The translations under genes were made by a program, and so were the position numbers. The notes beneath the pieces were generated by a model, which was not told the origin of the DNA, did no database searches, and saw only the letters and a list, made by a program, of their open reading frames with translations. From positions 310,001 through 374,000 of the forward strand of contig CANMVY010000001.1 in the NCBI GenBank assembly GCA_947501265.1: a DNA stretch of 64,000 bases, written 5' to 3'. Positions 1 to 64,000 of this stretch are shown here, in pieces. This DNA is from Bacteroidota bacterium (lineage in GTDB: Bacteria; Bacteroidota; Bacteroidia; UBA7662; CANHCV01). Within the stretch, counting starts at the first letter, position 1, and the number at the start of each line of letters is the position of its first letter.

Positions 1-2
1 CA

Positions 3-812
3 TTGTGGTGGAACCCGGCTGGAATTGCCCAGCTCGACTCTTCTCGATTGCACGTTTTAGCTGCCCATACCCAATATTTTGCAGATGTTCCAGTGAACGC
101 ACTAGGAATTGTGAAGCAACGCAAAGGTACCTACTTCGGCCTTTCTCTATTTTCCCTCAATACCGGTCAAATGCCGTTAACCACCGAGTTCCAACCTTTT
201 GGAACGGGGCAAACGTTTTCGGTGAACGATTTCGTGGCGGGATTAACCTTCGCAAAATCATTAACCCGCCAATTCAATTTTGGAATGACGGCGAAATATG
301 CCCGAGAGAACATTGCTGGATTGACCAATCAGAACTTTTTGGTTGATTTGGGATTTCAGTACGACATCGGTTGGCAGAATACCCGTTTTGCGGTAACCAT
401 TTCCAATTTCGGGGTCAACAATCAGCCAACGGGAACGTGGACTTCCACTTCGTTAAATGGACCGTTAACTCAAAAGGATTTCGAAGAAATGGGTGTACCC
501 GCCGTTTTCCGTTTTGGAATTGCTTGGGATGCCATTCGCACAGATCAACAGGTGCTTACCGCTACGGCCCAATTGAATCACCCAACCGATAACAAAGAAA
601 CGTTTGGACTGGGTGCCGAATACCGCTTCAATCAAGTGCTTTATGCACGCACTGGTTACGAATTCGGCATGGATGAAGCGTTTGTTCCATCGTTTGGAGC
701 AGGAATATTGATTCCTCGTTCCTTCGGAAAAATACGGTTTGATTACGGTTACCAATCCAAATCTCGTTTAGGAAATGTGCATCGCATCACCCTACAAATG
801 AATATTTTATGA
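3..812 (+). CDS. PorV/PorQ-family outer-membrane protein, 5' partial
   Basis: The gene runs in from the left edge, so its start and signal peptide are missing; position 3 is only the first complete in-frame codon (TTG). The readable 269 residues begin with the NPAGIA motif that opens UPF0164/PorV/PorQ proteins and continue as alternating beta strands of an outer-membrane barrel. They end with a terminal strand carrying the LGNVHRITL pattern seen in this family. Known members serve type IX secretion as outer-membrane shuttle or attachment proteins. Whether this one is PorV, PorQ or a paralogue cannot be decided from the fragment. Its stop overlaps the next start (ATGA), so it is probably translationally coupled to the lipoprotein downstream. 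Confidence 0.75.
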   Translation: MWWNPAGIAQLDSSRLHVLAAHTQYFADVPVNALGIVKQRKGTYFGLSLFSLNTGQMPLTTEFQPFGTGQTFSVNDFVAGLTFAKSLTRQFNFGMTAKYARENIAGLTNQNFLVDLGFQYDIGWQNTRFAVTISNFGVNNQPTGTWTSTSLNGPLTQKDFEEMGVPAVFRFGIAWDAIRTDQQVLTATAQLNHPTDNKETFGLGAEYRFNQVLYARTGYEFGMDEAFVPSFGAGILIPRSFGKIRFDYGYQSKSRLGNVHRITLQMNIL

Positions 813-2026
813 AGAAGTACTGGTGGATTTCTTGGATGTTTTTCGCGATGTTCCTCACCTCGTGCGATTTCCTTTTTGGCCGAAAAGACGATGATACCGT
901 AAAAGATATCATTACCCAAGGAGCCATCGATCCCAACTTGGTTCCCAATACGGTAGGTTATGTTCCTGTTCTTCCCACTTGGGGAGGCTTTGTACAGCCG
1001 CACGACGTGTTTGTGGGCTACGACGAAATGGTGTACATTGCCGATGATCGGGGCGTTCATATTTTGGATCAAAAAGGGACTTTGCACCGCAGCATTCCGT
1101 TTTCGGGCGCTACCAAAGTAAGTCAAGATCGACGGATGAACACCTACGTTTGCGCCCGAATTGCCTACAACAACAACGGCACAACCTACCAACTTCCAGC
1201 AGTTTTTGTACTGCGAAACGGAAGCGGCACCAATCCCGAATTCATCGACACCCTCATTCATCCATTCTGCGATAATTCGCGGAATAACACCAACTTCCGA
1301 GGCGTGCTTGACGAACAAGTGGAATTTGCAGGGGTTTCGTTTATGCACGATAACACCTTTTATTTGGCACGTCGCGGGCCCACCAATAGCTTAACGTCCT
1401 CTGCTCGCCCCGACAACTGCGTGTTGTCTTTCGATGCTTTCCGCAACAATTCCGGTTACGCACAAGGGCTTTCTCCCGTGGGAACCAGTTTAAAAAGTTG
1501 CCTCTCACCCACGGGCATTACCACTTTTGCCTCGCCACCTCAAGTGGCTTTTGGAATGAGCCAAAGCACCGATTTCCTACTGCTCCAAGGCGATCCTGCA
1601 GCCGAGTACAAAACCCTGTGGATTAAGAAATTTGAAGACCCCGATTTGGGGATTCAATACACCGAAAATCCTGGCATGTTGAATTTTGACACCAGCAAAA
1701 GCAGTCGTTTCCTTTACGATTCTTATCGATTTGGGAAACCCATGGATGTTTGTTTTGCTCCCGATGAAACCCAGTATTTATTTGTGGTTGATGCCGCGAA
1801 AGATTCGGTTTTTCAATTTACTTTCCGCGGCTTTGAAGGGGTGAATGCTCCTCCAACGTTTACCGACAAAAAGCAAATCATCGCCAGTTTTGGAGGAACA
1901 GGAAGTGGCCCAGCCCAATTTAGAAATCCGGAAGGCGTCGCCTATTTCAAGCGAGTGTTGTATGTGGCCGATACCGGCAATGGCCGCATCGTTCGTTTCA
2001 AACTTTCAACCGATTTGGAGCGATGA
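809..2026 (+). CDS. NHL-repeat-like beta-propeller lipoprotein
   Basis: This 405-residue protein starts with a short hydrophobic signal and a lipobox ending at Cys19 (FLTSC), so it should be a lipoprotein. The body contains repeated propeller-like segments, such as VYIADDRGVHILDQKG near residue 72 and a C-terminal NHL-type repeat with the pattern GPAQFRNPEGVAY followed by LYVADTGNGRIVRF. NHL propellers usually act as binding scaffolds, so no enzyme activity is suggested. It overlaps the PorV/PorQ-like gene upstream and the TrpF-like gene downstream by four bases each. A job at the outer membrane beside the porin-like protein is an inference from this order. Confidence 0.75.
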   Translation: MKKYWWISWMFFAMFLTSCDFLFGRKDDDTVKDIITQGAIDPNLVPNTVGYVPVLPTWGGFVQPHDVFVGYDEMVYIADDRGVHILDQKGTLHRSIPFSGATKVSQDRRMNTYVCARIAYNNNGTTYQLPAVFVLRNGSGTNPEFIDTLIHPFCDNSRNNTNFRGVLDEQVEFAGVSFMHDNTFYLARRGPTNSLTSSARPDNCVLSFDAFRNNSGYAQGLSPVGTSLKSCLSPTGITTFASPPQVAFGMSQSTDFLLLQGDPAAEYKTLWIKKFEDPDLGIQYTENPGMLNFDTSKSSRFLYDSYRFGKPMDVCFAPDETQYLFVVDAAKDSVFQFTFRGFEGVNAPPTFTDKKQIIASFGGTGSGPAQFRNPEGVAYFKRVLYVADTGNGRIVRFKLSTDLER

Positions 2027-2487
2027 TTCCGAAGTTTTTCAAAGGCATTACCCATTTGAGCGACGCCCGATTTGCGGCTGCGCAAGGGTTCGATTACATG
2101 GGATTGAATTTGGATTCCCAAAGCGGCGGAATTTCTTTGGCCGATGCCCAAGAAATATTGGGATGGTGTTCGGGTCCGTTGTTGGTGGGCGATTTTGGCC
2201 ATTCTCCAAAAGCTGCAGTGGAAGATGGCATTCAACACCTTCAATTGGATGCGGCGATTGGTACGAATATCCCTGCTGAATTCCCCGTTTTCACCGAACG
2301 TGAAGGGCATTGGATTTCTCCTGAGGGTTTAACCTTCATGGTTTTTTCCGGAAAAGCCGATGAGCTTTCCACCTGGATCGCCGAAAATCAGCCCGAAGGA
2401 ATCATTTTAGAAAGCTTGCAAGAAGAAAAAGTAGGACTTCGGGATTTCAACGATTTGATTGAAATTTTAGAAGTGTTGGAGGGTTAA
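2023..2487 (+). CDS. TrpF-like (phosphoribosylanthranilate isomerase) pseudoenzyme
   Basis: This 154-residue protein resembles the first two thirds of phosphoribosylanthranilate isomerase. It has KFFKGITHLSDARFAA where true TrpF has KICGIT plus a helix, then a YMGLNLD strand, a SLADAQEIL helix and an IQHLQLD strand in place of VQLHG. The catalytic cysteine of the KICG motif is replaced by lysine. The protein is about 50 residues shorter than TrpF and lacks a recognisable C-terminal phosphate-binding GG motif. No other trp gene is nearby. It is translationally coupled (ATGA) to the NHL lipoprotein. The fold assignment is fairly good; isomerase activity is unlikely, and the real role is unknown. 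Confidence 0.6.
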   Translation: MIPKFFKGITHLSDARFAAAQGFDYMGLNLDSQSGGISLADAQEILGWCSGPLLVGDFGHSPKAAVEDGIQHLQLDAAIGTNIPAEFPVFTEREGHWISPEGLTFMVFSGKADELSTWIAENQPEGIILESLQEEKVGLRDFNDLIEILEVLEG

Positions 2488-2578
2488 CGAATGTAGAAAT
2501 GAACATGGTGGAGGGTAATTGAAACAGGTTTAATGAGGTAATCAACTCCATCTGCCGAAAAACTTATTGTTTCCCTTA

Positions 2579-4186
2579 TCACTTTTTCAACTTCCACACC
2601 TTCTCTACCCCATCAACATTCACCTTCAATACATAAATTCCAGCAAGCAAATCTGCTTTGGAAATATTCATGTTCGTTGAAAAAACCGTCTTTTGAATCA
2701 TCATCCGACCTTGAATATCGTAAAGAGAAACAGATACTTTACCAGAAGGTAGATCGATGATTTCCCAAGCATCTTCAAGGTTAAGAAGTTGCGTTTGATA
2801 AAAATTTGCTTGAGTACTCAAACTCGAAAACAACTGAATCACCAATCGATCCCCCGCAGCTTTATTCGTAGGAATGACAATGGAATCGGTTCCGCCGCTC
2901 CAGAAAAAGGCAAGGCTACTGGTACTGTTTGGAGGAATAACAGTGGTTCCCGGACTCATCCATAAAAACCCATTAGCGGGCGAATACGACCCAGATCCAC
3001 CTAAAATCAAGGTGTCGGTGCCGGTGTTGTAAATGGAAATCCGGTGTTCATCGCTTGGTGTTGAACTGAAGGTTCGTTGTGCACTTACCCAATAACTTTT
3101 GCTGCGAGGAAGGTCGGAATTGGTAGATAACATGCCCATCCGATTCAACAATTGCGGATAATCCACCAACGGATTTCGATTCCCTTGGGCACGTGCGATG
3201 TCGTTGTTTCTGCGAACATCAACAGCATTGGGTGGAAACTGATTGGTCCACGATTTCAACGTGGATTCTTGAGAAGTTAAATAGTTGATTTGTACCGTAG
3301 AATTACCCCCGTACATGATCCCAAAATACAACATGGCCCTAGCAACGGCGCCTTTGTGAACATCCCGCGGTTCAAAAACTCCGCCACCTAGTTTGCTTCC
3401 TCCTTGACTCCATGTTGGCGCACCCAAAACCACTCCGAAAGGAGTATTGGCCCGCTGGTTGTTGGCGTTGTTATCGGTTGGAAAAAGATGATGCATATCG
3501 GAAAGCATGGGCGATGCCGAGCTGAAAAAACCTTGCGGAAAAGTGTGCTCGCAGTTGAAATCGTTCGGGGTATTTTGAACTTGAGTTCGGGAATTAAAAC
3601 CAGAAATTTGACGGCCGGTGTAAACGCATTCCAAGGTATTGGTAGCTGCTCCGCGACCATTCGTTGCCCAGTTATCAAACCTCAAATACATGCTGTCGCG
3701 GGCTTCGTTGTACGAAAGCACCCGAAGTCCTTGGTTCATTTTGGTGCGCAATGCTTGCTTCAACGCCTCACCGCTTAAATTGGTTGACGTTGCGTAGTAA
3801 GCATTGGTGTAAACGCCGTTTCCGGAAAGAAAAACCGGACGAGAAAAAGCCCACCCTGCACCAACCGTGGTTTGAACCATCATGGCCGTTTCATAACGAA
3901 CATTGTGCTTGGGAGCAAAACGAACGTGAACGGTACGAGAACCGCCTTGAGGAATCGTAAAATCTGACGGAGAAACCGAAAAGGCGGTATCTTGAAAAAT
4001 TCCAAAAAATTGAAGCTGAATGCGAATCGAACCATTGAAATCATTGGTGATGGTCACCGGCAAGCTATCGCGAGAATTTTCGTTTAACGTTGCGAAATTG
4101 AGTTGGTTCACCGATAAACGAAAAGGCACATTGCCCAAAACCGAAATCGACATTAAAATCAAAAAAAGTGCGAAAATGTTTTTCAT
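2579..4186 (-). CDS. Secreted endonuclease I with T9SS C-terminal sorting domain
   Basis: The 535-residue product has an N-terminal signal peptide (about residues 1-18), then an ASPM/SPD-2/Hydin-like beta domain (about 20-125) with the RTVHVRFAP signature. The endonuclease I (EndA/NucM) catalytic domain covers about 130-350, and its metal/His centre is visible as NCEHTFPQ (about 212-218) and DMHHLFPTD followed by two conserved Asn (about 230-245). The last 75 residues form a type A T9SS sorting domain (SLYDIQGRMM, IYVLKVNVDG, ending VWKLKK). It probably degrades extracellular DNA for nutrients after export through T9SS. It lies on the minus strand downstream of lptD with a 33-base gap; no clear promoter of its own is seen. 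Confidence 0.88.
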   Translation of the reverse strand: MKNIFALFLILMSISVLGNVPFRLSVNQLNFATLNENSRDSLPVTITNDFNGSIRIQLQFFGIFQDTAFSVSPSDFTIPQGGSRTVHVRFAPKHNVRYETAMMVQTTVGAGWAFSRPVFLSGNGVYTNAYYATSTNLSGEALKQALRTKMNQGLRVLSYNEARDSMYLRFDNWATNGRGAATNTLECVYTGRQISGFNSRTQVQNTPNDFNCEHTFPQGFFSSASPMLSDMHHLFPTDNNANNQRANTPFGVVLGAPTWSQGGSKLGGGVFEPRDVHKGAVARAMLYFGIMYGGNSTVQINYLTSQESTLKSWTNQFPPNAVDVRRNNDIARAQGNRNPLVDYPQLLNRMGMLSTNSDLPRSKSYWVSAQRTFSSTPSDEHRISIYNTGTDTLILGGSGSYSPANGFLWMSPGTTVIPPNSTSSLAFFWSGGTDSIVIPTNKAAGDRLVIQLFSSLSTQANFYQTQLLNLEDAWEIIDLPSGKVSVSLYDIQGRMMIQKTVFSTNMNISKADLLAGIYVLKVNVDGVEKVWKLKK

Positions 4187-4219
4187 TGCATTAATGAGTT
4201 AAAATGGAAGATTTGGTTG

Positions 4220-6820
4220 CTATCTAAAATCGTAAAATTCTCTTCGGCGGGTCAGTTTTAGGTCGCTCAACAAGGCCGACTTTGGTTTGAAAGTAACCAT
4301 GTAACTCTTGTTGAATCCAAAAGGAACCACACTCAAAGAAAGATCCCAACAGTGCAAATCTCGGTACAAAGTAAAGACCGAAGAAGTCATTTTTTTCACG
4401 GTGAAATCGTAGCCCGAATTGAAACCCAACTTGAACTTCGGGGTAATGGCCACGTCTCCATTCACCACCACCGTTTGGCTAACCGTTCCTTTCAATGCGG
4501 GTTGAAATCCTTCTTGAAACCTGAGCACATAATTGAAGTTAACGCTATAGGGAACCGAGAAATCCAGGTAGGCAAATCGGTTGCGTTCCACCATTTGCTT
4601 CTCCTCTTCGCTACCTTCAGAAGATTTCTTCTCCTTCCCTTTTCCAGCGAATCCGCCGCTGAACGTTAGCCCAGCATTTTGCATTCTCGCCAAGCGGCCA
4701 TCTTGCTGAAATTGGTATTTCTGAATGCGAACACCGCGCTCGTTCCTCTGGTAAACGTCCCAATTGGCATCGTACTGAACACTGAAATTTTTGCTGAAAT
4801 TGGTGCGGCCGTTCAACGAAAAATTTCTCCATTGCAAACTATCGGCCGCAAAATTGTACCCGCCATTCACCCCCAAAAAGTCGATGACTTTGATTTTCTT
4901 TTCGTGCTTTACCGTATCTGCCTTCGAAAAAACCTTGGCTTCCACCACATTCCCCAACGAAAAGTTCAAACTACCGTCTCTTCCTGCCGATGGACCACCC
5001 TTCAAACTCTGCTCAAAGATGGAATACATTCGGGTGGTTCCCGCCGTATCGGTTTGTACCGACTTGAAGTATCCGTAGGAAGCCGCCGAAAAATCGGGAC
5101 GGTACGAGTAAAAAATGCTCGGAGTAACAACATGACGAATCGCTTTTAGCTTTCCACCAAAATTATACATGCCGTAAATCATGGTGGTTAACGAAGTTTG
5201 AAAACTGTAATCGCGGTTGGCAAAAAAACCTTCCAAGGTATCTGTTGCAACTTTTTGTCCGTCCCAACTTTTCGAAATAGCCTGTCGGTTCCAGCGTTCA
5301 TTGAACGACAAAGCAGGCGAAAGGGTGAAAAACCGAAGCGGATTTTTTGACGTACTTTTCCCCATTTTTATGCTGGTACTTATGGGAATGGAATGCGTTA
5401 TTCCGCTCCTCATTTCCGATAAAATATTGGGCTGCAGCAGAGCGGAATCGAACGTATTGAGCTGATTGCTCAAGTTCATGTTGTAGCTCACCCCAATTTG
5501 TTCGTACCACTTTGCTTCACCCACTTGCACCTTCTGCTTGAAGGGAAAAAAACGATTCACGTTGAAATTCGCTTCAGGTAGAAATATATCAAATTGCTTG
5601 GTTTGGGTATTTTGACTATGTCCGCCACTCAAACTCAGGTTTCCAAAAGCGCCGAACGACTTGGAATACTGAATGCGGGAATTGAGGGAGTTTTGTTGAA
5701 ATTGGTTGGTACCGAACGAGTTGTTTCGCAAAAAACCGGAAGTTCCCGCCTCAACGTGTGCGCCAAACGTTGTTCCCGGATTGGCTTTTGCATCTTGTTG
5801 GTGATCCCAGGTAATACGAAAATCGGGCTGCACCCGAAAATCGGGACCCTCGGGATCGCCGAAGCGAAAACGAGAATAATTCAAACTGAGATTTCCTTGG
5901 TAACGATAACGTTTTACGTAGGTAGAACTCAAACCAACTCGATAAGACCCCGTGGTGTACAAATCGCCTTTCAAACTCAAATTGAAATACGGACTTCCTC
6001 CGTAATAAAATCCGCCATTCCGCAAAAAGTACCCTTGACTGGGACTGAATCCGGGTTCGGGCGGAAGAAGTCCGCTTCGGTTTCCTTTCTTTTGTGGGAA
6101 AATCCCAAATGGAACTCCCACAGGGGTTTTCACACCCAAAACCACCAAATTTGCCGGACCAAAAACCACCAGATTGTTGCGCATGACCTTTGCCTTTCCG
6201 ATGTTGAAATAAAAGTGCGGATGATCGGCATTGCAGGTGGTGAGTTTCATGTTTTGAGCGAAGTAGGTGGAATCGTTTTCCATTTTCGCCACTTTCGCAT
6301 GCAGATAGGCTTCCCCGTCGTGGGCTTTGCTGTTCCAAACCTTGGCTTTTTTAGTTTCAAACTGATACAGAATTTTATCGGCATCCATGGTTTGATCGTC
6401 GGAAACGAAATGGGGGAATTCAATTTTTTTCCCGAGCGAATCGAAGGGCTCGGCCAACAGGGTTTTCTTTTTTCGATCGAGCACAATGTGGCCGGCCTGA
6501 AGTTGAATGGTTTGGTACTTCACTTCTGCTTTTTTCCACAAATGAATGGATTCCTCGGCTTGATTCATCACCACAGAATCGGCCGAAGTACCCAAAACCG
6601 GTTCATTGAAATCGGTTCCCAAAGTAAATGTATCCAGCGGCGGTACAGAAAATCGAATGGAGTCAGGAAGGGTTTTAGGTTGCACAGTTGGAATCGCGGT
6701 TGTAGAAACTGCTTTTTTTCTTCCTTTTTTGGTTTGATTTTTGTTGGGTTGCCCAGAAATGTGAACAACACACAGAAAAAAAACGAAAATGGTGCAAAAG
6801 AAATGATGAAAACGAATCAC
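4220..6820 (-). CDS. lptD: LptD-like LPS-assembly outer-membrane protein
   Basis: The product is 866 residues with an N-terminal signal (about 1-23). An OstA-like periplasmic part follows, including the stretches VQYQ/TIQLQAGHIVLDRKKKTLLAEP and KVWNSKAHDGEAYLHAKVA. After it come LptD core motifs such as GVPFGIFPQKKGNRSGLLPPEPGFS and a long C-terminal beta-barrel. In LptD the N-terminal jelly roll receives LPS from the Lpt bridge and the barrel inserts it into the outer leaflet. The length fits Bacteroidota members of the family. It is divergent from the amidase gene at 6890, and the two -7 regions overlap in the 70-base gap. Confidence 0.85.
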   Translation of the reverse strand: MIRFHHFFCTIFVFFLCVVHISGQPNKNQTKKGRKKAVSTTAIPTVQPKTLPDSIRFSVPPLDTFTLGTDFNEPVLGTSADSVVMNQAEESIHLWKKAEVKYQTIQLQAGHIVLDRKKKTLLAEPFDSLGKKIEFPHFVSDDQTMDADKILYQFETKKAKVWNSKAHDGEAYLHAKVAKMENDSTYFAQNMKLTTCNADHPHFYFNIGKAKVMRNNLVVFGPANLVVLGVKTPVGVPFGIFPQKKGNRSGLLPPEPGFSPSQGYFLRNGGFYYGGSPYFNLSLKGDLYTTGSYRVGLSSTYVKRYRYQGNLSLNYSRFRFGDPEGPDFRVQPDFRITWDHQQDAKANPGTTFGAHVEAGTSGFLRNNSFGTNQFQQNSLNSRIQYSKSFGAFGNLSLSGGHSQNTQTKQFDIFLPEANFNVNRFFPFKQKVQVGEAKWYEQIGVSYNMNLSNQLNTFDSALLQPNILSEMRSGITHSIPISTSIKMGKSTSKNPLRFFTLSPALSFNERWNRQAISKSWDGQKVATDTLEGFFANRDYSFQTSLTTMIYGMYNFGGKLKAIRHVVTPSIFYSYRPDFSAASYGYFKSVQTDTAGTTRMYSIFEQSLKGGPSAGRDGSLNFSLGNVVEAKVFSKADTVKHEKKIKVIDFLGVNGGYNFAADSLQWRNFSLNGRTNFSKNFSVQYDANWDVYQRNERGVRIQKYQFQQDGRLARMQNAGLTFSGGFAGKGKEKKSSEGSEEEKQMVERNRFAYLDFSVPYSVNFNYVLRFQEGFQPALKGTVSQTVVVNGDVAITPKFKLGFNSGYDFTVKKMTSSVFTLYRDLHCWDLSLSVVPFGFNKSYMVTFKPKSALLSDLKLTRRREFYDFR

Positions 6821-6839
6821 CCGAAACGACTTACCCTTT

Positions 6840-6847
6840 TATTTTTG
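6840..6847 (+). promoter_or_regulatory. -7 promoter element (TATTTTTG) of the amidase gene
   Basis: TATTTTTG is an exact match to the Bacteroidota TAnnTTTG element. It lies 42 bases before the amidase start codon and inside a TTATTTT/AAAATAA inverted repeat centred on GTAC. Confidence 0.55.
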
Positions 6848-6889
6848 TACAAAATAACGGCATTTTCTTGGTTTAAGCGTGAAAAGACG

Positions 6890-7669
6890 ATGAAAAAATC
6901 CATCTTTTTGATTTTCGGTATCATTGCATTGAGTTTGATGGGGTTCAGAGCTACCAATCAATCCATTCGTAAAGTACGAACGGTCGTGATCGATGCCGGC
7001 CACGGTGGCCACGATGCTGGTTGCAAAAGTGTATCTGGGAAGTACGAAAAAAATGTAGCCTTGGATGTGGCTTTGTTGGTAGGAGAATACCTCGAGAAAA
7101 ATTTCCCGGATTTAAAAGTGATTTATACCCGCAAGACCGACACCTTCATTGCGTTGTACCAACGAGCGAACGTTGCAAATCGGGCAAATGCAGACGTTTT
7201 CATTTCCATCCATTGCAATTCGGGGAAAAGTGCCAAAGGAACCGAAACCTTCGCCCTCGGAGTGCACCGTTACGAAGAAAATTTAGAAGTGGCGAAACGC
7301 GAAAACGGCGTTATTCTCCTCGAAAAAGATTACCAAAAACACTACGACGGGTTCGATCCAAAAGAACCGGAAACCATGATTTTCCTCGCTTCTCAACAGC
7401 AACAATTCCAAAGTGAATCGCTTTTGTTGGCCGATTTCATCCAAAAACAATACATCGAACACGCGAAACGCGGCAGCCGGGGCGTTAAACAACAAGGCCT
7501 TGCCGTTCTCGCAGGCAGCAACATGCCCAGTGTTCTTACAGAAATAGGATTTTTAACACACCCCGACGAAGAGAAATTCTTAACTTCGCCTGAAGGAAAG
7601 CAATACGTGGCCGGATCCATTTATCGCGCCTTCAAAAACTTCAAACAATCCATCGATTCTAAAAAATGA
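6890..7669 (+). CDS. N-acetylmuramoyl-L-alanine amidase (Amidase_3)
   Basis: This 259-residue zinc amidase cleaves the lactyl-amide bond between MurNAc and L-Ala of peptidoglycan. The zinc-binding elements are visible: IDAGHGGHDAG, the YEKNVALDVA helix with its Glu, ISIHCNSG and the catalytic TEIGFLTHPDEE. An N-terminal hydrophobic segment (about 3-20) suggests export to the periplasm. The open frame extends far upstream to 5594, but that part is antisense to lptD. I place the start at the ATG at 6890, directly before the signal peptide and downstream of a TATTTTTG promoter box. The stop overlaps the MlaD-like start by four bases. Confidence 0.88.
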   Translation: MKKSIFLIFGIIALSLMGFRATNQSIRKVRTVVIDAGHGGHDAGCKSVSGKYEKNVALDVALLVGEYLEKNFPDLKVIYTRKTDTFIALYQRANVANRANADVFISIHCNSGKSAKGTETFALGVHRYEENLEVAKRENGVILLEKDYQKHYDGFDPKEPETMIFLASQQQQFQSESLLLADFIQKQYIEHAKRGSRGVKQQGLAVLAGSNMPSVLTEIGFLTHPDEEKFLTSPEGKQYVAGSIYRAFKNFKQSIDSKK

Positions 7670-8640
7670 ATTTTAAAAACCATAAAGAAGTTCTCATCGG
7701 CGCTTTTGCGGTCATTATTCTTGCTTGCCTCTTCTTCGGATTTTCTTATTTGCAAGGAAGAAGACTCTTCTCCTCTTCCAACCAATTCGTGGTTATTTAT
7801 TCGAATGCTCAAGGACTAAAAACCTCCAATCCCGTAATGAAAAACGGATTGCAAATCGGATCCGTTATCGATATTAAACTCAATCCCAAAAATCCAGAAC
7901 AAATCATTGCGTTGATCGATGTACAAAGAAGCGTAGATGTTCCAAAAAATACAGAAGCAACCATCATTTCAGCCGATTTATTGGGTGCGAAAGCCATTGA
8001 ATTGAATTGGACTCCGTCTTCATCGGTGGCCGAATCGGGCGACACACTTCTTGGTAAGATTGAAAATTCCCTTTCCGATAAAGTTTCAAAAGAAATCCTT
8101 CCGGTCAAATTGAAAACCGAGAAAATGTTGGGATCCCTGGATACTCTCATTCTCAACATGCAGCACCTGTTTTCTGATGAAGCCATGAGCGGAGGAATGG
8201 GAAGTGTTCAAAAAACCCTCATCAATTTGGAAAAATCTTCCGAAACACTGAAAGACCTTTTGTTGGCCGAATCGGGTGCTCTGAAAAAAACCATTTCCAA
8301 CTTGGAATCGGTTACCACCAATCTTCAAAAATCGAATCAAAACATCACTTCTATCACGGCCAACACCGCAGCAGCTACCGAAAAATTGGCGAAATCCGAT
8401 ATTGATGGAACGGTTAAAGAACTGAAAGCGGCCTCTCACGCCTTGAACCAAATGCTCGGTCAAATCAATTCCGGACAAGGTTCGTTGGGAGCTTTGGTGA
8501 AAAACAAAGATTTGTACGACAACCTCAATAAAACTATTTCCGACCTTAATCGGGTCGTGGCCGATTTGTATAAAAATCCGAAAATTTACCTCGGCCCGCT
8601 CGGAAAATCGGGCAAGAAAGCCGATCGCATGCGCAAGTAA
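7666..8640 (+). CDS. MlaD-like MCE-domain protein
   Basis: The 324-residue product has one N-terminal transmembrane anchor (about residues 9-30, followed by FSYLQGRRLFS). An MCE/MlaD domain follows at about 38-115, with VVIYSNAQGLKTSNPVMKNG and the GAKAIELNW ending. The C-terminal part is helical and predicted coiled coil (about 150-310). MCE proteins form hexameric rings that carry phospholipids between inner and outer membrane with an MlaE permease and MlaF ATPase. Neither partner gene is in the window. It overlaps the amidase by four bases and the following gene by one base (TAATG), giving an envelope-maintenance operon. Confidence 0.85.
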   Translation: MNFKNHKEVLIGAFAVIILACLFFGFSYLQGRRLFSSSNQFVVIYSNAQGLKTSNPVMKNGLQIGSVIDIKLNPKNPEQIIALIDVQRSVDVPKNTEATIISADLLGAKAIELNWTPSSSVAESGDTLLGKIENSLSDKVSKEILPVKLKTEKMLGSLDTLILNMQHLFSDEAMSGGMGSVQKTLINLEKSSETLKDLLLAESGALKKTISNLESVTTNLQKSNQNITSITANTAAATEKLAKSDIDGTVKELKAASHALNQMLGQINSGQGSLGALVKNKDLYDNLNKTISDLNRVVADLYKNPKIYLGPLGKSGKKADRMRK

Positions 8641-9857
8641 TGCAGCCCCACCTCCATCTTCTGGTTCCACAAATCACCGAAAGAGCACGGCTTACCTTCA
8701 AGCATCTTTTTACCGATTACTTGGGATGGACATTCAGCATGGAGGTTACTCAACAACCTCATTACCAACATCCAACCGTAAGTTGTTTACCGGAACCCTT
8801 GGATGGCATTCCCAATTTGCCCAGCGGATCCATCCTGTTTTCCAAAAGTATTCAGGCAAATCTTGAATTTCCAAGCCAATCGATATCCACTGATTCGTTT
8901 CATTTTCCATTCGATTTGCCCTCGATTGCGTTTTTCCTGCTGTCGAACATGCAAGAAAGAGCCGACTCCACCCGAGATGCTTGGAATCGCCTTCCCGCAT
9001 CAGCCAGGGTCGCCCAGCTGTATGGAATTTACCATCAAAACATCATCGGTCGCTGGGCTCAACAATTGGGACAGTGGCTTCAACAACATTTTCCTGAGTT
9101 AACGCCATCCAAATTACCTATCCGCGAGCAAATCACCGTGGATGTTGACCACTTGTTTCAGGAATTCGGAAAACCCCTGCTCCCGTTTTTGCGCGGAGCG
9201 GTAGGATGCGCTCGCAGGGGTCATCTGCAAGAATTAAAATCGCGCTATCAATGGTGGAAAGGCACAAAACCCGACCCCTTCGACCATTTTGAACGCTATC
9301 CCCAATCATCTATCTTGTTTATTCAAATGGGAAATCGTGGAGGAATCGACAAATCGATGGGTGCCCAAAATCCCTTCTTCCGAAAAAAAATCAAGGAACT
9401 TTCCGAAACATTTTCCATCGGTTTGCACCCTTCTTCCCGAGCGGCGATTTCTTTGAGTGATCTTCAAAAAGAAAAAGAGCAATTGGAAGAAATCATCCAA
9501 AAACCAGTTACTCAATCCCGTCAGCATTACCTACTTACCTCTCCTTCGCTTTGGAAAAATTTGCAGGCTATTGGAATCAAGGAAGATTTTACGGCGCTTT
9601 CGGCCGACCAAAACGGATTTCAGTTGGGAACAGCCTTGCCTGTAAATCATTACGACTTCGACTGCGAAAAAATAAGTGATTTGATTCGTGTTCCCAGTGC
9701 ATGGATGGACGCTACCGGTTACCATTACCAGCATTGGAATGATGCGAAAATGCAAGAAAACCACCAAAAAATGAAGGAGGAAAGCCTGAAATTCGGCGGT
9801 TGCTGGTGTCCGGTTTACCACAACAACTACTCCCTATTTTTGGATGAGGTGAATTGA
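8640..9857 (+). CDS. Polysaccharide-deacetylase-like protein (DUF7033 type)
   Basis: This 405-residue protein matches the Bacteroidota family annotated as polysaccharide deacetylase with an N-terminal DUF7033 domain. Visible marks are the acidic ITVDVDHLFQEFGKP strand near residue 161, the DPFDHFE turn, SIGLHPSSRA near residue 268, HYLLTSPSLWKNLQAIGI, and FQLGTALP. In typical members the segment after HP..W reads DFTxGY..FRAGT. Here it reads DFTALSADQNGFQLGTA, so the active-site surface may be altered. No signal peptide is visible. It starts in the stop codon of the MCE gene. A role in modifying a surface polysaccharide is inferred from family and context only. Confidence 0.65.
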   Translation: MQPHLHLLVPQITERARLTFKHLFTDYLGWTFSMEVTQQPHYQHPTVSCLPEPLDGIPNLPSGSILFSKSIQANLEFPSQSISTDSFHFPFDLPSIAFFLLSNMQERADSTRDAWNRLPASARVAQLYGIYHQNIIGRWAQQLGQWLQQHFPELTPSKLPIREQITVDVDHLFQEFGKPLLPFLRGAVGCARRGHLQELKSRYQWWKGTKPDPFDHFERYPQSSILFIQMGNRGGIDKSMGAQNPFFRKKIKELSETFSIGLHPSSRAAISLSDLQKEKEQLEEIIQKPVTQSRQHYLLTSPSLWKNLQAIGIKEDFTALSADQNGFQLGTALPVNHYDFDCEKISDLIRVPSAWMDATGYHYQHWNDAKMQENHQKMKEESLKFGGCWCPVYHNNYSLFLDEVN

Positions 9858-9879
9858 AGCAAATCGGCCTTCTGTTTCG

Positions 9880-9887
9880 TATTTTTA
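9880..9887 (+). promoter_or_regulatory. -7 element (TATTTTTA) four bases before the symporter start
   Basis: TATTTTTA differs from TAnnTTTG only in the last base and is followed by CCCC and the ATG at 9892. It belongs to the eight-gene group with an N4 spacer that looks leaderless. Confidence 0.5.
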
Positions 9888-9891
9888 CCCC

Positions 9892-11262
9892 ATGAAGCCA
9901 TTGTTCTCGACCAAGTCATTAACCCGAATGGCGCTTATTTTCGGGTTACTCACCAGTATTTTTCACATCATCGGTCCGTGGCAGGGCTGGGTTAATTTAG
10001 CACCATCGGTTTTGGAATCATCCCGTTGGATTACCCTCATCGTTCTTTTTGCGTTGGGAATCAAACGGAAATCGCTCACGTTTTGGATCTTTTTTTCCAT
10101 GTTGTTGGGTGCCGAAGTGGGCGTTCAATTCCCAGATATCGCTAAAAACCTGAAGGTTTTATCGAAGATCTTCCTTCATTTGATCAAATCCATCATTGCC
10201 CCGCTCTTGTTTGGAACCTTGGTCGTGGGCATTGCGGGGCATTCCGACCTCAAACAAGTAGGACGAATGGGATGGAAATCCCTGCTCTATTTTGAAGTAG
10301 TAACTACGTTAGCCTTGGTGATTGGCTTATTGGCCATCAACCTTTCAGGCATCGGTTGGGGTGTGAATTTAGCTCCCGACACGGTAGATGCCGATTTGCT
10401 TTCTAAAACCCAAAATCCACAAACGTGGGACGAAATCATCCTCCATACCTTTCCCGAAAACATCGCTAAATCGGTAGCCGATGGACAAATCTTGCAAATT
10501 GTGGTGTTCAGCGTATTATTTGGGATTGGTTTAGCAATGGTAAAAGACGAAAAGAAAAAGAAACCCATTTTAGATTTTGCCGAAGGACTGAGCGAAGTGA
10601 TGTTCAAGTTCACCAATTTGGTGATGTACGTTGCACCACTCGCCGTGGGCGGTGCGATTGCTTACACCGTTTCCAAAATGGGATTGGACGTTTTGGCCAA
10701 TTTGTTCAAGCTGGTTGCTTTGTTGTATGTAACCTTGGCCGTTTTCATTTTTGTCATTTTACTGCCCATTGCGTTGTTGGTAAAAGTTCCGATCAAGAAA
10801 TTCATGGAGGCCGTAAGCGAGCCGGTTTCCATTGCCTTTGCCACGGCCTCTTCCGAAGCAGCCCTTCCTAAAGCCCTCGAAAAAATGGAAGCCATGGGGG
10901 TTCCCCGAAAAATTGTGAGTTTTGTATTGCCTACAGGTTACAGCTTCAACCTCGATGGAACCACCCTCTATTTGTCGCTCGCAGCCGTTTTCATTGCTCA
11001 AGCGAGCGGAATCGACCTCACCATTTCCCAAGAAATCATCATGTGCTTCACCCTGATGCTTACCTCCAAAGGAGTAGCAGGAATTCGAGGCGCCTCGTTC
11101 CTCATTCTTGTTGCCACCGTTGAATCGCTCGGATTAGATCCACAAAAAGCCTTTGCCCTTTTAGCCGTGGATGCGTTGATGGACATGGGTCGTACCAGCG
11201 TGAACGTGATTGGAAACTGTTTGGCGACCGTGGTGGTGGCCAAATGGGAAAAGGAGATGTAA
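9892..11262 (+). CDS. Dicarboxylate/amino acid:cation symporter (DAACS)
   Basis: The 456-residue membrane protein belongs to the GltP/DctA family, which imports glutamate, aspartate or C4-dicarboxylates with H+ or Na+. Signature segments are visible: SIIAPLLFGTLVVGIAGH (TM3 region), the hairpin 1 serine-rich stretch FATASSEAALPKALEKM (about 320), GYSFNLDGTTLYLSLA (the NMDGT-like binding motif, about 350), the TSKGVAGIRGASF hairpin 2, and a final DALMDMGRTSVNVIGN helix. The substrate cannot be fixed, but the conserved MGRTSVNV Arg favours acidic substrates. It has its own promoter box and is followed after three bases by an MBL-fold gene. Confidence 0.9.
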   Translation: MKPLFSTKSLTRMALIFGLLTSIFHIIGPWQGWVNLAPSVLESSRWITLIVLFALGIKRKSLTFWIFFSMLLGAEVGVQFPDIAKNLKVLSKIFLHLIKSIIAPLLFGTLVVGIAGHSDLKQVGRMGWKSLLYFEVVTTLALVIGLLAINLSGIGWGVNLAPDTVDADLLSKTQNPQTWDEIILHTFPENIAKSVADGQILQIVVFSVLFGIGLAMVKDEKKKKPILDFAEGLSEVMFKFTNLVMYVAPLAVGGAIAYTVSKMGLDVLANLFKLVALLYVTLAVFIFVILLPIALLVKVPIKKFMEAVSEPVSIAFATASSEAALPKALEKMEAMGVPRKIVSFVLPTGYSFNLDGTTLYLSLAAVFIAQASGIDLTISQEIIMCFTLMLTSKGVAGIRGASFLILVATVESLGLDPQKAFALLAVDALMDMGRTSVNVIGNCLATVVVAKWEKEM

Positions 11263-11265
11263 TCC

Positions 11266-12051
11266 ATGGCGAAATTCACCTTTTTAGGCACAGGTACTTC
11301 AACGGGAATCCCACTTTTGGGATGCCAATGCCATACCTGTTCCAGCCCAGATCCTCGGGATCAACGATTAAGAAGCAGTGCATTACTCGAAATTGATCAC
11401 CGCCTCTACACCATCGATTGCGGACCCGATTTTCGGCAGCAGTTGTTGCGTGCCGGAGTTTCGAACTTGAGCGGCATTTTATTTACCCACGGCCATCGGG
11501 ATCATACGGCAGGGTTGGATGATATTCGAGCCATCAATTTCATCCATGATAAAGCGCTACCCATTTATTTAACCGAAGAGCTTTTGGAACAATTGAAATT
11601 CGACTTTCGGTACATGTTCGATGAAAACAACAAATACCCCGGAGTTGGAGAAGTTGAGATCCACCATTTTGATGATAAGCCCTTTTTTCTGCCGGAAGAT
11701 GTAACGGTACAACCGATTCCGGTTTGGCACGGACATTTGCCGGTGCACGGATTTCGAATCGGGAACTTGGCGTACATTACCGATGCCTCCATCATTCCTG
11801 AAAAAACCTGGCCCCTCTTAGAAGGCATTGAAATATTGATCATCAATGCTCTACGCGATGCACCACACCACTCGCATTTTACGGTAGCTCAAGCCATCGA
11901 AATTAGCGAGCAACTTGGAAATCCTAACACGTATTTCACCCACATTGCTCACCAATTCGGAAGGTATGCCGAACGAAATCCGCAATTTCCATCGCACATC
12001 CAAATGGCATACGATGGGTTGACGATTGAATTCGATCCATCATGGACTTAA
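11266..12051 (+). CDS. MBL-fold metallo-hydrolase (PhnP-like)
   Basis: This 261-residue protein is a metallo-beta-lactamase-fold hydrolase. The GTGTSTGIPLLGCQCHTC start, the metal motif HGHRDHTAGLDD (about residues 73-84), PVWHGHLPVHGFRIG, YITDASIIPE and a final YFTHIAHQFG cover the expected metal ligands. The sequence order matches the PhnP-type cyclic phosphodiesterase branch common in Bacteroidota. The natural substrate is unknown. It follows the symporter by three bases and overlaps the RqcH-like gene by ten bases, so the three are probably one transcript. A link of the hydrolase to ribosome rescue is not established. Confidence 0.85.
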   Translation: MAKFTFLGTGTSTGIPLLGCQCHTCSSPDPRDQRLRSSALLEIDHRLYTIDCGPDFRQQLLRAGVSNLSGILFTHGHRDHTAGLDDIRAINFIHDKALPIYLTEELLEQLKFDFRYMFDENNKYPGVGEVEIHHFDDKPFFLPEDVTVQPIPVWHGHLPVHGFRIGNLAYITDASIIPEKTWPLLEGIEILIINALRDAPHHSHFTVAQAIEISEQLGNPNTYFTHIAHQFGRYAERNPQFPSHIQMAYDGLTIEFDPSWT

Positions 12052-13508
12052 CGCAATCCTACTTTTTGGTTCGCCAGTTCGCGCGGGAAATTCAACCGTT
12101 CTTGGAAGGCGGAAGGTTGTTGGAATGTTTCAGCAATTCTCCCCAACAATTTACCATTTGGGTGGAAGTATCGGGGAAAGTGTGCAGTTTGGCCTTCGAT
12201 TTTACCCCTAACGCGCTTTATTACCGCTTTTTTGAAGACGAAATTGCCAAAGCAAAAACATGGAATCCCCAGTTTCGAGATGCCCAACAGCTTCCTATTT
12301 TGGAGGTGATGCCCCACCTATCCGATCGCAGTTTTTCCATTCGAACGCACGGTGGGGCCTTGGTATTTTTGGCGTATGGAGCGGCATCCAATATTTTATG
12401 GATTCCCACCGAAGGAGAAACCGATGCATTTCGAAAAAATAGATCCAACGATCTCAAAGCCAAGTTGAACCATTGGATGCAGGATGAACCCGAAATTCCT
12501 ACTTCTTTTTGGGAAAGTGCTGTGGGGAAAAAATGGACCAAAAACTGGACTTCCGAGGAACTTCTCACAGCGTCAAAACAAAGTACTTGGCATTGGGAGA
12601 AGGACGAAAACGGATTCTTAACGCTTCAAACAGGAGGAAAACCCCATTCCCTGTTGGAAACGTTGAGGCAAGGAATTGGGAAAGTACTTGCCATCAACAA
12701 AAAACAATTGGCGTTTCTATCTGCCAAAAAAACAATCGAAAGCCAATGGGTTCAAGCTAAAGGTAGGAAAGAAAAGGTAGAAACTCGATGGTTAGAATTG
12801 GCCGAATCAGGCAAATACGAACATTGGGGTCACGTATTGATGGCCCATTTGCCGAAAATTCAAGAGGGCAGTAAATCGGCAGAGTTGATCGATTATTTGA
12901 CGCAAAAACCCATTAAAATCCCGTTAAAGTCGGATCTTTCTCCCCTCAAAAATGCGGAGCGTTACTTCCGCAAAGCCAAGAATGAAAAGTTAGAAGAATC
13001 GTTTGTGGCCGCAGATTTAGAGCGGGTTACGCAACGATTGGCAGAATTAAATGAGCAAAAAGAAAAGCTAGATAGAGGAAGTTTTTCCGAAAGCGATTGG
13101 AAAACGTGGGGCCAAGAAAATCGGAAGAAGGAGCAAAACGAATCCCTACCCTTTTTGCGGTTCGAGCATGCAGGATGTGAAATTTGGGTGGGGAAAAATG
13201 CAGGAAACAACGATGAATTGCTGCGGGCTGCAAAACCGAACGACCATTGGTTGCACGCTTACGGAAGCGGCGGAAGTCACGTCATCATCAAAAATCCTCA
13301 GAAAAAAACGCCGAATCTGGCGGCTGTTCAATTCGCTGCGGCCTTGGCTGCCAAATACTCCAAACAGCGGGGCAGCGAAAGTGTGCCCGTTCAATTTACC
13401 CAACGCAAGTTTGTGAGGAAACGAAAAGGAAGCGCTCCTGGCCTCGTGGCTGTGGATCGATTTGAAACGATTTTTGTGGATTGGCGAGAGGTTTTAGAAA
13501 CCAATTGA
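12042..13508 (+). CDS. RqcH-like NFACT protein (ribosome quality control)
   Basis: The 488-residue product has an N-terminal NFACT region, a helical coiled-coil middle (about 310-350, NAERYFRKAKNEKLEE...ADLERVTQRLAELNEQKEKLDRG), and a C-terminal NFACT-R/DUF814 RNA-binding domain. The last contains GCEIWVGKNAGNNDELL, NDHWLHAYGSGGSHVIIK and SVPVQFTQRKFVRKRKGSAPG. RqcH binds obstructed 50S subunits and adds C-terminal alanine tails to stalled chains. The invariant GGSHVI core is present, so a functional protein is likely. It overlaps the MBL hydrolase upstream. At 488 residues it is shorter than Firmicutes RqcH (about 570). Confidence 0.82.
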   Translation: MDLTQSYFLVRQFAREIQPFLEGGRLLECFSNSPQQFTIWVEVSGKVCSLAFDFTPNALYYRFFEDEIAKAKTWNPQFRDAQQLPILEVMPHLSDRSFSIRTHGGALVFLAYGAASNILWIPTEGETDAFRKNRSNDLKAKLNHWMQDEPEIPTSFWESAVGKKWTKNWTSEELLTASKQSTWHWEKDENGFLTLQTGGKPHSLLETLRQGIGKVLAINKKQLAFLSAKKTIESQWVQAKGRKEKVETRWLELAESGKYEHWGHVLMAHLPKIQEGSKSAELIDYLTQKPIKIPLKSDLSPLKNAERYFRKAKNEKLEESFVAADLERVTQRLAELNEQKEKLDRGSFSESDWKTWGQENRKKEQNESLPFLRFEHAGCEIWVGKNAGNNDELLRAAKPNDHWLHAYGSGGSHVIIKNPQKKTPNLAAVQFAAALAAKYSKQRGSESVPVQFTQRKFVRKRKGSAPGLVAVDRFETIFVDWREVLETN

Positions 13509-13521
13509 AGCCGTATTTCCC

Positions 13522-13529
13522 TATTTTTG
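13522..13529 (+). promoter_or_regulatory. -7 element (TATTTTTG) four bases before the permease start
   Basis: An exact TAnnTTTG match followed by TTGA and the ATG at 13534. Transcription would start at or beside the start codon. Confidence 0.6.
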
Positions 13530-13533
13530 TTGA

Positions 13534-14595
13534 ATGACTCCCCGCCAACTTTTTTGGAAACGATTTTTGAGTCACCGTCCAGCGGTGTTCAGCTTGGGGA
13601 TCATCCTTCTCTTTACCGTCACCGCATTTTTGGGGTACCTTATCATTCCCGACACTTCCACCACCGTTAACCAGCAATGCTTACCCCTCACGGCGGCGAA
13701 AATGGGACAACCGGTGACCTACCTCTACGAGTCGCCGCCTCAACGGTTTCAATCGTGGAGCCAAGCATTTACCGGAAACCCTTCGCCCGTTATTCGGCAT
13801 GCGATTGAACCCACATCGGCGGTGGTTAAGCAGCAACGATGGGAGGCAACGATGTTGGGCACCGACCGAAAAGTTTCGGTTCCCTACGTCAACGAAAACC
13901 AAATCCAACGAACCCATTATTTTTTAGGTAGCGACGGATTTGGTCGGGATTTGTGGAGCCGCTTGGTCATCGGACTGCGGGTTTCTTTGTCGGTAGGGTT
14001 GGTGGCTGTTTTCATCAGTTTATTGGTTGGCATTGTTTTGGGTTCCATGGCAGGATATTTCGGCGGTTGGATCGACACCCTTATTCTTTGGCTCATTCAA
14101 GTATTTTGGTCAATTCCTGGATTGTTATTGGTGATGGCCATTTCCATTGGATTGGGGAAAGGGATTCAAACGGTTTTTTTAGCGGTGGGATTGGGCATGT
14201 GGGTTGAAGTGGCTCGGGTGGTTCGTGCCGAAATTCGCTCGTTGAAGGAAAGAGAATACGTCCTCGCAGCCAAATTGATGGGATTTTCGGCCCCAAGAAT
14301 CATTTTTGTTCACATCATGCCTGCACTTTGGGGGCCGCTCATCATCCTGTCTTCGGCCAACTTCGCCAATGCCATTTTGGTTGAAAGCGGATTGAGCTTT
14401 TTGGGATTGGGTGTTCAGCCGCCCATGCCATCGTTGGGCAGTTTAATTCGAGAAAATTATCCGTATTTGATGTTGGATGCCCTCCATCTTTTGGCGATTC
14501 CCGCCACCGTAGTGGTGGTTTTGGTGATGGCTTTCAACTGGTTGGGTAACGGGTTGAACGATGCGTTTCGCGTAAAACAATCCAATCAACGATGA
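13534..14595 (+). CDS. ABC transporter permease, OppC/DppC type
   Basis: This 353-residue inner-membrane permease belongs to the BPD_transp_1 family of peptide/nickel importers. The first transmembrane helix is at about 20-42. A long extracytoplasmic insert (about 45-130) follows, then the YFLGSDGFGRDLWSRLVIGLRVSLSVG entry motif (given here as two overlapping blocks), the EAA-like loop around LAAKLMGFSAPRIIF, and GLSFLGLGVQPPMPSLGSLI. OppC proteins work with an OppB partner, two ATPases and a binding protein, none of which is next to it. Its stop overlaps the SpoIIE-type phosphatase start (ATGA). Confidence 0.88.
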   Translation: MTPRQLFWKRFLSHRPAVFSLGIILLFTVTAFLGYLIIPDTSTTVNQQCLPLTAAKMGQPVTYLYESPPQRFQSWSQAFTGNPSPVIRHAIEPTSAVVKQQRWEATMLGTDRKVSVPYVNENQIQRTHYFLGSDGFGRDLWSRLVIGLRVSLSVGLVAVFISLLVGIVLGSMAGYFGGWIDTLILWLIQVFWSIPGLLLVMAISIGLGKGIQTVFLAVGLGMWVEVARVVRAEIRSLKEREYVLAAKLMGFSAPRIIFVHIMPALWGPLIILSSANFANAILVESGLSFLGLGVQPPMPSLGSLIRENYPYLMLDALHLLAIPATVVVVLVMAFNWLGNGLNDAFRVKQSNQR

Positions 14596-15758
14596 AAAAA
14601 GTTACGGAAGAGCAGTTGTTGGAAATGTTGGATGCGCTTCAACAGATGACGCAGTCGGTAAGTAACAATTTCAGTTCAAAATCGCTCATCGATATTTTTT
14701 ATTATCTGATTCAAACCCACATTGGGGCCGAAAAAATGACGTTGTTCCTTTTGGGAGATGCGGTTCCGGTGATCAAAACCAAGGGCTGCAATTTTGCCGA
14801 ACAAATTCCGCCCATGGAGTTATTGGAGCGGGAAACCATTGGCACGTTGGGTGCCGAATTGTACCAGGGATTCGATTTGGTGGTGCCGGTTTTACACAAA
14901 ACGAAAACGTTGGGATTGGTGTTGATTGGTCGGCGAGAGCCCTCGCAATATTTAGGATCGCCGGAACTTTCTTTTCTTCAAACCTTATGCAACATCATCG
15001 TTTATGCGCATGAGAATAAATCGCTATTTCGCGATAAAGTAAATCAGGAGAAGGTGAAGCAAGAGTTGAAAATGGCGGCGGCGATTCAAGAAAAACTCAT
15101 TCCTAAGGAGCTTCCGGAGCTTCCGCCCTTTTCGTTTTCGGGATTTTACAAGCCGTTTACCGAGGTGGGCGGCGATTATTTCGACGTGGTGAAAATGGCC
15201 GATGGCCGTTATTTGGTCATTGTAGCCGATGTTTCCGGCAAGGGATTGCCGGCAGCCTTACTCATGAGCAACATACAGGCGGCCACCCGCACCTTGATTC
15301 GTTACGAAACCGATCTTCGGAAAATTGTGGACGCCCTCAATCATTTGGTTTGGGATCACGCTCAGGGCGATCATTTCGTGGTGGCTTTTATGGGTGCGTT
15401 GAATTTAACGACCCGTAGTTTGGAGTACGTGAATGCCGGACAAGTTGCTCCGTTTTTTGTGGAGAATGGAAACATGTCGAGGTTGAAGGCGCAAGTTCAT
15501 CCGTTAGGGGTGCTTAGCCCCATGAAACCGTATTCCATGCATGAGTTGATTTTCAAAGAAAAGAGCGCTTTGTTTTTGTTTACCGACGGGCTGAGCGATT
15601 CGGTTTCCTTGGAGGTGGATCATTTCGATTTGCGGTTGGCCACCTTTTCCGAGGAGGGAGAAAGGGCCCCAGCGTGGGAGTCGAAATTCTTGGATCATTT
15701 GGGGCTGGGGCCCCACCGCGACGATTTGAGTTTGCTCACGGTCGCGTTTTTACCGTGA
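14592..15758 (+). CDS. PP2C/SpoIIE-type phosphatase with GAF-like N-terminus
   Basis: The 388-residue product begins with a helix and a GAF-like sensor region (about 20-140), then a linker helix (EKVKQELKMAAAIQEKLIP). The SpoIIE/RsbU-type serine phosphatase domain runs from about 170 to the end. Metal-binding and catalytic segments are visible: FTEVGGDYFDV, YLVIVADVSGKGLPAALLMS, LFTDGLSDS and HRDDLSLLTVAF. Such proteins usually dephosphorylate anti-anti-sigma factors in partner-switching modules. No RsbV/RsbW-type gene is nearby. It is translationally coupled to the OppC-like permease. No transmembrane segment is seen, so it should be cytoplasmic. Confidence 0.88.
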   Translation: MKKVTEEQLLEMLDALQQMTQSVSNNFSSKSLIDIFYYLIQTHIGAEKMTLFLLGDAVPVIKTKGCNFAEQIPPMELLERETIGTLGAELYQGFDLVVPVLHKTKTLGLVLIGRREPSQYLGSPELSFLQTLCNIIVYAHENKSLFRDKVNQEKVKQELKMAAAIQEKLIPKELPELPPFSFSGFYKPFTEVGGDYFDVVKMADGRYLVIVADVSGKGLPAALLMSNIQAATRTLIRYETDLRKIVDALNHLVWDHAQGDHFVVAFMGALNLTTRSLEYVNAGQVAPFFVENGNMSRLKAQVHPLGVLSPMKPYSMHELIFKEKSALFLFTDGLSDSVSLEVDHFDLRLATFSEEGERAPAWESKFLDHLGLGPHRDDLSLLTVAFLP

Positions 15759-15770
15759 TGGATGGGGGAA

Positions 15771-15797
15771 CGGTGTCTTCGAGAGCCTCAGACACCG
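15771..15797. terminator. Inverted repeat between convergent genes
   Basis: An 8-bp inverted repeat (CGGTGTCT / AGACACCG, 11-base loop) sits between the convergent phosphatase and TfoX-like genes. It has no T tract on either side, so a terminator role is only plausible. Confidence 0.3.
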
Positions 15798-15834
15798 GAA
15801 AATCCGCTCCCTGAGGGCCTCGAAGTTGATCTCT

Positions 15835-16083
15835 TCAACCCCTAAATACCGCTCGCAACGCTTGCTTTTCCTCCTCCCGAATCGAATTCCACGGCCGATC
15901 CTGCAAACCCATCTCCAGCGAATAAACAATCGACCAATGAAAAGGAACACCTACCGCCGATAACCGCTGCATGATTTCCGGGTAACTGCACTCCAACAAA
16001 TCTGACTCCGACTCAAAACCTGCAGCCGTAAACCAAGCCACCATCTTGGGTCCAAAATTCTTGATCTCACTAATTTTTCGCAT
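15835..16083 (-). CDS. Stand-alone TfoX C-terminal-domain protein
   Basis: From the ATG at 16083 the product is 82 residues and is almost entirely a TfoX_C domain. It reads ISEIKNFGPKMVAWFTAAGF, then a DLLECSYPEIMQRL helix and WSIVYSLEMGLQDRPWNSI, matching the GLEGAL..W pattern of the family. Full-length TfoX/Sxy proteins (competence regulators) carry an N-terminal domain that is absent here. The frame is open to 16215, but that part overlaps the divergent gene at 16137. A CACCTTTG box (16091-16098, minus) also lies seven bases before 16083. The helix-hairpin-helix-like domain may bind nucleic acid; the biological role is unknown. Confidence 0.6.
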   Translation of the reverse strand: MRKISEIKNFGPKMVAWFTAAGFESESDLLECSYPEIMQRLSAVGVPFHWSIVYSLEMGLQDRPWNSIREEEKQALRAVFRG

Positions 16084-16136
16084 TCCCCTGCAAAGGTGCA
16101 AAGCATCCAACAAAAAAGTGTAATTTTCCTCTTGAA

Positions 16137-16574
16137 ATGAACCCCAACGAATACCAAGGAAATACATATCCGCCTTCTCAGCCAAATTGGAATTCAGAAC
16201 CTCCCGCAAAACCAAAACGAAAAAACGGATGCGGCTTCTGGCTATGGATGCTCCTGCTCGGGAACATCATCGCCTTTCCCATAGGTTGGGCCGTCGATCA
16301 TTTTCTAGGGCTAGAAAATCCACACAGCCGTTTTCTCAAAGGTGAATCGCCTTCTTTCCGTTCCAACGGTAGAAGTTCCAATGACGAAACCCACTCCAGC
16401 GAATCCAACGAATACGGCTCCTATGTAGCTCCCCACATCACCCGCAGCGGCCGATTCGTAAAAGGACATTTTCGGAAGCGGGTTTCTACCAGCCCCAATG
16501 CCCTCAAAAACCGAATGCGGTCTCGTTATTACTACCAAACCCACAAATACCGCTACAAAAAACACCGAAAATGA
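16137..16574 (+). CDS. Small single-pass membrane protein, unknown function
   Basis: I do not recognise a family in this 145-residue protein. It has a proline-rich hydrophilic start (about 1-28), a basic KPKRKNG patch, and one transmembrane helix (about 32-54, FWLWMLLLGNIIAFPIGWAV). A low-complexity Ser/Asn-rich stretch and a strongly basic, Tyr-rich C-terminus (RMRSRYYYQTHKYRYKKHRK) follow. The basic tail could bind nucleic acid or cell-wall polymer, but this is a guess. It overlaps the following lipoprotein gene by four bases (ATGA), which supports it being real. It is divergent from the TfoX-like gene. Confidence 0.5.
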   Translation: MNPNEYQGNTYPPSQPNWNSEPPAKPKRKNGCGFWLWMLLLGNIIAFPIGWAVDHFLGLENPHSRFLKGESPSFRSNGRSSNDETHSSESNEYGSYVAPHITRSGRFVKGHFRKRVSTSPNALKNRMRSRYYYQTHKYRYKKHRK

Positions 16575-17119
16575 AAGCAATCTCCCTCCTCATCCTGCTC
16601 GCTTTTGCCTTTTCCTGCAACCCTAATCGGAATCAAAAATCTGAAAAATTATCCCAAAACGATTCCACTCAAACCGACTCCAACCTTGTTGAACCCCCAG
16701 CACAAGACATCGTCGACGAAGAAATGCAAACGGCATTCATGGTCATCCTCGATTCCAGCACCGACTACCACGCTCTTCGTTCCTTGGCCGAAAAAACCGC
16801 AACCGATTTTCAATTGGAATTCGACACTCTTGAGAAACAGTACTATCCCGATAAAAACCTCTGGGGCGTTGCGCTATGGTCGGAAGACGAAATCTACCGA
16901 GGCGAATATTATCCTCGAAGATCCGATGACGAAAAGCATCCGCTTTCGTTGGAATACCAACAATGGTACGACGATCGAAGTCGTGAAAAAAACTTGGTGT
17001 TAATGGCCGGAATTTTCTCGTTTTCCCTCGAAGCCGAAGAATACCTCAACAAATTCAGGGAGAAATTTCCCCATGCCTACATCCTTCAAAAGGAAATCTA
17101 CATGGGCTGTATGCACTAA
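16571..17119 (+). CDS. Small lipoprotein with SPOR-like tail, unknown function
   Basis: The 182-residue product has a signal peptide with a lipobox at FSC (Cys16), then a low-complexity Ser/Asn/Gln linker. A globular domain with DYHALRSLAEKTATDFQLEF follows. The C-terminal stretch LVLMAGIFSFSLEAEEYLNKFREKFPHAYILQKEIYMGC has the strand-helix-strand layout of SPOR-like peptidoglycan-binding domains, though the match is loose. It is coupled by ATGA to the small membrane protein upstream. Function is not known. Confidence 0.65.
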   Translation: MKAISLLILLAFAFSCNPNRNQKSEKLSQNDSTQTDSNLVEPPAQDIVDEEMQTAFMVILDSSTDYHALRSLAEKTATDFQLEFDTLEKQYYPDKNLWGVALWSEDEIYRGEYYPRRSDDEKHPLSLEYQQWYDDRSREKNLVLMAGIFSFSLEAEEYLNKFREKFPHAYILQKEIYMGCMH

Positions 17120-17219
17120 GAGGGAAACGGATCCTTTTCGAATCCGATCACTTGGCTATTCTGCACATCCCATCAATACAGTAAACCAATACAATAGAGC
17201 AGATCTTAATGCAGGATGT

Positions 17220-18026
17220 TTATTTAATTCCCAACACTTCCATATCGATGATGAGGGGCATTTGGGAAGGAATTTCCGACATCTCTGATTTTTGATACGT
17301 TTGTTTTCCCGAAACTCGAACGCGGAATTTCCCGCCCTTTCCGCATTTCGTTAGGACTTCCTCCACTCCGGGCGGGAACTGCCCAATACCAACTTGCCAA
17401 GCTGCTGGCCGCCCATCCGTGTAACTCGTGCGCAGCAATACGCTGTCTTTCGCCCGGTAAATGGCAAAGTGCGACAAGACCGTATTCCCAGGCCGGGCGT
17501 AGGGAGACATGCCTTCCTTCACCTTCCAAACCTCCAATCCCGGTTGCAAATCCTCTTTTTTTGCCGTAGAAAAATCCCATTTGGGCGGCGATTGCGGACG
17601 GTACACCTCACGCAACCAAAGGTGAAACAACAAATCGGAATTGGGAGGAATCGCTCCAATGCCCATGCTTCCAAATCCCATCGATGCCGGCACTTCCAAC
17701 CACACTTCATCCCCAGGAACCAACACCTCCAACGCCGATTCTACGCCTTGGCAAACGGTGCCTTCCCCCACGGGGTAAATCATTTCTTTTTTCTGCTGAA
17801 GGCTGGAACGGAAAATGGAAGAATCTTTTTTCAGCATGCCTTCCAAATCCATCTGAACAAATTCCCCCGGAATGGCAGCCGTACCGCTTCCTTTGTGAAC
17901 GTAATGAATCACCACCCCGTTTTTCAACGTACGCGTTTCTTCTTTTTTTTCAGCGTTTTCAGGCACCGAAGAAGTGCAACCGAACAGCATCAGCGCGCCG
18001 CACATTCCTAGAAAAAAAGTCTTCAT
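17220..18026 (-). CDS. Two-domain FKBP-type peptidyl-prolyl isomerase lipoprotein
   Basis: This 268-residue lipoprotein (lipobox LFGC, Cys17) carries two FKBP-like units. The first (about 35-140) reads NGVVIHYVHKGSGTAAIPGEFVQM, a central QGVESALEVLVPGDEVWLEVP and the FGSMGIGAIPPNSDLLFHL flap. The second (about 150-265) is more divergent. FKBPs accelerate proline cis-trans isomerisation and assist folding of exported proteins, which fits a Bacteroidota envelope full of T9SS cargo. Its start overlaps the stop of the next upstream gene, another two-domain FKBP lipoprotein, by four bases. It resembles the GldI-type gliding-associated isomerases in size and location but cannot be named as such. 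Confidence 0.8.
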   Translation of the reverse strand: MKTFFLGMCGALMLFGCTSSVPENAEKKEETRTLKNGVVIHYVHKGSGTAAIPGEFVQMDLEGMLKKDSSIFRSSLQQKKEMIYPVGEGTVCQGVESALEVLVPGDEVWLEVPASMGFGSMGIGAIPPNSDLLFHLWLREVYRPQSPPKWDFSTAKKEDLQPGLEVWKVKEGMSPYARPGNTVLSHFAIYRAKDSVLLRTSYTDGRPAAWQVGIGQFPPGVEEVLTKCGKGGKFRVRVSGKQTYQKSEMSEIPSQMPLIIDMEVLGIK

Positions 18027-18883
18027 TGTAAGTCGAGAATTTCAAATTCGTAGATGACCGAGGTGAATGGAGGAACTCCGTAAAAAGGTTCACCCTTCGG
18101 TCCAAACATCAAATAACTGGGAAAATACACCTGCACCCGATCGCCCTTCCGCAATAGTGGAAACAATCGATTCCAGCCGGGCGGGTAATTTTTGTTCCCC
18201 ACCTCCAACTCGATGGGACCGTACTCGATGGCCGGATTAAAAATGCCACCATCTTTGGCAATAACGGCATCGGTAGTAGAGAACAACGTTCCATCCAACA
18301 TGCTTCCCACTTGCTTCACTTTGATTTTATTGCCCATTTTTGCAAATGGACCACTTCCTTTTTTCAAATAAACCACGTAAAACCCTTGGGGATCCATGGC
18401 TACATCCGGATGCCGAAGTTTCATGGTATCGGCCAACAATTGGTCCTCGTTGTAAATGCGGTGAATCACAACTTCGTTTCGAATGAAGGTTTTGGGTTTA
18501 AACAGTTTTGAAAGGCCAGCTTTTCGGTATTTCTCCGAGTTAAGCAATGAATCTACCGGAACCAAAATGCTGGCACTATCGCCCTCTTTCAAACCCAACA
18601 GGGCCTGAAACAAATCCCCATGAAATTCGGGATTAGTCATCTGAATGGTTAATTCTTCGTTTGCATTTCGCATCACCGAATCTTGGTAACTCTGCTTCCA
18701 AACCAACTGAATTAAATCTCCCACTTGGGGCGATTTCCCATTTCCTTTTCGATGAATCTTGATTTTATATCCACTTTCATCGGCTCGAAATCCATCGTCC
18801 TTTGGACTTGCTGATTCCGTTTTCGAGCCGCAACTTCCCAAGAAAAGGGCTCCGATAAGCCACCAAATGTTAATGCTTTTCAT
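18023..18883 (-). CDS. FKBP-like peptidyl-prolyl isomerase lipoprotein (paralogue)
   Basis: The 286-residue product has a signal and lipobox (LFLGSC, Cys18). Its two FKBP-like units start at SGYKIKIHRKGNGKSPQVGD (about 38) and at GFYVVYLKKGSGPFAKMGNK (about 163). The second ends with the canonical GWNRLFPLLRKGDRVQVYFPS and PPFTSVIYEFEILDL. In the first unit the flap is shortened. The open frame begins at a GTG at 18886, but ATG at 18883 is the better start before the signal peptide. It overlaps the NrnA gene by 14 bases and the other FKBP gene by four, so the pair sits at the end of a minus-strand operon. Confidence 0.78.
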   Translation of the reverse strand: MKSINIWWLIGALFLGSCGSKTESASPKDDGFRADESGYKIKIHRKGNGKSPQVGDLIQLVWKQSYQDSVMRNANEELTIQMTNPEFHGDLFQALLGLKEGDSASILVPVDSLLNSEKYRKAGLSKLFKPKTFIRNEVVIHRIYNEDQLLADTMKLRHPDVAMDPQGFYVVYLKKGSGPFAKMGNKIKVKQVGSMLDGTLFSTTDAVIAKDGGIFNPAIEYGPIELEVGNKNYPPGWNRLFPLLRKGDRVQVYFPSYLMFGPKGEPFYGVPPFTSVIYEFEILDLQ

Positions 18884-19892
18884 CACGAATGATTTGAGGG
18901 TAAAAGTTTTCCAATGCTTCTAAAAAACGCCTTTCAGTCACTTCTAAGGATTCAGAACTTTGCCCGCCAGCAGCGTTTAAATGTCCGCCCCCTTTAAAAT
19001 GCATGGCCGAAAATTCATTCGCGGGAACCGTTCCTTTACTTCGGAAACTAATCTTCACCATAACGGTACGATCCACCATCAGAGCCGCAAATTTCACTCC
19101 TTCAATGCTCAACGCATAATTCACCAACCCTTCGGTATCTCCCGTCTGAACATCATAGTCCAACAATTCCTGGGCAGTAATGGTAATGTAGGCCGTTTTC
19201 TTTTCAGGAAGATATTGGAGTTTATTCGCCAAAACGTACCCCATAAATTGTAATCTGCGGAAACTCCAACTGTCGTTAATGGCTTCGTGAATTTTCACAT
19301 GATCTACCCCAGATTCCTTCAAAAATGCAATGGTTCGATGAATTTCCGCCGAAGTAGAAGCAAATCGGAAGGAGCCGGTATCGGTCATGATTCCGGTGTA
19401 CAAACACGTTCCAATTTCGGCATCCATCAGGTGCAAATCGCCCATCAACACCATCAATTGAAAAATCAATTCCGCCGTAGCGGCCGCCTTGGAGTCGTGC
19501 AATTGAAATTGCGCAAAATCTTCCGGCTCCAAATGGTGATCAATCATGATTTTCGGTTGCTGCGCGGCACGAACGGCATCGCCCAATTCATTGATTCTCG
19601 AAAGCCGATTAAAATCCAAACAGAAGATGTAATCGCAATCCTTCAAGGCCGAAAAAGCCTGCTGAGGATCGGATTCGTACTGGATAACGGATTTTTCACC
19701 GGGAAGGAAAAAGAGAAAGGATCCGTAATCGTTGGGGGTAACCACCGTGGGCTGATGCCCCAATTTCTTTAAATAATGGTACAAACCCAAAGAAGAACCC
19801 ATGGCATCGCCGTCGGGTTTGTGGTGGGTGGTGATGAAAAATTTTTTCGAAGGGCCGTGCAAAACGGGCTTTAAATCCAAGATGTTATTCAC
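18870..19892 (-). CDS. nrnA: NrnA-type DHH phosphoesterase (oligoribonuclease/pAp phosphatase)
   Basis: This DHH-DHHA1 phosphoesterase degrades short RNA oligonucleotides and 3'-phosphoadenosine 5'-phosphate. Metal-binding motifs are visible: THHKPDGDAMGSSLG, FCLDFNR, KIMIDHHLEPE, TGIMTDTGSFR and, in DHHA1, FKGGGHLNAAGG. Two GTG starts are possible. The frame opens at 19922, inside the asparaginase gene. I prefer the GTG at 19892 because a perfect TATCTTTG box (minus, 19904-19897) lies exactly four bases upstream, as at seven other genes here. That gives 340 residues, normal for NrnA. The promoter box lies inside the 3' end of the asparaginase gene. Confidence 0.85.
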   Translation of the reverse strand: MNNILDLKPVLHGPSKKFFITTHHKPDGDAMGSSLGLYHYLKKLGHQPTVVTPNDYGSFLFFLPGEKSVIQYESDPQQAFSALKDCDYIFCLDFNRLSRINELGDAVRAAQQPKIMIDHHLEPEDFAQFQLHDSKAAATAELIFQLMVLMGDLHLMDAEIGTCLYTGIMTDTGSFRFASTSAEIHRTIAFLKESGVDHVKIHEAINDSWSFRRLQFMGYVLANKLQYLPEKKTAYITITAQELLDYDVQTGDTEGLVNYALSIEGVKFAALMVDRTVMVKISFRSKGTVPANEFSAMHFKGGGHLNAAGGQSSESLEVTERRFLEALENFYPQIIRDEKH

Positions 19893-20889
19893 GCGGCAAA
19901 GATAACTTCGAACGATGTTCACCCGTACGAATTCCTTTCCAATTTACCACAGGAAGATCGGTCCATTTTTTCAATGCAGTCCGTTCAAAATCGGTTAATT
20001 CCTCGAAATGATTCAATAATTCTTGTGCGATGAGGTACTGAGGAAGCATTTTTCCATCGTCGATTTTTATGCAGGCTCCCCAATTTTTACGTCGAAATCC
20101 CAGGCAGAAAATGCCTTCTGCTCCCACCTTTCCCACCACCCGATCGCCCAACAACTGCATCATTTCGGTGTCGTAGCGATCGGTTCCTGCCACCATTTCC
20201 GGATGGGCCGAAACGGCCTCCAACAACACACGGCAGGCTTTCCCGGTAGCATGCTCGAACCCACTTTGGTGCACCAACTGAGCGTAACCTACGGCTTGCT
20301 CGTAAACGCTCAACCCCCAAATCGGTGCAGAACATCCATCGATAGCAACGGGGGGAACCTCGCTGATGGTGCAAAATTCCATGACTTTTTTCAAGATCTT
20401 TTGTTGGAGCGGATGTTCGGGATCTAAATAGTTTTCAAGGGGATAACCGAGGAAAATGCAAGCGGCCAAAAATCCGGCGTGTTTGCCCGAGCAATTGTTG
20501 AACAGTTGATTGGCCGTTCGATTCTGTCGGAAAAACCGCTCGGCCTCGGCTGGCCAAAACGGAGGATGAGCGCCGCATTGAAAATGCGATTCGCCCAAAC
20601 CAATTTTTTGAAGGATGGATTGAGCTGTTTCTAGATGATGGGATTCTCCGTTATGGGAACCGGCCATCAAGGCTATTTCTGCCAGGGTAAACTGAAAATG
20701 TTCGGCCGCTCCGCTCTCCAAAAGCACCAAGTGCTGCAAGAATTTCAAGGCCGAGCGGGGATACGTTTTTTGGTGGATGTGTCCCGTTGAAAACACCACG
20801 TTTCCCTCGGCATCCGCCACACAAACGGCCCCTCGGTGAAGGGTTTCAACCAAATTCCCCCTCCACTGCTCCACCAAAACCGGATTCAT
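19885..20889 (-). CDS. L-asparaginase II family (PF06089) protein
   Basis: The 334-residue product belongs to the thermolabile asparaginase family of PF06089 (Rhizobium AnsA type), not the E. coli type. Family motifs include VEQWRGNLVETLHRGAVCVADAEG, TYPRSALKFLQHL, MAGSHNGESHHL, NNCSGKHAGFL and AIDGCSAPIWGLSV. It is predicted to hydrolyse asparagine to aspartate and ammonia. No signal peptide is seen, so it should be cytoplasmic. It overlaps the amidohydrolase upstream by one base (stop TAA and start ATG share an A), and its last bases hold the nrnA promoter. Confidence 0.85.
   Translation of the reverse strand: MNPVLVEQWRGNLVETLHRGAVCVADAEGNVVFSTGHIHQKTYPRSALKFLQHLVLLESGAAEHFQFTLAEIALMAGSHNGESHHLETAQSILQKIGLGESHFQCGAHPPFWPAEAERFFRQNRTANQLFNNCSGKHAGFLAACIFLGYPLENYLDPEHPLQQKILKKVMEFCTISEVPPVAIDGCSAPIWGLSVYEQAVGYAQLVHQSGFEHATGKACRVLLEAVSAHPEMVAGTDRYDTEMMQLLGDRVVGKVGAEGIFCLGFRRKNWGACIKIDDGKMLPQYLIAQELLNHFEELTDFERTALKKWTDLPVVNWKGIRTGEHRSKLSLPRE
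19897..19904 (-). promoter_or_regulatory. -7 element (TATCTTTG) four bases before a GTG start
   Basis: A perfect TAnnTTTG match on the minus strand, inside the end of the asparaginase gene. CCGC and GTG (19892) follow. It suggests that nrnA and the two FKBP genes can be transcribed apart from the upstream genes. Confidence 0.55.
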
Positions 20890-23882
20890 TAATCGCCAAT
20901 CGTATCGCAGTGGTACAATCGCTTTTCCTTCACCACGGGTTTGGAAGTGGGTTTTCCTCCTTTTTTCGCCTCAAGCATTTTCAATATCAATCGCTGACGT
21001 TCGGCTTGCATTCTCGTTTGATTTTTGGCATCTTCCTGCTTGTTAAACGCCATTTTCCCATCCACCAACGTCATCTCAACTTTCGTATCGATGCTCAAAG
21101 GATTGTGGCTCCAAAGAACCAAATCGGCATCTTTGCCCACTTCAATGCTTCCTACTTTTCCATCGATATGCAATGCTTTAGCTGGATTAAGGGTTACGGT
21201 GGCCAAGGCCTGAACGGGAGTTAACCCGCCGTACTTGATGGTCTTCGCTGCTTCTTGGTTCAATCGGCGGGCCATTTCAGCATCGTCGGAATTGATGCAC
21301 GTCACCACGCCTGCTTGGGTTAACAAGGCAGCGTTATGCGGAATGGCATCCACCACTTCGTACTTGTACGCCCACCAATCGGAAAACGTGGAAGCGTAGG
21401 CGCCGTGGGCTTTCAATTCTTTGGCAACTTTGTAGCCCTCCAACACGTGGGTGAAGGTATTTACTTTAAATCCGATCGAATCAGCCACGTGCATCAGCAT
21501 ATTGATTTCGCTTTGAACGTAGGAGTGGCAGGTGATGAATTCTTTGTTATTGAGGATTCGAACCAAGGTTTCGAGGGTGTAATCGGGTCGAGGCTCCAAT
21601 TCTTTTTTACTTCCACTAGCCATCCATTTCTTGCGGGCAGCTTCGTATTCTTTGGCGCGAGAAAAAGCATCAAAATACACTTGTTCTACGCCCATTCGAC
21701 TTTGAGGGTACCTGGTTTTTGGACTCATTCCCCAGTTGCTTTGCTTCACGTTTTCTCCCAGAGCAAACTTGATGAAGGGATCGGCGCCTTGAAAACGCAA
21801 TTCAAAGGGAGATGTAGCCCCCCAACGCAGCTTGATCAACGCGGTTTGACCTCCAATGGGGTTGGCCGAACCGTGCAACAAATGGGAAGTGGTTACCCCG
21901 CCCGACAATTGGCGGTAAATGTTGATGTCGGAACAATCCAAGGCATCGTCGATGTCGCATTCCGAAGTTACGTTTCTTGTTCCTTCGTTAACGCCCCGGG
22001 TAATGGCAATGTGGCTATGTTCGTCGATCAACCCAGGAGTGAGGTGTTTTCCGGTTCCATCGATCACCATTTCAACATCTTCCACATCACCCAATCGACC
22101 TACTCGAACAATTTTACCTTGGCGAATCAGGACATCGCCTACAAAAACCGAATCTTTTCCCATGCTCCAAATGGTCACATTGTTGATTCTTACGGTGAGT
22201 TGCGGCTGCTCCGACCAAGGCTTGGTGGCACCCCATCCCATTTGTGGGAAAAACGAAGGGGATGCGTCTTTGAATGACACCAAAGATTTTCGAGTTTTGG
22301 TGGAAGTATCGGAGGATGAGGCTTCTTTCCATACCAAAGAAAACGGGATTTCAGATCCATCCTCGGCGGTGGCTTTCCCTTCCAAACCGTTGTTCTTCAA
22401 CCAGCCGTACAATCGAAACGATTTTTTCTGAAGCGTAACGCTTCCGTTGACGTTTCCTTGAAAATGTTGCCAAGAAAAATCGGTTGAGGTGGAATCCATC
22501 CAAATTTTCCCCGATAACGATGTGCCGGAATTGATCTCGGCTTTGTACGATTTACTTCCCCAATTTAGGGTGTATTTACCCTTTGGAAGCAAAGAATCGA
22601 TGGTATTTAAAGAAAACGATTTTCCATTGACCCACAGTTCTTGAATTTTCGAATTCTCTAAGAAAAGAGAATCGGTAACAACCATGAAACTAGCAATTTT
22701 TCCTTTTTCCAACGTTCCGATGCTGGATTGTAACCCCAAGATAGATGCAGGAACGGTGGTCCAAGCCGAAAGGGCCGACTCGTAAGAAAGTCCGTATTGA
22801 AGGGCCAAACGAACCGCTGCAAAAACATCTTCTCCGGGTTTTAAACCGGCGGTGGTGAATGCGAACGGAATTTGATTTTTAGCGAAGGCGGCCGGATTGG
22901 ACGGTGCCAACTCCCAATGTTTCATTTCGCTAAGCGTAACGTTCTGAGCATCTAAAGGATGCTCAACATCTTTTGCATCGGGAAAGGTTAATGGAAGGAT
23001 GTAGGTATTTCCCGGGTAATTTTTCAAACTCGTCATGAATTGATATTCATTCCCTTGAGCTTTGATCACGGCTGGTCTTTTCCATTCTTTGGCCAATTCA
23101 GCTAAACGCAAAGCATCGTATTCTCCGCGGGTTTCAAAAAAATCGGTCAAATTTTCGGTGGCAATCCATGCCTCCAAGGCCAAATCGCGGAAGGCGGGTT
23201 TGGTATTTTGGTACCACAAAGCATCGGCACGGGTTTGGCGCAACAACGCGATTTGTCCCATGAGCGATTCGGGGTAATCTTCCTTGGAGGAACCTTTGTT
23301 GAGGGAAAAATGTCGACCAACGGAAGGATGAAAAAGCAATTGGGTTTCTTCTCCATTTCCGGTAAAAACTGCAGCCGAAGTTCCGCGAGCAATTCCATCT
23401 TCCACAAACGTTGCGGTTAATCCAATACCCATTTTTCGAAAGCGCTCGGCTTTATCGGATTGAAATCGAAACAAATCAGCCGCTTTTTGATCGGTACGAA
23501 TGGCATCGTTTACGGCGAAAGCGCCGGGTCGCTCGGGCGCAAGTTGTTGGCCGCGCCCACGGGAAGCGCCTCCTGAAGGAACTTCAACGCCATAGGTGCT
23601 CCACGCATCGATGAAAGCGGGATAAACCATCGCACCGGCCACATCTTTAATAACGACACCAGCGGGAAGTTTAATTTCTTTTCCCACTTCAACAATTTTC
23701 CCATCTCGAATCAACAAGGTGGCATCCTTGATTTGAACTTTAGGCGAAACCTGAAGGGTAGCATGGGTAATGGCAAACCAGGTAGAACGATCGTCGCGCG
23801 GACCGTTGTTCCAACGATTTGGTTGTGCATTTAAAATGAAAATTCCGATGGAAAACAGCGTAGAAAACCAAAATTTCTTCAT
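20889..23882 (-). CDS. Exported amidohydrolase with two amidohydrolase domains
   Basis: This 997-residue exported protein (signal about 1-19, ending LNAQ) joins two amidohydrolase/imidazolonepropionase-like domains. The first (about 30-440) has the frame of the fold but reads MVYPAFIDAWSTYG where the metal-binding HxH should be. The second (about 590-970) keeps it as LTPGLIDEHSHIAI, with TCHSYVQSE, NTFTHVLEGY and the metal Asp in CINSDDAEM. It also keeps the typical ending VGKDADLVLWSHNPLS followed by VEMTLVDGK. It probably hydrolyses an amide or cyclic peptide-like substrate in the periplasm. It leads a minus-strand operon with asparaginase downstream. A weak TTTCTTTG box precedes it (23903-23896). 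Confidence 0.85.
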   Translation of the reverse strand: MKKFWFSTLFSIGIFILNAQPNRWNNGPRDDRSTWFAITHATLQVSPKVQIKDATLLIRDGKIVEVGKEIKLPAGVVIKDVAGAMVYPAFIDAWSTYGVEVPSGGASRGRGQQLAPERPGAFAVNDAIRTDQKAADLFRFQSDKAERFRKMGIGLTATFVEDGIARGTSAAVFTGNGEETQLLFHPSVGRHFSLNKGSSKEDYPESLMGQIALLRQTRADALWYQNTKPAFRDLALEAWIATENLTDFFETRGEYDALRLAELAKEWKRPAVIKAQGNEYQFMTSLKNYPGNTYILPLTFPDAKDVEHPLDAQNVTLSEMKHWELAPSNPAAFAKNQIPFAFTTAGLKPGEDVFAAVRLALQYGLSYESALSAWTTVPASILGLQSSIGTLEKGKIASFMVVTDSLFLENSKIQELWVNGKSFSLNTIDSLLPKGKYTLNWGSKSYKAEINSGTSLSGKIWMDSTSTDFSWQHFQGNVNGSVTLQKKSFRLYGWLKNNGLEGKATAEDGSEIPFSLVWKEASSSDTSTKTRKSLVSFKDASPSFFPQMGWGATKPWSEQPQLTVRINNVTIWSMGKDSVFVGDVLIRQGKIVRVGRLGDVEDVEMVIDGTGKHLTPGLIDEHSHIAITRGVNEGTRNVTSECDIDDALDCSDINIYRQLSGGVTTSHLLHGSANPIGGQTALIKLRWGATSPFELRFQGADPFIKFALGENVKQSNWGMSPKTRYPQSRMGVEQVYFDAFSRAKEYEAARKKWMASGSKKELEPRPDYTLETLVRILNNKEFITCHSYVQSEINMLMHVADSIGFKVNTFTHVLEGYKVAKELKAHGAYASTFSDWWAYKYEVVDAIPHNAALLTQAGVVTCINSDDAEMARRLNQEAAKTIKYGGLTPVQALATVTLNPAKALHIDGKVGSIEVGKDADLVLWSHNPLSIDTKVEMTLVDGKMAFNKQEDAKNQTRMQAERQRLILKMLEAKKGGKPTSKPVVKEKRLYHCDTIGD

Positions 23883-23937
23883 GGGGGAAAATTAGCAAAG
23901 AAATCTGAAATTGTAGTCGACCTTCCAACATCAAAGC

Positions 23938-23966
23938 AAAAAAAAGCCGCCTCGAATGGAGGCGGC
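23938..23966 (-). terminator. Rho-independent terminator of the CsgG-like gene
   Basis: An 8-bp GC-rich stem (GAGGCGGC / GCCGCCTC, 5-base loop) is followed on the minus strand by eight T. A second weaker hairpin (AAAACCTG / CAGGTTTT, 23969-23990) lies just before it. Both follow the stop at 24021. Confidence 0.8.
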
Positions 23967-24020
23967 TCAAAACCTGAATCTGCAGGTTTTTTTTCATGGT
24001 TAGTTAGAACCTTAAATAGG

Positions 24021-25145
24021 TTATCGGAAATTGTCTACCGCGTCAACTTTTGATTTTTGAACATTGAAACCCCAACTAACTCCAAATTGGGTGCTTGATT
24101 TGGAAGGGCGAACCCAAGCATTTACCGGCATGTTCATTCTTCCCTTTTTGAAGGTTTTCCCTACCCCAATGATAAAACTGGGATTGAGGCGAGTTGTTCC
24201 TCGGGAATCCAAACGGTCTTCCAATTTGTATGGAGTTGGAGCTGCGAACGAGAATTTCCAGTTGCCGGTAGAATCGAAATAACCCTCGGCCACCTTGCTA
24301 AAAGAGAACGATGGACCGAAAGCGATTTCTAATCCACTTTTTTGGCTTCTAAAACCGTTCAATAAAGAGAAAGATGGGATAAATTGGCCCTGATCGGCTC
24401 CGGTAATCATAGGAATAAACTCCAACAATCCTTGAAAATTCCCTTCATTCAAGTACTGCTTCTCAAATTGATATCCAAATTGAAACATCACTGGAATTCC
24501 TTCTAAACCTCCATCAACTTTCGGACGTTGAATGTACTCTGCTGCTTTTCCTGTAAACCCGGTAAACCCAAATCGAGGTCCGGAAGTTTTAAGGATGATG
24601 GACTCTGGGTTATTACTTCCCCCGGGCAAGTAGGTGGGATCGATTAAACTTTTCATTTCAACGGGATCTACGGTTTTTCCGTACATGCTGTTGAAAGAAA
24701 CCCGAAAAATGCGGTTCATTTCGGAAGGCAAGTACAAAAATTCCTCAACGTAGGTGCGGGTAATTTTGTCTTCATTAACGGAAATCTCACGAAGATTCAC
24801 TGAAATTTTATTGCCCAACCGTTCAACAGTACCCGTTAACATCATTTGCGCTCCTAAAATTTTTCCTTGGGCCACCAAGCACGTTTTGCTGTAGCAAGGA
24901 TCTTTGGTTGTGCTCTTCTGTCGAAGGATCTCCTCAATATCGTAACGATCCATCATTTCATAGGAAACGATTTTCGAGGCCTCTGTTCTAGCAATTTGAG
25001 CTATCATACTGGAATCTAAAGCTCCCATTCCTCTTAAATCGATGGACACCAAGGCGGCTCGTTGAGCCATTGCCACTTGAGTGGTTCCGAGTAAGACCAT
25101 TCCCCAAATGGCCATACCTTTTGTTAGTGATTGAATTGTTTTCAT
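24021..25145 (-). CDS. Exported CsgG/LpoB-like protein with barrel-like C-terminus
   Basis: The 374-residue product has a signal peptide ending around residue 28 (VAMAQ). A region (about 30-165) that looks like the CsgG/TolB-N-like domain follows: RAALVSIDLRGMG, IVSYEMMDRYDIEEILRQK, CYSKTCLVAQGKILGAQMMLTGTVERLGNKISVNLREI. The C-terminal half (about 195-370) is aromatic- and glycine-rich with alternating strands (FGFTGFTG, FQFGYQFEKQY, GLEIAFGPSFSF, FGVSWGFNV), as in outer-membrane beta structures. Two cysteines (CYSKTC) may form a disulfide. I cannot name a function. It is monocistronic, with a weak CACCTTTG box about 20 bases upstream and a strong terminator. Confidence 0.6.
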   Translation of the reverse strand: MKTIQSLTKGMAIWGMVLLGTTQVAMAQRAALVSIDLRGMGALDSSMIAQIARTEASKIVSYEMMDRYDIEEILRQKSTTKDPCYSKTCLVAQGKILGAQMMLTGTVERLGNKISVNLREISVNEDKITRTYVEEFLYLPSEMNRIFRVSFNSMYGKTVDPVEMKSLIDPTYLPGGSNNPESIILKTSGPRFGFTGFTGKAAEYIQRPKVDGGLEGIPVMFQFGYQFEKQYLNEGNFQGLLEFIPMITGADQGQFIPSFSLLNGFRSQKSGLEIAFGPSFSFSKVAEGYFDSTGNWKFSFAAPTPYKLEDRLDSRGTTRLNPSFIIGVGKTFKKGRMNMPVNAWVRPSKSSTQFGVSWGFNVQKSKVDAVDNFR

Positions 25146-25362
25146 GATTTAAAAATTTATATTGCAAAGGTGGATCAGTCTTCTGTAGTAAAAAAACGGA
25201 CTTGTCTGGGAGGAAGAGCAATACTTCGGAAAAAAAGAAAAAACAGGGATGATTCCCCCTTTCTTCAGTGAAATTCAATTATTCATGATCCATTTCGTCT
25301 TCCCATTTTGCGAATACCGCCAGAAATAAAATTGCAAATTGCAAAAAATGCAAAAAATAAGT

Positions 25363-25370
25363 TAGATTTG
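25363..25370 (+). promoter_or_regulatory. -7 element (TAGATTTG) just before the HTH gene
   Basis: An exact TAnnTTTG match three bases before the ATG at 25374. It supports that ATG over the longer frame that starts at 25308. Confidence 0.55.
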
Positions 25371-25373
25371 GTC

Positions 25374-26357
25374 ATGGATGTTCGATTTGCCAAACAATTT
25401 CAGTTTGTAGAAAAACTAAAGTTAGCTACCCCCACCAATCAGAAATTGGTGGATGTTTTATCTGATTTATTGGAAGTTAGCAACGACAGTGCTTACCGAC
25501 GCCTTCGTTGTGAAACCGCTATTTCCATGGATGAGTACGTGAAAATTTGCGAACACTTCCGCATCCCGCTTGACATTTCAGGGCCAGAAACTACTTCCCA
25601 AGCTGTATTCCACTTCACCTTGCTCTCGGAAGAAGAGAACAATACGGAGGAATACCTCAAAAATGTATTGGGTGCGCTTCAAGCAATTCATCAAAGCAAA
25701 GGGAAAATATTTTACGCTACCGAAGACATCCCCCTGTTCTACTATTTCATGTTTCCTGAATTAACCGAGTTCAAACTTTTCTTTTGGAAAAAATCCATTT
25801 TGGATGATGCTCGATTTCAAGAGAAAAACTTCATGCCCGGTTTGGTCAAAAAAGAATTGGTTGAAACCTGCCGAAAGATCTTTGAGATTTATTGCCAAAT
25901 CAATTGCATAGAAGTTTACCCAGAAGACACCTTTACTTCTACTTTGAGGCAAATTGAATACTATTGGGAAAGCGATATGTTAGAATCACAATTTGGGGTT
26001 CAATTGTGCGATCAATTGCTAGAAACCGTACAATTTCTAAAATCTTGTGCCGGCAAAAACTCGAAATCTGCCGACCAACAACCCAATTTAGAAATGTATT
26101 TGAGTGATTTGATGATCAATACCAATACCATTTTGGTCGACATGCACACCACGCAGATGGTTTTTAAAAGCGTGAATACGTTCAATTCCATCAGCACCTC
26201 CCACCGAAAATTTTACGAAGAAACAAAACGATGGATGGATGGTTTAATTCGCAAGTCAACCATGATCAGTGGGGTATCTGAGCGGCATCGAAACAAGTTG
26301 TTCAAACGGGCGACCGATCAAATTATGGCATTAAAAGAAAAAATGAACAAGGGATGA
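25374..26357 (+). CDS. HTH-type DNA-binding protein of unknown role
   Basis: From the ATG at 25374 the product is 327 residues. The N-terminus has a helix-turn-helix of XRE-like layout (about 25-65: LVDVLSDLLEVSNDSAYRRLRCETAISMDEYVKIC, given here as one described region). The remaining 250 residues are helical and match no enzyme family I know. Proteins of this plan are frequent, uncharacterised Bacteroidota regulators. The frame is open to 25308, but a TAGATTTG promoter box ends three bases before 25374, so the upstream codons would not be transcribed. Its stop overlaps the cupin start (ATGA), giving an HTH-cupin-OsmC-membrane protein operon. Confidence 0.6.
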   Translation: MDVRFAKQFQFVEKLKLATPTNQKLVDVLSDLLEVSNDSAYRRLRCETAISMDEYVKICEHFRIPLDISGPETTSQAVFHFTLLSEEENNTEEYLKNVLGALQAIHQSKGKIFYATEDIPLFYYFMFPELTEFKLFFWKKSILDDARFQEKNFMPGLVKKELVETCRKIFEIYCQINCIEVYPEDTFTSTLRQIEYYWESDMLESQFGVQLCDQLLETVQFLKSCAGKNSKSADQQPNLEMYLSDLMINTNTILVDMHTTQMVFKSVNTFNSISTSHRKFYEETKRWMDGLIRKSTMISGVSERHRNKLFKRATDQIMALKEKMNKG

Positions 26358-26845
26358 TGCAAAGCATGGAATATTGGATTGAGAAACTGGATTTACTTCC
26401 GCATCCAGAAGGCGGGTATTACCGAGAAATGTATCGATCTGAAGGTGGAATACCCGCTGAAGATTTGGGCCTTACCACCGGTGGTATTCGTTCCTTCGCC
26501 ACTTCCATTTATTTTTTACTCGAACACGGAAACCCATCCAAATTCCACCGCATCGCTTTCGATGAGTTATGGTTTTTTCACGCAGGTTCGCCCATCACCG
26601 TTCACTCCCTTCACCAAGAAAACGGACATCAAACCCTGGTTTTGGGTGGGAATCATGCCTATCAAGGTTGGGTAGAAGCTAATACCGTTTTCGGCTCCGA
26701 AGTGGAAGAGCCGGGAGGCTGGGCCTTGGTAAGCTGCGTAGTAGCGCCGGGCTTCGACTTTAAAGACTTTGAAATCCTTGAACAAACCGATTTATTGGAA
26801 GCCTTTCCCGAACATGCTTCCATCATCAAAAAATTAAATCCTTAA
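26354..26845 (+). CDS. Cupin_5 (DUF985) family protein
   Basis: This 163-residue protein matches the DUF985/Cupin_5 family. Visible marks are the YWIEKLDLLPHPEGGYYREMYRS start, SIYFLLEHGNPSKFHRIAFDELWFFHAG, the Trp-rich QGWVEANTVF strand, and WALVSCVVAPGFDFKDFEI. The conserved histidine and glutamates lie in FHRI and FDELW. The family has a beta-barrel sugar- or metabolite-binding fold with no firm biochemical role. It is translationally coupled to the HTH gene and separated from the OsmC gene by two bases, so a shared stress- or metabolite-related role is possible. Confidence 0.85.
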   Translation: MMQSMEYWIEKLDLLPHPEGGYYREMYRSEGGIPAEDLGLTTGGIRSFATSIYFLLEHGNPSKFHRIAFDELWFFHAGSPITVHSLHQENGHQTLVLGGNHAYQGWVEANTVFGSEVEEPGGWALVSCVVAPGFDFKDFEILEQTDLLEAFPEHASIIKKLNP

Positions 26846-26847
26846 CT

Positions 26848-27252
26848 ATGGCAACCTCTACCATTTTTTACCCCGGACAATTGCGAACCGTGATGACCCA
26901 TCTCCAAAGTGGAAATGAAGTCATTACCGATGCTCCAACCGACAACCACGGAAAAGGAGAAGCGTTTTCTCCGACCGATTTGTTGGCGACGGGATTGGGT
27001 TCTTGCATGCTTACCGTTATGGGCATCAAAGCAGATTCCTTAGGCATTTCCATGGATGGCACTCAACTCACGGTGACCAAACACATGGGCACGGCTCCTC
27101 GAAGAATTGTTCAAATTGATGTAGCTGTGGAATTACCGGCTTCTATTGCGGAGGAGCATCGCTCCATTCTTGAACTCATCGGAACAACGTGTCCGGTGGC
27201 AAAAAGCCTTCATCCCGAATTGATTCAAAACATCACTTTTCAATACCAATGA
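26848..27252 (+). CDS. OsmC-family peroxiredoxin-like protein
   Basis: The 134-residue product belongs to the OsmC/Ohr family of thiol peroxidases that reduce organic hydroperoxides. The family frame is clear: GEAFSPTDLLATGLGSCMLTVMGIKA (first catalytic Cys at about 50) and TTCPVAKSLHP (second Cys at about 112). It is closer to general OsmC/YhfA than to Ohr. It is cytoplasmic and sits in the HTH-cupin-OsmC operon, where the HTH protein may control it. Confidence 0.88.
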   Translation: MATSTIFYPGQLRTVMTHLQSGNEVITDAPTDNHGKGEAFSPTDLLATGLGSCMLTVMGIKADSLGISMDGTQLTVTKHMGTAPRRIVQIDVAVELPASIAEEHRSILELIGTTCPVAKSLHPELIQNITFQYQ

Positions 27253-27253
27253 T

Positions 27254-27442
27254 ATGAAACTGAAGGAATATCAAAAAATTTTATTGGGAATTCTAACCAT
27301 TTTTGGAAGTTTAGGATTACTCTCGTATCTCTATTTATTGACCGATAGCATTCTCTTGGTTTGTGCTGGGGTAGCTGTTTTAGGTGTTTTGTTTTACAAC
27401 ATCGTAAAAGGCGATGGAAGTCACCGAAGAGCTGGAAAATAA
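27254..27442 (+). CDS. Small two-helix membrane protein
   Basis: This 62-residue protein starts one base after the OsmC stop. It has two hydrophobic helices (about 11-28 and 32-50) and a short basic tail (GDGSHRRAGK). No family is recognised. The tight spacing and clean hydrophobic pattern argue for a real gene. The next gene has its own promoter starting at 27446. Confidence 0.5.
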   Translation: MKLKEYQKILLGILTIFGSLGLLSYLYLLTDSILLVCAGVAVLGVLFYNIVKGDGSHRRAGK

Positions 27443-27445
27443 ATG

Positions 27446-27453
27446 TATCTTTG
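27446..27453 (+). promoter_or_regulatory. -7 element (TATCTTTG) of the odhB gene
   Basis: A perfect TAnnTTTG box placed 19 bases before the odhB ATG. It begins four bases after the stop of the small membrane protein. Confidence 0.6.
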
Positions 27454-27472
27454 CACAAATTTGTAAAAAGTC

Positions 27473-28678
27473 ATGGCACTTGAAATGAAAATTCCCGCCT
27501 TGGGAGAGTCAATTTCCGAGGTACGCATCGCTACTTGGTTGAAGAAAGACGGTGAATTTGTAAACATGGACGACGCGTTGTGCGAAGTGGAAACCGACAA
27601 GGCGACCATGGAGCTCAATGCCGAAAAATCGGGCATTTTGCACATTGTTGCTGAAGAAGGCGCCGACCTTAACATTGGCGATTTGTTTTGCACCATTGAA
27701 GAAGGCACCGCTCCCGCAGCTTCGGCTGCTCCAGCGCCGGTAGCTGAAAAAGCTCCAGAAGCCGTTGTTGCGGCTCCTGCTGCCGCTTCCGACAGTTACG
27801 CCAAAGGTTCGCCCTCCCCCGCAGCCTCCAAAATTCTAGCTGAAAAAGGAATGGATGCTTCCGCCGTTTCCGGCTCCGGACGCGATGGCCGCATCACCAA
27901 AGAAGATGCCATGAAGGCCCAACCGGCCCCCGCAGCGGCCGCTCCAAAAGCAGAAGCAGCACCTGCCGCTTCTGGCGAGCGCACCACCCGCGACGAGAAG
28001 ATGAGCAAATTGCGTCAAACCATTGCCAAGCGATTGGTAGCCGTGAAAAACGAAACGGCCATGCTCACCACCTTTAACGAGGTAGACATGAAGCCTTTGA
28101 TGGATTTGCGCTCTAAATACAAAGATGCATTCAAAGAAAAGCACCAAATTGGATTGGGATTCATGAGCTTTTTCACCAAAGCCGTTTGCATGGCCTTGCA
28201 GGAATTCCCAGCCGTGAATGCTCAGATCAATGGAGATGAAGTTCGGTACCACAGCTATTGCGATGTAAGCATTGCGGTAAGTACGGAAAAAGGATTGATG
28301 GTTCCCGTCATCCGCAATGCCGAAGATCTTTCCTTGGATGGAATCGAAAAAGAAATCAAGCGTTTGGCGCTTCGCGCCCGCGACGGAAAATTGAGTATGG
28401 ACGAAATGAGCGGTGGAACGTTCTCCATCACCAACGGAGGAGTTTTCGGTTCCATGTTGTCTACGCCCATCATCAACCCTCCTCAAAGTGCTATTTTGGG
28501 CATGCACAACATCGTTGACCGCCCGGTGGCCATCAACGGAAACGTTGAAATTCGCCCCATCATGTACGTGGCCTTGAGTTACGATCACCGCATCATCGAC
28601 GGAAAAGAAAGCGTGAGCTTCTTGGTACGCGTGAAGGAGCTTTTGGAAGATCCCGCACGCATGCTGTTGATGGTATAA
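27473..28678 (+). CDS. odhB: Dihydrolipoyllysine-residue succinyltransferase (E2 of 2-oxoglutarate dehydrogenase)
   Basis: This 401-residue E2 transfers succinyl groups from lipoamide to CoA in the 2-oxoglutarate dehydrogenase complex. The lipoyl domain (about 1-77) carries the lipoylated Lys43 in [11 protein letters not shown]. An Ala/Pro-rich linker leads to the peripheral subunit-binding domain (about 108-150, [13 protein letters not shown]...[11 protein letters not shown]). The catalytic domain ends with [11 protein letters not shown], with His372 and Asp376. The length fits OdhB (about 400) better than the longer AceF of pyruvate dehydrogenase. OdhA is not adjacent. It has its own promoter and a strong bidirectional terminator after it. 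Confidence 0.9.
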
Positions 28679-28700
28679 CGATTCAGATCAAAACCTAACA

Positions 28701-28731
28701 AAAAAGCCCCGACGAATGTCGGGGCTTTTTT
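28701..28731. terminator. Bidirectional rho-independent terminator after odhB
   Basis: Stem AAAAAGCCCCGAC / GTCGGGGCTTTTT with a GAAT loop: a GC-rich core flanked by A and T tracts, so it works in both directions. Confidence 0.85.
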
Positions 28732-28736
28732 GTTGT

Positions 28737-28770
28737 CTGTTGGGTTCAACCTACGTGTTGAACCCAACAG
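28737..28770. repeat. Perfect 14-bp inverted repeat in the odhB-HMA intergenic region
   Basis: Two perfect 14-base arms (CTGTTGGGTTCAAC and its reverse complement) flank a 6-base centre, CTACGT. A partial copy of the arm (AGGTTAAACC) follows at 28771-28780. There is no T tract, so it is not a typical terminator. It could be an operator or a structured leader for the HMA gene 126 bases downstream. The rest of this 218-base gap shows nothing else. Confidence 0.6.
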
Positions 28771-28895
28771 AGGTTAAACCCACCCATCAATAGGGCTCCG
28801 ACCACCATTCATTCAAAACCTTTTCCCAAATTCCACTTTTCCTCCTTTCCTTTGAGAACCATTTCCCCCCAACCATCGTTCCTCAAAAAAACACC

Positions 28896-29639
28896 ATGAC
28901 CATCTACCCCATTTCAGGAATGACCTGCATGACTTGCGTGAACGACATCTACAATGCGTTGGCACCAAAACTGGGGAAGGATAACGTTCAAGTCTCCCTC
29001 ATGCCTCCCGTGCTGGGAATTATCCATGACCAAGTTTCCCATGAACAACTGAATCAATGGATTCCTTCCAAATTCAAAATCCACCCACCATTAGGTTCCG
29101 GTGAAATCAGCAACACCTCTAAAAGTTTTGAAACCGAAGAAAAACCTTCCACCTCTTTTTGGCCGCTCATCCTCATTACCCTATTCCTTCTGGTTTTCAC
29201 CGCACTCCTTCCCTGGCTTCGATGGGGAAAAAGTGGAATGGAAGTGATGGGGTACTTCATGGGCGGATTTTTCATCGTTTTCTCCTTTTTTAAATTTCTA
29301 AATTTACCTGGGTTCGTTCGCAGCTTCGCTATGTACGACCCCTTAGCCCGCTCCATTCCCGGTTGGGCGTGGATCTATCCGTTCTTGGAGCTGGGCCTCG
29401 GCATGACCTACTTATTCGATTTCTTCCCCCATCACGTTTCCGGTTTGGCCTGGTTACCCCACGCCCTTACGTTGCTCATCATGGGTACCGGCTTGATTGG
29501 CGTGGTGCAATCGGTGATGAACAAAAAGAAAATCGTTTGTGCCTGCTTGGGTACCGTATTCAATCTTCCCATGACCAAAGTCACCATCATCGAGGATTCC
29601 ATCATGGTTGCAATGGCAGCATTCATGCTTTGGTTGTAA
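28896..29639 (+). CDS. HMA-domain membrane protein of the MauE/DoxX type
   Basis: The 247-residue product starts with a heavy-metal-associated domain whose metal-binding motif is GMTCMTC (about residues 8-14), as in copper chaperones. A linker follows, then four transmembrane helices (about 87-105, 113-135, 150-185, 190-205) and a final hydrophobic segment. The end holds CACLGTVFNLPMTKVTIIED, a motif of MauE/DoxX-like redox-associated membrane proteins. It probably binds a soft metal ion at the membrane. The N-terminal domain has no signal and should be cytoplasmic. A Fur-family gene follows 90 bases downstream with its own promoter. Confidence 0.8.
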   Translation: MTIYPISGMTCMTCVNDIYNALAPKLGKDNVQVSLMPPVLGIIHDQVSHEQLNQWIPSKFKIHPPLGSGEISNTSKSFETEEKPSTSFWPLILITLFLLVFTALLPWLRWGKSGMEVMGYFMGGFFIVFSFFKFLNLPGFVRSFAMYDPLARSIPGWAWIYPFLELGLGMTYLFDFFPHHVSGLAWLPHALTLLIMGTGLIGVVQSVMNKKKIVCACLGTVFNLPMTKVTIIEDSIMVAMAAFMLWL

Positions 29640-29703
29640 TGTCACTTTCCACATTCGTTGAAAAGTCAATGATATCCTGCCCTTGGTGGTGGGATTTTTT
29701 TTG

Positions 29704-29711
29704 TACTTTTG
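29704..29711 (+). promoter_or_regulatory. -7 element (TACTTTTG) of the Fur gene
   Basis: An exact TAnnTTTG match. It contains the alternative TTG start at 29709, so it excludes that start and supports the ATG at 29730. Confidence 0.6.
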
Positions 29712-29729
29712 ACGTTCAATTCCAGATGC

Positions 29730-30236
29730 ATGTCTGAATCGGTAAAAGATACCGTTAAAAAGATTTTCACCCAATATTTAGAGGAAAACGGGCACCGAAA
29801 AACTCCCGAACGCTTTGCTATACTCGATGAAATTTATTCGTTGAAGGAACATTTCGATGTAGAAGGCTTGTACGAGAAAATGAAGGCCCGAAATTATCGG
29901 GTTTCCCGAGCTACTGTTTACAACACTTTGGATTTGTTGCTTGCTTGTGATTTGCTTACCAAACATCAATTTGGTAAAAATATGGCGCAGTTCGAAGGAT
30001 CCTATGGTTTTAAGCAACACGACCACTTGATTTGTTTGGATTGTAGTCGGGTAACCGAATTTTGCGACCCTCGCATCCAAGAAACCAGAAACGATATGGG
30101 CGAACTCTTTGGAATGGAAGTGAAACACCATAGCTTAAACCTATACGCCAGTTGCCAAGCATTTCAGAATTCGGGCATTTGCGATCATTACGATAAAAAT
30201 AAATCAAACCAGGGAATTGAACCCCTGAACTCATAA
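29730..30236 (+). CDS. Fur-family transcriptional regulator
   Basis: The 168-residue regulator has the N-terminal winged helix ([29 protein letters not shown] and [16 protein letters not shown]). A C-terminal dimerisation domain follows, with the metal-binding [15 protein letters not shown] and [13 protein letters not shown] cysteine pairs. Family members sense iron, zinc or peroxide. The two Cys pairs indicate a structural zinc site, and the sensing site cannot be assigned. The longer frame from a TTG at 29709 is rejected because the promoter box covers it. purA starts four bases after its stop, so the two are cotranscribed. The HMA protein upstream makes metal sensing plausible. Confidence 0.88.
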
Positions 30237-30240
30237 TTTC

Positions 30241-31503
30241 ATGAAAAAAGTAGACGTACTTCTCGGGTTGCAATGGGGCGACGAAGGAAAAGGAAAAATT
30301 GTTGACGTTATTACGCCCAATTACAAAATTGTTTCTCGCTTTCAGGGAGGGCCCAATGCCGGACACACCCTGGAATTCAATCAACAAAAATACGTTTTAC
30401 ACACCATTCCAAGCGGAATTTTCAGGGATAACACCTTAAACATTATCGGGAATGGCGTGGTGATCGATCCCATCATTCTTCAAAAAGAAATCAACCAACT
30501 GGAAGCCTCCGGTGTAGATGTTCGCTCCAAACTTCGCATCTCCCGCAGCGCTCATTTGATTTTACCTACCCACCGTTTGCTGGATGCTGCTTCAGAACAT
30601 GCAAAAGGGAAAGATAAAATTGGCTCTACGCTGAAAGGCATTGGCCCAACTTACATGGACAAAACGGGGCGCAATGGATTGCGTTTTGGAGATTTGTTTC
30701 AACCCGATGCGCAGGAGCGCTACGATCGATTGAAGCAAAAACACCACGATTTTTTGCAGGCGTTCAACGAAATTCCAAGCATCGAATTGAACGAAAACGC
30801 CTGGTGGGATGCCGTTCATTTTTTGAAGCAATTCCCCGTGGTCGACTCCTCCTTGGAAATCGACACCGCACTGAAAAACAACGAGTCGGTTTTGGCTGAA
30901 GGAGCTCAAGGCACCATGCTAGACATCGACTTTGGGACCTACCCTTTTGTAACCTCTTCCAATACCGTTACCGCAGGTGCTTGCACCGGTTTGGGTGTTG
31001 CTCCCAATCGGATTGGGGAAGTCATGGGCATTTTCAAAGCTTATTGCACCCGAGTGGGCAGCGGTCCATTCCCTACCGAATTGAACGACGAGGTAGGCGA
31101 GGCCATGCGAAAAGAAGGTCGTGAATTTGGATCAACCACCGGCCGAGCACGCCGTTGTGGTTGGCTAGATCTTCCAGCTCTCAAGTATGCCATTCGCATC
31201 AACGGAGTGACCCAACTCATCATGATGAAGGCCGATGTTTTGAGCATTTTTGAGGACATCTTGGTTTGTACCGGATACCAAGTTGGGGAATTAACCACCA
31301 ACGAAATCCCATTGTATTTGGAGGATGCAAAACCCGTTTACACCAAACTATCCGGTTGGAAAAGCGACCTCACCACCATCCGAAAAGAGTCGGATTTCCC
31401 TAAAGAACTCACCGATTACATTCGTTTTATAGAAGCAGAAACGGGGGTTCCCATTTCCATCGTTTCTGTAGGACCCGATCGGGAACAAACCATCCTTCGA
31501 TAA
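30241..31503 (+). CDS. purA: Adenylosuccinate synthetase
   Basis: This 420-residue enzyme condenses IMP and aspartate with GTP to adenylosuccinate in AMP synthesis. The GTP-binding GLQWGDEGKGKIVDVI (about 8-23), the IMP-loop GGPNAGHTLE, GIGPTYMDKTGR, EGAQGTMLDIDFGTYPFVTSSN and GRARRCGWLDL are all present. The length is normal. It lies four bases after the Fur-type gene, and pabB follows seven bases after its stop. Confidence 0.95.
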   Translation: MKKVDVLLGLQWGDEGKGKIVDVITPNYKIVSRFQGGPNAGHTLEFNQQKYVLHTIPSGIFRDNTLNIIGNGVVIDPIILQKEINQLEASGVDVRSKLRISRSAHLILPTHRLLDAASEHAKGKDKIGSTLKGIGPTYMDKTGRNGLRFGDLFQPDAQERYDRLKQKHHDFLQAFNEIPSIELNENAWWDAVHFLKQFPVVDSSLEIDTALKNNESVLAEGAQGTMLDIDFGTYPFVTSSNTVTAGACTGLGVAPNRIGEVMGIFKAYCTRVGSGPFPTELNDEVGEAMRKEGREFGSTTGRARRCGWLDLPALKYAIRINGVTQLIMMKADVLSIFEDILVCTGYQVGELTTNEIPLYLEDAKPVYTKLSGWKSDLTTIRKESDFPKELTDYIRFIEAETGVPISIVSVGPDREQTILR

Positions 31504-31509
31504 TTGCCC

Positions 31510-32730
31510 ATGGAAATTCGGAAAAACGATTGGTTGGCCTTTGAAATTCAAGCAAAAGAATTCCCCTACCAATCGTTTTTTTTATCTTCCGAATCTTCCT
31601 TCCCCCAACCTATCGATTACCATTCCCAAGATTGGCTTTTTTTAGCGGGGAATTCTCCAATAAATACCAGCATTCAAAAAGCGGTAACAGAAAATCCCGA
31701 TTGGTATTTCGGACATTTGTGTTACGACCTCAAGAACAATTTTCACGGATTAACAACTCAATTTCCTTCTCCCAACTACCCTCTTCAGCAATGGATCAAA
31801 GCAGAATGGGTAGTGCAGAAGAAAGAGGGCATCATTCAAGTGCTTAAAGGGAAATCATTACAAGAACAACCGTGGAAATCGACCGATTATTCCCAAGATT
31901 GGCTTTCGCTTTCTCCTGCAGTTTCGAAAGAAAATTACTTGAACGATCTTCGAAGAATTCAAGAATTCATACGGAATGGCGCTTGTTACGAATTGAATTA
32001 TTGTTTTCCTTTTCAGGGGCAAGTTCAAAAGGATTTCAATCCTTGGTCGTTTTTTTATGCCTTGCACGAAAGAAGCTTCATGCCTTTTGCCAATTTCTAC
32101 CAAACGCCTGAGATTTGGGCTTTGGGCGCAAGTCCAGAAAGGTATTTGCAAAAAAAAGGCAGCCAAGTGATTTCTCAACCTATCAAAGGAACACGTCGGA
32201 GGTGTGAAACTTCCGATGTAGAATTGGTAGCCGAGCTAAAGGGAAGTGAAAAAGAAAACGCCGAACACATCATGATTGTGGATTTGATGCGGAACGATTT
32301 GGCCAAGTTTTGCCAGCCTGGTTCGGTAGAAGTTCCTCAACTTAAAGAAGTGTACACCTTCCCAAGGGTTCATCAAATGATCAGTACGGTCAAAGGCATT
32401 TTATTGGATGAAAACAAAGGATTGGATTTGTTGCTCGATGCTTTTCCAATGGGAAGCATGACCGGTGCACCCAAAAGAAGGGTGATGGAAATCATTGATG
32501 AAGTAGAACATTTTTCGAGAGGATTGTACAGCGGAAGCATTGGTTACATCCAGCCCAACGGTGATTTCGATTTCAATGTTGTTATTCGAAGTTTGGTCGT
32601 AGAAAGAGCAACCGGAAAAGCGAGCATGGGCGTAGGCGGTGCCATTACCTATTTGAGTCATGCCGATGAAGAGTATGAAGAATGCTGGATAAAGGCAGCG
32701 CCCATTTTGCAGCTTTCGAAACCGGCATAA
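31510..32730 (+). CDS. pabB: Aminodeoxychorismate synthase component I
   Basis: The 406-residue product is a chorismate-utilising enzyme of the PabB branch, which makes 4-amino-4-deoxychorismate for folate. The C-terminal catalytic part has SQPIKGTRRR (the PIKGT signature), EHIMIVDLMRNDLAKFC, GSMTGAPKRRVMEIIDE and YSGSIGYI. The N-terminal half is shorter than in TrpE, which favours PabB. I place the start at ATG 31510, because the longer frame begins with a TTG at 31504. It follows purA in the same operon. The amidotransferase partner PabA is not seen in the window. Confidence 0.88.
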   Translation: MEIRKNDWLAFEIQAKEFPYQSFFLSSESSFPQPIDYHSQDWLFLAGNSPINTSIQKAVTENPDWYFGHLCYDLKNNFHGLTTQFPSPNYPLQQWIKAEWVVQKKEGIIQVLKGKSLQEQPWKSTDYSQDWLSLSPAVSKENYLNDLRRIQEFIRNGACYELNYCFPFQGQVQKDFNPWSFFYALHERSFMPFANFYQTPEIWALGASPERYLQKKGSQVISQPIKGTRRRCETSDVELVAELKGSEKENAEHIMIVDLMRNDLAKFCQPGSVEVPQLKEVYTFPRVHQMISTVKGILLDENKGLDLLLDAFPMGSMTGAPKRRVMEIIDEVEHFSRGLYSGSIGYIQPNGDFDFNVVIRSLVVERATGKASMGVGGAITYLSHADEEYEECWIKAAPILQLSKPA

Positions 32731-32771
32731 ACACAAAAAATTGATTATTGTGCGTTTCGAACAGCTTTTTA

Positions 32772-33464
32772 CTACTCGTTGAATCGGTAACCAACGCCCC
32801 GAACGGAATGAAAAAATTGGGGCTCTCTGGGATTTTCTTCAAAGTATTTCCGGAAACTTAGAATGAAATTATCGATGGTACGCGTACTCGGAAAAACATC
32901 GTATCCCCAAACTTTTTCCAAAATTTCTTCTCGAGATACCACTTGATTTTTCTTATCTATCAGCAATTGAAGTAATCTCGATTCCCGTTTGGTGAGTTGA
33001 ATAGGGCCATTGGAAGTTTGGGCTTCCATCGTTTGAAAATTCACAAAATTAGATCCGAAGTGAAATTCGTGGATTTCGGCTTTTTTCTCTTGTCCTTGAA
33101 GGGAAGTACGAACCAAAATTCCAACACGAAGGAGAAGTTCTTCCAAATTGAAGGGTTTGGCTAAATAATCGTTACCGCCAGCTTTCAATCCTTTTACCCG
33201 ATCCTCAGCAGTGCCTTTTGCAGATAGAAATAAGATGGGGATTTCCCTGTTTTCAAGTCGTATTTTTTCACTTAAATCCAATCCGCTCATTCCCGGCATC
33301 ATCACATCCAGAATAATGAGATTGAATCGTTCCTCTTGAAAACACTGAAACGCCTCCGCGGCGTTGGCTGCCGCTCGAACCACGTACCCTTCCAATTCAA
33401 GGTTAAGTTTTATGGTTTCGCGTAGCGTGGTTTCGTCTTCAACTAATAAAATTCGGGTGCGCAT
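32772..33464 (-). CDS. OmpR/PhoB-family response regulator
   Basis: The 230-residue regulator has a receiver domain (about 1-118) with the acidic pocket VEDE, phospho-acceptor Asp53 in ILDVMMPGMSG and the KPFNLEELLLR end. A winged-helix DNA-binding domain (about 133-228) follows with LTKRESRLLQLL, VSREEILEKVWGYD and RTIDNFILSFRKYF. It lies three bases after the histidine kinase gene, which is its evident partner. It is the last gene of the ettA-orf90-kinase-regulator operon. Targets are unknown. Confidence 0.92.
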   Translation of the reverse strand: MRTRILLVEDETTLRETIKLNLELEGYVVRAAANAAEAFQCFQEERFNLIILDVMMPGMSGLDLSEKIRLENREIPILFLSAKGTAEDRVKGLKAGGNDYLAKPFNLEELLLRVGILVRTSLQGQEKKAEIHEFHFGSNFVNFQTMEAQTSNGPIQLTKRESRLLQLLIDKKNQVVSREEILEKVWGYDVFPSTRTIDNFILSFRKYFEENPREPQFFHSVRGVGYRFNE

Positions 33465-33467
33465 CGA

Positions 33468-34469
33468 TCAGACTTTAGGGAGTCGTATCTCAAAGATGCT
33501 TCCTTTTGGTGAATTGTTGCGTACTTCGACAGAACCTCCTAAAAATTTTACCAAACGATGAACGAGGTACAAGCCCAAACCGGTGCCCTGAGTAGACCTA
33601 GTTTCCTCAGAACCAATTCGATAAAACATTTGAAACAACTTAACTTTTTCTTCTTCCGAAATACCAATTCCTTCATCAAAAATCTTCAACAAGCAATGAT
33701 CTCCCATGGTTTCCAGCGAAATTCCAACAAATTTTTTCTCACCACTGTATTTCATGGCATTATCAAGGAGATTAGAAAGAATGGATCGAATAGCCATTTC
33801 ATTCCCAAAAATGAAAATTCCTGATTGAATCTTTTTCTCCATTTCGAATTCTCCTTCTGCAAACCTTTCCGAGAAACCTTCAAGGGTTTCAGCCACAATG
33901 GTGCTTAAATTGATTCGCTCTTTTTCCAATTGAAAGGAAGCATCCAAGCGCGCAGCTTCCAAAACCTGATCAATTAAAGTAGAAAGTCGAGCCACTTCAT
34001 GGTTCGATTTGAGGAGCAATTCGCGCTGAAGATCGGGTTGTAATTCCCTTTTTAACAGGGTTTGATTGAGAAGTTTAATTCCCGCAAGTGGGGTTTTGAA
34101 TTCATGAGTAACACTCAGTAAAAAATTATTTTGCCTTCTTTTGAGGGCTATGCTTTGTACGAAACTGTTGGCGAGGTGAAAAATTCCCCACAACAAAAAT
34201 CCGAGGAAAACCACTCCTTCGGTGATGAACATGATGGTTCTACGTATTCTCCGTTCCTCTATTTCCACTTCTTTTTCCTTCCACAGAAGGGGAGATGGAT
34301 GATTTCCATTTTCTATTTCGAACTTCCACTGCAACTGAAGTTGCTCTTTTTGAAGTTCAAACATCATTTCATTGGAACGCAAATGCTCGAACGTCCACCA
34401 CAACAAAGAAGAAATGAGGTAAATCACGAGAAACCAGAAAACGGTCTTCACCGAAATCCGTTCCATCAA
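33468..34469 (-). CDS. Sensor histidine kinase
   Basis: The 333-residue kinase has two transmembrane helices (about 8-26 and 79-98) around a short periplasmic loop of about 50 residues. The DHp domain has the phospho-acceptor His122 in SVTHEFKTPLAGIK. The ATPase domain has an N box SNLLDNAMKYSG, a G1 IFDEGIGISEEEKVKLF and a G2 STQGTGLGLYLVHRLV. The small loop suggests sensing at or within the membrane. Its start overlaps the 90-residue gene by four bases, and it lies in an operon led by ettA. Confidence 0.9.
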   Translation of the reverse strand: MMERISVKTVFWFLVIYLISSLLWWTFEHLRSNEMMFELQKEQLQLQWKFEIENGNHPSPLLWKEKEVEIEERRIRRTIMFITEGVVFLGFLLWGIFHLANSFVQSIALKRRQNNFLLSVTHEFKTPLAGIKLLNQTLLKRELQPDLQRELLLKSNHEVARLSTLIDQVLEAARLDASFQLEKERINLSTIVAETLEGFSERFAEGEFEMEKKIQSGIFIFGNEMAIRSILSNLLDNAMKYSGEKKFVGISLETMGDHCLLKIFDEGIGISEEEKVKLFQMFYRIGSEETRSTQGTGLGLYLVHRLVKFLGGSVEVRNNSPKGSIFEIRLPKV

Positions 34470-34738
34470 AAAGAAATTTGGGATTGTTTGAACGGTTCAA
34501 CCCATTTTCGATCACCCTCGGGGATTTCTTCCAATGGAATATTCAAATGGAAGAAGATTTCAAGCAAGGAATTGAATTTTCCCTCGATGGGCAAAAATTT
34601 GTTCACCACAACCACTTTGGATTGATGGATGATGCAGTAGCCCGATTGAAAGGTACCTTTTTCGTACCGAACTTTCAATCCGCAATGCTGCAACAAATCC
34701 TCAGCCTTTTTGAGTGATTGTGGTGAAACCTTCATCAA
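34466..34738 (-). CDS. Conserved 90-residue protein between ettA and the kinase
   Basis: I do not recognise a named domain in this 90-residue soluble protein. It begins [34 protein letters not shown], then [20 protein letters not shown], and ends with a [11 protein letters not shown] segment. No signal or membrane helix is present. It overlaps ettA by four bases and the kinase gene by four bases, so all are translationally coupled. The sequence looks like a compact alpha/beta domain. Function is unknown. Confidence 0.7.
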
Positions 34739-36408
34739 TTGATGTTTTTGAAACGAGATTTTTTAGATTCTCCCATTCTCTCTTTGGCCGATTCTTCGTA
34801 ATCGGAATAGTTTCCTTCAAAGAAAACAACTTGCCCGTCGCCTTCGTAGGCCAAAATGTGAGTTGCGATGCGGTCGATGAACCATCGATCGTGGGAAATA
34901 ACGACAACGCAACCGGCGAAGTTTTCAATTCCTTCTTCCAAAGCACGAAGCGTATTCACGTCAATATCGTTGGTGGGCTCATCCAGCAACAACACATTCC
35001 CTCCTTCTTTAAGCGTCATGGCAAGGTGCAAACGATTCCGCTCACCGCCTGATAGTACGCCAACCTTTTTACTTTGGTCGTTCCCCGAGAAGTTAAAACG
35101 CCCCAAATAGGCGCGAGAGTTCATCACGAAATTTCCAACGGTTACGTTATCGAGTCCTTGGCTTACCACATCGTAAACCGATTTTTCGGTATCCAAATCT
35201 TTATGTGATTGATCTACGTAGGAAATGGAAACGGTATCTCCGCGAGTAATATCTCCTGAATCAGGATTTTCCAAATCCATGATCATTTTGAAAAGGGTTG
35301 TTTTCCCCATTCCATTGGGGCCGACCACTCCCACAATTGCTCCTTTAGGAATATTGAAGTTGAGGTTTTCAAACAAAACACGATCGCCGTACTTCTTTGA
35401 AACTCCATCAAATTGCAAAACTACATCGCCCAAGCGTGGACCCGGTGGAATATACAATTCCAATTTTTGTTCTTTTTCGCGTGACTCTTCTGAGGCCATT
35501 TTATCGTAGGCCGACAAACGGGCTTTGGATTTGGCTTGACGGGCTTTGGGTGCCATTCTTACCCACTCCAATTCTCGCTCAAGAGCTTTTTGGCGTTTTG
35601 ATTCTTGTTTTTCTTCTTGAGCCAAACGCTTCATTTTTTGTTCCAACCAAGATGTGTAATTCCCTTGATAAGGAATTCCTTCACCGCGGTCCAACTCCAA
35701 GATCCAGCCTGCAACGTTATCCAAAAAGTAACGATCGTGGGTAACTGCAATAACGGTTCCGGGGAAACTAGCCAAAAACTGCTCCAACCAATGCACGCTC
35801 TCTGCATCCAAGTGGTTGGTAGGCTCATCCAGCAACAAGATATCGGGATTACTTAAAAGAAGGCGACAAAGCGCTACACGGCGGCGTTCTCCACCCGATA
35901 GGATTGCAATGGGTGTTTCTGGTGCTGGGCAACGAAGAGCATCCATGGCTTTTTCCAAACGGTTATCCAACTCCCACAGGTTATTTCCATCAATAACGTC
36001 TTGAAGTTCTCCTTGGCGGCGAAGCAATTGATCCATTTTGTCTCCATCCTCATAATATTCAGGCAAACCAAATTTTTCATTGATTTCATCGTATTCGGTT
36101 AAGGTATCAACAAAATGTTGAACACCTTCTTTCACGATTTCCATGACGGTTTTCGACTCATCAAGTTTGGGTTCTTGATGAAGGTAACCGATTTTAAAAT
36201 TTTGATTAAAAACCACATCTCCGGAGTAATTTTTGTCTTCCCCAGCGATGATTTTTAGAAGGGTGGATTTTCCCGAACCGTTTAGTCCGAGTACTCCAAT
36301 TTTTGCACCGTAGTAAAACGATAAATAGATGTCTTTTAAAATGGTTTTTCCGGTACTTAATGTTTTGGAAACACCGGTCATTGAAAAAATAATTTGGCGG
36401 TCTGTCAT
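34735..36408 (-). CDS. ettA: Energy-dependent translational throttle protein EttA (ABC-F)
   Basis: This 557-residue ABC-F ATPase binds the ribosomal E site and tunes initiation to the ADP/ATP ratio. There are two ABC domains, with Walker [17 protein letters not shown] (about 38-53) and [14 protein letters not shown] (about 350-363). Signature/Walker B blocks are [16 protein letters not shown]...[11 protein letters not shown] and [13 protein letters not shown]...[12 protein letters not shown]. An arm insertion with SYTSWLEQK-like and [13 protein letters not shown] segments follows the first domain. Unlike transporters it has no membrane part. A perfect TAACTTTG box lies four bases before the ATG, so the mRNA may be leaderless. 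It leads the operon with the 90-aa protein and the two-component system. Confidence 0.93.
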
Positions 36409-36412
36409 GCTG

Positions 36413-36420
36413 CAAAGTTA
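36413..36420 (-). promoter_or_regulatory. -7 element (TAACTTTG) four bases before the ettA start
   Basis: A perfect TAnnTTTG match on the minus strand, followed by CAGC and ATG (36408). Confidence 0.65.
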
Positions 36421-36559
36421 CGCTACTTTTCCGAAAAAAACAGGTGTTAACCACTCCAAAATTTAGAATATATTCAGCTAAAAAAAGCAAAATCAATAAA
36501 AAGTTAAACATTACCCAAAATTTTATTTGTTACTTTGTGTCGACGAAAATCATACTCAC

Positions 36560-39500
36560 ATGGCACGATTAATTTTAGGATGTTTTCTTATGATAATAAC
36601 GGGCTTTCTTTCTCATGCCCAAACCACCGTTTTTCAGGAAAATTTCTCTTCCCCAGCTTCAAGTGGGTCTTTTTCTACAAGCAGCCCTATTGCCGCTGGC
36701 AGTGTTTGGAAAATAAACCGTTCGGGGGTTGATTTTGGTGCACGAATCAACGGTGGATTTTTGGATGTTACGAACGATGCCTCTGGTTCTGGGAATGCGA
36801 GTGGCTGGGCCTTTTCGTTTGTGAATTCCACGACCGATTTTTCGGGGAACACCTACAAAAACACCATCTCTCAAAATACGGGTCCGGTGGAGTGGGTTTT
36901 CAATTTTCGTCAAATCCGATCCGACCCATCAGGTTTCGGGAGTGGTTCATATGGTGTAGCATTCATCTTAGGTTGTGACACCACCAACCCTACCCTTTCT
37001 ACCGCTAAAGGTTATGCGGTAATTTTGGGACAATCTGGCTCAACGGATAGCGTAAAACTGGTTCGTTTCACCAGCGGGTTGGTGAACTTTACTCCCATCA
37101 TTGTTGCCAATGGCGATTTTGGTGCCGATTACTTATCTACCAAAGTAACTTACAACCCTACCACGCAGCAGTGGGAATTGTTTTTGCGGAACGACGGCTC
37201 CACCGGGTTTAAAAACCCCGATTCGGTTGCGTTGACGAGTCAGGGTACAGCCACTAATTCCACTCATACTTCGGTTGCACTACCTTATGTAGGTGGATAT
37301 TGGCAAGGTTCTTCAGCAGGAACACAAAATGCATTGTTTGATCAGGTTACCGTTCGTGTTACCTCGGCTTGTTCTGCCCCAACAACAAATGCTAGTAATG
37401 CCACCGGAACATCTATTTCAACCGCTTCAGCAAATCTTGCTTGGTCGCGCGGAAATGGAAGTTCGAATATCGCAGTATTGTCCACGGTTGGACAAACGGC
37501 ACTTGCGCCTTCCAATGGAAACGCTTATTCAGGCAATGCGAATTATGGCTCAGGAGATTTATTGGGAAGCGGGAATTATGTGGTGTTGAGTGGCAGTGGA
37601 AATTCTGTTTCAGCAACTGGATTATCCCCCCAAACATCCTATCAGTTAAGGGTTTATGAGAATAATGGGACTTGTTATCAACTAAATAATCCAGCATCAC
37701 TTAATTTTACGACCCTCGCCTTGGAGCCTGGGGGTTATCCCACCACTTTTTCAGCAACCGCTTCTTCTTTTAATTCCATTCAATTGTCTTTTTCTTCATT
37801 GAGTTCTTTAAGCAATGCGAATGGATATTTAATCCTCAGAAAAGCAGGAAGTCTGCCAACATTTATTCCAACCGATGGCCAAGCCTACACCGTTGGACAA
37901 ACGGTTGGAGACGCCATCGTTGCTGCTTTGATAACCAATACCACGGCAACGTCGGTTACAATTTCGGGATTAGCCGATCAAACCACGCATCATTTTATTT
38001 TGGTTCCTTTCAATGGAAACGGTACAGCAAGTACCAATAATTACCGAACTGCTTCACCCATTCCTTCGAGTAGCGCAACCACTCCGATGGCGCCAAGTTC
38101 CACTTCGGATTTGATTAGTACAAGTACTTTTACCTATTCCTCAGATATTGATGCGTTGCAGTATCAAGCCAACACCTTCACAAATACTTCTGGAAGCATT
38201 GCCGTTTACAGGGTTACCCTTCGCGATGGCGGAAGTTCGAGCGATGCCGATGCCAATCCTACCACGATTCAGCAATTGGTTTTTCGGGGGAACAACTTCA
38301 ATCAATTGAGAGGCGCCGTTTTGTCGAACGGGAACTCCATTATTTCGGGTGCGGGCGTGGTTGATTCAACGGGGAATACCATCACCTTTTCGTCGTTGAA
38401 TATTTCCGCTGCCGACAATGGTTCCTACGACATTACCCTTCGGGTTTCGTTTTGGAACAAAGTGATCGATAATGTTCAACTTGGATTTAGTTTGTCGGCC
38501 AACGACGTGTTGGTTTCTTCAGCGGGATCGCAGTTGGCCGCTTTCACTCAGGTTTCAAGCAGTACTTTGAATAACCGAAATCGAATTGAGGTTACCGCTA
38601 CACAGTTGGCCTGGACACAACAGCCTCTGGGGGCGGGAATCAATGTAGCCATGACTCCTCAACCCAAAGTTTCTACCATGGATGTAGAGGGGAATCTTGA
38701 TTTGGATGGCCTCGGCATCGTTTCGATTTCGTCTACCGGCACCATGGATTCCAGTTCAAAATCTAGGAATTTAATTGCTGGAACGGCAACCTTTGAAAAC
38801 ATCCGATTTACGGCGAGTCAATCAAATATTACCATAACAGCTACCATGTCGGGGTATGGTTCAGTCGTTTCTAATTCCTTTCAAGTTTCAACCTTTCCAA
38901 CCAATTCTTACCGAACTTCCAATTCGGGAAGCAGTAGTTTTCCTTCGGGAAGTGGTTGGGAGCAGTTCAACGGTAGTGCTTGGGTAAGTACAACAGCCCC
39001 TTCGGCCAGCACCAGCCAAACCATTTATGTTCGTAACACCCTTTCGACATCGGCTTCTTTTGGAAATTCCGTAAAATTTATTGTTGAAAAGGGAGGCATT
39101 TTAAACGTAAACCACAATAGTACTTCTTCTGAAATGACAGTTCAAGCAGGTGGAAAAATCAATGTTAATGCCTCGGCTTCAGCCCGGAAAATAGTTATTG
39201 ATTCTGCCGGATCCCTTGAAGTTCTTTCGGCTTCCTTTGGTCCCACCAACGCTACCGACACCTTATTGATTTCTTCAGGTGGAAAAATGATCATCAACGA
39301 TGCCAATGCTTTGAATACCTCCAACATTTGGAGAGGGGTGGAACAATTTCAAACCGGTTCTGAAGTCATTGTTTCCAATTGGAATTACGGCGGAAGTGGA
39401 TCTTCAAAGCGATTGATTGAAAATCCCTCGCAAATTTCACTTAATTCAGATGGAACATACTTTGGTCATTTAACCTTCAATGGACAACCCAGTTCCATTT

Positions 39501-42307
39501 TTTCTGTATTTGCTGGGGGAACCGGAGTGCTTAAGGTTACCTCTGGAAACTTAACCTCCAATACCCAATCTGGTGGAAATAATTTCTGCCTAGCCAATTC
39601 AAACTTAACGGTGGAAATTGGTGGAAATTTGATCGCTAATTCTGGTCAATTCAGTGCCTTTGCTTCAACGAATGGCGGATTTCCTAAACTTACCATCAAA
39701 GGGAATTTAGTTCTTCAAGGCGGCACATTTAATCTCAATCAAGGAAGTGCATCCGCTTGTTTACCAACCCTAGAGGTTCAAGGAAACATCATTGGAACTT
39801 CTGGTGCATTAACTTCTACCGATGGCGGATCGAAGATTACCTTCAGCGGTTCCAATCTCCACGAAATCAATATGTCTATTCCTGTAGGTAACAATTACCG
39901 CATCGAAGTTCCGAATGGGCAAACCGTAAAATTGGTTGGAAATGCTCTTTCATTTTCAATCAGCAGCGATACCTTGGATATTCAAGACGGTGGTGTTTTC
40001 AATTTTAACAACCAAAACCTCACCGGTTCTGGAACCTTCTTGTTGAAAACTGGCGGAAGTGCGAAAATCACTTCTTTGGATGGCATCAACACCTCTGGAT
40101 CAACCGGAAATGTTCAAGTAAGTGTGCGCAGCATTCAATCTGCAGCTCGGTTAATTTATTCCGGAAATGCTTCTCCTCAATTTACAGGAAATGGGGTTTC
40201 AGGTGGAAATAAAAAGATCATCGTTGATAAAGATTCCGTTTCCCAAACGGTTCAACTGTCAGCATCATTGAATCAAACCGACTCCTTTTTCATCAAACAA
40301 GGGACTTTTGTTGAAACCCAAGGTTCTACCCTTTCAGGATCTGGAACATTAACCATGACCGGTGGAGTTTTCTCTTCATCTTTCATTGATACAGCTTTGC
40401 GAATCCCTCAACTTTCTGGCAATTATTCAATGAATGGCGGTACCGTGGAGCTATTGGGAAATGGGCCTCAGGTATTGCGTGGTGGTCGCGATTATTTCAA
40501 CGTAGCTATTTCTGGAAGCAACTCCCTAGGAATCGATCGGAAAACCATTAGCAGCGCCATCGTGGTCAATTCCAATTTGTCCATTTCTGGAGGCGCCATT
40601 TTAGATATTGAAAACATGGGCATCACCGGCCCGGGTGGGCTAACCATGGTGAGCGGGCGTTTGCGTATCTCCAAATTAAGCGGAACAACCACGCCCGAAC
40701 TAACCGCCACCGCTTCGGGAGCAGCCTACCTTCTCACCGGCGGAACCATTGAATGGTACGGCAGCAACGCTACGGGCACCGAACAAAAAATTCGTGGGAA
40801 AGACGGTCAAAATCGCACCATCAATTATTTCAACATTGAACTGAATGCCAATGGCCAAAACCCCGATGGAAACGTTTGGGTAAACGGTTCATTTGGATTG
40901 AATGGAACCCTTAGCGTTTCTCCTCAAGTGCGATTCAAAATGGATGCGTTTGAAATCATTTCTGGAAACGGTTCCGTGAACTTCATGAATGGCTCCACCT
41001 TCCGATTTGCACATACCAACGGATTGTCGGCAACCGGACAAATTCAGGTCACTGGGGTTAAAAATTACGGAAATTCCGTGAATTTCGTTTACGAAACCAA
41101 TGCCAATAACGCTCAATTGGGGAATGAATTTCCCGATACTGTGGCTTCATTAACTACCTTGGTGCAAGGAAAAACCACCACTTCCTCCAAGAATTTGTTT
41201 GTTCGTGATTCTCTGATCCTCAGCGGTAACGTCGAACAATCTACCAACACCATTACGCTTGGGAATTTGGGCAAATTTGAATCAACAGGTGGATCTTATT
41301 TTACAAACGGTTGGTTTAAGAAAATTGGGAATAGTGCCTTTACTTTCCCCATAGGATCTTTCGCAACCGGTACTAAATACCTCAGCATTTCGGCCCCCGA
41401 TCACCAAAACGATGCTTTTCGGGTGAGTTACGAAAAAAATAGCTTTCCAACCGTTATTCCATTTGCTTCCATGCAAACGCCATTAACTTCGGTTAATCCT
41501 TGCGAAAGTTGGAACATCGATGAAACCGATGATTTCGGAAATGCAACGGCGGTACAAATTACATTGCGTTGGGACAGCAGCAGCCTTTGTAATTTAGGTC
41601 CGGAATTCATTCAAAATCCTTCTAATTTGCGGGTTGCCCACTTTAATGGTGCAATTTGGGAAGACAAAGGGAATACTCAATTTTCCTCTACCGGATCGGA
41701 AGGATGGATTATTTCCGATACCGTTTCCCAATTTAGCCCGTTTCGCTTGGGCAGCATCGGAGGGAATTCCCTTCCGGTGAAATTAATTCAATTTTCGGCC
41801 AAAGAATCGGGAGAAACCCATTTCCTATCCTGGGAATCGGCCGATGAAACAAACTTCCACCGGTATGAAGTAGAACAATCGGCCAATGGGGTTGACTTTC
41901 ATGTTGTGGGAGTTGTAACAGGAAAAGGGAAGGCATCTAACTATTCTACCACGGTTCCATCAACCCATTGGGAAACCACATTTTACCGCTTAAAGATGGT
42001 TGATTTTGATGGATCATTCTCTTTCAGCCCAATTCAACGCATTGTTTCCAACGATTTGGGAATTTCGATGATTTGGAACACGAGCAATGGAAGTGGATCT
42101 GTACAACTGAACGCTACACAACCATCAACGCTAAAGGTGAGCATATTGGGGATGAGCGGTCAGATGATTCATCAGGAACTTCTTTTTCTCAAAGGAAACC
42201 AAACATCAGAATGGGAAATTCCCTCGGTTATTCCGAATGGAATTTTCTTGATCACTTTGGAAACCGATGGGAAGAAATGGGTGAAAAAGGTGGCGATTCA
42301 ACGATAA
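36560..42307 (+). CDS. Giant T9SS-secreted protein (1915 residues), unknown function
   Basis: The protein starts with a signal peptide (about 1-21, ending SHAQ). A lectin-like beta-sandwich region with many Ser/Thr/Gly follows (about 25-265). Next are fibronectin-III-like segments (about 270-560), then a long stretch (about 770-1600) of short repeating strands such as GGKINVNASASARKI, GNLVLQGGTFNLNQG and GSLEVLSASFG. These suggest a right-handed beta-helix or adhesin stalk. The end holds a T9SS type A sorting domain (SILGMSGQMIHQE, GIFLITLETDG, WVKKVAIQR). I use ATG 36560, because the frame is open from 36527 but only 36560 fits a signal peptide. A surface adhesin or polysaccharide-binding role is an inference. 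Confidence 0.8.
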   Translation: MARLILGCFLMIITGFLSHAQTTVFQENFSSPASSGSFSTSSPIAAGSVWKINRSGVDFGARINGGFLDVTNDASGSGNASGWAFSFVNSTTDFSGNTYKNTISQNTGPVEWVFNFRQIRSDPSGFGSGSYGVAFILGCDTTNPTLSTAKGYAVILGQSGSTDSVKLVRFTSGLVNFTPIIVANGDFGADYLSTKVTYNPTTQQWELFLRNDGSTGFKNPDSVALTSQGTATNSTHTSVALPYVGGYWQGSSAGTQNALFDQVTVRVTSACSAPTTNASNATGTSISTASANLAWSRGNGSSNIAVLSTVGQTALAPSNGNAYSGNANYGSGDLLGSGNYVVLSGSGNSVSATGLSPQTSYQLRVYENNGTCYQLNNPASLNFTTLALEPGGYPTTFSATASSFNSIQLSFSSLSSLSNANGYLILRKAGSLPTFIPTDGQAYTVGQTVGDAIVAALITNTTATSVTISGLADQTTHHFILVPFNGNGTASTNNYRTASPIPSSSATTPMAPSSTSDLISTSTFTYSSDIDALQYQANTFTNTSGSIAVYRVTLRDGGSSSDADANPTTIQQLVFRGNNFNQLRGAVLSNGNSIISGAGVVDSTGNTITFSSLNISAADNGSYDITLRVSFWNKVIDNVQLGFSLSANDVLVSSAGSQLAAFTQVSSSTLNNRNRIEVTATQLAWTQQPLGAGINVAMTPQPKVSTMDVEGNLDLDGLGIVSISSTGTMDSSSKSRNLIAGTATFENIRFTASQSNITITATMSGYGSVVSNSFQVSTFPTNSYRTSNSGSSSFPSGSGWEQFNGSAWVSTTAPSASTSQTIYVRNTLSTSASFGNSVKFIVEKGGILNVNHNSTSSEMTVQAGGKINVNASASARKIVIDSAGSLEVLSASFGPTNATDTLLISSGGKMIINDANALNTSNIWRGVEQFQTGSEVIVSNWNYGGSGSSKRLIENPSQISLNSDGTYFGHLTFNGQPSSIFSVFAGGTGVLKVTSGNLTSNTQSGGNNFCLANSNLTVEIGGNLIANSGQFSAFASTNGGFPKLTIKGNLVLQGGTFNLNQGSASACLPTLEVQGNIIGTSGALTSTDGGSKITFSGSNLHEINMSIPVGNNYRIEVPNGQTVKLVGNALSFSISSDTLDIQDGGVFNFNNQNLTGSGTFLLKTGGSAKITSLDGINTSGSTGNVQVSVRSIQSAARLIYSGNASPQFTGNGVSGGNKKIIVDKDSVSQTVQLSASLNQTDSFFIKQGTFVETQGSTLSGSGTLTMTGGVFSSSFIDTALRIPQLSGNYSMNGGTVELLGNGPQVLRGGRDYFNVAISGSNSLGIDRKTISSAIVVNSNLSISGGAILDIENMGITGPGGLTMVSGRLRISKLSGTTTPELTATASGAAYLLTGGTIEWYGSNATGTEQKIRGKDGQNRTINYFNIELNANGQNPDGNVWVNGSFGLNGTLSVSPQVRFKMDAFEIISGNGSVNFMNGSTFRFAHTNGLSATGQIQVTGVKNYGNSVNFVYETNANNAQLGNEFPDTVASLTTLVQGKTTTSSKNLFVRDSLILSGNVEQSTNTITLGNLGKFESTGGSYFTNGWFKKIGNSAFTFPIGSFATGTKYLSISAPDHQNDAFRVSYEKNSFPTVIPFASMQTPLTSVNPCESWNIDETDDFGNATAVQITLRWDSSSLCNLGPEFIQNPSNLRVAHFNGAIWEDKGNTQFSSTGSEGWIISDTVSQFSPFRLGSIGGNSLPVKLIQFSAKESGETHFLSWESADETNFHRYEVEQSANGVDFHVVGVVTGKGKASNYSTTVPSTHWETTFYRLKMVDFDGSFSFSPIQRIVSNDLGISMIWNTSNGSGSVQLNATQPSTLKVSILGMSGQMIHQELLFLKGNQTSEWEIPSVIPNGIFLITLETDGKKWVKKVAIQR

Positions 42308-42351
42308 AAAGGGTTGGAAAATTTTGTTGAAGATTTAGCCAAATTTTTTGA

Positions 42352-42359
42352 TAAATTTG
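42352..42359 (+). promoter_or_regulatory. -7 element (TAAATTTG) of dnaN
   Basis: An exact TAnnTTTG match 23 bases before the dnaN ATG at 42383. Confidence 0.55.
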
Positions 42360-42382
42360 TACTCCAATAAGAAAAGCAAACC

Positions 42383-43504
42383 ATGAATTTTGTAGTCTCT
42401 AGCACCGCATTACTGAAACACCTTCAATCCGTTTCAGGCGTAATCAACACCAATGCAGTTCTTCCTATTTTGGAAAACTTCTTGTTCGAGGTAAAAGGTG
42501 GGAAATTAACCATTTCTACGACCGATTTAAACACTTCGATGACCACCTCTTTGGCTGTTGAAGGCAAGGAAGACGGTGTTGTTGCTGTTCCTTCAAAAAT
42601 TTTGTTGGAAACTTTAAAAACCACTCCAGAGCAACCCATCCGCTTTCAAGTGAATACCGAAAATTTCGCCATTGAACTATCTACTGACAAAGGCAAATAC
42701 AAACTTTCAGGCGAAAATGGTGATGATTTTCCGAAGATTCCTGAAGTATCTCAACCGATTGTTTTCACCGTACCCGCCGAGCGGTTGTTGAAAGCTCTCG
42801 CCACTTCCCTATTTGCTGTTGGAAACGACGAACTACGATTGGCGATGACCGGTTTGTTTGTGGAACTTCACGAAACCGGCATGAATGTGGTTGGTACCGA
42901 TGCTCACAAATTGGTTCTTCACAAAATTAAAAACCTCGCAATTCCAGAAGCTGGTTCGTTTATCGTTCCTAAAAAAGCAGTTAATTTGTTGAAATCTGCT
43001 CTTCCTTCCAACAATACCGAAGTAAAAGTGGAATACAACAAAACCAATGTGTTTTTTAGTTTCGACGAAACGACGTTGATCTGCCGTTTAATCGACCAGA
43101 AATATCCCGATTATAACGCGGTTATCCCAACCAACAATCCCAATAAACTTCGCGCGAATCGCACCGAATTTTTGAACGCCTTGCGTCGTAGCTCCATTTA
43201 TTCCAACAAAACCACCTATCAGGTACGTTTAAAACTCACTGGAAATAAATTGGTTATTTCGGCAGAAGATTACGATTTCAACAATGCCGCTGTGGAAGAA
43301 ATGCTGGTGGAATACGATGGTCAAGATATGGAAATCGGTTTCAATGCAAAATTCCTGATCGACATGTTGAATAACATCGATAGCACGGATATTTCTTTCG
43401 AATTGAGCATGCCCAGCCGTCCAGGTTTGATGTTTCCAGGAGAAAGCAATAACGACGAAGAAACGCTGATGTTGATCATGCCCGTAATGATTGCGGCCAA
43501 CTAA
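42383..43504 (+). CDS. dnaN: DNA polymerase III beta subunit (sliding clamp)
   Basis: This 373-residue clamp encircles DNA and holds polymerase III and other partners. The three topologically similar domains span about 1-120, 125-245 and 248-373. Family marks include ALLKHLQSVSGVINTNAVLPILENFLFEV at the start, FVELHETGMNVVGTDAHKLV, and a C-terminal part ending with LMLIMPVMI, typical of Bacteroidota. The length is normal. It has its own promoter and is not followed by recF or gyrB as in many other bacteria. Confidence 0.95.
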   Translation: MNFVVSSTALLKHLQSVSGVINTNAVLPILENFLFEVKGGKLTISTTDLNTSMTTSLAVEGKEDGVVAVPSKILLETLKTTPEQPIRFQVNTENFAIELSTDKGKYKLSGENGDDFPKIPEVSQPIVFTVPAERLLKALATSLFAVGNDELRLAMTGLFVELHETGMNVVGTDAHKLVLHKIKNLAIPEAGSFIVPKKAVNLLKSALPSNNTEVKVEYNKTNVFFSFDETTLICRLIDQKYPDYNAVIPTNNPNKLRANRTEFLNALRRSSIYSNKTTYQVRLKLTGNKLVISAEDYDFNNAAVEEMLVEYDGQDMEIGFNAKFLIDMLNNIDSTDISFELSMPSRPGLMFPGESNNDEETLMLIMPVMIAAN

Positions 43505-43526
43505 TCTAAATCATTGAAATTTGGTA

Positions 43527-43551
43527 GGTTTCAAAAAAATATTTTGAAGCC
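43527..43551. terminator. Imperfect hairpin after dnaN
   Basis: A 10-bp stem (GGTTTCAAAA / TTTTGAAGCC, one G-U pair on the plus strand) with an AAATA loop lies 23 bases after the dnaN stop. There is no T tract, so it may be only a 3'-end stabiliser. Confidence 0.35.
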
Positions 43552-43565
43552 GCGCCATTAAAAAC

Positions 43566-43573
43566 TATTTTTG
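43566..43573 (+). promoter_or_regulatory. -7 element (TATTTTTG) of the PpiD-like gene
   Basis: An exact TAnnTTTG match 22 bases before the ATG at 43596. Confidence 0.55.
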
Positions 43574-43595
43574 CCTTTTACAAATTAAACTCGCT

Positions 43596-45716
43596 ATGTC
43601 GATTATTACCAAGATTCGAAATCGTGCAGGGATCCTAGTCGGAATCATTGCCCTTGCGATCATTTCATTTTTGTTCATGGATGTCTTTGCCGGTTCCAAC
43701 GGATTGTTTGGAAATCGTAGAGGAAACACCGTTGGAGAAGTTAATGGAGAAGCCATTTCCATTGATTACTTCAGTTCACGTTTGAGCGAAAGCGAAGAAA
43801 ATTACAAAGCCAATACTCGCCAAAATGAATTGGATGAGATGGCACGTGGACAGGTTAACGACCAAACCTGGAACGACATTATTAAGGAAAAACTTTTCCA
43901 AGAGCAATACGATCTTTTGGGCATTTCTCTCGGACAAAAAGAAAAATGGGATTTAATTCAAGGTAAAAATGTGCATCCCATGATTGCACAAAACTTCACC
44001 GACCCTAAAACTGGTAAACTTCAGGTGGTAGATTTCTTGAAAAACTTAGATAAGCAAACTCCTGAAGTAAAAAATCAGTGGTCATCTTTCGAGAAATACA
44101 TTTACAAGAGTGCTGAAGAAGAAATGTACAACGACTTGGTTTCTCGTGGACTTTACGCTACCACCGTTCATGTGAAAAGAAACATGGCTGAAACCAATCG
44201 TCGAGCCAACACCCGCATGGTGTTTTTGGACTTCAACAGCATCAACGACTCTTCGGTAAAAGTTACCGATGCCGATTATGAGAAATATTACAACGAACAC
44301 AAAAACGAATTTGAAGTAAAAGAGCCTGCTCGTAAAATCAAGTACGTTGTGTTTGGTGTTGCCCCATCTGTTGAAGACGAACAAGCCACTGTAGCGGCCA
44401 TTCAAGATGCAGCAGCAGGTTTTGCGTCTTCGGATGACGATTCTTTGTACATCCTTACCAAAGGAAGCGAAGAGCCATTTTTCAACATCTTCACCCCGTT
44501 GGACAAAGTGAATCCAATGATCAAGGATACCGTAACCAAAGTTGCTTTGAAAACGGTTATTGGGCCTTATAAAGATGGAAACATTTGGAAAGTATCCAAA
44601 GTTCTTGCACGTAGCTCTCGCCCCGATTCAGTAGGTGCACGTCACATTTTGATTCCTTTCGCAGGCGCACAAAATGCTGATCCTTCCATCAAGCGTGACC
44701 GCGATCAAGCAAAAGCACTGGCTGATTCTGTTCTCGGAGTAGTTAAGGGCGATACCACAAAATTTGCTGCAATGGCAGCTCAATTCAGCGCCGATGGTTC
44801 GAAAGATCGCGGTGGAGATTTGGGTAAATTCACCGAAGGAACCATGGTTCCAACCTTCAACGACTATTGCTTCAGCAATTCCAAAGGATCAGTTGGTTTG
44901 GTTGAGTCTCCATTCGGATGGCACATCATTCAAGTTACCAGTGTTGGAAACATGGTACCATCCGTTAAGGTTGGAACCATTGCTCTTACCGTGGTTGCTT
45001 CCGACAAAACTCGTGACGAAGCTTACACCAAAGCAGACCAATTCCAATCCAAGAATAAATCTTTGGAAGCGTTTGAAAAAGCCATCGAAAAAGATGGACT
45101 TGCTCCACGCGAAATGGAATTGCGCATCAACGATCGCACCATTTCTGGCTTCCCCGACACCCGCAAAGGTGTACGCGATGCGTTTGAAGCCGAAAAAGGA
45201 GAAGTTCTTCCTGTTATTGAATCCAAAGACAACTACCTTGTTGCTGCAGTTATTACTGTAAAAGAAAAAGGAACTCCTGCTTTGGAAGACATCAAGAAAG
45301 AATTGGAACCTTTCGTTATCCGCATGAAAAAAGGAGAAATCCTTTCTGAAAAAATGAACAAAGCCTTAGCTTCCAACAAACACAACATCGATGGCTTGGC
45401 CATGGCCTTAGCAACAGATGTGAAGCAGGTGAACGACATTGTTTTCGTAAATGCATTTTTGCCTACCATTGGTGCTCGTGAGCTAACCTTGGTTGGGAAA
45501 ATTTTCGGTAGCAAAGCCAACACTTTCCTCGGCCCTGTTATTGGCGAAAGCGGTGTTTACTACACCAAAGTTGAAAGCTTTATCGATGGCCCAGAGCAAG
45601 ATCTTAAAATGGCGCGTGAGTCGTTGAACGGAGTTTTACAAGGTCAAGCGAAGAATCGAGTGCTTGAAACTTTGAAAGAAGGAAAAGTAGAAGACAACCG
45701 CTACAAATTCTATTGA
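43596..45716 (+). CDS. PpiD/SurA-type peptidyl-prolyl isomerase (membrane foldase)
   Basis: The 706-residue product has one N-terminal membrane anchor (about 12-32), then a SurA_N-type helical chaperone region (about 45-260, GEVNGEAISIDYFSSRL). A parvulin/PPIC domain runs from about 345 to 450, with VGARHILIPFAGAQ, AAQFSADGSKDRGGDLGKFTEG and SPFGWHIIQVTS. The remaining C-terminal part (about 460-700) is helical and also SurA-like. PpiD proteins guide proteins leaving the Sec translocon, here probably barrel and T9SS clients. It is followed by a terminator at 45736. Confidence 0.88.
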   Translation: MSIITKIRNRAGILVGIIALAIISFLFMDVFAGSNGLFGNRRGNTVGEVNGEAISIDYFSSRLSESEENYKANTRQNELDEMARGQVNDQTWNDIIKEKLFQEQYDLLGISLGQKEKWDLIQGKNVHPMIAQNFTDPKTGKLQVVDFLKNLDKQTPEVKNQWSSFEKYIYKSAEEEMYNDLVSRGLYATTVHVKRNMAETNRRANTRMVFLDFNSINDSSVKVTDADYEKYYNEHKNEFEVKEPARKIKYVVFGVAPSVEDEQATVAAIQDAAAGFASSDDDSLYILTKGSEEPFFNIFTPLDKVNPMIKDTVTKVALKTVIGPYKDGNIWKVSKVLARSSRPDSVGARHILIPFAGAQNADPSIKRDRDQAKALADSVLGVVKGDTTKFAAMAAQFSADGSKDRGGDLGKFTEGTMVPTFNDYCFSNSKGSVGLVESPFGWHIIQVTSVGNMVPSVKVGTIALTVVASDKTRDEAYTKADQFQSKNKSLEAFEKAIEKDGLAPREMELRINDRTISGFPDTRKGVRDAFEAEKGEVLPVIESKDNYLVAAVITVKEKGTPALEDIKKELEPFVIRMKKGEILSEKMNKALASNKHNIDGLAMALATDVKQVNDIVFVNAFLPTIGARELTLVGKIFGSKANTFLGPVIGESGVYYTKVESFIDGPEQDLKMARESLNGVLQGQAKNRVLETLKEGKVEDNRYKFY

Positions 45717-45735
45717 TCGAATAAAGGATACAATC

Positions 45736-45762
45736 AAGAGCCGGTTTCAGCCGGCTCTTTTT
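45736..45762 (+). terminator. Rho-independent terminator fused to the next promoter
   Basis: A 9-bp stem (AAGAGCCGG / CCGGCTCTT, TTTCAG loop) followed by five T. The last T (45762) is also the first base of the next gene's TATTTTTG box. Confidence 0.8.
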
Positions 45763-45769
45763 ATTTTTG
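45762..45769 (+). promoter_or_regulatory. -7 element (TATTTTTG) four bases before the DUF3109 start
   Basis: An exact TAnnTTTG match followed by GCTT and the ATG at 45774. It starts in the T tract of the ppiD terminator. Confidence 0.6.
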
Positions 45770-45773
45770 GCTT

Positions 45774-46334
45774 ATGATACTTGTTGATGACGTTTTAGTT
45801 TCTGACGATGTAATTGAAAAAGCATTTGTATGCGATTTGAATAAATGCAAAGGCGCTTGCTGCGAAGAAGGCGATTACGGGGCACCATTAGAAGCAGAAG
45901 AAGTTGATTTCTACCAAAATCATCTTGAACAAATTAAACCCTACATGTCAGAAGCTGGTTTGGCAGTATTGGAAAAGGATGGATTCTGGGAAGAGGATAT
46001 TGACCTGGAACCGGTAACCACCACGGTCAACGGGAAAGATTGCGTTTTCGTGAAAAGAGATGAAGATGGAACGTTAAAGTGTGCCATTGAACATGCCTAC
46101 AAAGACGGAGCTATTGCCTACAACAAACCCATTTCATGCCATTTGTACCCCATTCGAATTACCAAAACCAAAATGGGTGATGCCTTGAATTATCATCGTT
46201 GGGACATTTGTTCTGCAGCTTGTACTTTGGGAGAATCGCTTCAAGTACCCGTTTATCAATTCCTCAAAGATCCCTTGATCCGCAAATACGGAACAGAATG
46301 GTACGAAGCGCTCGATCAAGGTGTTCGTGAATAA
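45774..46334 (+). CDS. DUF3109 family cysteine-rich protein
   Basis: This 186-residue soluble protein belongs to DUF3109. Its cysteines form a characteristic set: CDLNKCKGACCEEG (about 20-33), CVF near 86, CAIEHAY near 97, ISCHLYPIRIT near 117 and DICSAACTLGE near 140. Eight conserved Cys imply a zinc- or iron-sulfur-type metal centre, like the YkgJ-type CxxCxxCC proteins. No biochemical role is established. It has its own promoter, and the next gene encodes another Cys-rich protein. Confidence 0.85.
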   Translation: MILVDDVLVSDDVIEKAFVCDLNKCKGACCEEGDYGAPLEAEEVDFYQNHLEQIKPYMSEAGLAVLEKDGFWEEDIDLEPVTTTVNGKDCVFVKRDEDGTLKCAIEHAYKDGAIAYNKPISCHLYPIRITKTKMGDALNYHRWDICSAACTLGESLQVPVYQFLKDPLIRKYGTEWYEALDQGVRE

Positions 46335-46394
46335 TTTTTTTACTTGCAACCTTAAAAGAGATTGTTTAGTTTTACGATTACAAAACAAAAAATT

Positions 46395-46586
46395 ATGAAA
46401 AAGGTATTCGCTATTGCTGCTCTTGCGATGTTTTTCGCTGCTGGCACAACTACTGCTTCAACATTGGTTGATAAAGTAAAAACTGAAAAGAAAGACGCTA
46501 AGAAAAAATCTTGCTGCAAAGAAACTGAAAAAGCTTCTTGCAATAAGGCAAAAGAAGGCGAAAAATCTTGCTGCAAAAAGAAATAA
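46395..46586 (+). CDS. Small exported Cys/Lys-rich protein
   Basis: The 63-residue product has a signal peptide (about 1-21, ending TTTAS). A short mature part made mostly of Lys, Glu and Cys follows, with two CC pairs (SCCKE and SCCKK) and one single Cys. No family is recognised; five cysteines in 40 residues suggest metal binding or disulfide-linked assembly. The frame extends to 46362, but ATG 46395 fits the signal peptide. A TAGTTTTA box (46367-46374) lies 20 bases upstream, and a strong terminator follows. Confidence 0.65.
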   Translation: MKKVFAIAALAMFFAAGTTTASTLVDKVKTEKKDAKKKSCCKETEKASCNKAKEGEKSCCKKK

Positions 46587-46606
46587 TCTTCTTAAAAGAT
46601 TGATGA

Positions 46607-46632
46607 GCCATCCGGTACCGGATGGCTTTTTT
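46607..46632 (+). terminator. Rho-independent terminator of the Cys-rich gene
   Basis: A perfect 8-bp stem (GCCATCCG / CGGATGGC) with a GTAC loop followed by six T. The ATG at 46622 lies inside the stem and is not a start codon. Confidence 0.85.
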
Positions 46633-46636
46633 ATTG

Positions 46637-47326
46637 ATGAAAATCGTTGGCTTCCTTTTTCTATTGATCTGTTTTCCCCTCTTTTTAGGGGCTCAACAGG
46701 TTCATGCCTCTAAAAAAAAATACCCAGCTCGCGGATTTGATGTTTCGGCCCATTCTGGAAGCATTCAATGGGAAAAAGCCAGCAAAGGATTTCACTTCGC
46801 TTTCGTTAAAGCAACTGAAGGAAGTTGGTACATCGACCCCAAATTCAATCGAAATTGGGAGAAAGGTAAAAAAACTAAACTCCGAATGGGTGCCTACCAT
46901 TTTTTTAAATTCCATATTTCCGGAGTAAAACAAGCCGAAAATTTTATCGAAAATGTTCGGCTAACGAACAAAGATTTTCCTCCAGTGGTGGATGTTGAAG
47001 AATGGGGAAATTACTACGCGAAAACCCTCCCCACCAAATCCATCAAAAGGGAACTCAAAGCCATGATTGTTCGACTAAAAAAACATTACGGCAGAAATCC
47101 CATCATTTATTCCAACATCAGTACCTACAATCGAATCATCAAAGGAGATTTTAAAGAGAATCCGATTTGGATTGTTGCATTTACTTCCCAACCTCGTTTA
47201 TCCGATGGACGAAAATGGGTTATTTGGCAACATAGCCACATAGCACGAATTCCTGGGATTCCACATTTAGCCGATTTGAATGTTTTCAATGGTTCTGTGG
47301 CTCAAATGAAGGCCTTTGGAAGGTAG
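46637..47326 (+). CDS. GH25-family lysozyme (muramidase)
   Basis: The 229-residue protein has a signal peptide (about 1-19, ending FLGAQ) and a GH25 catalytic domain. Key segments are RGFDVSAHSGSIQWEKA, FAFVKATEGSWYIDPKF, GAYHFFKFHISG, the catalytic VVDVEEWG (about 121-128), PIIYSNISTYN, IWIVAFTSQ and WVIWQHSH. GH25 enzymes cleave the MurNAc-GlcNAc bond, so it could remodel the own wall or attack other bacteria. I use the ATG at 46637, because the frame from 46622 starts inside a terminator stem. No T9SS tail is present. Confidence 0.88.
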   Translation: MKIVGFLFLLICFPLFLGAQQVHASKKKYPARGFDVSAHSGSIQWEKASKGFHFAFVKATEGSWYIDPKFNRNWEKGKKTKLRMGAYHFFKFHISGVKQAENFIENVRLTNKDFPPVVDVEEWGNYYAKTLPTKSIKRELKAMIVRLKKHYGRNPIIYSNISTYNRIIKGDFKENPIWIVAFTSQPRLSDGRKWVIWQHSHIARIPGIPHLADLNVFNGSVAQMKAFGR

Positions 47327-47328
47327 AT

Positions 47329-47832
47329 TTATTCATCCTTATGCTTAGGAATGAATTTCAAAGCCCCTGAATTGAGGCAAAAACGCAAACCCGTTGGAGG
47401 CGGTCCATCGTTGAAAACGTGCCCCAAATGTCCATCGCAACGAGCACAACGAATTTCAGTTCTAGGGTATCCCAATTCGAAATCGTTCAAATAACGAATT
47501 CGGGTTGAATCGATGGCTTGGAAGAAACTGGGCCACCCGCATCCGGCGTCGAACTTGGTGTTGCTGTAAAACAAAGGCAACCCGCAACCCAAACATTGAT
47601 AAACCCCTTTGTCCCACAACTGATCGTAAGTTCCCGTGTGGGGTCGCTCGGTGGCCCGTTGGCGCAATATGGCATAGGCTTCTGGCGACAACGTTTTGCG
47701 CCAATACGCATCAGAAGAATCCATCTTTCCAACCGAAGAAGGAACTTTTGAACTTTTATCAGTACTCTTTTGCGGTTGGGCATCGCAAGCAACAAGCCAA
47801 AAAAAGGATAGGCAAAAAATAATCGTTTTCAT
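47329..47832 (-). CDS. msrB: Peptide-methionine (R)-S-oxide reductase, lipoprotein
   Basis: The product repairs oxidised methionine (R form) in proteins. From ATG 47832 it is 167 residues with a signal and lipobox (WLVAC, Cys16), so it acts in the periplasm or on the outer membrane. The MsrB domain has the structural zinc CxxC pairs CLGCG and CARCDGH, FDAGCGWPSFF and the catalytic Cys152 in RFCLNSGALKF. The frame is open to 47991, but only 47832 gives a lipoprotein signal. A weak TTTCTTTG box (47862-47855) lies about 22 bases upstream. It ends two bases before the GH25 stop, facing it. Confidence 0.9.
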   Translation of the reverse strand: MKTIIFCLSFFWLVACDAQPQKSTDKSSKVPSSVGKMDSSDAYWRKTLSPEAYAILRQRATERPHTGTYDQLWDKGVYQCLGCGLPLFYSNTKFDAGCGWPSFFQAIDSTRIRYLNDFELGYPRTEIRCARCDGHLGHVFNDGPPPTGLRFCLNSGALKFIPKHKDE

Positions 47833-47914
47833 GTTAAATGGGGTTAAGGAACTGCAAAGAAACGCACCAAGAAAACAAAGGTTCGTTTGTACATTTACAC
47901 CAACGGAAAATCCC

Positions 47915-49948
47915 ATGAAACCGAAGTATTTGTTGCTGTTTTTTTTATTGATTTTCACCACCATTGCTTTCTCACAATCGGTGAAACTCAATGCATCTTC
48001 CTTCGATTTTGGAAAAATTCAACAATGGGAAAACCAACCCGCTCAATTTCTATTTAAAAACACCGGAAAAAATTCGTTCTTCTTCCTTCCTACTTTTGCC
48101 CAAGAAGACCTGTTGATGCGGTTCGAGCAAGAAGAAATTGCTCCCGGTGAAACAGGAACCTTGCTCGTTTATTACTACACCCAAAAACCCGGGAAATTCA
48201 AACGCGATTTTCAAATTTATTTATCAACCCAATCCAAACCGTTTTCGCTTACCATTCAAGGAGAAATTGAAAATTTAGGACAGAATGCCCTCATGCAATG
48301 CCCCGAATTTTCCCAACCTCCCATGGAAAATCTTACCCCAAAAACCATCACTTTTTCATTCTACGACAGTTTAACTAAAAATCCGGTAGCCCAAGTTTCA
48401 GGAGAAATTAACCATGGTCCCAAAGGAAAAACTCCCTTTCAAACCAATCAGGGAAAATTTCGGAAGGACTTGAGTTTGGGCGCCCATGGACTATCTGTTC
48501 AAGCCAATGGCTACCACCCACGAAATGGGCGCATTTGGGTTACCAAAACAGGCAAAACCGAATATGCTATCGCTTTGCTCCCAACCTCTCAAAAAAATTC
48601 CGATACCACCGAAACGGTTCTTAATACCGAATGGACTTCCACCACAACCAATTCCATTCAGGTAGAAACGCCCAAAGCAACACCCCAAAGCATTCAACCT
48701 CAACTTCAACAGGGAAAACGTCCGGTGAAATTTCAAGCCATTGTGGTAGATGCCAAGACGAAGCTCCCTCTGAAAGACGCCAAGATTGTTCTTCAGAATG
48801 AAAAAAATAGGTACGCCTTTTTACGTACCCCTCAAAATGGAACCGTTTCTCAAACCGTTTATGCGGGCAATTACCGCATGCAGGTTGAAAGAGATGGGTA
48901 TTCGGGCTACGAAATTCCACAAGAAGTCTCGGAAAAAGCCGAACTCATCACCATTCAATTGATGAAAGATGAGCCCATCAATACCTTACCCCTAACTCCT
49001 GAAACGGCAACTCCCCTTTCCTCCTCAACCATCAAACCCCTTTCCGTAAAAATAAAAGTGGTTGAAACCCTCAGCCGTTGGCCCATTGAAATGGCCAAAA
49101 TTACCGTGGAAGGAGAAGGATATGCGCTTAAAATTTTGGAAACCAACAAAAAAGGAAGCAGTGTTACAGAAATGCTTCCGGAAACGTACCAATGGAAAGT
49201 CGAAAAAGAAGGTTACGAATCTTCCTACAAAACCAAAACCATTGGTCCTGGAAACGATACGGTGCTTTTCGAGTTAACGAAAATATTACCCGAAAGCACC
49301 CCGATAACAACAACTCAACCCAAACCCGTCCAAAAACAACTTCCACTTGTTTCAAAAAAGGACACAGGTGTGCTATCAACCGAGAAATTTGTTCCCAACA
49401 ACATTGTTTTCTTGCTTGATGTTTCGGCCTCCATGGGTTCCAACCACAAGCTTCCGGTGATGAAAAAAGCCATGCATCGGTTGTTCGATGTGCTGCGCGA
49501 CGTGGATAACATTTCGGTGATCGTTTATTCAACTTCCGTTGGGGTTTTGGTTCCACCTACGCCTGCCAATTTAAAAGATTCCATCTTGAAGCACATCGAT
49601 TCGTTGGGATGCAGCGGCCGAACCTACGGACAACAAGCGTTGGAAACGGCCTATCGCTACGCCGAGTCGAAATACATCCAAGGTGGAAACAACCAAATCA
49701 TCCTCGCAACCGACGGTATTTTCAACAACCCGGATCTTTCCGAAGAACAAATCTACCAAATGGTTGCTCAGAAAGCCGAAAGTGGGATTCCTCTCTCGGT
49801 CGTTGCGTTTGGGACCGATGCCGAAGCCGTTGAATTTCTTCGTAAACTTGCGAAAAAAGGAGGCGGTAATTTCTGGAACATCAAAAGCAACGAAGCCTCG
49901 GTAGATTACCTCATCAAGGAGGTGAAAAAGAACTCAAAAAAGAAGTAA
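47915..49948 (+). CDS. Exported VWA-domain protein with carboxypeptidase-regulatory-like repeats
   Basis: The 677-residue protein has a signal peptide (about 1-21, ending FSQS). A DUF1573/Hydin-like beta domain (about 24-130, SFDFGKIQQWENQPAQFLF) follows. Then come three carboxypeptidase-regulatory-like units (about 145-225, 275-355, 375-450), each ending in a GY motif (QANGYHP, ERDGYSG, EKEGYES). The C-terminal von Willebrand A domain (about 495-670) has the MIDAS motif DVSASMG, SGRTYG and ATDGIF. The MIDAS ligands are intact. It probably binds proteins in the periplasm or at the surface. I use ATG 47915; the frame is open from 47696 but there overlaps msrB. Confidence 0.82.
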   Translation: MKPKYLLLFFLLIFTTIAFSQSVKLNASSFDFGKIQQWENQPAQFLFKNTGKNSFFFLPTFAQEDLLMRFEQEEIAPGETGTLLVYYYTQKPGKFKRDFQIYLSTQSKPFSLTIQGEIENLGQNALMQCPEFSQPPMENLTPKTITFSFYDSLTKNPVAQVSGEINHGPKGKTPFQTNQGKFRKDLSLGAHGLSVQANGYHPRNGRIWVTKTGKTEYAIALLPTSQKNSDTTETVLNTEWTSTTTNSIQVETPKATPQSIQPQLQQGKRPVKFQAIVVDAKTKLPLKDAKIVLQNEKNRYAFLRTPQNGTVSQTVYAGNYRMQVERDGYSGYEIPQEVSEKAELITIQLMKDEPINTLPLTPETATPLSSSTIKPLSVKIKVVETLSRWPIEMAKITVEGEGYALKILETNKKGSSVTEMLPETYQWKVEKEGYESSYKTKTIGPGNDTVLFELTKILPESTPITTTQPKPVQKQLPLVSKKDTGVLSTEKFVPNNIVFLLDVSASMGSNHKLPVMKKAMHRLFDVLRDVDNISVIVYSTSVGVLVPPTPANLKDSILKHIDSLGCSGRTYGQQALETAYRYAESKYIQGGNNQIILATDGIFNNPDLSEEQIYQMVAQKAESGIPLSVVAFGTDAEAVEFLRKLAKKGGGNFWNIKSNEASVDYLIKEVKKNSKKK

Positions 49949-49954
49949 TGGTTG

Positions 49955-49962
49955 TACCTTTG
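49955..49962 (+). promoter_or_regulatory. -7 element (TACCTTTG) four bases before the 129-aa gene
   Basis: A perfect TAnnTTTG match followed by CACC and the ATG at 49967. The upstream ATG at 49952 would be before the predicted transcription start. Confidence 0.65.
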
Positions 49963-49966
49963 CACC

Positions 49967-50356
49967 ATGAATCCGTCTGATTTTCAAGCCCCCAAGAAAA
50001 TAGAAGACAACCCCGTTCTGGTGAGTCTAAAAAAAGATCTCGATTATTACAACGATTACCTCATCGGTTTTTCAAGAGAAGTGCTCGATGCGGGCATTTC
50101 AAAATACCCCATTTTCGTCGCTTACCAGTTTGGAGGCATCAAACTCGGAAGTCAGGTTTTGGATCACAAAACCTTGTACACCCAATGGTCCATCAACATT
50201 TCTGCTTTAGAAGAATTCGTAAAAAAAGGAATTGTTGCCCGTTCCAAATTGGATGAATTTAAGGGGCAATTTAAGGACCCAGAAACGCATATTTGCGTGT
50301 TTGTAGTGGTGAACAACGATGCCGGATTTGTTTATTATCCCTACAAAAATCTTTAA
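49967..50356 (+). CDS. Conserved 129-residue protein of unknown function
   Basis: No named domain is recognised. The sequence has a helical start (NPVLVSLKKDLDYYNDYLIGFSREVLDAG), then YPIFVAYQFGGIKLGSQVLD, an STLYTQWSINISALEEFV-like helix and the hydrophobic strands THICVFVVVNNDAGFVYYPY. It looks like a compact alpha/beta soluble domain. I use ATG 49967, because a TACCTTTG box four bases upstream makes a leaderless mRNA likely. The solute-binding gene starts two bases after its stop, so the two are probably cotranscribed. Confidence 0.65.
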   Translation: MNPSDFQAPKKIEDNPVLVSLKKDLDYYNDYLIGFSREVLDAGISKYPIFVAYQFGGIKLGSQVLDHKTLYTQWSINISALEEFVKKGIVARSKLDEFKGQFKDPETHICVFVVVNNDAGFVYYPYKNL

Positions 50357-50357
50357 G

Positions 50358-51215
50358 ATGAAAAGAACCCCTCTCCTTTTACTATCCCTATTATCCTTCT
50401 TTCCAGCCTGGACACAAACCAATGTTTCATGGGCCGAAGCCTTGAAAACGAAAACTGCACGGGTTGATGTGGCCTACCTTTCCAATCCACCGTTTTTCTA
50501 CCAAAATGAAGAGGGGAAATTGGCTGGTTTAGAGTACGATTTGTTGCAAGCTTTTGCTGAGTGGGCCAAAAAGGAAAAGGGAGTCACCATTGAATACCGT
50601 TACTTCGACCTTCCAAGTTTTGATTTGGTATTCAACCGAATTACTGGTGGGAAGAATGGAGCTATTGGAGCTGCAACGGTTTCCATCAATGAAAAAAGAA
50701 GCAAATTTGTGAATTTTTCTGCTCCCTATCTTCGCAATCGTTCCATGCTCATCACCTCAGGAGAAATTCCTTCCTTGGTTTATTCCACTGAAATCAAAGC
50801 CACTTTCGCTAACCTTCAAGCGGTAACCATTCAAGGTTCCTTACACGAAAAGGCCCTCGAAGCACTCAAAAAAGAAACCCTGAAAGATCTTCGAGTAACT
50901 TACCTCAACAATCCTGATGATATTCTCAAAGTGATTTCTTCGGATCCTACCTTCTTCGGTTATGTAGATGCTGTAACGTACTGGAATTACCTTCAGAAAA
51001 ACAAAGATGCTTTCTTGAAGATTCAACGTACAGGCGAAATGGGTGAAGAGTTTTTTGGATTTATCTTCCCCAAAAAGAGCGATTGGAATTTGGCATTTAG
51101 CGCATTTTTCGACAGTGGTTTTGGATTTACCGCCACCAAGAGTTACTTGAAAATTTTGGAATCGCATTTGGGACCAGAAATTATTGAAACCGTGCGCATC
51201 AAAGGCACTGAATAA
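50358..51215 (+). CDS. Periplasmic solute-binding protein (SBP_bac_3 type)
   Basis: The 285-residue protein has a signal peptide (about 1-20, ending AWTQ). A bacterial extracellular solute-binding domain of family 3 follows: VAYLSNPPFFYQNEEGKLAGLEYDLLQAF, the INEKRSKFVNFSAPYL signature and FGYVDAVTYWNYLQ. Such domains bind amino acids or small ligands for ABC import, or act as sensors or lytic-transglycosylase partners. No transporter gene is adjacent, so the mode of use is open. It follows the 129-aa gene by two bases and precedes pyrH, which has its own promoter. Confidence 0.8.
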   Translation: MKRTPLLLLSLLSFFPAWTQTNVSWAEALKTKTARVDVAYLSNPPFFYQNEEGKLAGLEYDLLQAFAEWAKKEKGVTIEYRYFDLPSFDLVFNRITGGKNGAIGAATVSINEKRSKFVNFSAPYLRNRSMLITSGEIPSLVYSTEIKATFANLQAVTIQGSLHEKALEALKKETLKDLRVTYLNNPDDILKVISSDPTFFGYVDAVTYWNYLQKNKDAFLKIQRTGEMGEEFFGFIFPKKSDWNLAFSAFFDSGFGFTATKSYLKILESHLGPEIIETVRIKGTE

Positions 51216-51227
51216 GCCGTAAAAACC

Positions 51228-51235
51228 TATCTTTG
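51228..51235 (+). promoter_or_regulatory. -7 element (TATCTTTG) of pyrH
   Basis: A perfect TAnnTTTG match seven bases before the pyrH ATG at 51243; a very short or absent leader is expected. Confidence 0.6.
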
Positions 51236-51242
51236 CACTGAA

Positions 51243-51947
51243 ATGAAATACAAACGCGTTCTCGTTAAACTCTCTGGCGAAGCCCTGATGGGCGACAAAC
51301 AATTCGGAATTGATTCCAATCGTATCGCCCAATATGCCGAAGATATCAAAGAAATTACCCAACTGGGTTGCGAAGTTGCCATCGTTATCGGCGGCGGAAA
51401 CATCTTCCGTGGGGTGCAAGCCGAAGCCGGTGGAATGGACCGCGCCCAAGGCGATTACATGGGCATGTTAGCCACCATGATCAATTCAATGGCGCTTCAA
51501 GCTGCGTTGGAAAAAGCCGGGGTTTACTCTCGTTTGCAATCGGCCATTAAAATGGAAGAAATTGCAGAACCGTTCATTCGCCGCCGTGCCATCCGCCACT
51601 TGGAAAAAGGCCGAGTAGTGATCTTCGGAGCCGGAACAGGTAACCCCTATTTCACCACCGATACCGCCGCTTCCCTTCGTGCCATCGAAATCCAAGCCGA
51701 GGTTATTTTAAAAGGAACCCGAGTGGATGGTATCTACACCGCCGATCCCGAGAAAGATCCTTCTGCTACCAAGTACGAAACCCTCAGCTTCACCGAAGCT
51801 TACGAAAAGAAATTGAACGTGATGGACATGACCGCCTTTACCCTGTGTCAGGAAAACCAACTCCCCATCATTGTTTTCGATATGAATAGCCCCAAAAATT
51901 TACTGAAAGTGGTTCAAGGGGAAAACATTGGAACCCTCGTAAAATAA
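51243..51947 (+). CDS. pyrH: UMP kinase
   Basis: This 234-residue amino-acid-kinase-fold enzyme phosphorylates UMP to [69 protein letters not shown] and [13 protein letters not shown] are diagnostic. The length is normal. It is followed six bases later by frr, the classical pyrH-frr pair that couples nucleotide supply and ribosome recycling genes. Confidence 0.96.
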
Positions 51948-51953
51948 TTCAAC

Positions 51954-52517
51954 ATGAACGAAGAAGTACAGATTTATTTGGATGAAACCAAGGAGAGCAT
52001 GGAAAAAGCCTTGGCTCACTTGAGTTATGAATTGGGAAAAATTCGCGCCGGAAAAGCATCCACTGCGATGTTGGAAGGCGTAATGGTAGACTACTACGGT
52101 GCTCCTACCCCCCTGAATCAGGTTGCCAACGTGAATACACCCGATGCTCGAACCATCATCATCCAACCTTGGGAAAAATCGGTGATTTCGGCCATTGAAC
52201 GTGGAATTATTAATGCCAACCTAGGCCTTGCTCCCACCAACGATGGAATCATCATTCGTCTTACCGTCCCGCCATTGACCGAAGAACGCCGCCGCGAGTT
52301 GGTGAAGAAAACCAAAGGCGAAGGCGAAAATGCCAAAGTTTCCATTCGCAACATTCGCCGAGATGTGAATGCTGGAATCAAAGACCTCCAAAAAGATGGT
52401 TTGCCTGAAGACATGGCCAAAGATGCCGAAACCAAAGTGCAAAACATCACCGATAAACACATCACACGCGTGGATGAATTATTGGTAGAAAAGGAAAAAG
52501 ACATCATGACGGTTTAA
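51954..52517 (+). CDS. frr: Ribosome recycling factor
   Basis: The 187-residue factor splits post-termination ribosomes with EF-G. Family segments are visible: ESMEKALAHLSYELGKIRAGKAS, MVDYYGAPTPLNQVANV, IIIQPWEKSVISAIERGI, LTEERRRELVKKTKGEGENAKVSIRNIRRD, and a helical end VDELLVEKEKDIMTV. It is downstream of pyrH, and the alpha/beta hydrolase starts four bases after its stop. Confidence 0.96.
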   Translation: MNEEVQIYLDETKESMEKALAHLSYELGKIRAGKASTAMLEGVMVDYYGAPTPLNQVANVNTPDARTIIIQPWEKSVISAIERGIINANLGLAPTNDGIIIRLTVPPLTEERRRELVKKTKGEGENAKVSIRNIRRDVNAGIKDLQKDGLPEDMAKDAETKVQNITDKHITRVDELLVEKEKDIMTV

Positions 52518-52521
52518 CCGC

Positions 52522-53307
52522 ATGCTTTTTTACAACGACATTCCTGCTGCCAACGGTTCATCTGAAACGTTGGTGATTCTCCACGGTTTGTTTGGAACCG
52601 GCGATAATTGGATCACACTTGCTCGTCATTGGAGTCAGCACTACCGCATCATTCTTCCCGATGCCCGAAACCATGGCCACAGTTTTCAATCGGATACCTT
52701 CGATTATCCAGCCATGGCCATCGATCTCAAGGAATTGGTGGATCATTTGGGATTAACCCATTTCCATTTGATGGGACACTCCATGGGAGCGAAAACCAGC
52801 ATGTACTATGCCCTCCAATACGGAAATTCGCTCCAATCGCTTGCATTGATCGACATGTCGATTTTCCGAAATCAGCTCGACCACCAAAAAGTGTATTTAC
52901 GCGCCATGGCCGACCTCGATTTGGAGAGCATGAATAGTAGAACGGACGTTGATCAAGCTCTTTCAACCGCCATCCCCGATTTTGGGATTCGTCAGTTTTT
53001 ATTGAAAAGCCTTACCCGAAACGAGCACAAACAATTTGCTTGGAGATTGAATTTGCCTGTTTTTTTAACAACGGTTGATTCCATCGGGGAAGGAATTCCT
53101 GCCGAGGGGACCTTCGATGGCCCAACCTTGTTTTTGCGAGGCGGAAAAAGCGATTACGTGAAAGATTCCGACTGGCCGCTCATTCTGGAGCGTTTCCCCC
53201 AAGCGGAATTGAAAACCATTCCTCAGGCTGGCCACTGGGTTCATGCCGATGCACCTCAAGAATTTTCATCCCTATTTTTACCCTTCATCCAAAAACATTC
53301 GCTGTGA
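52522..53307 (+). CDS. Alpha/beta-fold hydrolase
   Basis: The 261-residue product is an alpha/beta hydrolase close to the YbfF/ABHD11 esterase group. The oxyanion LVILHGLFGTGDNW (about 16-29), LPDARNHGHS, the nucleophile Ser in HLMGHSMGAKTSMY (about 91-97), GPTLFLRGGKSDYV and the catalytic His in AGHWVHADAP are intact. The natural ester or amide substrate is unknown. It is cytoplasmic. Its stop overlaps the rlmD start (GTGA). Confidence 0.88.
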   Translation: MLFYNDIPAANGSSETLVILHGLFGTGDNWITLARHWSQHYRIILPDARNHGHSFQSDTFDYPAMAIDLKELVDHLGLTHFHLMGHSMGAKTSMYYALQYGNSLQSLALIDMSIFRNQLDHQKVYLRAMADLDLESMNSRTDVDQALSTAIPDFGIRQFLLKSLTRNEHKQFAWRLNLPVFLTTVDSIGEGIPAEGTFDGPTLFLRGGKSDYVKDSDWPLILERFPQAELKTIPQAGHWVHADAPQEFSSLFLPFIQKHSL

Positions 53308-54770
53308 GAAGATCCCGCAAAACCCATCCGCCCATCCAAAATTTGGAAATCATTGATGCTGCGAGCGATGGGCGCGGCGTTGGTCGTTCCGAAGGTCAAG
53401 TAGTTTTCGTACCCTACACCGCCCCAGGAGATGTAGTGAATGTGCGAATTGTAGGAGTAAAGAAAAAAATGCTGGAAGGTAAGGTTACCGAATTGGTTAC
53501 ACCTTCACCCAACCGCACCACTCCGGTGTGCCAACATTTCGGAGTTTGCGGCGGATGCAAATGGCAGCACATGGACTATTCGGCCCAAAAGGCTGCCAAA
53601 GAAAAACAAGTTAACGACGTTTTAACCCGAATTTCGGGGCTCACTCTTCCCACGTCGAATCCGTTAATGGGTCCAGAACACGTGTGGAATTACCGCAACA
53701 AAATGGTGTACACCTTTGCCCCTGGACGTTGGCTAACAGACGATATGTTGAAAGAGATCAAGTCTGGTTTTTCAGGAGAAGAAGATCAAAGCGATGCTGT
53801 TCAGCAAGCGATTTATTTGGCCAAAAGCGCTCCTTCCGTAGGTTTCCACGTTCCTGGTCGATTTGATTCGGTGGTACACATTGAAAAATGTCATTTGCAA
53901 GATGCCTTTGCTGATGAGATTCGTTTGTTTCTGCACAACTTTGCTCAGGAGAACGAACTAACGTATCACGATATTCGTGCCCATCAGGGCTTTTTACGAA
54001 ATGTGATGATTCGCAATACCCGATTGGGTGAATGGATGGTGATGGTGGTCTTTGGTGAAAATCAACCCGAGAACATTGAGAAAGTCATGAAGGCTCTTGA
54101 ATCTAAATTTCCAAAAATTGATTCGTTGTTGTACATCATCAATGAAAAGATGAACGACAGTTACGACGATCAACCGGTGCAGGTTTATGCTGGGAAAGAT
54201 TACATTGAAGAAACATTGGGAGATTTTCGATTTCGGATTAGTCCGAAAAGTTTCTTCCAAACGAATACCAGCCAAGCGGAAGTGCTGTATGAAGTGGTAA
54301 AACGGATGGCGGGATTAACGGGGAAAGAGGTGATTTATGACCTTTATGGAGGAACGGGATCGATTGGGATTTTCTTGAGCAAGGAAGCGAAGCGGTTCGT
54401 TGGGGTTGAATACGTTCAAGATGCCGTTGACGATGCATGGAAAAATGCTGCATTGAACGGCATCGAGCACGGCAGTTTTTTCGCTGGTGACATGAAAGAC
54501 GTTTTGAACGACGAATTTCTTGCTACCCACGGAAAGCCCGATGTTTTGATTACCGATCCACCGAGAACGGGCATGCACGTGGACGTGGTTAACAAGATCC
54601 TTGAAATCGAAGCCGAAAAAGTGGTTTATGTGAGTTGTAATCCTGCTACCCAGGCCCGAGATTTGGAACTTTTGGCTCAAAAATATGAGGTCGTTGAATT
54701 GCAACCGGTGGATTTATTCCCTCATACCCACCACGTTGAGAACGTTGCATTATTAATTTTAAAGAAATAG
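53304..54770 (+). CDS. rlmD: 23S rRNA m5U1939 methyltransferase RlmD-like
   Basis: This 488-residue SAM-dependent RNA (uracil-5) methyltransferase has an N-terminal TRAM domain (about 12-72, DGRGVGRSEGQVVFVPYTAPGD). An iron-sulfur Cys set follows (VCQHFGVCGGCKWQHMDY, CHLQ), then the Rossmann part with SFFQTNTSQAEVLYE, IYDLYGGTGSIGIFL and DPPRTGM. The catalytic Cys lies in YVSCNPATQARDL. It starts with GTG at 53304. The exact target base (U1939, U747 or U54) cannot be proved by sequence, and RlmD or RlmCD are the usual names. It is translationally coupled to the hydrolase. Confidence 0.85.
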   Translation: MRRSRKTHPPIQNLEIIDAASDGRGVGRSEGQVVFVPYTAPGDVVNVRIVGVKKKMLEGKVTELVTPSPNRTTPVCQHFGVCGGCKWQHMDYSAQKAAKEKQVNDVLTRISGLTLPTSNPLMGPEHVWNYRNKMVYTFAPGRWLTDDMLKEIKSGFSGEEDQSDAVQQAIYLAKSAPSVGFHVPGRFDSVVHIEKCHLQDAFADEIRLFLHNFAQENELTYHDIRAHQGFLRNVMIRNTRLGEWMVMVVFGENQPENIEKVMKALESKFPKIDSLLYIINEKMNDSYDDQPVQVYAGKDYIEETLGDFRFRISPKSFFQTNTSQAEVLYEVVKRMAGLTGKEVIYDLYGGTGSIGIFLSKEAKRFVGVEYVQDAVDDAWKNAALNGIEHGSFFAGDMKDVLNDEFLATHGKPDVLITDPPRTGMHVDVVNKILEIEAEKVVYVSCNPATQARDLELLAQKYEVVELQPVDLFPHTHHVENVALLILKK

Positions 54771-54792
54771 TGCAATTATTCGGTTTTGGGTG

Positions 54793-54800
54793 TACCTTTG
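54793..54800 (+). promoter_or_regulatory. -7 element (TACCTTTG) of the cold-shock gene
   Basis: A perfect TAnnTTTG match 64 bases before the ATG at 54865. This implies an untranslated leader of about 60 bases, long for this genome. Confidence 0.6.
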
Positions 54801-54864
54801 ACACGAATAGAAGAGGGAAATTAAATTAGTTCTTTCTCAGACCTACTCAATAATTATTTTTTTA

Positions 54865-55056
54865 ATGAAAACAGGTACAGTAAAGTTTTTTAATCATTCC
54901 AAGGGATTTGGATTTATTAAAGAAGACAACGGCCCAGAAGTGTTTGTACACGTTTCTGGCTGCAAGGAAGAAATTCAAGACAATGACTTGGTAACCTTCG
55001 AGGTCCAAGATGGTCGAAAAGGCTTAAATGCCGTGAATGTTCGACGAGCAGACTAA
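54865..55056 (+). CDS. Cold-shock-domain protein (CspA family)
   Basis: The 63-residue product is a single cold-shock domain with both RNA-binding motifs, KFFNHSKGFGFI (RNP1-like, about 6-17) and VFVHVSG (RNP2, about 26-32). It binds single-stranded RNA or DNA and acts as an RNA chaperone. A promoter box lies 64 bases upstream, so the transcript has a leader that could be temperature-responsive like other csp leaders. A strong bidirectional terminator follows the stop directly. Confidence 0.93.
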   Translation: MKTGTVKFFNHSKGFGFIKEDNGPEVFVHVSGCKEEIQDNDLVTFEVQDGRKGLNAVNVRRAD

Positions 55057-55090
55057 AAAAAAATCCCGCCAAGTGGCGGGATTTTTTTTT
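55055..55090. terminator. Bidirectional terminator between csp and menF
   Basis: Core stem TCCCGCC / GGCGGGA with an AAGT loop, flanked by nine A and nine T, so it serves both converging genes. It touches both stop codons. Confidence 0.88.
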
Positions 55091-56081
55091 ATATCATTTT
55101 TCCTAACGTAGCTGCTTTCATTTCCGTTTCCCGATATTCGGCCTCGGCGTCGGAATCCGACAAAATACCGCAGCCAACGTGCAATCGACATTTCTTTTCT
55201 TGAACTTCCATGCATCGAAGGTTAACGAACAACTCCGATTCTGCCATGGGATCCATCCAACCAAAAAATCCGCTGTAATACCTCCTGAAAGACTTCTCTT
55301 GTTGCTCTAAAAAAGCGTGCGCTTCCTTAGAAGGATAGCCGCAAACGGCTGGAGTAGGATGAAGCGCCTGAATCATTTCCAAGGTTGAACCATCGGTTTT
55401 TCCGAGTAACGTTGTTTTGAGGTGCTCAATGTTTCCGGCATTATCGGTCACGGGGCCAAAAACTTCCATTTCTTTGGCTTGCAATCGGGTAAGTCGGTCC
55501 AGCAAATAGGCCGTTACCAAATGTTGTTCTTTCAATTCTTTGGCTCCCCAATTTCCTTGAGTTCCGGCTACTCGGGTTCCCGCCAACGCCATGGTTTCGA
55601 AACGAATGCCTCGGCGGTGCAGCAGTAATTCGGGAGAAGCTGTAACCCAACTTCCTGAAATTTTACTTTGGAACCAACACACGTTGGCTCGCGGATATTG
55701 CTCGCACAACCGGTCAAACAAACCAATTTCGGGAACTTTGTTCATTTCTACCACCCGAGAGACCACCAATTTTTGAAATTTCCCATTCGAACACATTTCC
55801 TTGATCGACTCCACCCTTTCAACAAAATCGGACATGGATTCAATTCCTCCTTGGCTTTGTGCATTCCCCTGAATTTCTGCTTGCTGAGGAGCCATGGGAA
55901 CTAGGTTTTTGGAGGAAATCCAAATGATGGGGCAGCCTTCACTCGGTTCAAACGGTGCATAAACAAACCCAGGATCTTGGGGAATATCTTCCCACCGATT
56001 CAACCGCAGTTCGGCCCCATCTGGCCACGTGTACCATTGGGAACGCTGTCCGTGGGGGCGATATCCGAGGAAATTTTTCAT
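55089..56081 (-). CDS. menF: Isochorismate synthase (chorismate-binding)
   Basis: The 330-residue product is a chorismate-binding enzyme that makes isochorismate for menaquinone. Family blocks are visible: KFQKLVVSRVVEMNKV, GSWVTASPELLLHRRG, TMALAGTRV, HLKTTLLGKTDG, HPTPAVCGYP and LFVNLRCMEV. It is short compared with TrpE-type members, like other MenF. ATG 56081 overlaps the thioesterase stop, so the pair is coupled. A siderophore or salicylate role (EntC-like) is less likely because no such genes are near. Confidence 0.85.
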   Translation of the reverse strand: MKNFLGYRPHGQRSQWYTWPDGAELRLNRWEDIPQDPGFVYAPFEPSEGCPIIWISSKNLVPMAPQQAEIQGNAQSQGGIESMSDFVERVESIKEMCSNGKFQKLVVSRVVEMNKVPEIGLFDRLCEQYPRANVCWFQSKISGSWVTASPELLLHRRGIRFETMALAGTRVAGTQGNWGAKELKEQHLVTAYLLDRLTRLQAKEMEVFGPVTDNAGNIEHLKTTLLGKTDGSTLEMIQALHPTPAVCGYPSKEAHAFLEQQEKSFRRYYSGFFGWMDPMAESELFVNLRCMEVQEKKCRLHVGCGILSDSDAEAEYRETEMKAATLGKMI

Positions 56082-56491
56082 TTTGTTTCGATGATGGCTA
56101 CGGTAAAACGGGAAATGCACACCAGCTGTTGTTCTTCGTCGTGAATTTTAATTTCCCAAATGTGGGTGATTCGCCCACGATGCAGTAAAATTCCGGTTCC
56201 AGTAACCCATCCACTACGAGCAGCTCGAATGTGGTTGGCGTTGATTTCTAATCCGACGGCCAATTTACCTTCGTCTTTCACCAACAAATAAGAACCCAAA
56301 GATCCGATGGTTTCGGCCAACGCCATGGATGCGCCTCCGTGCAAACGACCGAACGGCTGCATGGTTCGATGATCAACGGGCATGCGGGCTACGATGAAGC
56401 CGGGGGTTAAATCCAAATATTCGATGCCCAAATGGCCAACCAACGAATTTTCGCCCCGCAATTGGGCCTCGGTTATGTCTTTTTTATCCAT
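56078..56491 (-). CDS. PaaI-type hotdog thioesterase (candidate DHNA-CoA thioesterase)
   Basis: This 137-residue hotdog-fold protein has the family core LGIEYLDLTPGFIVARMPVD, QPFGRLHGGASMALAETIGS and GLEINANHIRAARSGWV. The HGG turn and the Glu of AETIG are the usual active-site elements. Placed directly before menF in one overlapping operon, it is a good candidate for the 1,4-dihydroxy-2-naphthoyl-CoA thioesterase step of menaquinone synthesis. This role is an inference from the neighbour. I use ATG 56491, because the frame starts with a TTG at 56497 and a TAATTTTG box sits just upstream. Confidence 0.85.
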   Translation of the reverse strand: MDKKDITEAQLRGENSLVGHLGIEYLDLTPGFIVARMPVDHRTMQPFGRLHGGASMALAETIGSLGSYLLVKDEGKLAVGLEINANHIRAARSGWVTGTGILLHRGRITHIWEIKIHDEEQQLVCISRFTVAIIETK

Positions 56492-56499
56492 GATCAATG

Positions 56500-56507
56500 C
56501 AAAATTA
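56500..56507 (-). promoter_or_regulatory. -7 element (TAATTTTG) of the thioesterase-menF operon
   Basis: A perfect TAnnTTTG match overlapping the stop codon of the BtuF-like gene, eight bases before ATG 56491. Confidence 0.55.
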
Positions 56508-57209
56508 CAACAACTCCTCTACCCACTTCATGCGTTCTCCGTACCAACTGAATTTTTCTCCATCCACCAACTCGACCTTCGACCAAGGAAACATGGCCTC
56601 CACTTCGGCAAAGTGTTTTTCTGAAAACGGATAAGGTTCACTGGAAAGAAAAACGCGTTTCGGGAAGATTTTTCCCATAAAATCGATGGAGATTTCGGGA
56701 TAACGATCCCAATCTTGAAGAACGTTGGAATACCCTAAACGATTTAACACCGAGCTGATGTACGTGTCGCCTCCGGCGCCCATCCATGGTTTCTTCCAGA
56801 TGAGGTACAACACCGATTCTCCATTACCGGGCTTCGACAGTTGCTCCCAAAGGGATTCGAGTTCGTTGGCCCGGACTTCCGATTTCTCAAAAAATTGGGC
56901 TAAACGACGCATTTCCGAGAACGCTTCTTCCACCGATGATATTTCAGTGACGAACACTTTGGAGAACTCAGAAATCGCTTTGGCATCCTCTTCCCGATTT
57001 TCTTCTTTGTTCATGATCACCACCGTAGAATTCAAGGATCGAATTCGGTCGATGTTCGGGTTTTTCGTTCCTCCTACCTTGATTTTTTCTTGAAGTAACG
57101 AAGGAGGATGCACACAAAATGTGGTGATTCCCACCAACTCTTCCTCCAAACCCAGAGCCACCAACCATTCGGTGAGGGAAGGAACCAATGAAACGATGCG
57201 GTGTTTCAC
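56505..57209 (-). CDS. BtuF-like helical-backbone metal-receptor protein without signal peptide
   Basis: The 234-residue product has the helical-backbone metal receptor fold of BtuF/FhuD proteins. Marks are RIVSLVPSLTEWLVALGLEEELVGIT, VGGTKNPNIDRIRSLNSTVVIMNKEENR, VLYLIWKKPWMGAGGDTYISSVL and LSSEPYPF. Members bind cobalamin, heme or siderophores for ABC import. This one starts at Met with no hydrophobic signal, which is odd for a periplasmic receptor, and no permease or ATPase is nearby. It lies four bases after the CBS gene. Binding of a corrinoid is possible but unproven. Confidence 0.8.
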   Translation of the reverse strand: MKHRIVSLVPSLTEWLVALGLEEELVGITTFCVHPPSLLQEKIKVGGTKNPNIDRIRSLNSTVVIMNKEENREEDAKAISEFSKVFVTEISSVEEAFSEMRRLAQFFEKSEVRANELESLWEQLSKPGNGESVLYLIWKKPWMGAGGDTYISSVLNRLGYSNVLQDWDRYPEISIDFMGKIFPKRVFLSSEPYPFSEKHFAEVEAMFPWSKVELVDGEKFSWYGERMKWVEELL

Positions 57210-57213
57210 CGAA

Positions 57214-58566
57214 TTACTTACGGATGGAAGCGATTAAATCTTGCTTAGTAATGATGTGGAGCTTTCCATGATGGTCTGACATCAATACCGCTGGTGCCGA
57301 TTTCATTTTTTCTGCCACTTCTTCTACCGTAGCATTTCCTTCTACTTGAGGAAGGGCCGCGCCCATCACTTCATCCACCCTTTTTAAGGTCGTTGAAGTA
57401 TCGGCAATGATGGAAGAAAACAACGAAGCTTCATCCAAAACTCCCACGCAGCGATCGTTCTCCATCACCGGGATTTGAGAAATGCCGTGCTTGGTCATGT
57501 TGTTCAAGGCCGTGCTGAGGCGATCGTGAGGATGCGCTGTTACCAACGGCAAATTCAAATGTCCTTCGATCAAATTGATCGCACGGGTTGGCGTTAAAAA
57601 TCCACGCTCGCGCATCCAATCATCGTTGTACACTTTTCCAACGTAACGACTTCCGTGATCGTGGAAAAGAACCACCACGACATCGTCCTTGGTCAATTGA
57701 TCTTTCATTTGACGGAGACCTTGAAAGGCAGAACCGCAAGAATATCCAAGGAACAAACCTTCTTTCTTGGCGATTTCGCGGGTCATGAGTGCGCCGTCTT
57801 TATCGGTTACTTTCTCGAAATGATCAATTGTATCGAAATCAACGTTGGCTGGAAGAATATCTTCTCCAATGCCTTCGGTGATGTAACTGTAAATTTCATT
57901 TTCATCGAAAATTCCTGTTTCCTTGTACTTTTTGAATACGGAACCATAGGTATCGATGCCCCAAATTTTGATGTTCGGATTTTTTTCTTTCAGGTACTTA
58001 CCTACCCCACTGATGGTTCCACCCGTTCCAACGCCAACCACAAAATGGGTAATTTTCCCTTCGGTTTGTTCCCAAATTTCAGGGCCGGTAGTTTCGTAAT
58101 GGGCTTTCCAATTGGATAAGTTATCGTACTGATTGGGATAATAGGAATTAGGAATTTCTTTGTTGAGGCGTTTGGCTACAGAGTAATAAGAATCGGGATG
58201 CTCTGGACCAACGTTGGTTGGACAAACGATCACCTCGGCTCCTACGGCACGAAGAATGTCCATTTTTTCCTTGGATTGTTTGTCGTTCATCGTACAAATC
58301 AATCGATATCCTTTTACGATGGCAGCGAGGGCCAAACCCATTCCTGTATTTCCGGAAGTTCCTTCGATGATGGTACTACCTGGTTTCAACAAGCCGGCGG
58401 CCTCGGCATCCTCGATCATTTTCAACGCCATGCGATCTTTCACCGATTGACCGGGATTGAAGTATTCGACCTTGGCTAAAACGGTTGCTGGGATATCTTC
58501 AACCACTTTATTCAGTTGAATCATGGGAGTGTTGCCAATGGCTTCAAGGATATTTTTGTACCACAT
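57214..58566 (-). CDS. Cystathionine beta-synthase with CBS domains
   Basis: This 450-residue PLP enzyme has the fold-type II catalytic domain (about 1-325) with the Schiff-base Lys43 in NPGQSVKDRMA, GTSGNTGMGLA (about 69-79), GTGGTISGVGKYL and SCGSAFQGL. A C-terminal Bateman pair of CBS domains (about 335-450) follows. It condenses serine and homocysteine to cystathionine or makes cysteine from activated serine. The extra CBS pair argues for the former. A TATTTTTG box precedes it (58591-58584, minus). The BtuF-like gene follows directly. Confidence 0.88.
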   Translation of the reverse strand: MWYKNILEAIGNTPMIQLNKVVEDIPATVLAKVEYFNPGQSVKDRMALKMIEDAEAAGLLKPGSTIIEGTSGNTGMGLALAAIVKGYRLICTMNDKQSKEKMDILRAVGAEVIVCPTNVGPEHPDSYYSVAKRLNKEIPNSYYPNQYDNLSNWKAHYETTGPEIWEQTEGKITHFVVGVGTGGTISGVGKYLKEKNPNIKIWGIDTYGSVFKKYKETGIFDENEIYSYITEGIGEDILPANVDFDTIDHFEKVTDKDGALMTREIAKKEGLFLGYSCGSAFQGLRQMKDQLTKDDVVVVLFHDHGSRYVGKVYNDDWMRERGFLTPTRAINLIEGHLNLPLVTAHPHDRLSTALNNMTKHGISQIPVMENDRCVGVLDEASLFSSIIADTSTTLKRVDEVMGAALPQVEGNATVEEVAEKMKSAPAVLMSDHHGKLHIITKQDLIASIRK

Positions 58567-58583
58567 AGTTGTAAAAGTTATTG

Positions 58584-58591
58584 CAAAAATA
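58584..58591 (-). promoter_or_regulatory. -7 element (TATTTTTG) of the cystathionine beta-synthase gene
   Basis: A perfect TAnnTTTG match on the minus strand, 17 bases before ATG 58566. Confidence 0.55.
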
Positions 58592-58639
58592 GGGAGAATT
58601 TAGGGAGAAACCGTTGGAAAAGTAAAACGGAACGGCGGA

Positions 58640-59191
58640 TTATTGCAGGGTCTTCCACTTTTTCCATCCGCTGAAAGCGAGAAGGGTAAAAATAGCAAAC
58701 TGGATGGCCACGAAAGGAGCTCCTTTGTAGGCGTAAAGGGGAATAGAAATCAAGTCCAGTGCGATCCACCAAATCCATTGCTCGGTCGCTTTTTTGGCCA
58801 TCAGGACCATTGCACTAACGGAAGCCGCCGAAACCAAGGCATCAGCCAGTGGAACGGTGCTGGTGGTGAACCGTTGAAGGATGACATAGAAAAGGATGAA
58901 AAATCCGAAAAATAAACCCCATGAAAGTTGCTTTTCTTTCAGAGTCCAGGAATGGATGGAAACTTCTTTTTCGGGTTTTCCCCACATCCACCATCCCCAA
59001 ATGCTCATGAGTGCGAAGTAGATGTTGATGCTGCCATCGGCAAACAGTCCCCAATCGGCAAAGCAGAGGTAGGCTTGGATGGATACGCCCAGGAATCCGG
59101 TGGGGTACGCCCAAATGTTGGCTTTCCGGGCGAAAAAAACCGATGCCAGGTTGAGCAGAACCGAAATGATTTCGAGGAATCCGGGCATCAA
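58640..59191 (-). CDS. pnuC: Nicotinamide riboside transporter PnuC-like
   Basis: The 183-residue product is a small integral membrane protein with about six hydrophobic helices. PnuC family segments are visible: FARKANIWAYPTGFLGVSIQAYLC, WGLFADGSINIYFALMSIWGWWMW, EQWIWWIALDLISIPLYAYKG and FTLLAFSGWKKW. The tryptophan-rich substrate path is present. It exchanges nicotinamide riboside (or, in PnuT-like relatives, thiamine) across the inner membrane. Its start overlaps the murF stop by four bases. Confidence 0.9.
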   Translation of the reverse strand: MMPGFLEIISVLLNLASVFFARKANIWAYPTGFLGVSIQAYLCFADWGLFADGSINIYFALMSIWGWWMWGKPEKEVSIHSWTLKEKQLSWGLFFGFFILFYVILQRFTTSTVPLADALVSAASVSAMVLMAKKATEQWIWWIALDLISIPLYAYKGAPFVAIQFAIFTLLAFSGWKKWKTLQ

Positions 59192-60495
59192 GCTTCGTCC
59201 AGAAATTTTTCTACAGCAATTCCTCGGGAGCCTTTGAACAGCATCCAGCCGCCGGTGTAATCGGTTAATTTTTTGGAAGAGCGCAGGGCGGCCACGTTTT
59301 CAAATCCGAACATATTCGGGCCAAAGTTGGGTTGTTGTTTCAGCATAGCAGGACCCACAAGCCACACCTCGGAAAAATTCATGCGTTTCACTTTTTCAAC
59401 GATGGAGTAGTGTTCGGCTTCTTCGTGCGGCCCCAACTCCAACATATCGCCCAAAACAACAATTTTCAGGTCGGATTGGATGTTTTTCTCGAAGTTATCA
59501 AGGGCGAGTTCCATGCTGGAAGGATTGGCATTGTAGGCGTCAAGCAGCAAATGAACGCCCTCTTTTTCGAGGTATTGACTTCGGTTATTGGAAGGAGAAT
59601 ATCCCGAGAGTGCCTTTTCCATCATTCCAAAATTCACTCCGTAATATTTGCCAACCGTTGCAGCCGCCAAAAGGTTGTAAAAATTGTAATGGCCGATGAG
59701 TTGGGAAATAACTTCTGGATCGTTGGGATCGGGAGGGAGGGAGAAATTCCATCGGAATCGCACGGTAGGATCGGCGGCAATGAATTCACCAATAACGTCG
59801 CAATCCTCGGAAGTTCCATAAAAAAATGCGTTGGAATCGTTCCCGGAACGCCCGGCGAGCAGGGCATCATCTTTCAAAACAAACTTGGTTCCTTGGTGCA
59901 CATTGAGGTAATCGAACAAAGCTCCTTCCTCTTCTACCACGGCTTCAAACGAACCGAATCCTTCGAGGTGTTCTTTCCCGAGGGAAGTGAGGAGTCCGGA
60001 AGTTGGGCGTCCGATTTCGCAGAGAACTTGAAGTTCACCGGGATGGTTGGAGCCCATTTCGAGCACCAAAATTTCGGTTTGAGGAGGTGTTGAGAGGATG
60101 GTTAGCGGCAAGCCGATGTGGTTATTGAAATTGCCGGGAGTGGAATGAACGCGGAAACGCTGTTGAAGAACGGCCGTTACGAGTTCTTTGGTGGTGGTTT
60201 TTCCGTTGGATCCCGCGATGCCGACCACGGGAATGTTCAGGTGTTGGCGATGTTCGCGGGCAAGGTCTTGGAGGGCGATGGTGGTATCGGCCACCCATAC
60301 GCATTGGGGATGATTTTTGAGATCTTCGCGGGAGGTGAGGGCCATTCCGGCGCCTTGTTGAAGAACATCGAGAACAAATGCATTGGCATCAAATCGCTCT
60401 CCCTGAAGGGCCACGAAAAGGGCGCCGGGGATGGGGTTTCGACTATCGGTAAATACGCGTTGGTTGCAATGGAGATAGGCCTGGTACATGTTCAT
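59188..60495 (-). CDS. murF: UDP-MurNAc-tripeptide--D-Ala-D-Ala ligase
   Basis: The 435-residue Mur ligase adds D-Ala-D-Ala to UDP-MurNAc-tripeptide in cell-wall synthesis. Seen are the N-terminal uridine-binding domain (SRNPIPGALFVALQGERFDANAF), the P-loop GIAGSNGKTTTKELV (about 92-106), VLEMGSNHPGE, a HYNFYNLLAAATVGKYYG linker, the LLDAYNANPSSMELAL block and VVLGDMLELG. The length is normal. A perfect TACCTTTG box four bases before the start suggests a leaderless mRNA. pnuC is coupled downstream. No other mur gene is in the window. Confidence 0.94.
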   Translation of the reverse strand: MNMYQAYLHCNQRVFTDSRNPIPGALFVALQGERFDANAFVLDVLQQGAGMALTSREDLKNHPQCVWVADTTIALQDLAREHRQHLNIPVVGIAGSNGKTTTKELVTAVLQQRFRVHSTPGNFNNHIGLPLTILSTPPQTEILVLEMGSNHPGELQVLCEIGRPTSGLLTSLGKEHLEGFGSFEAVVEEEGALFDYLNVHQGTKFVLKDDALLAGRSGNDSNAFFYGTSEDCDVIGEFIAADPTVRFRWNFSLPPDPNDPEVISQLIGHYNFYNLLAAATVGKYYGVNFGMMEKALSGYSPSNNRSQYLEKEGVHLLLDAYNANPSSMELALDNFEKNIQSDLKIVVLGDMLELGPHEEAEHYSIVEKVKRMNFSEVWLVGPAMLKQQPNFGPNMFGFENVAALRSSKKLTDYTGGWMLFKGSRGIAVEKFLDEA

Positions 60496-60499
60496 GCAT

Positions 60500-60507
60500 C
60501 AAAGGTA
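60500..60507 (-). promoter_or_regulatory. -7 element (TACCTTTG) four bases before the murF start
   Basis: A perfect TAnnTTTG match on the minus strand followed by ATGC and the murF ATG at 60495. A second in-frame ATG lies at 60489. Confidence 0.6.
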
Positions 60508-60855
60508 AAAAGAATGAAAAAAGAATGGGTGTGTTTGCAACATTTTACACCCTTCAGTTGTCTATACAACAATCGATGTCCAGCTTGGAATTCATTCTTG
60601 ATTTATGTTGGTCGTAGTTGTGTGTTTTTCAAGGTCCCACTTCGGTGGGACTTTGTGTTTTGAGATGAATTGGGGACCAAAAAAAATTGCAGAAAATAGA
60701 ATTTAACGGGGATCAACATCATGGCTGAGTTTTAGATTCTGCAGGAATCCGAAAGGTTGCTGAATGGCAAACCATTCATTAAGCCTTGTTTCCAAAGTTG
60801 ATTCAAAAAAATGAAAACTTTGATTATTTGAACTTCACTATTCTAAAATCCCCAC
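60508..60855. other. Gene-poor gap with hairpins
   Basis: This stretch of about 350 bases between murF and the 44-aa gene has no convincing coding frame. It holds an 11-bp GC-rich hairpin with a TTCG loop (60631-60654) and a weaker 7-bp inverted repeat (TGAATGG / CCATTCA, 60761-60778). It may contain a small RNA or only a 3' end; nothing else is recognised. Confidence 0.5.
60631..60654 (+). terminator. UUCG-loop hairpin in the murF upstream gap
   Basis: GTCCCAC TTCG GTGGGAC, with the stem extendable by CAAG/TTTG using one G-U pair on the plus strand, then a T-rich run. It is very stable and terminator-like; its gene is not identified. Confidence 0.45.
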
Positions 60856-60990
60856 TCACAGAATCATCTCCAACAAACCTTTCCCCAATACCAACCACAA
60901 AATCCCCTTGATTAAAAAGAAGAAAAACCCAACCCAGCCCAATCGCTTAAGCCATCCTCGAAATCCTTTCTTACCTGGTTGCTCTTCCAT
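60856..60990 (-). CDS. 44-residue membrane microprotein
   Basis: This short frame has a basic, hydrophilic start (EEQPGKKGFRGWLKRLG). One transmembrane helix follows (about residues 18-38, WVGFFFFLIKGILWLVLGKG), then a short tail. It ends with TGA. The pattern, a basic N-terminus plus FFLIKG.LW, is one I associate with tiny unannotated Bacteroidota membrane proteins. A perfect TAGTTTTG box (61005-60998, minus) lies seven bases before the ATG, so it has its own promoter divergent from the peptidase gene. Function is unknown. Confidence 0.65.
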   Translation of the reverse strand: MEEQPGKKGFRGWLKRLGWVGFFFFLIKGILWLVLGKGLLEMIL

Positions 60991-60997
60991 GACATCA

Positions 60998-61005
60998 CAA
61001 AACTA
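60998..61005 (-). promoter_or_regulatory. -7 element (TAGTTTTG) of the 44-aa gene
   Basis: A perfect TAnnTTTG match on the minus strand, seven bases before the ATG at 60990. Confidence 0.5.
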
Positions 61006-61059
61006 AACAACTACCGCCACCTTCAAAAGTTTTCCGCCCCTGCATTCATCCCTTTACCT

Positions 61060-61067
61060 TATTTTTA
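61060..61067 (+). promoter_or_regulatory. -7 element (TATTTTTA) four bases before the peptidase start
   Basis: A one-mismatch TAnnTTTG box followed by CAAA and the ATG at 61072. It supports 61072 over the upstream frame opening at 60979. Confidence 0.5.
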
Positions 61068-61071
61068 CAAA

Positions 61072-63207
61072 ATGAAGAACTTTATCCTTTTCATCGCGCT
61101 CCTCCTCGGCGCATCCTTGCACGCCCAAGAACAACTCAGTATCCGCGACGCCGTTCTCGGCCTGCGCGACAAATACCGGCCCGATAACCTGCGCAACTTG
61201 CAGTGGATCAAAGGAATGGACGCTTTCTCCCAAACCGAAAAAACCGACTCCGGCTGGATCATCACCCTCACCGAAGTTCCTTCTTTCAAAAAGAACTTGG
61301 TAACCACCCTCAAAAAAATCAACGAAGCCGGAAAATTCACCGGGAAAGATGCCCTCGCCTCCATTCCTCCCATCACCTGGATTAATGCTGACGCCTTCGA
61401 ATTTTCCAAAGGCCTTCAACGTTACCAATTCACCCGCATCAACAACAACGTTTTGCTGGTCGCCTCCACTCCAGCCGATGCGGAACACCTTGAAACCGCT
61501 TCCAACGGATCCATCGCCTACGTGAAAGACAAAATCGTTCACATCGAAACCAAAGCTGGCCAGAAATGGACCGTGGGAAATCCGCAAATGACCAACGGAC
61601 AATCCGTTCACCGAAATGAATTCGGAATCGAAAAAGGATTGTTCTGGTCGCCAAACGGGCGATTTCTCGCTTATTATTCCATGGACGAGTCGCCTGTGGC
61701 CGATTATCCCGTTCCCAATTGGAGCACCACCCCCGCTACCGTTCAACAGGTGAAATACCCCATGGCCGGTCAGCCTTCCCACCGCGTTTCCCTCCTGGTT
61801 GTAGATGCTTCAACCGGAAAAGAAATCCGGGTGCAAACGGGCAATCCCGACGAGCATTACCTCACCAACATCAGCTGGGATCCTTCCGAAAAATTCGTGT
61901 ACATCTTCAAACTTAATCGCGAACAAAATCACCAGAAACTGAATCAATACGAAGCGGCTGACGGAAAATTTATCCGCACATTGCTGGAAGAAAAAGATGA
62001 AAAATATTCTGAACCTCTGCACGAAATTCATTTCGTGCCCAATGGAAAAGGGCAATTCATTCGATTGAGCCGGCAGGACGGTTACTCCCATTGTTACTTG
62101 CACGATGCTGCCGGTCAACTCATCAAGCAACTCACTAAAGGTCCTTGGGAAGTGCTTTCGTTCATCGGATTCGATGCAATGGGCAAACATTTCTACATCA
62201 CAGATAACCAAGGCGATTACCTCAGCACCTTCGCTCACAAAGTTTCTTTGGATGGAAGGATGTCGGCCACCAAACTCCCTTCTGGAACTCATGCCATCCA
62301 ATTTTCCCATTCGGGCAAGTACCTCATCGATCAATTCAACTCCATGAAAGATCCCATGGTGGTTTCAGTCCTTGATTTGAATGGAAAGGTCTTGAAAGAA
62401 CTGTTGCGCAGTGCCGATAAATTAGCCAACATAAAAACGGCCAACGTTCAATTGCTGAAGTTGAAGTCGGCCGACGGAAAGTTTGAACTTCCTGCCAAGT
62501 TGATGCTCCCCGCCAATTTCGATTCTGCCAAAAAATACCCAGTCATCGTTTATCTCTACGGAGGGCCGCACTTGCAACTGTTGAAAAACAGCTACCCTGC
62601 TTCCGGCAACCTTTGGTACGACTACATGACTCAGCAGGGATTCATTGTTTTTTCCATGGAAAACCGTGGAGCGGCCAATCGAGGAAAAGACTTCGAGCAA
62701 GCCACCTTCCGTCAGTTAGGGTCGGCCGAAATGGCCGATCAGCTTCAAGGGGTGGCTTACCTCAAATCCCTTCCGTACATCGATACCACCAAAATGGGCG
62801 TGCACGGATGGAGTTTCGGCGGATTCATGACGACCGGCTTGATGACCCGTTTCCCGGGTACGTTCCAGGTGGGCGTTGCCGGTGGACCGGTGATCAATTG
62901 GGAATGGTACGAAGTGATGTACACCGAGCGTTACATGGATAGCCCCAAGGAAAATCCGGAAGGATACAAATCCAACAACTTGATCAATTACGTGAAAAAT
63001 CTTCAAGGAGATTTATTGATGATCCACGGAACCCAAGACGATGTGGTGGTTTGGCAGCACAGTTTGAACTACTTGAAAAAATCGGTTGAAGAAGGAAAAC
63101 AGGTCGATTATTACGTTTATCCGGGGCATGCCCACAACGTAACGGGACCTGATCGGGTGCACTTGATGGATAAGATTTCGAGGTACTTTATCGAGAAATT
63201 GAAGTGA
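61072..63207 (+). CDS. Exported S9 peptidase, DPP-IV family
   Basis: The 711-residue protein has a signal peptide (about 1-17, ending LHAQ) and a DPP-IV-type beta-propeller (about 85-450; GLFWSPNGRFLAYYSMDES). A C-terminal alpha/beta hydrolase domain follows, with the nucleophile Ser in GVHGWSFGGFM, GTQDDVVVW (Asp) and PGHAHNV (His). It removes X-Pro or X-Ala dipeptides from exported peptides in the periplasm. The frame opens at 60979, but ATG 61072 fits the signal and promoter. Its stop overlaps the phosphorylase start by four bases. Confidence 0.92.
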   Translation: MKNFILFIALLLGASLHAQEQLSIRDAVLGLRDKYRPDNLRNLQWIKGMDAFSQTEKTDSGWIITLTEVPSFKKNLVTTLKKINEAGKFTGKDALASIPPITWINADAFEFSKGLQRYQFTRINNNVLLVASTPADAEHLETASNGSIAYVKDKIVHIETKAGQKWTVGNPQMTNGQSVHRNEFGIEKGLFWSPNGRFLAYYSMDESPVADYPVPNWSTTPATVQQVKYPMAGQPSHRVSLLVVDASTGKEIRVQTGNPDEHYLTNISWDPSEKFVYIFKLNREQNHQKLNQYEAADGKFIRTLLEEKDEKYSEPLHEIHFVPNGKGQFIRLSRQDGYSHCYLHDAAGQLIKQLTKGPWEVLSFIGFDAMGKHFYITDNQGDYLSTFAHKVSLDGRMSATKLPSGTHAIQFSHSGKYLIDQFNSMKDPMVVSVLDLNGKVLKELLRSADKLANIKTANVQLLKLKSADGKFELPAKLMLPANFDSAKKYPVIVYLYGGPHLQLLKNSYPASGNLWYDYMTQQGFIVFSMENRGAANRGKDFEQATFRQLGSAEMADQLQGVAYLKSLPYIDTTKMGVHGWSFGGFMTTGLMTRFPGTFQVGVAGGPVINWEWYEVMYTERYMDSPKENPEGYKSNNLINYVKNLQGDLLMIHGTQDDVVVWQHSLNYLKKSVEEGKQVDYYVYPGHAHNVTGPDRVHLMDKISRYFIEKLK

Positions 63208-64000
63208 GTTTCGCCCCTTCCGAAAAAATTTTGAATGAGGATGGGAGCATTTACCACCTTCATCTTCACCCGCACCAAGTTCCCGATACCATTTTATTGG
63301 TAGGAGATCCGGAGCGGGTTCCCAAGGTTAGTGCCTTATTCGATCAGGTTTCCGATCGCATCCACGCACGTGAGTTTCATACCCACCTCGGCCGCATTGG
63401 CACTACCGATTTAGCCGTTGTTTCCACCGGCATCGGCACCGATAACATCGATATCGTTTTGAACGAATTGGATGTCTTGGTGAATGAGGAGCGGGCTCAG
63501 CGCAAATCGCTTCGCATCATTCGGTTGGGAACCAGCGGAAGCGTGAACGAGACGTTGCCGGTGGGCACCTTGGTGTTTTCCGAATTTGCCATTGGCACCG
63601 AAGGGTTGATGAATTTTTACGATTGGGAGGCCGATGTTCAAGAAGAATCGTTGGCGGCGGCCTTTTCAATTCAGGTCGATAGCTTAAGCGGTGTGGCCTT
63701 GCCTTATGCGGTGGAAGCATCGTTAAATCATGAAAATTGGAGAAATCTGGCAGATGTTACCGGCATTACGGTCACCTGCAATGGATTTTACGCGCCTCAA
63801 GGCCGGCAAATGATGGCGCCAACGCGAACCAAAAACTTCCTGCAAGAGATGGCGCAATTCAGCTGGAACGACCGAAGAATTACCAATTTTGAAATGGAAA
63901 CATCTGGAATTCTAGGACTTTCCAAATTGATGGGTCATCGAGCAGCGAGTTTCAGTGCCATTTTAGCCAATCGGCAATTGGGAACGTTTCATCCCAACCC
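63204..64000 (+). CDS. Nucleoside phosphorylase (uridine phosphorylase-like), 3' partial
   Basis: The gene starts with GTG at 63204, overlapping the peptidase stop (GTGA), and runs off the right edge after about 265 codons. The visible part has LLVGDPERVPKVSALF, VSTGIGTDNIDIVLNEL, RLGTSGSVNETLPVGTLV and FEMETSGILGLSKLMGH. These are the phosphate- and nucleoside-binding blocks of the PNP/UDP family. It should release ribose-1-phosphate and a base from a nucleoside. The FEMET motif fits uridine phosphorylase rather than MTA phosphorylase. The C-terminal end is outside the window. Confidence 0.88.
   Translation, partial: MSFAPSEKILNEDGSIYHLHLHPHQVPDTILLVGDPERVPKVSALFDQVSDRIHAREFHTHLGRIGTTDLAVVSTGIGTDNIDIVLNELDVLVNEERAQRKSLRIIRLGTSGSVNETLPVGTLVFSEFAIGTEGLMNFYDWEADVQEESLAAAFSIQVDSLSGVALPYAVEASLNHENWRNLADVTGITVTCNGFYAPQGRQMMAPTRTKNFLQEMAQFSWNDRRITNFEMETSGILGLSKLMGHRAASFSAILANRQLGTFHPN

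Follow-up and report, generated by a model that had tools for sequence, protein, structure and literature searches.

A short minus-strand frame in Bacteroidota encodes a predicted single-helix membrane microprotein of a cross-phylum family

Can a minus-strand frame of 44 codons, below the usual limits of gene calling, be a gene, and what might its product do? The frame lies in a window of 64,000 nucleotides, the whole stretch of Bacteroidota DNA that was analysed. It begins with ATG, and its translation has a basic N-terminus followed by one long hydrophobic stretch. A first-pass annotation had described it as a membrane microprotein with its own promoter; when the sequence was read again, its coordinates, strand, 44-residue length and motif all proved exact (Table 1). 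Judged by the sequence comparisons below, the frame is a genuine protein-coding gene, chromosomal and usually single-copy.

Table 1 Features of the microprotein locus (positions in the window). PF, Pfam accession number.
Feature	Position	Strand	Basis
Microprotein ORF, 44 codons and stop (MEEQPGKKGFRGWLKRLGWVGFFFFLIKGILWLVLGKGLLEMIL)	60856..60990	minus	orthologs and purifying selection
Hydrophobic helix core, residues about 17–40, with invariant G18, F24, F25, K28, G29, W32	60871..60942	minus	conservation and AlphaFold helix 8–43
Invariant Lys28 codon, middle of hydrophobic stretch	60907..60909	minus	K in 100% of distinct sequences
Predicted 3-nt leader, expected start site 60993	60991..60993	minus	inferred from box at -12 to -5 (PMC9723704)
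Putative -7 promoter box TAGTTTTG, TAnnTTTG type, G at -10 unusual	60998..61005	minus	kept in G001 and G002
Putative -33 promoter element TTTG, 18 bases upstream of -7 box	61024..61027	minus	sequence pattern
Divergent exported DPP IV-type S9 peptidase, sharing an 81-bp intergenic region	61072..63207	plus	PF00930, PF00326

Evidence for the gene and extent of its family

The same frame was found by tblastn in both other genomes of the genus (G001 and G002; 98% and 88% identity, E 3e-23 and 6e-21). In the DNA alignment of the three species, the ORF and the 81-bp intergenic region are alike, and similarity collapses directly after the stop codon. Between the window and G002, there are 5, 3, and 11 changes at codon positions 1, 2, and 3, respectively, with the amino acid changes gathered at both protein termini; within the core (24 codons), dN is 0.02 against a dS of 0.32. 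A pool of 205 moderately close pairs, which are non-independent and were chosen by motif anchor, gives a pN/pS of 0.13. By these measures the core is under strong purifying selection, and the frame has the properties of a small-membrane-protein gene, namely an ORF of at most ~50 codons under such selection. The first-pass annotation had named loss of the frame in close relatives and a substitution pattern typical of noncoding DNA as grounds for abandoning the gene; the frame recurs in G001, in G002 and in genomes across the class, and substitutions fall mainly at synonymous sites, unlike in noncoding DNA.

A control with the reversed family profile gave 0 matches below E 1e-3 in 1.29 Mb, compared with 170 for the true profile (locus duplicates included), so the matches are not explained by hydrophobic composition. 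A chance ORF, or an untranslated RNA in place of a protein gene, could appeal to the short length only; the third-position substitution pattern, conservation bounded by the ORF, protein similarity across phyla, the empty reversed-profile search and the lack of an Rfam match argue against this reading. At the level of sequence this reading is refuted, and we give it a negligible probability.

The microprotein was detected by tblastn in 17 of the 20 nearest genomes of the same order. Profile searches were positive for 89 of 296 genomes of the class (E ≤ 0.01), and 25 of 392 across the phylum (E ≤ 1e-4). A second order gave 73 of 199, the class containing a Pyrinomonadaceae (Acidobacteria) metagenome-assembled genome (MAG) gave 32 of 98, and the order containing a Gammaproteobacteria-titled MAG gave 3 of 5. 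Named carriers include Spirosoma, Larkinella, Emticicia, Fibrella, Siphonobacter, Chitinophaga, Olivibacter, and Pelobium. As delimited by these searches, the family spans many Bacteroidota and some Acidobacteria and Gammaproteobacteria. One copy is present in almost every positive genome; distribution within families is patchy, and some absences may be detection failures, since profile scores fall off gradually. A locus under the title Glaciecola amylolytica (CP034120.1) was rejected as evidence for Gammaproteobacteria; the organism name is probably wrong, because the genome groups in the order of a Chryseobacterium-titled MAG.

No credible match to the family was obtained in Pfam, PHROGs, or PDB, and NCBIfam returned sub-threshold noise only; a literature search found no paper on the core motif or on the family. 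The microprotein is, on these comparisons, a new cross-phylum family of a known kind (small membrane proteins), without an entry in the curated libraries searched. The find is thereby larger than the first-pass annotation had stated.

Three candidate assignments were rejected. The CrgA models (PF06781, NF001194) gave weak matches for 17 of 57 family members (best E 6e-4), short of the curated Pfam cut-off; the CrgA profile misses the microprotein gene in its own genome and gives below-cut-off matches in unrelated genomes, which indicates generic helix similarity. The cell-division protein CrgA has two helices, in contrast to the one predicted here. Two members matched the KGW motif small protein of Acinetobacter (NF040911, KGW_Acineto; best E 0.056, short of the NCBIfam cut-off), which is likewise short and is named for its KGW motif; homology is without support. 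Like those to CrgA, the matches to this protein and weak ones to PgaD were judged to be generic helix similarity.

Promoter and neighbouring genes

Upstream of the gene the order is TTTG, N18, TAGTTTTG, 7 nt, ATG. At the same position the box reads TAGTTTTG in G001 and TAGATTTG in G002, and promoter and ATG spacing are conserved in the three species. The flavobacterial TAnnTTTG box spans -12 to -5 (PMC9723704), which would place the start site here at about 60993 and leave a 3-nt leader. By sequence, the box also ends within the 4–7 nt before the ATG expected of near-leaderless sigma-A transcripts of Bacteroidota. In F. psychrophilum, 5.5% of the mapped mRNAs are leaderless (PMC9723704); leaders exceed 10 nt in 87% of predicted F. 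johnsoniae transcripts (PMC6847099). The "perfect" box at seven bases of the first-pass annotation stood as to spacing and TAnnTTTG match, but "perfect" was too strong: a G at -10 is virtually never present in F. johnsoniae promoters (PMC6847099), and this is not an ideal Flavobacterium box.

Genome-wide, TTTG-N17-20-TAnnTTTG-N4-8-ATG occurs 12 times, as against 3 for the reversed pattern. A full box stands 2–11 nt before the chosen ATG in 8 of 80 family loci, several of the eight being close relatives; the corresponding figures are 0.6% for all ATGs and 3.7% for neighbouring genes. Within the window, TTTG-N17-21-TAnnTTTG is found at chance frequency; only its placement next to the ATG and the fact that the genus has conserved it make the promoter credible. 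That conservation supports the promoter claimed at first pass, and the gene probably has a sigma-A-type promoter of its own that yields a near-leaderless mRNA.

A short, basic, hydrophobic product with its own promoter could also be the toxin of a type I toxin-antitoxin pair, or the product of a phage or mobile element. We consider this very improbable: the gene is present in one copy per genome and evolves slowly, no relatives were found in plasmid and phage collections, viral contigs held only 6 loci, and Rfam was without a match. No multi-copy or mobile-element-linked arrangement was seen, and, for the antisense promoter expected of such a pair, no plus-strand TAnnTTTG (the one pattern searched) was present after 58558.

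Divergence from an exported peptidase, claimed at first pass, was confirmed: the neighbour encodes an S9 peptidase of DPP IV type whose start resembles a signal peptide (MKNFILFIALLLGASLHAQ), its start codon is separated by 81 bp from that of the microprotein gene, and the linkage is kept in G001 and G002. On the other side, a gene for a murF-like ligase begins 360 bp downstream of the microprotein gene and shares its strand. In G001 and G002, two Fib_succ_major genes (about 1005–1086 aa) lie between the microprotein gene and murF (L131 8653–14935; L132 2636–8916); they are absent from the corresponding part of the window (60496–60855). Within that part, at 60630–60660, a short strong hairpin (GGTCCCACTTCGGTGGGACT) precedes a T-rich run on the plus strand; it is possibly the leftover terminator of the missing genes.

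Elsewhere in the family, neighbours encode a lysine-decarboxylase-like protein, CAAX protease, HemS, FtsX permease, PD40 protein, carboxyltransferase, exonuclease, GNAT, ABM monooxygenase, methylmalonyl-CoA mutase, and sigma-70 factor. An operon partner was rejected, as neighbours are functionally unrelated and differ from clade to clade; linkages specific to a clade (carboxyltransferase in seven loci; MacB-type permeases) are not shared between clades. A linked partner gene is unlikely for the same lack of functional relation among adjacent genes. A single MAG (G019:C97, minus strand) has one continuous frame that runs from an upstream FtsX/MacB-like permease into the microprotein; in relatives a stop codon lies between the two.

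Helix, candidate function and orientation

The family core has the consensus W-L-K-R-x-G-x-x-G-F-x-F-F-L-I-K-G-x-x-W-L. Among distinct sequences from tblastn and HMM searches, the six residues listed as invariant in Table 1 do not vary, and W13, G21, and F22 are nearly invariant. One alignment (A2) was gathered by motif pattern, which biases invariance; the residues were rechecked on the tblastn and HMM loci and hold in this set not selected by motif. The AlphaFold monomer consists of one helix (residues 8–43, mean pLDDT 84). With hydropathy by alignment column, it bears out, as a prediction, the single membrane helix of the first-pass annotation, the helix being long enough to span a membrane. 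Conservation periodicity peaks at 100–102 degrees per residue in two of three segments (p 0.07–0.23, not significant), and a placement of the conserved residues on one helical face is only suggestive.

A protein of ~44 residues with a helix nearly unchanged across phyla, without a curated family or genomic partner, implies an unrecognised membrane function. Because the gene is kept alone, in single copy, and with side-chain-specific constraint inside the membrane helix, we infer, at about an even chance, that the microprotein acts as a modulator by docking onto a membrane protein whose gene is unlinked. The conserved helix, in which Lys28 is invariant at mid-membrane and which also carries G18, G21, G29, F25, and W32, would contact this larger integral membrane protein, the product of a gene at another chromosomal site, and would modulate its activity or stability. 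A more specific form of this proposal is possible, if doubtful: throughout this uncurated cross-phylum family, the invariant mid-helix lysine would serve, within the membrane, as the docking point on a widely shared membrane machine encoded at an unlinked site, with near-leaderless mRNAs in part of the family.

The main rival, which we hold to be rather unlikely, is a membrane or stress factor acting without a partner, its helix altering membrane properties or respiration directly or forming homo-oligomers through a Gly/Lys/Trp face. It would agree with the missing linked partner gene, and the glycines and charge of the helix could drive self-association, a matter on which the AlphaFold monomer model is silent. 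YohP, a small membrane protein of E. coli, is reported to cause metabolic silencing (PMC12719787), which lends the idea some support; the cross-phylum invariance of side chains, in contrast, exceeds what bulk lipid effects would need. YohP shares its very small size, its single membrane helix and its functional class with the microprotein; homology to it was not detected, and the present family is found in Bacteroidota, Acidobacteria, and some Gammaproteobacteria.

Docking as a modulator also has to be set against a role as an obligate small subunit in some known complex of respiration or transport, the remaining genes of which would be unlinked. Size and single helix are as in CydX of cytochrome bd (PMC6005532). 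Among the neighbours scanned, however, no respiratory operon adjoins the gene, and the patchy distribution within families and the lack of a Pfam or PDB match also disagree with this alternative, which we regard as improbable. Like the microprotein, CydX (in cytochrome bd) and AcrZ (on AcrB) have fewer than about 50 residues and a single helix, and are short ORFs that are easily missed; unlike them, it has no linked partner, shows no sequence match to either, and carries an invariant mid-helix lysine and an FxFFLIKGxxW core. The invariance of K28, G29, and W32 offers direct mutational handles, and the cultured carrier genera Spirosoma, Emticicia, Larkinella, and Chitinophaga make the microprotein testable.

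Lysine and arginine cluster ahead of the helix. By the positive-inside rule, the Lys/Arg-rich flank of a helix stays in the cytoplasm, which places the N-terminus inside. A comparison of two related MAG loci bears on the other end. Compared with L058, L163 (G473:C1:500-6500, minus 1054–2394) has an apparent deletion that takes out the stop codon of the microprotein, the DNA between the genes, and the signal peptide encoded by the gene that follows. The microprotein helix is thereby in frame with the mature part of a beta-lactamase-family exported enzyme, in place of its signal peptide; the enzyme ends in a probable type IX sorting domain. If the fusion, seen in one MAG and possibly an assembly error or pseudogene, is real, the helix exports what follows it, and the C-terminus of the microprotein would be outside. 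The microprotein is most likely a single-pass inner-membrane protein in N-in/C-out orientation, with the Lys/Arg-rich N-terminus cytoplasmic and the short C-terminus facing the periplasm. In L058, where the two genes are separate, tandem-like repeats (GAGGGCAACTGGCGTTGCGAGGGTCCT...) occupy about 1363–1530, between the microprotein stop and the beta-lactamase-family gene.
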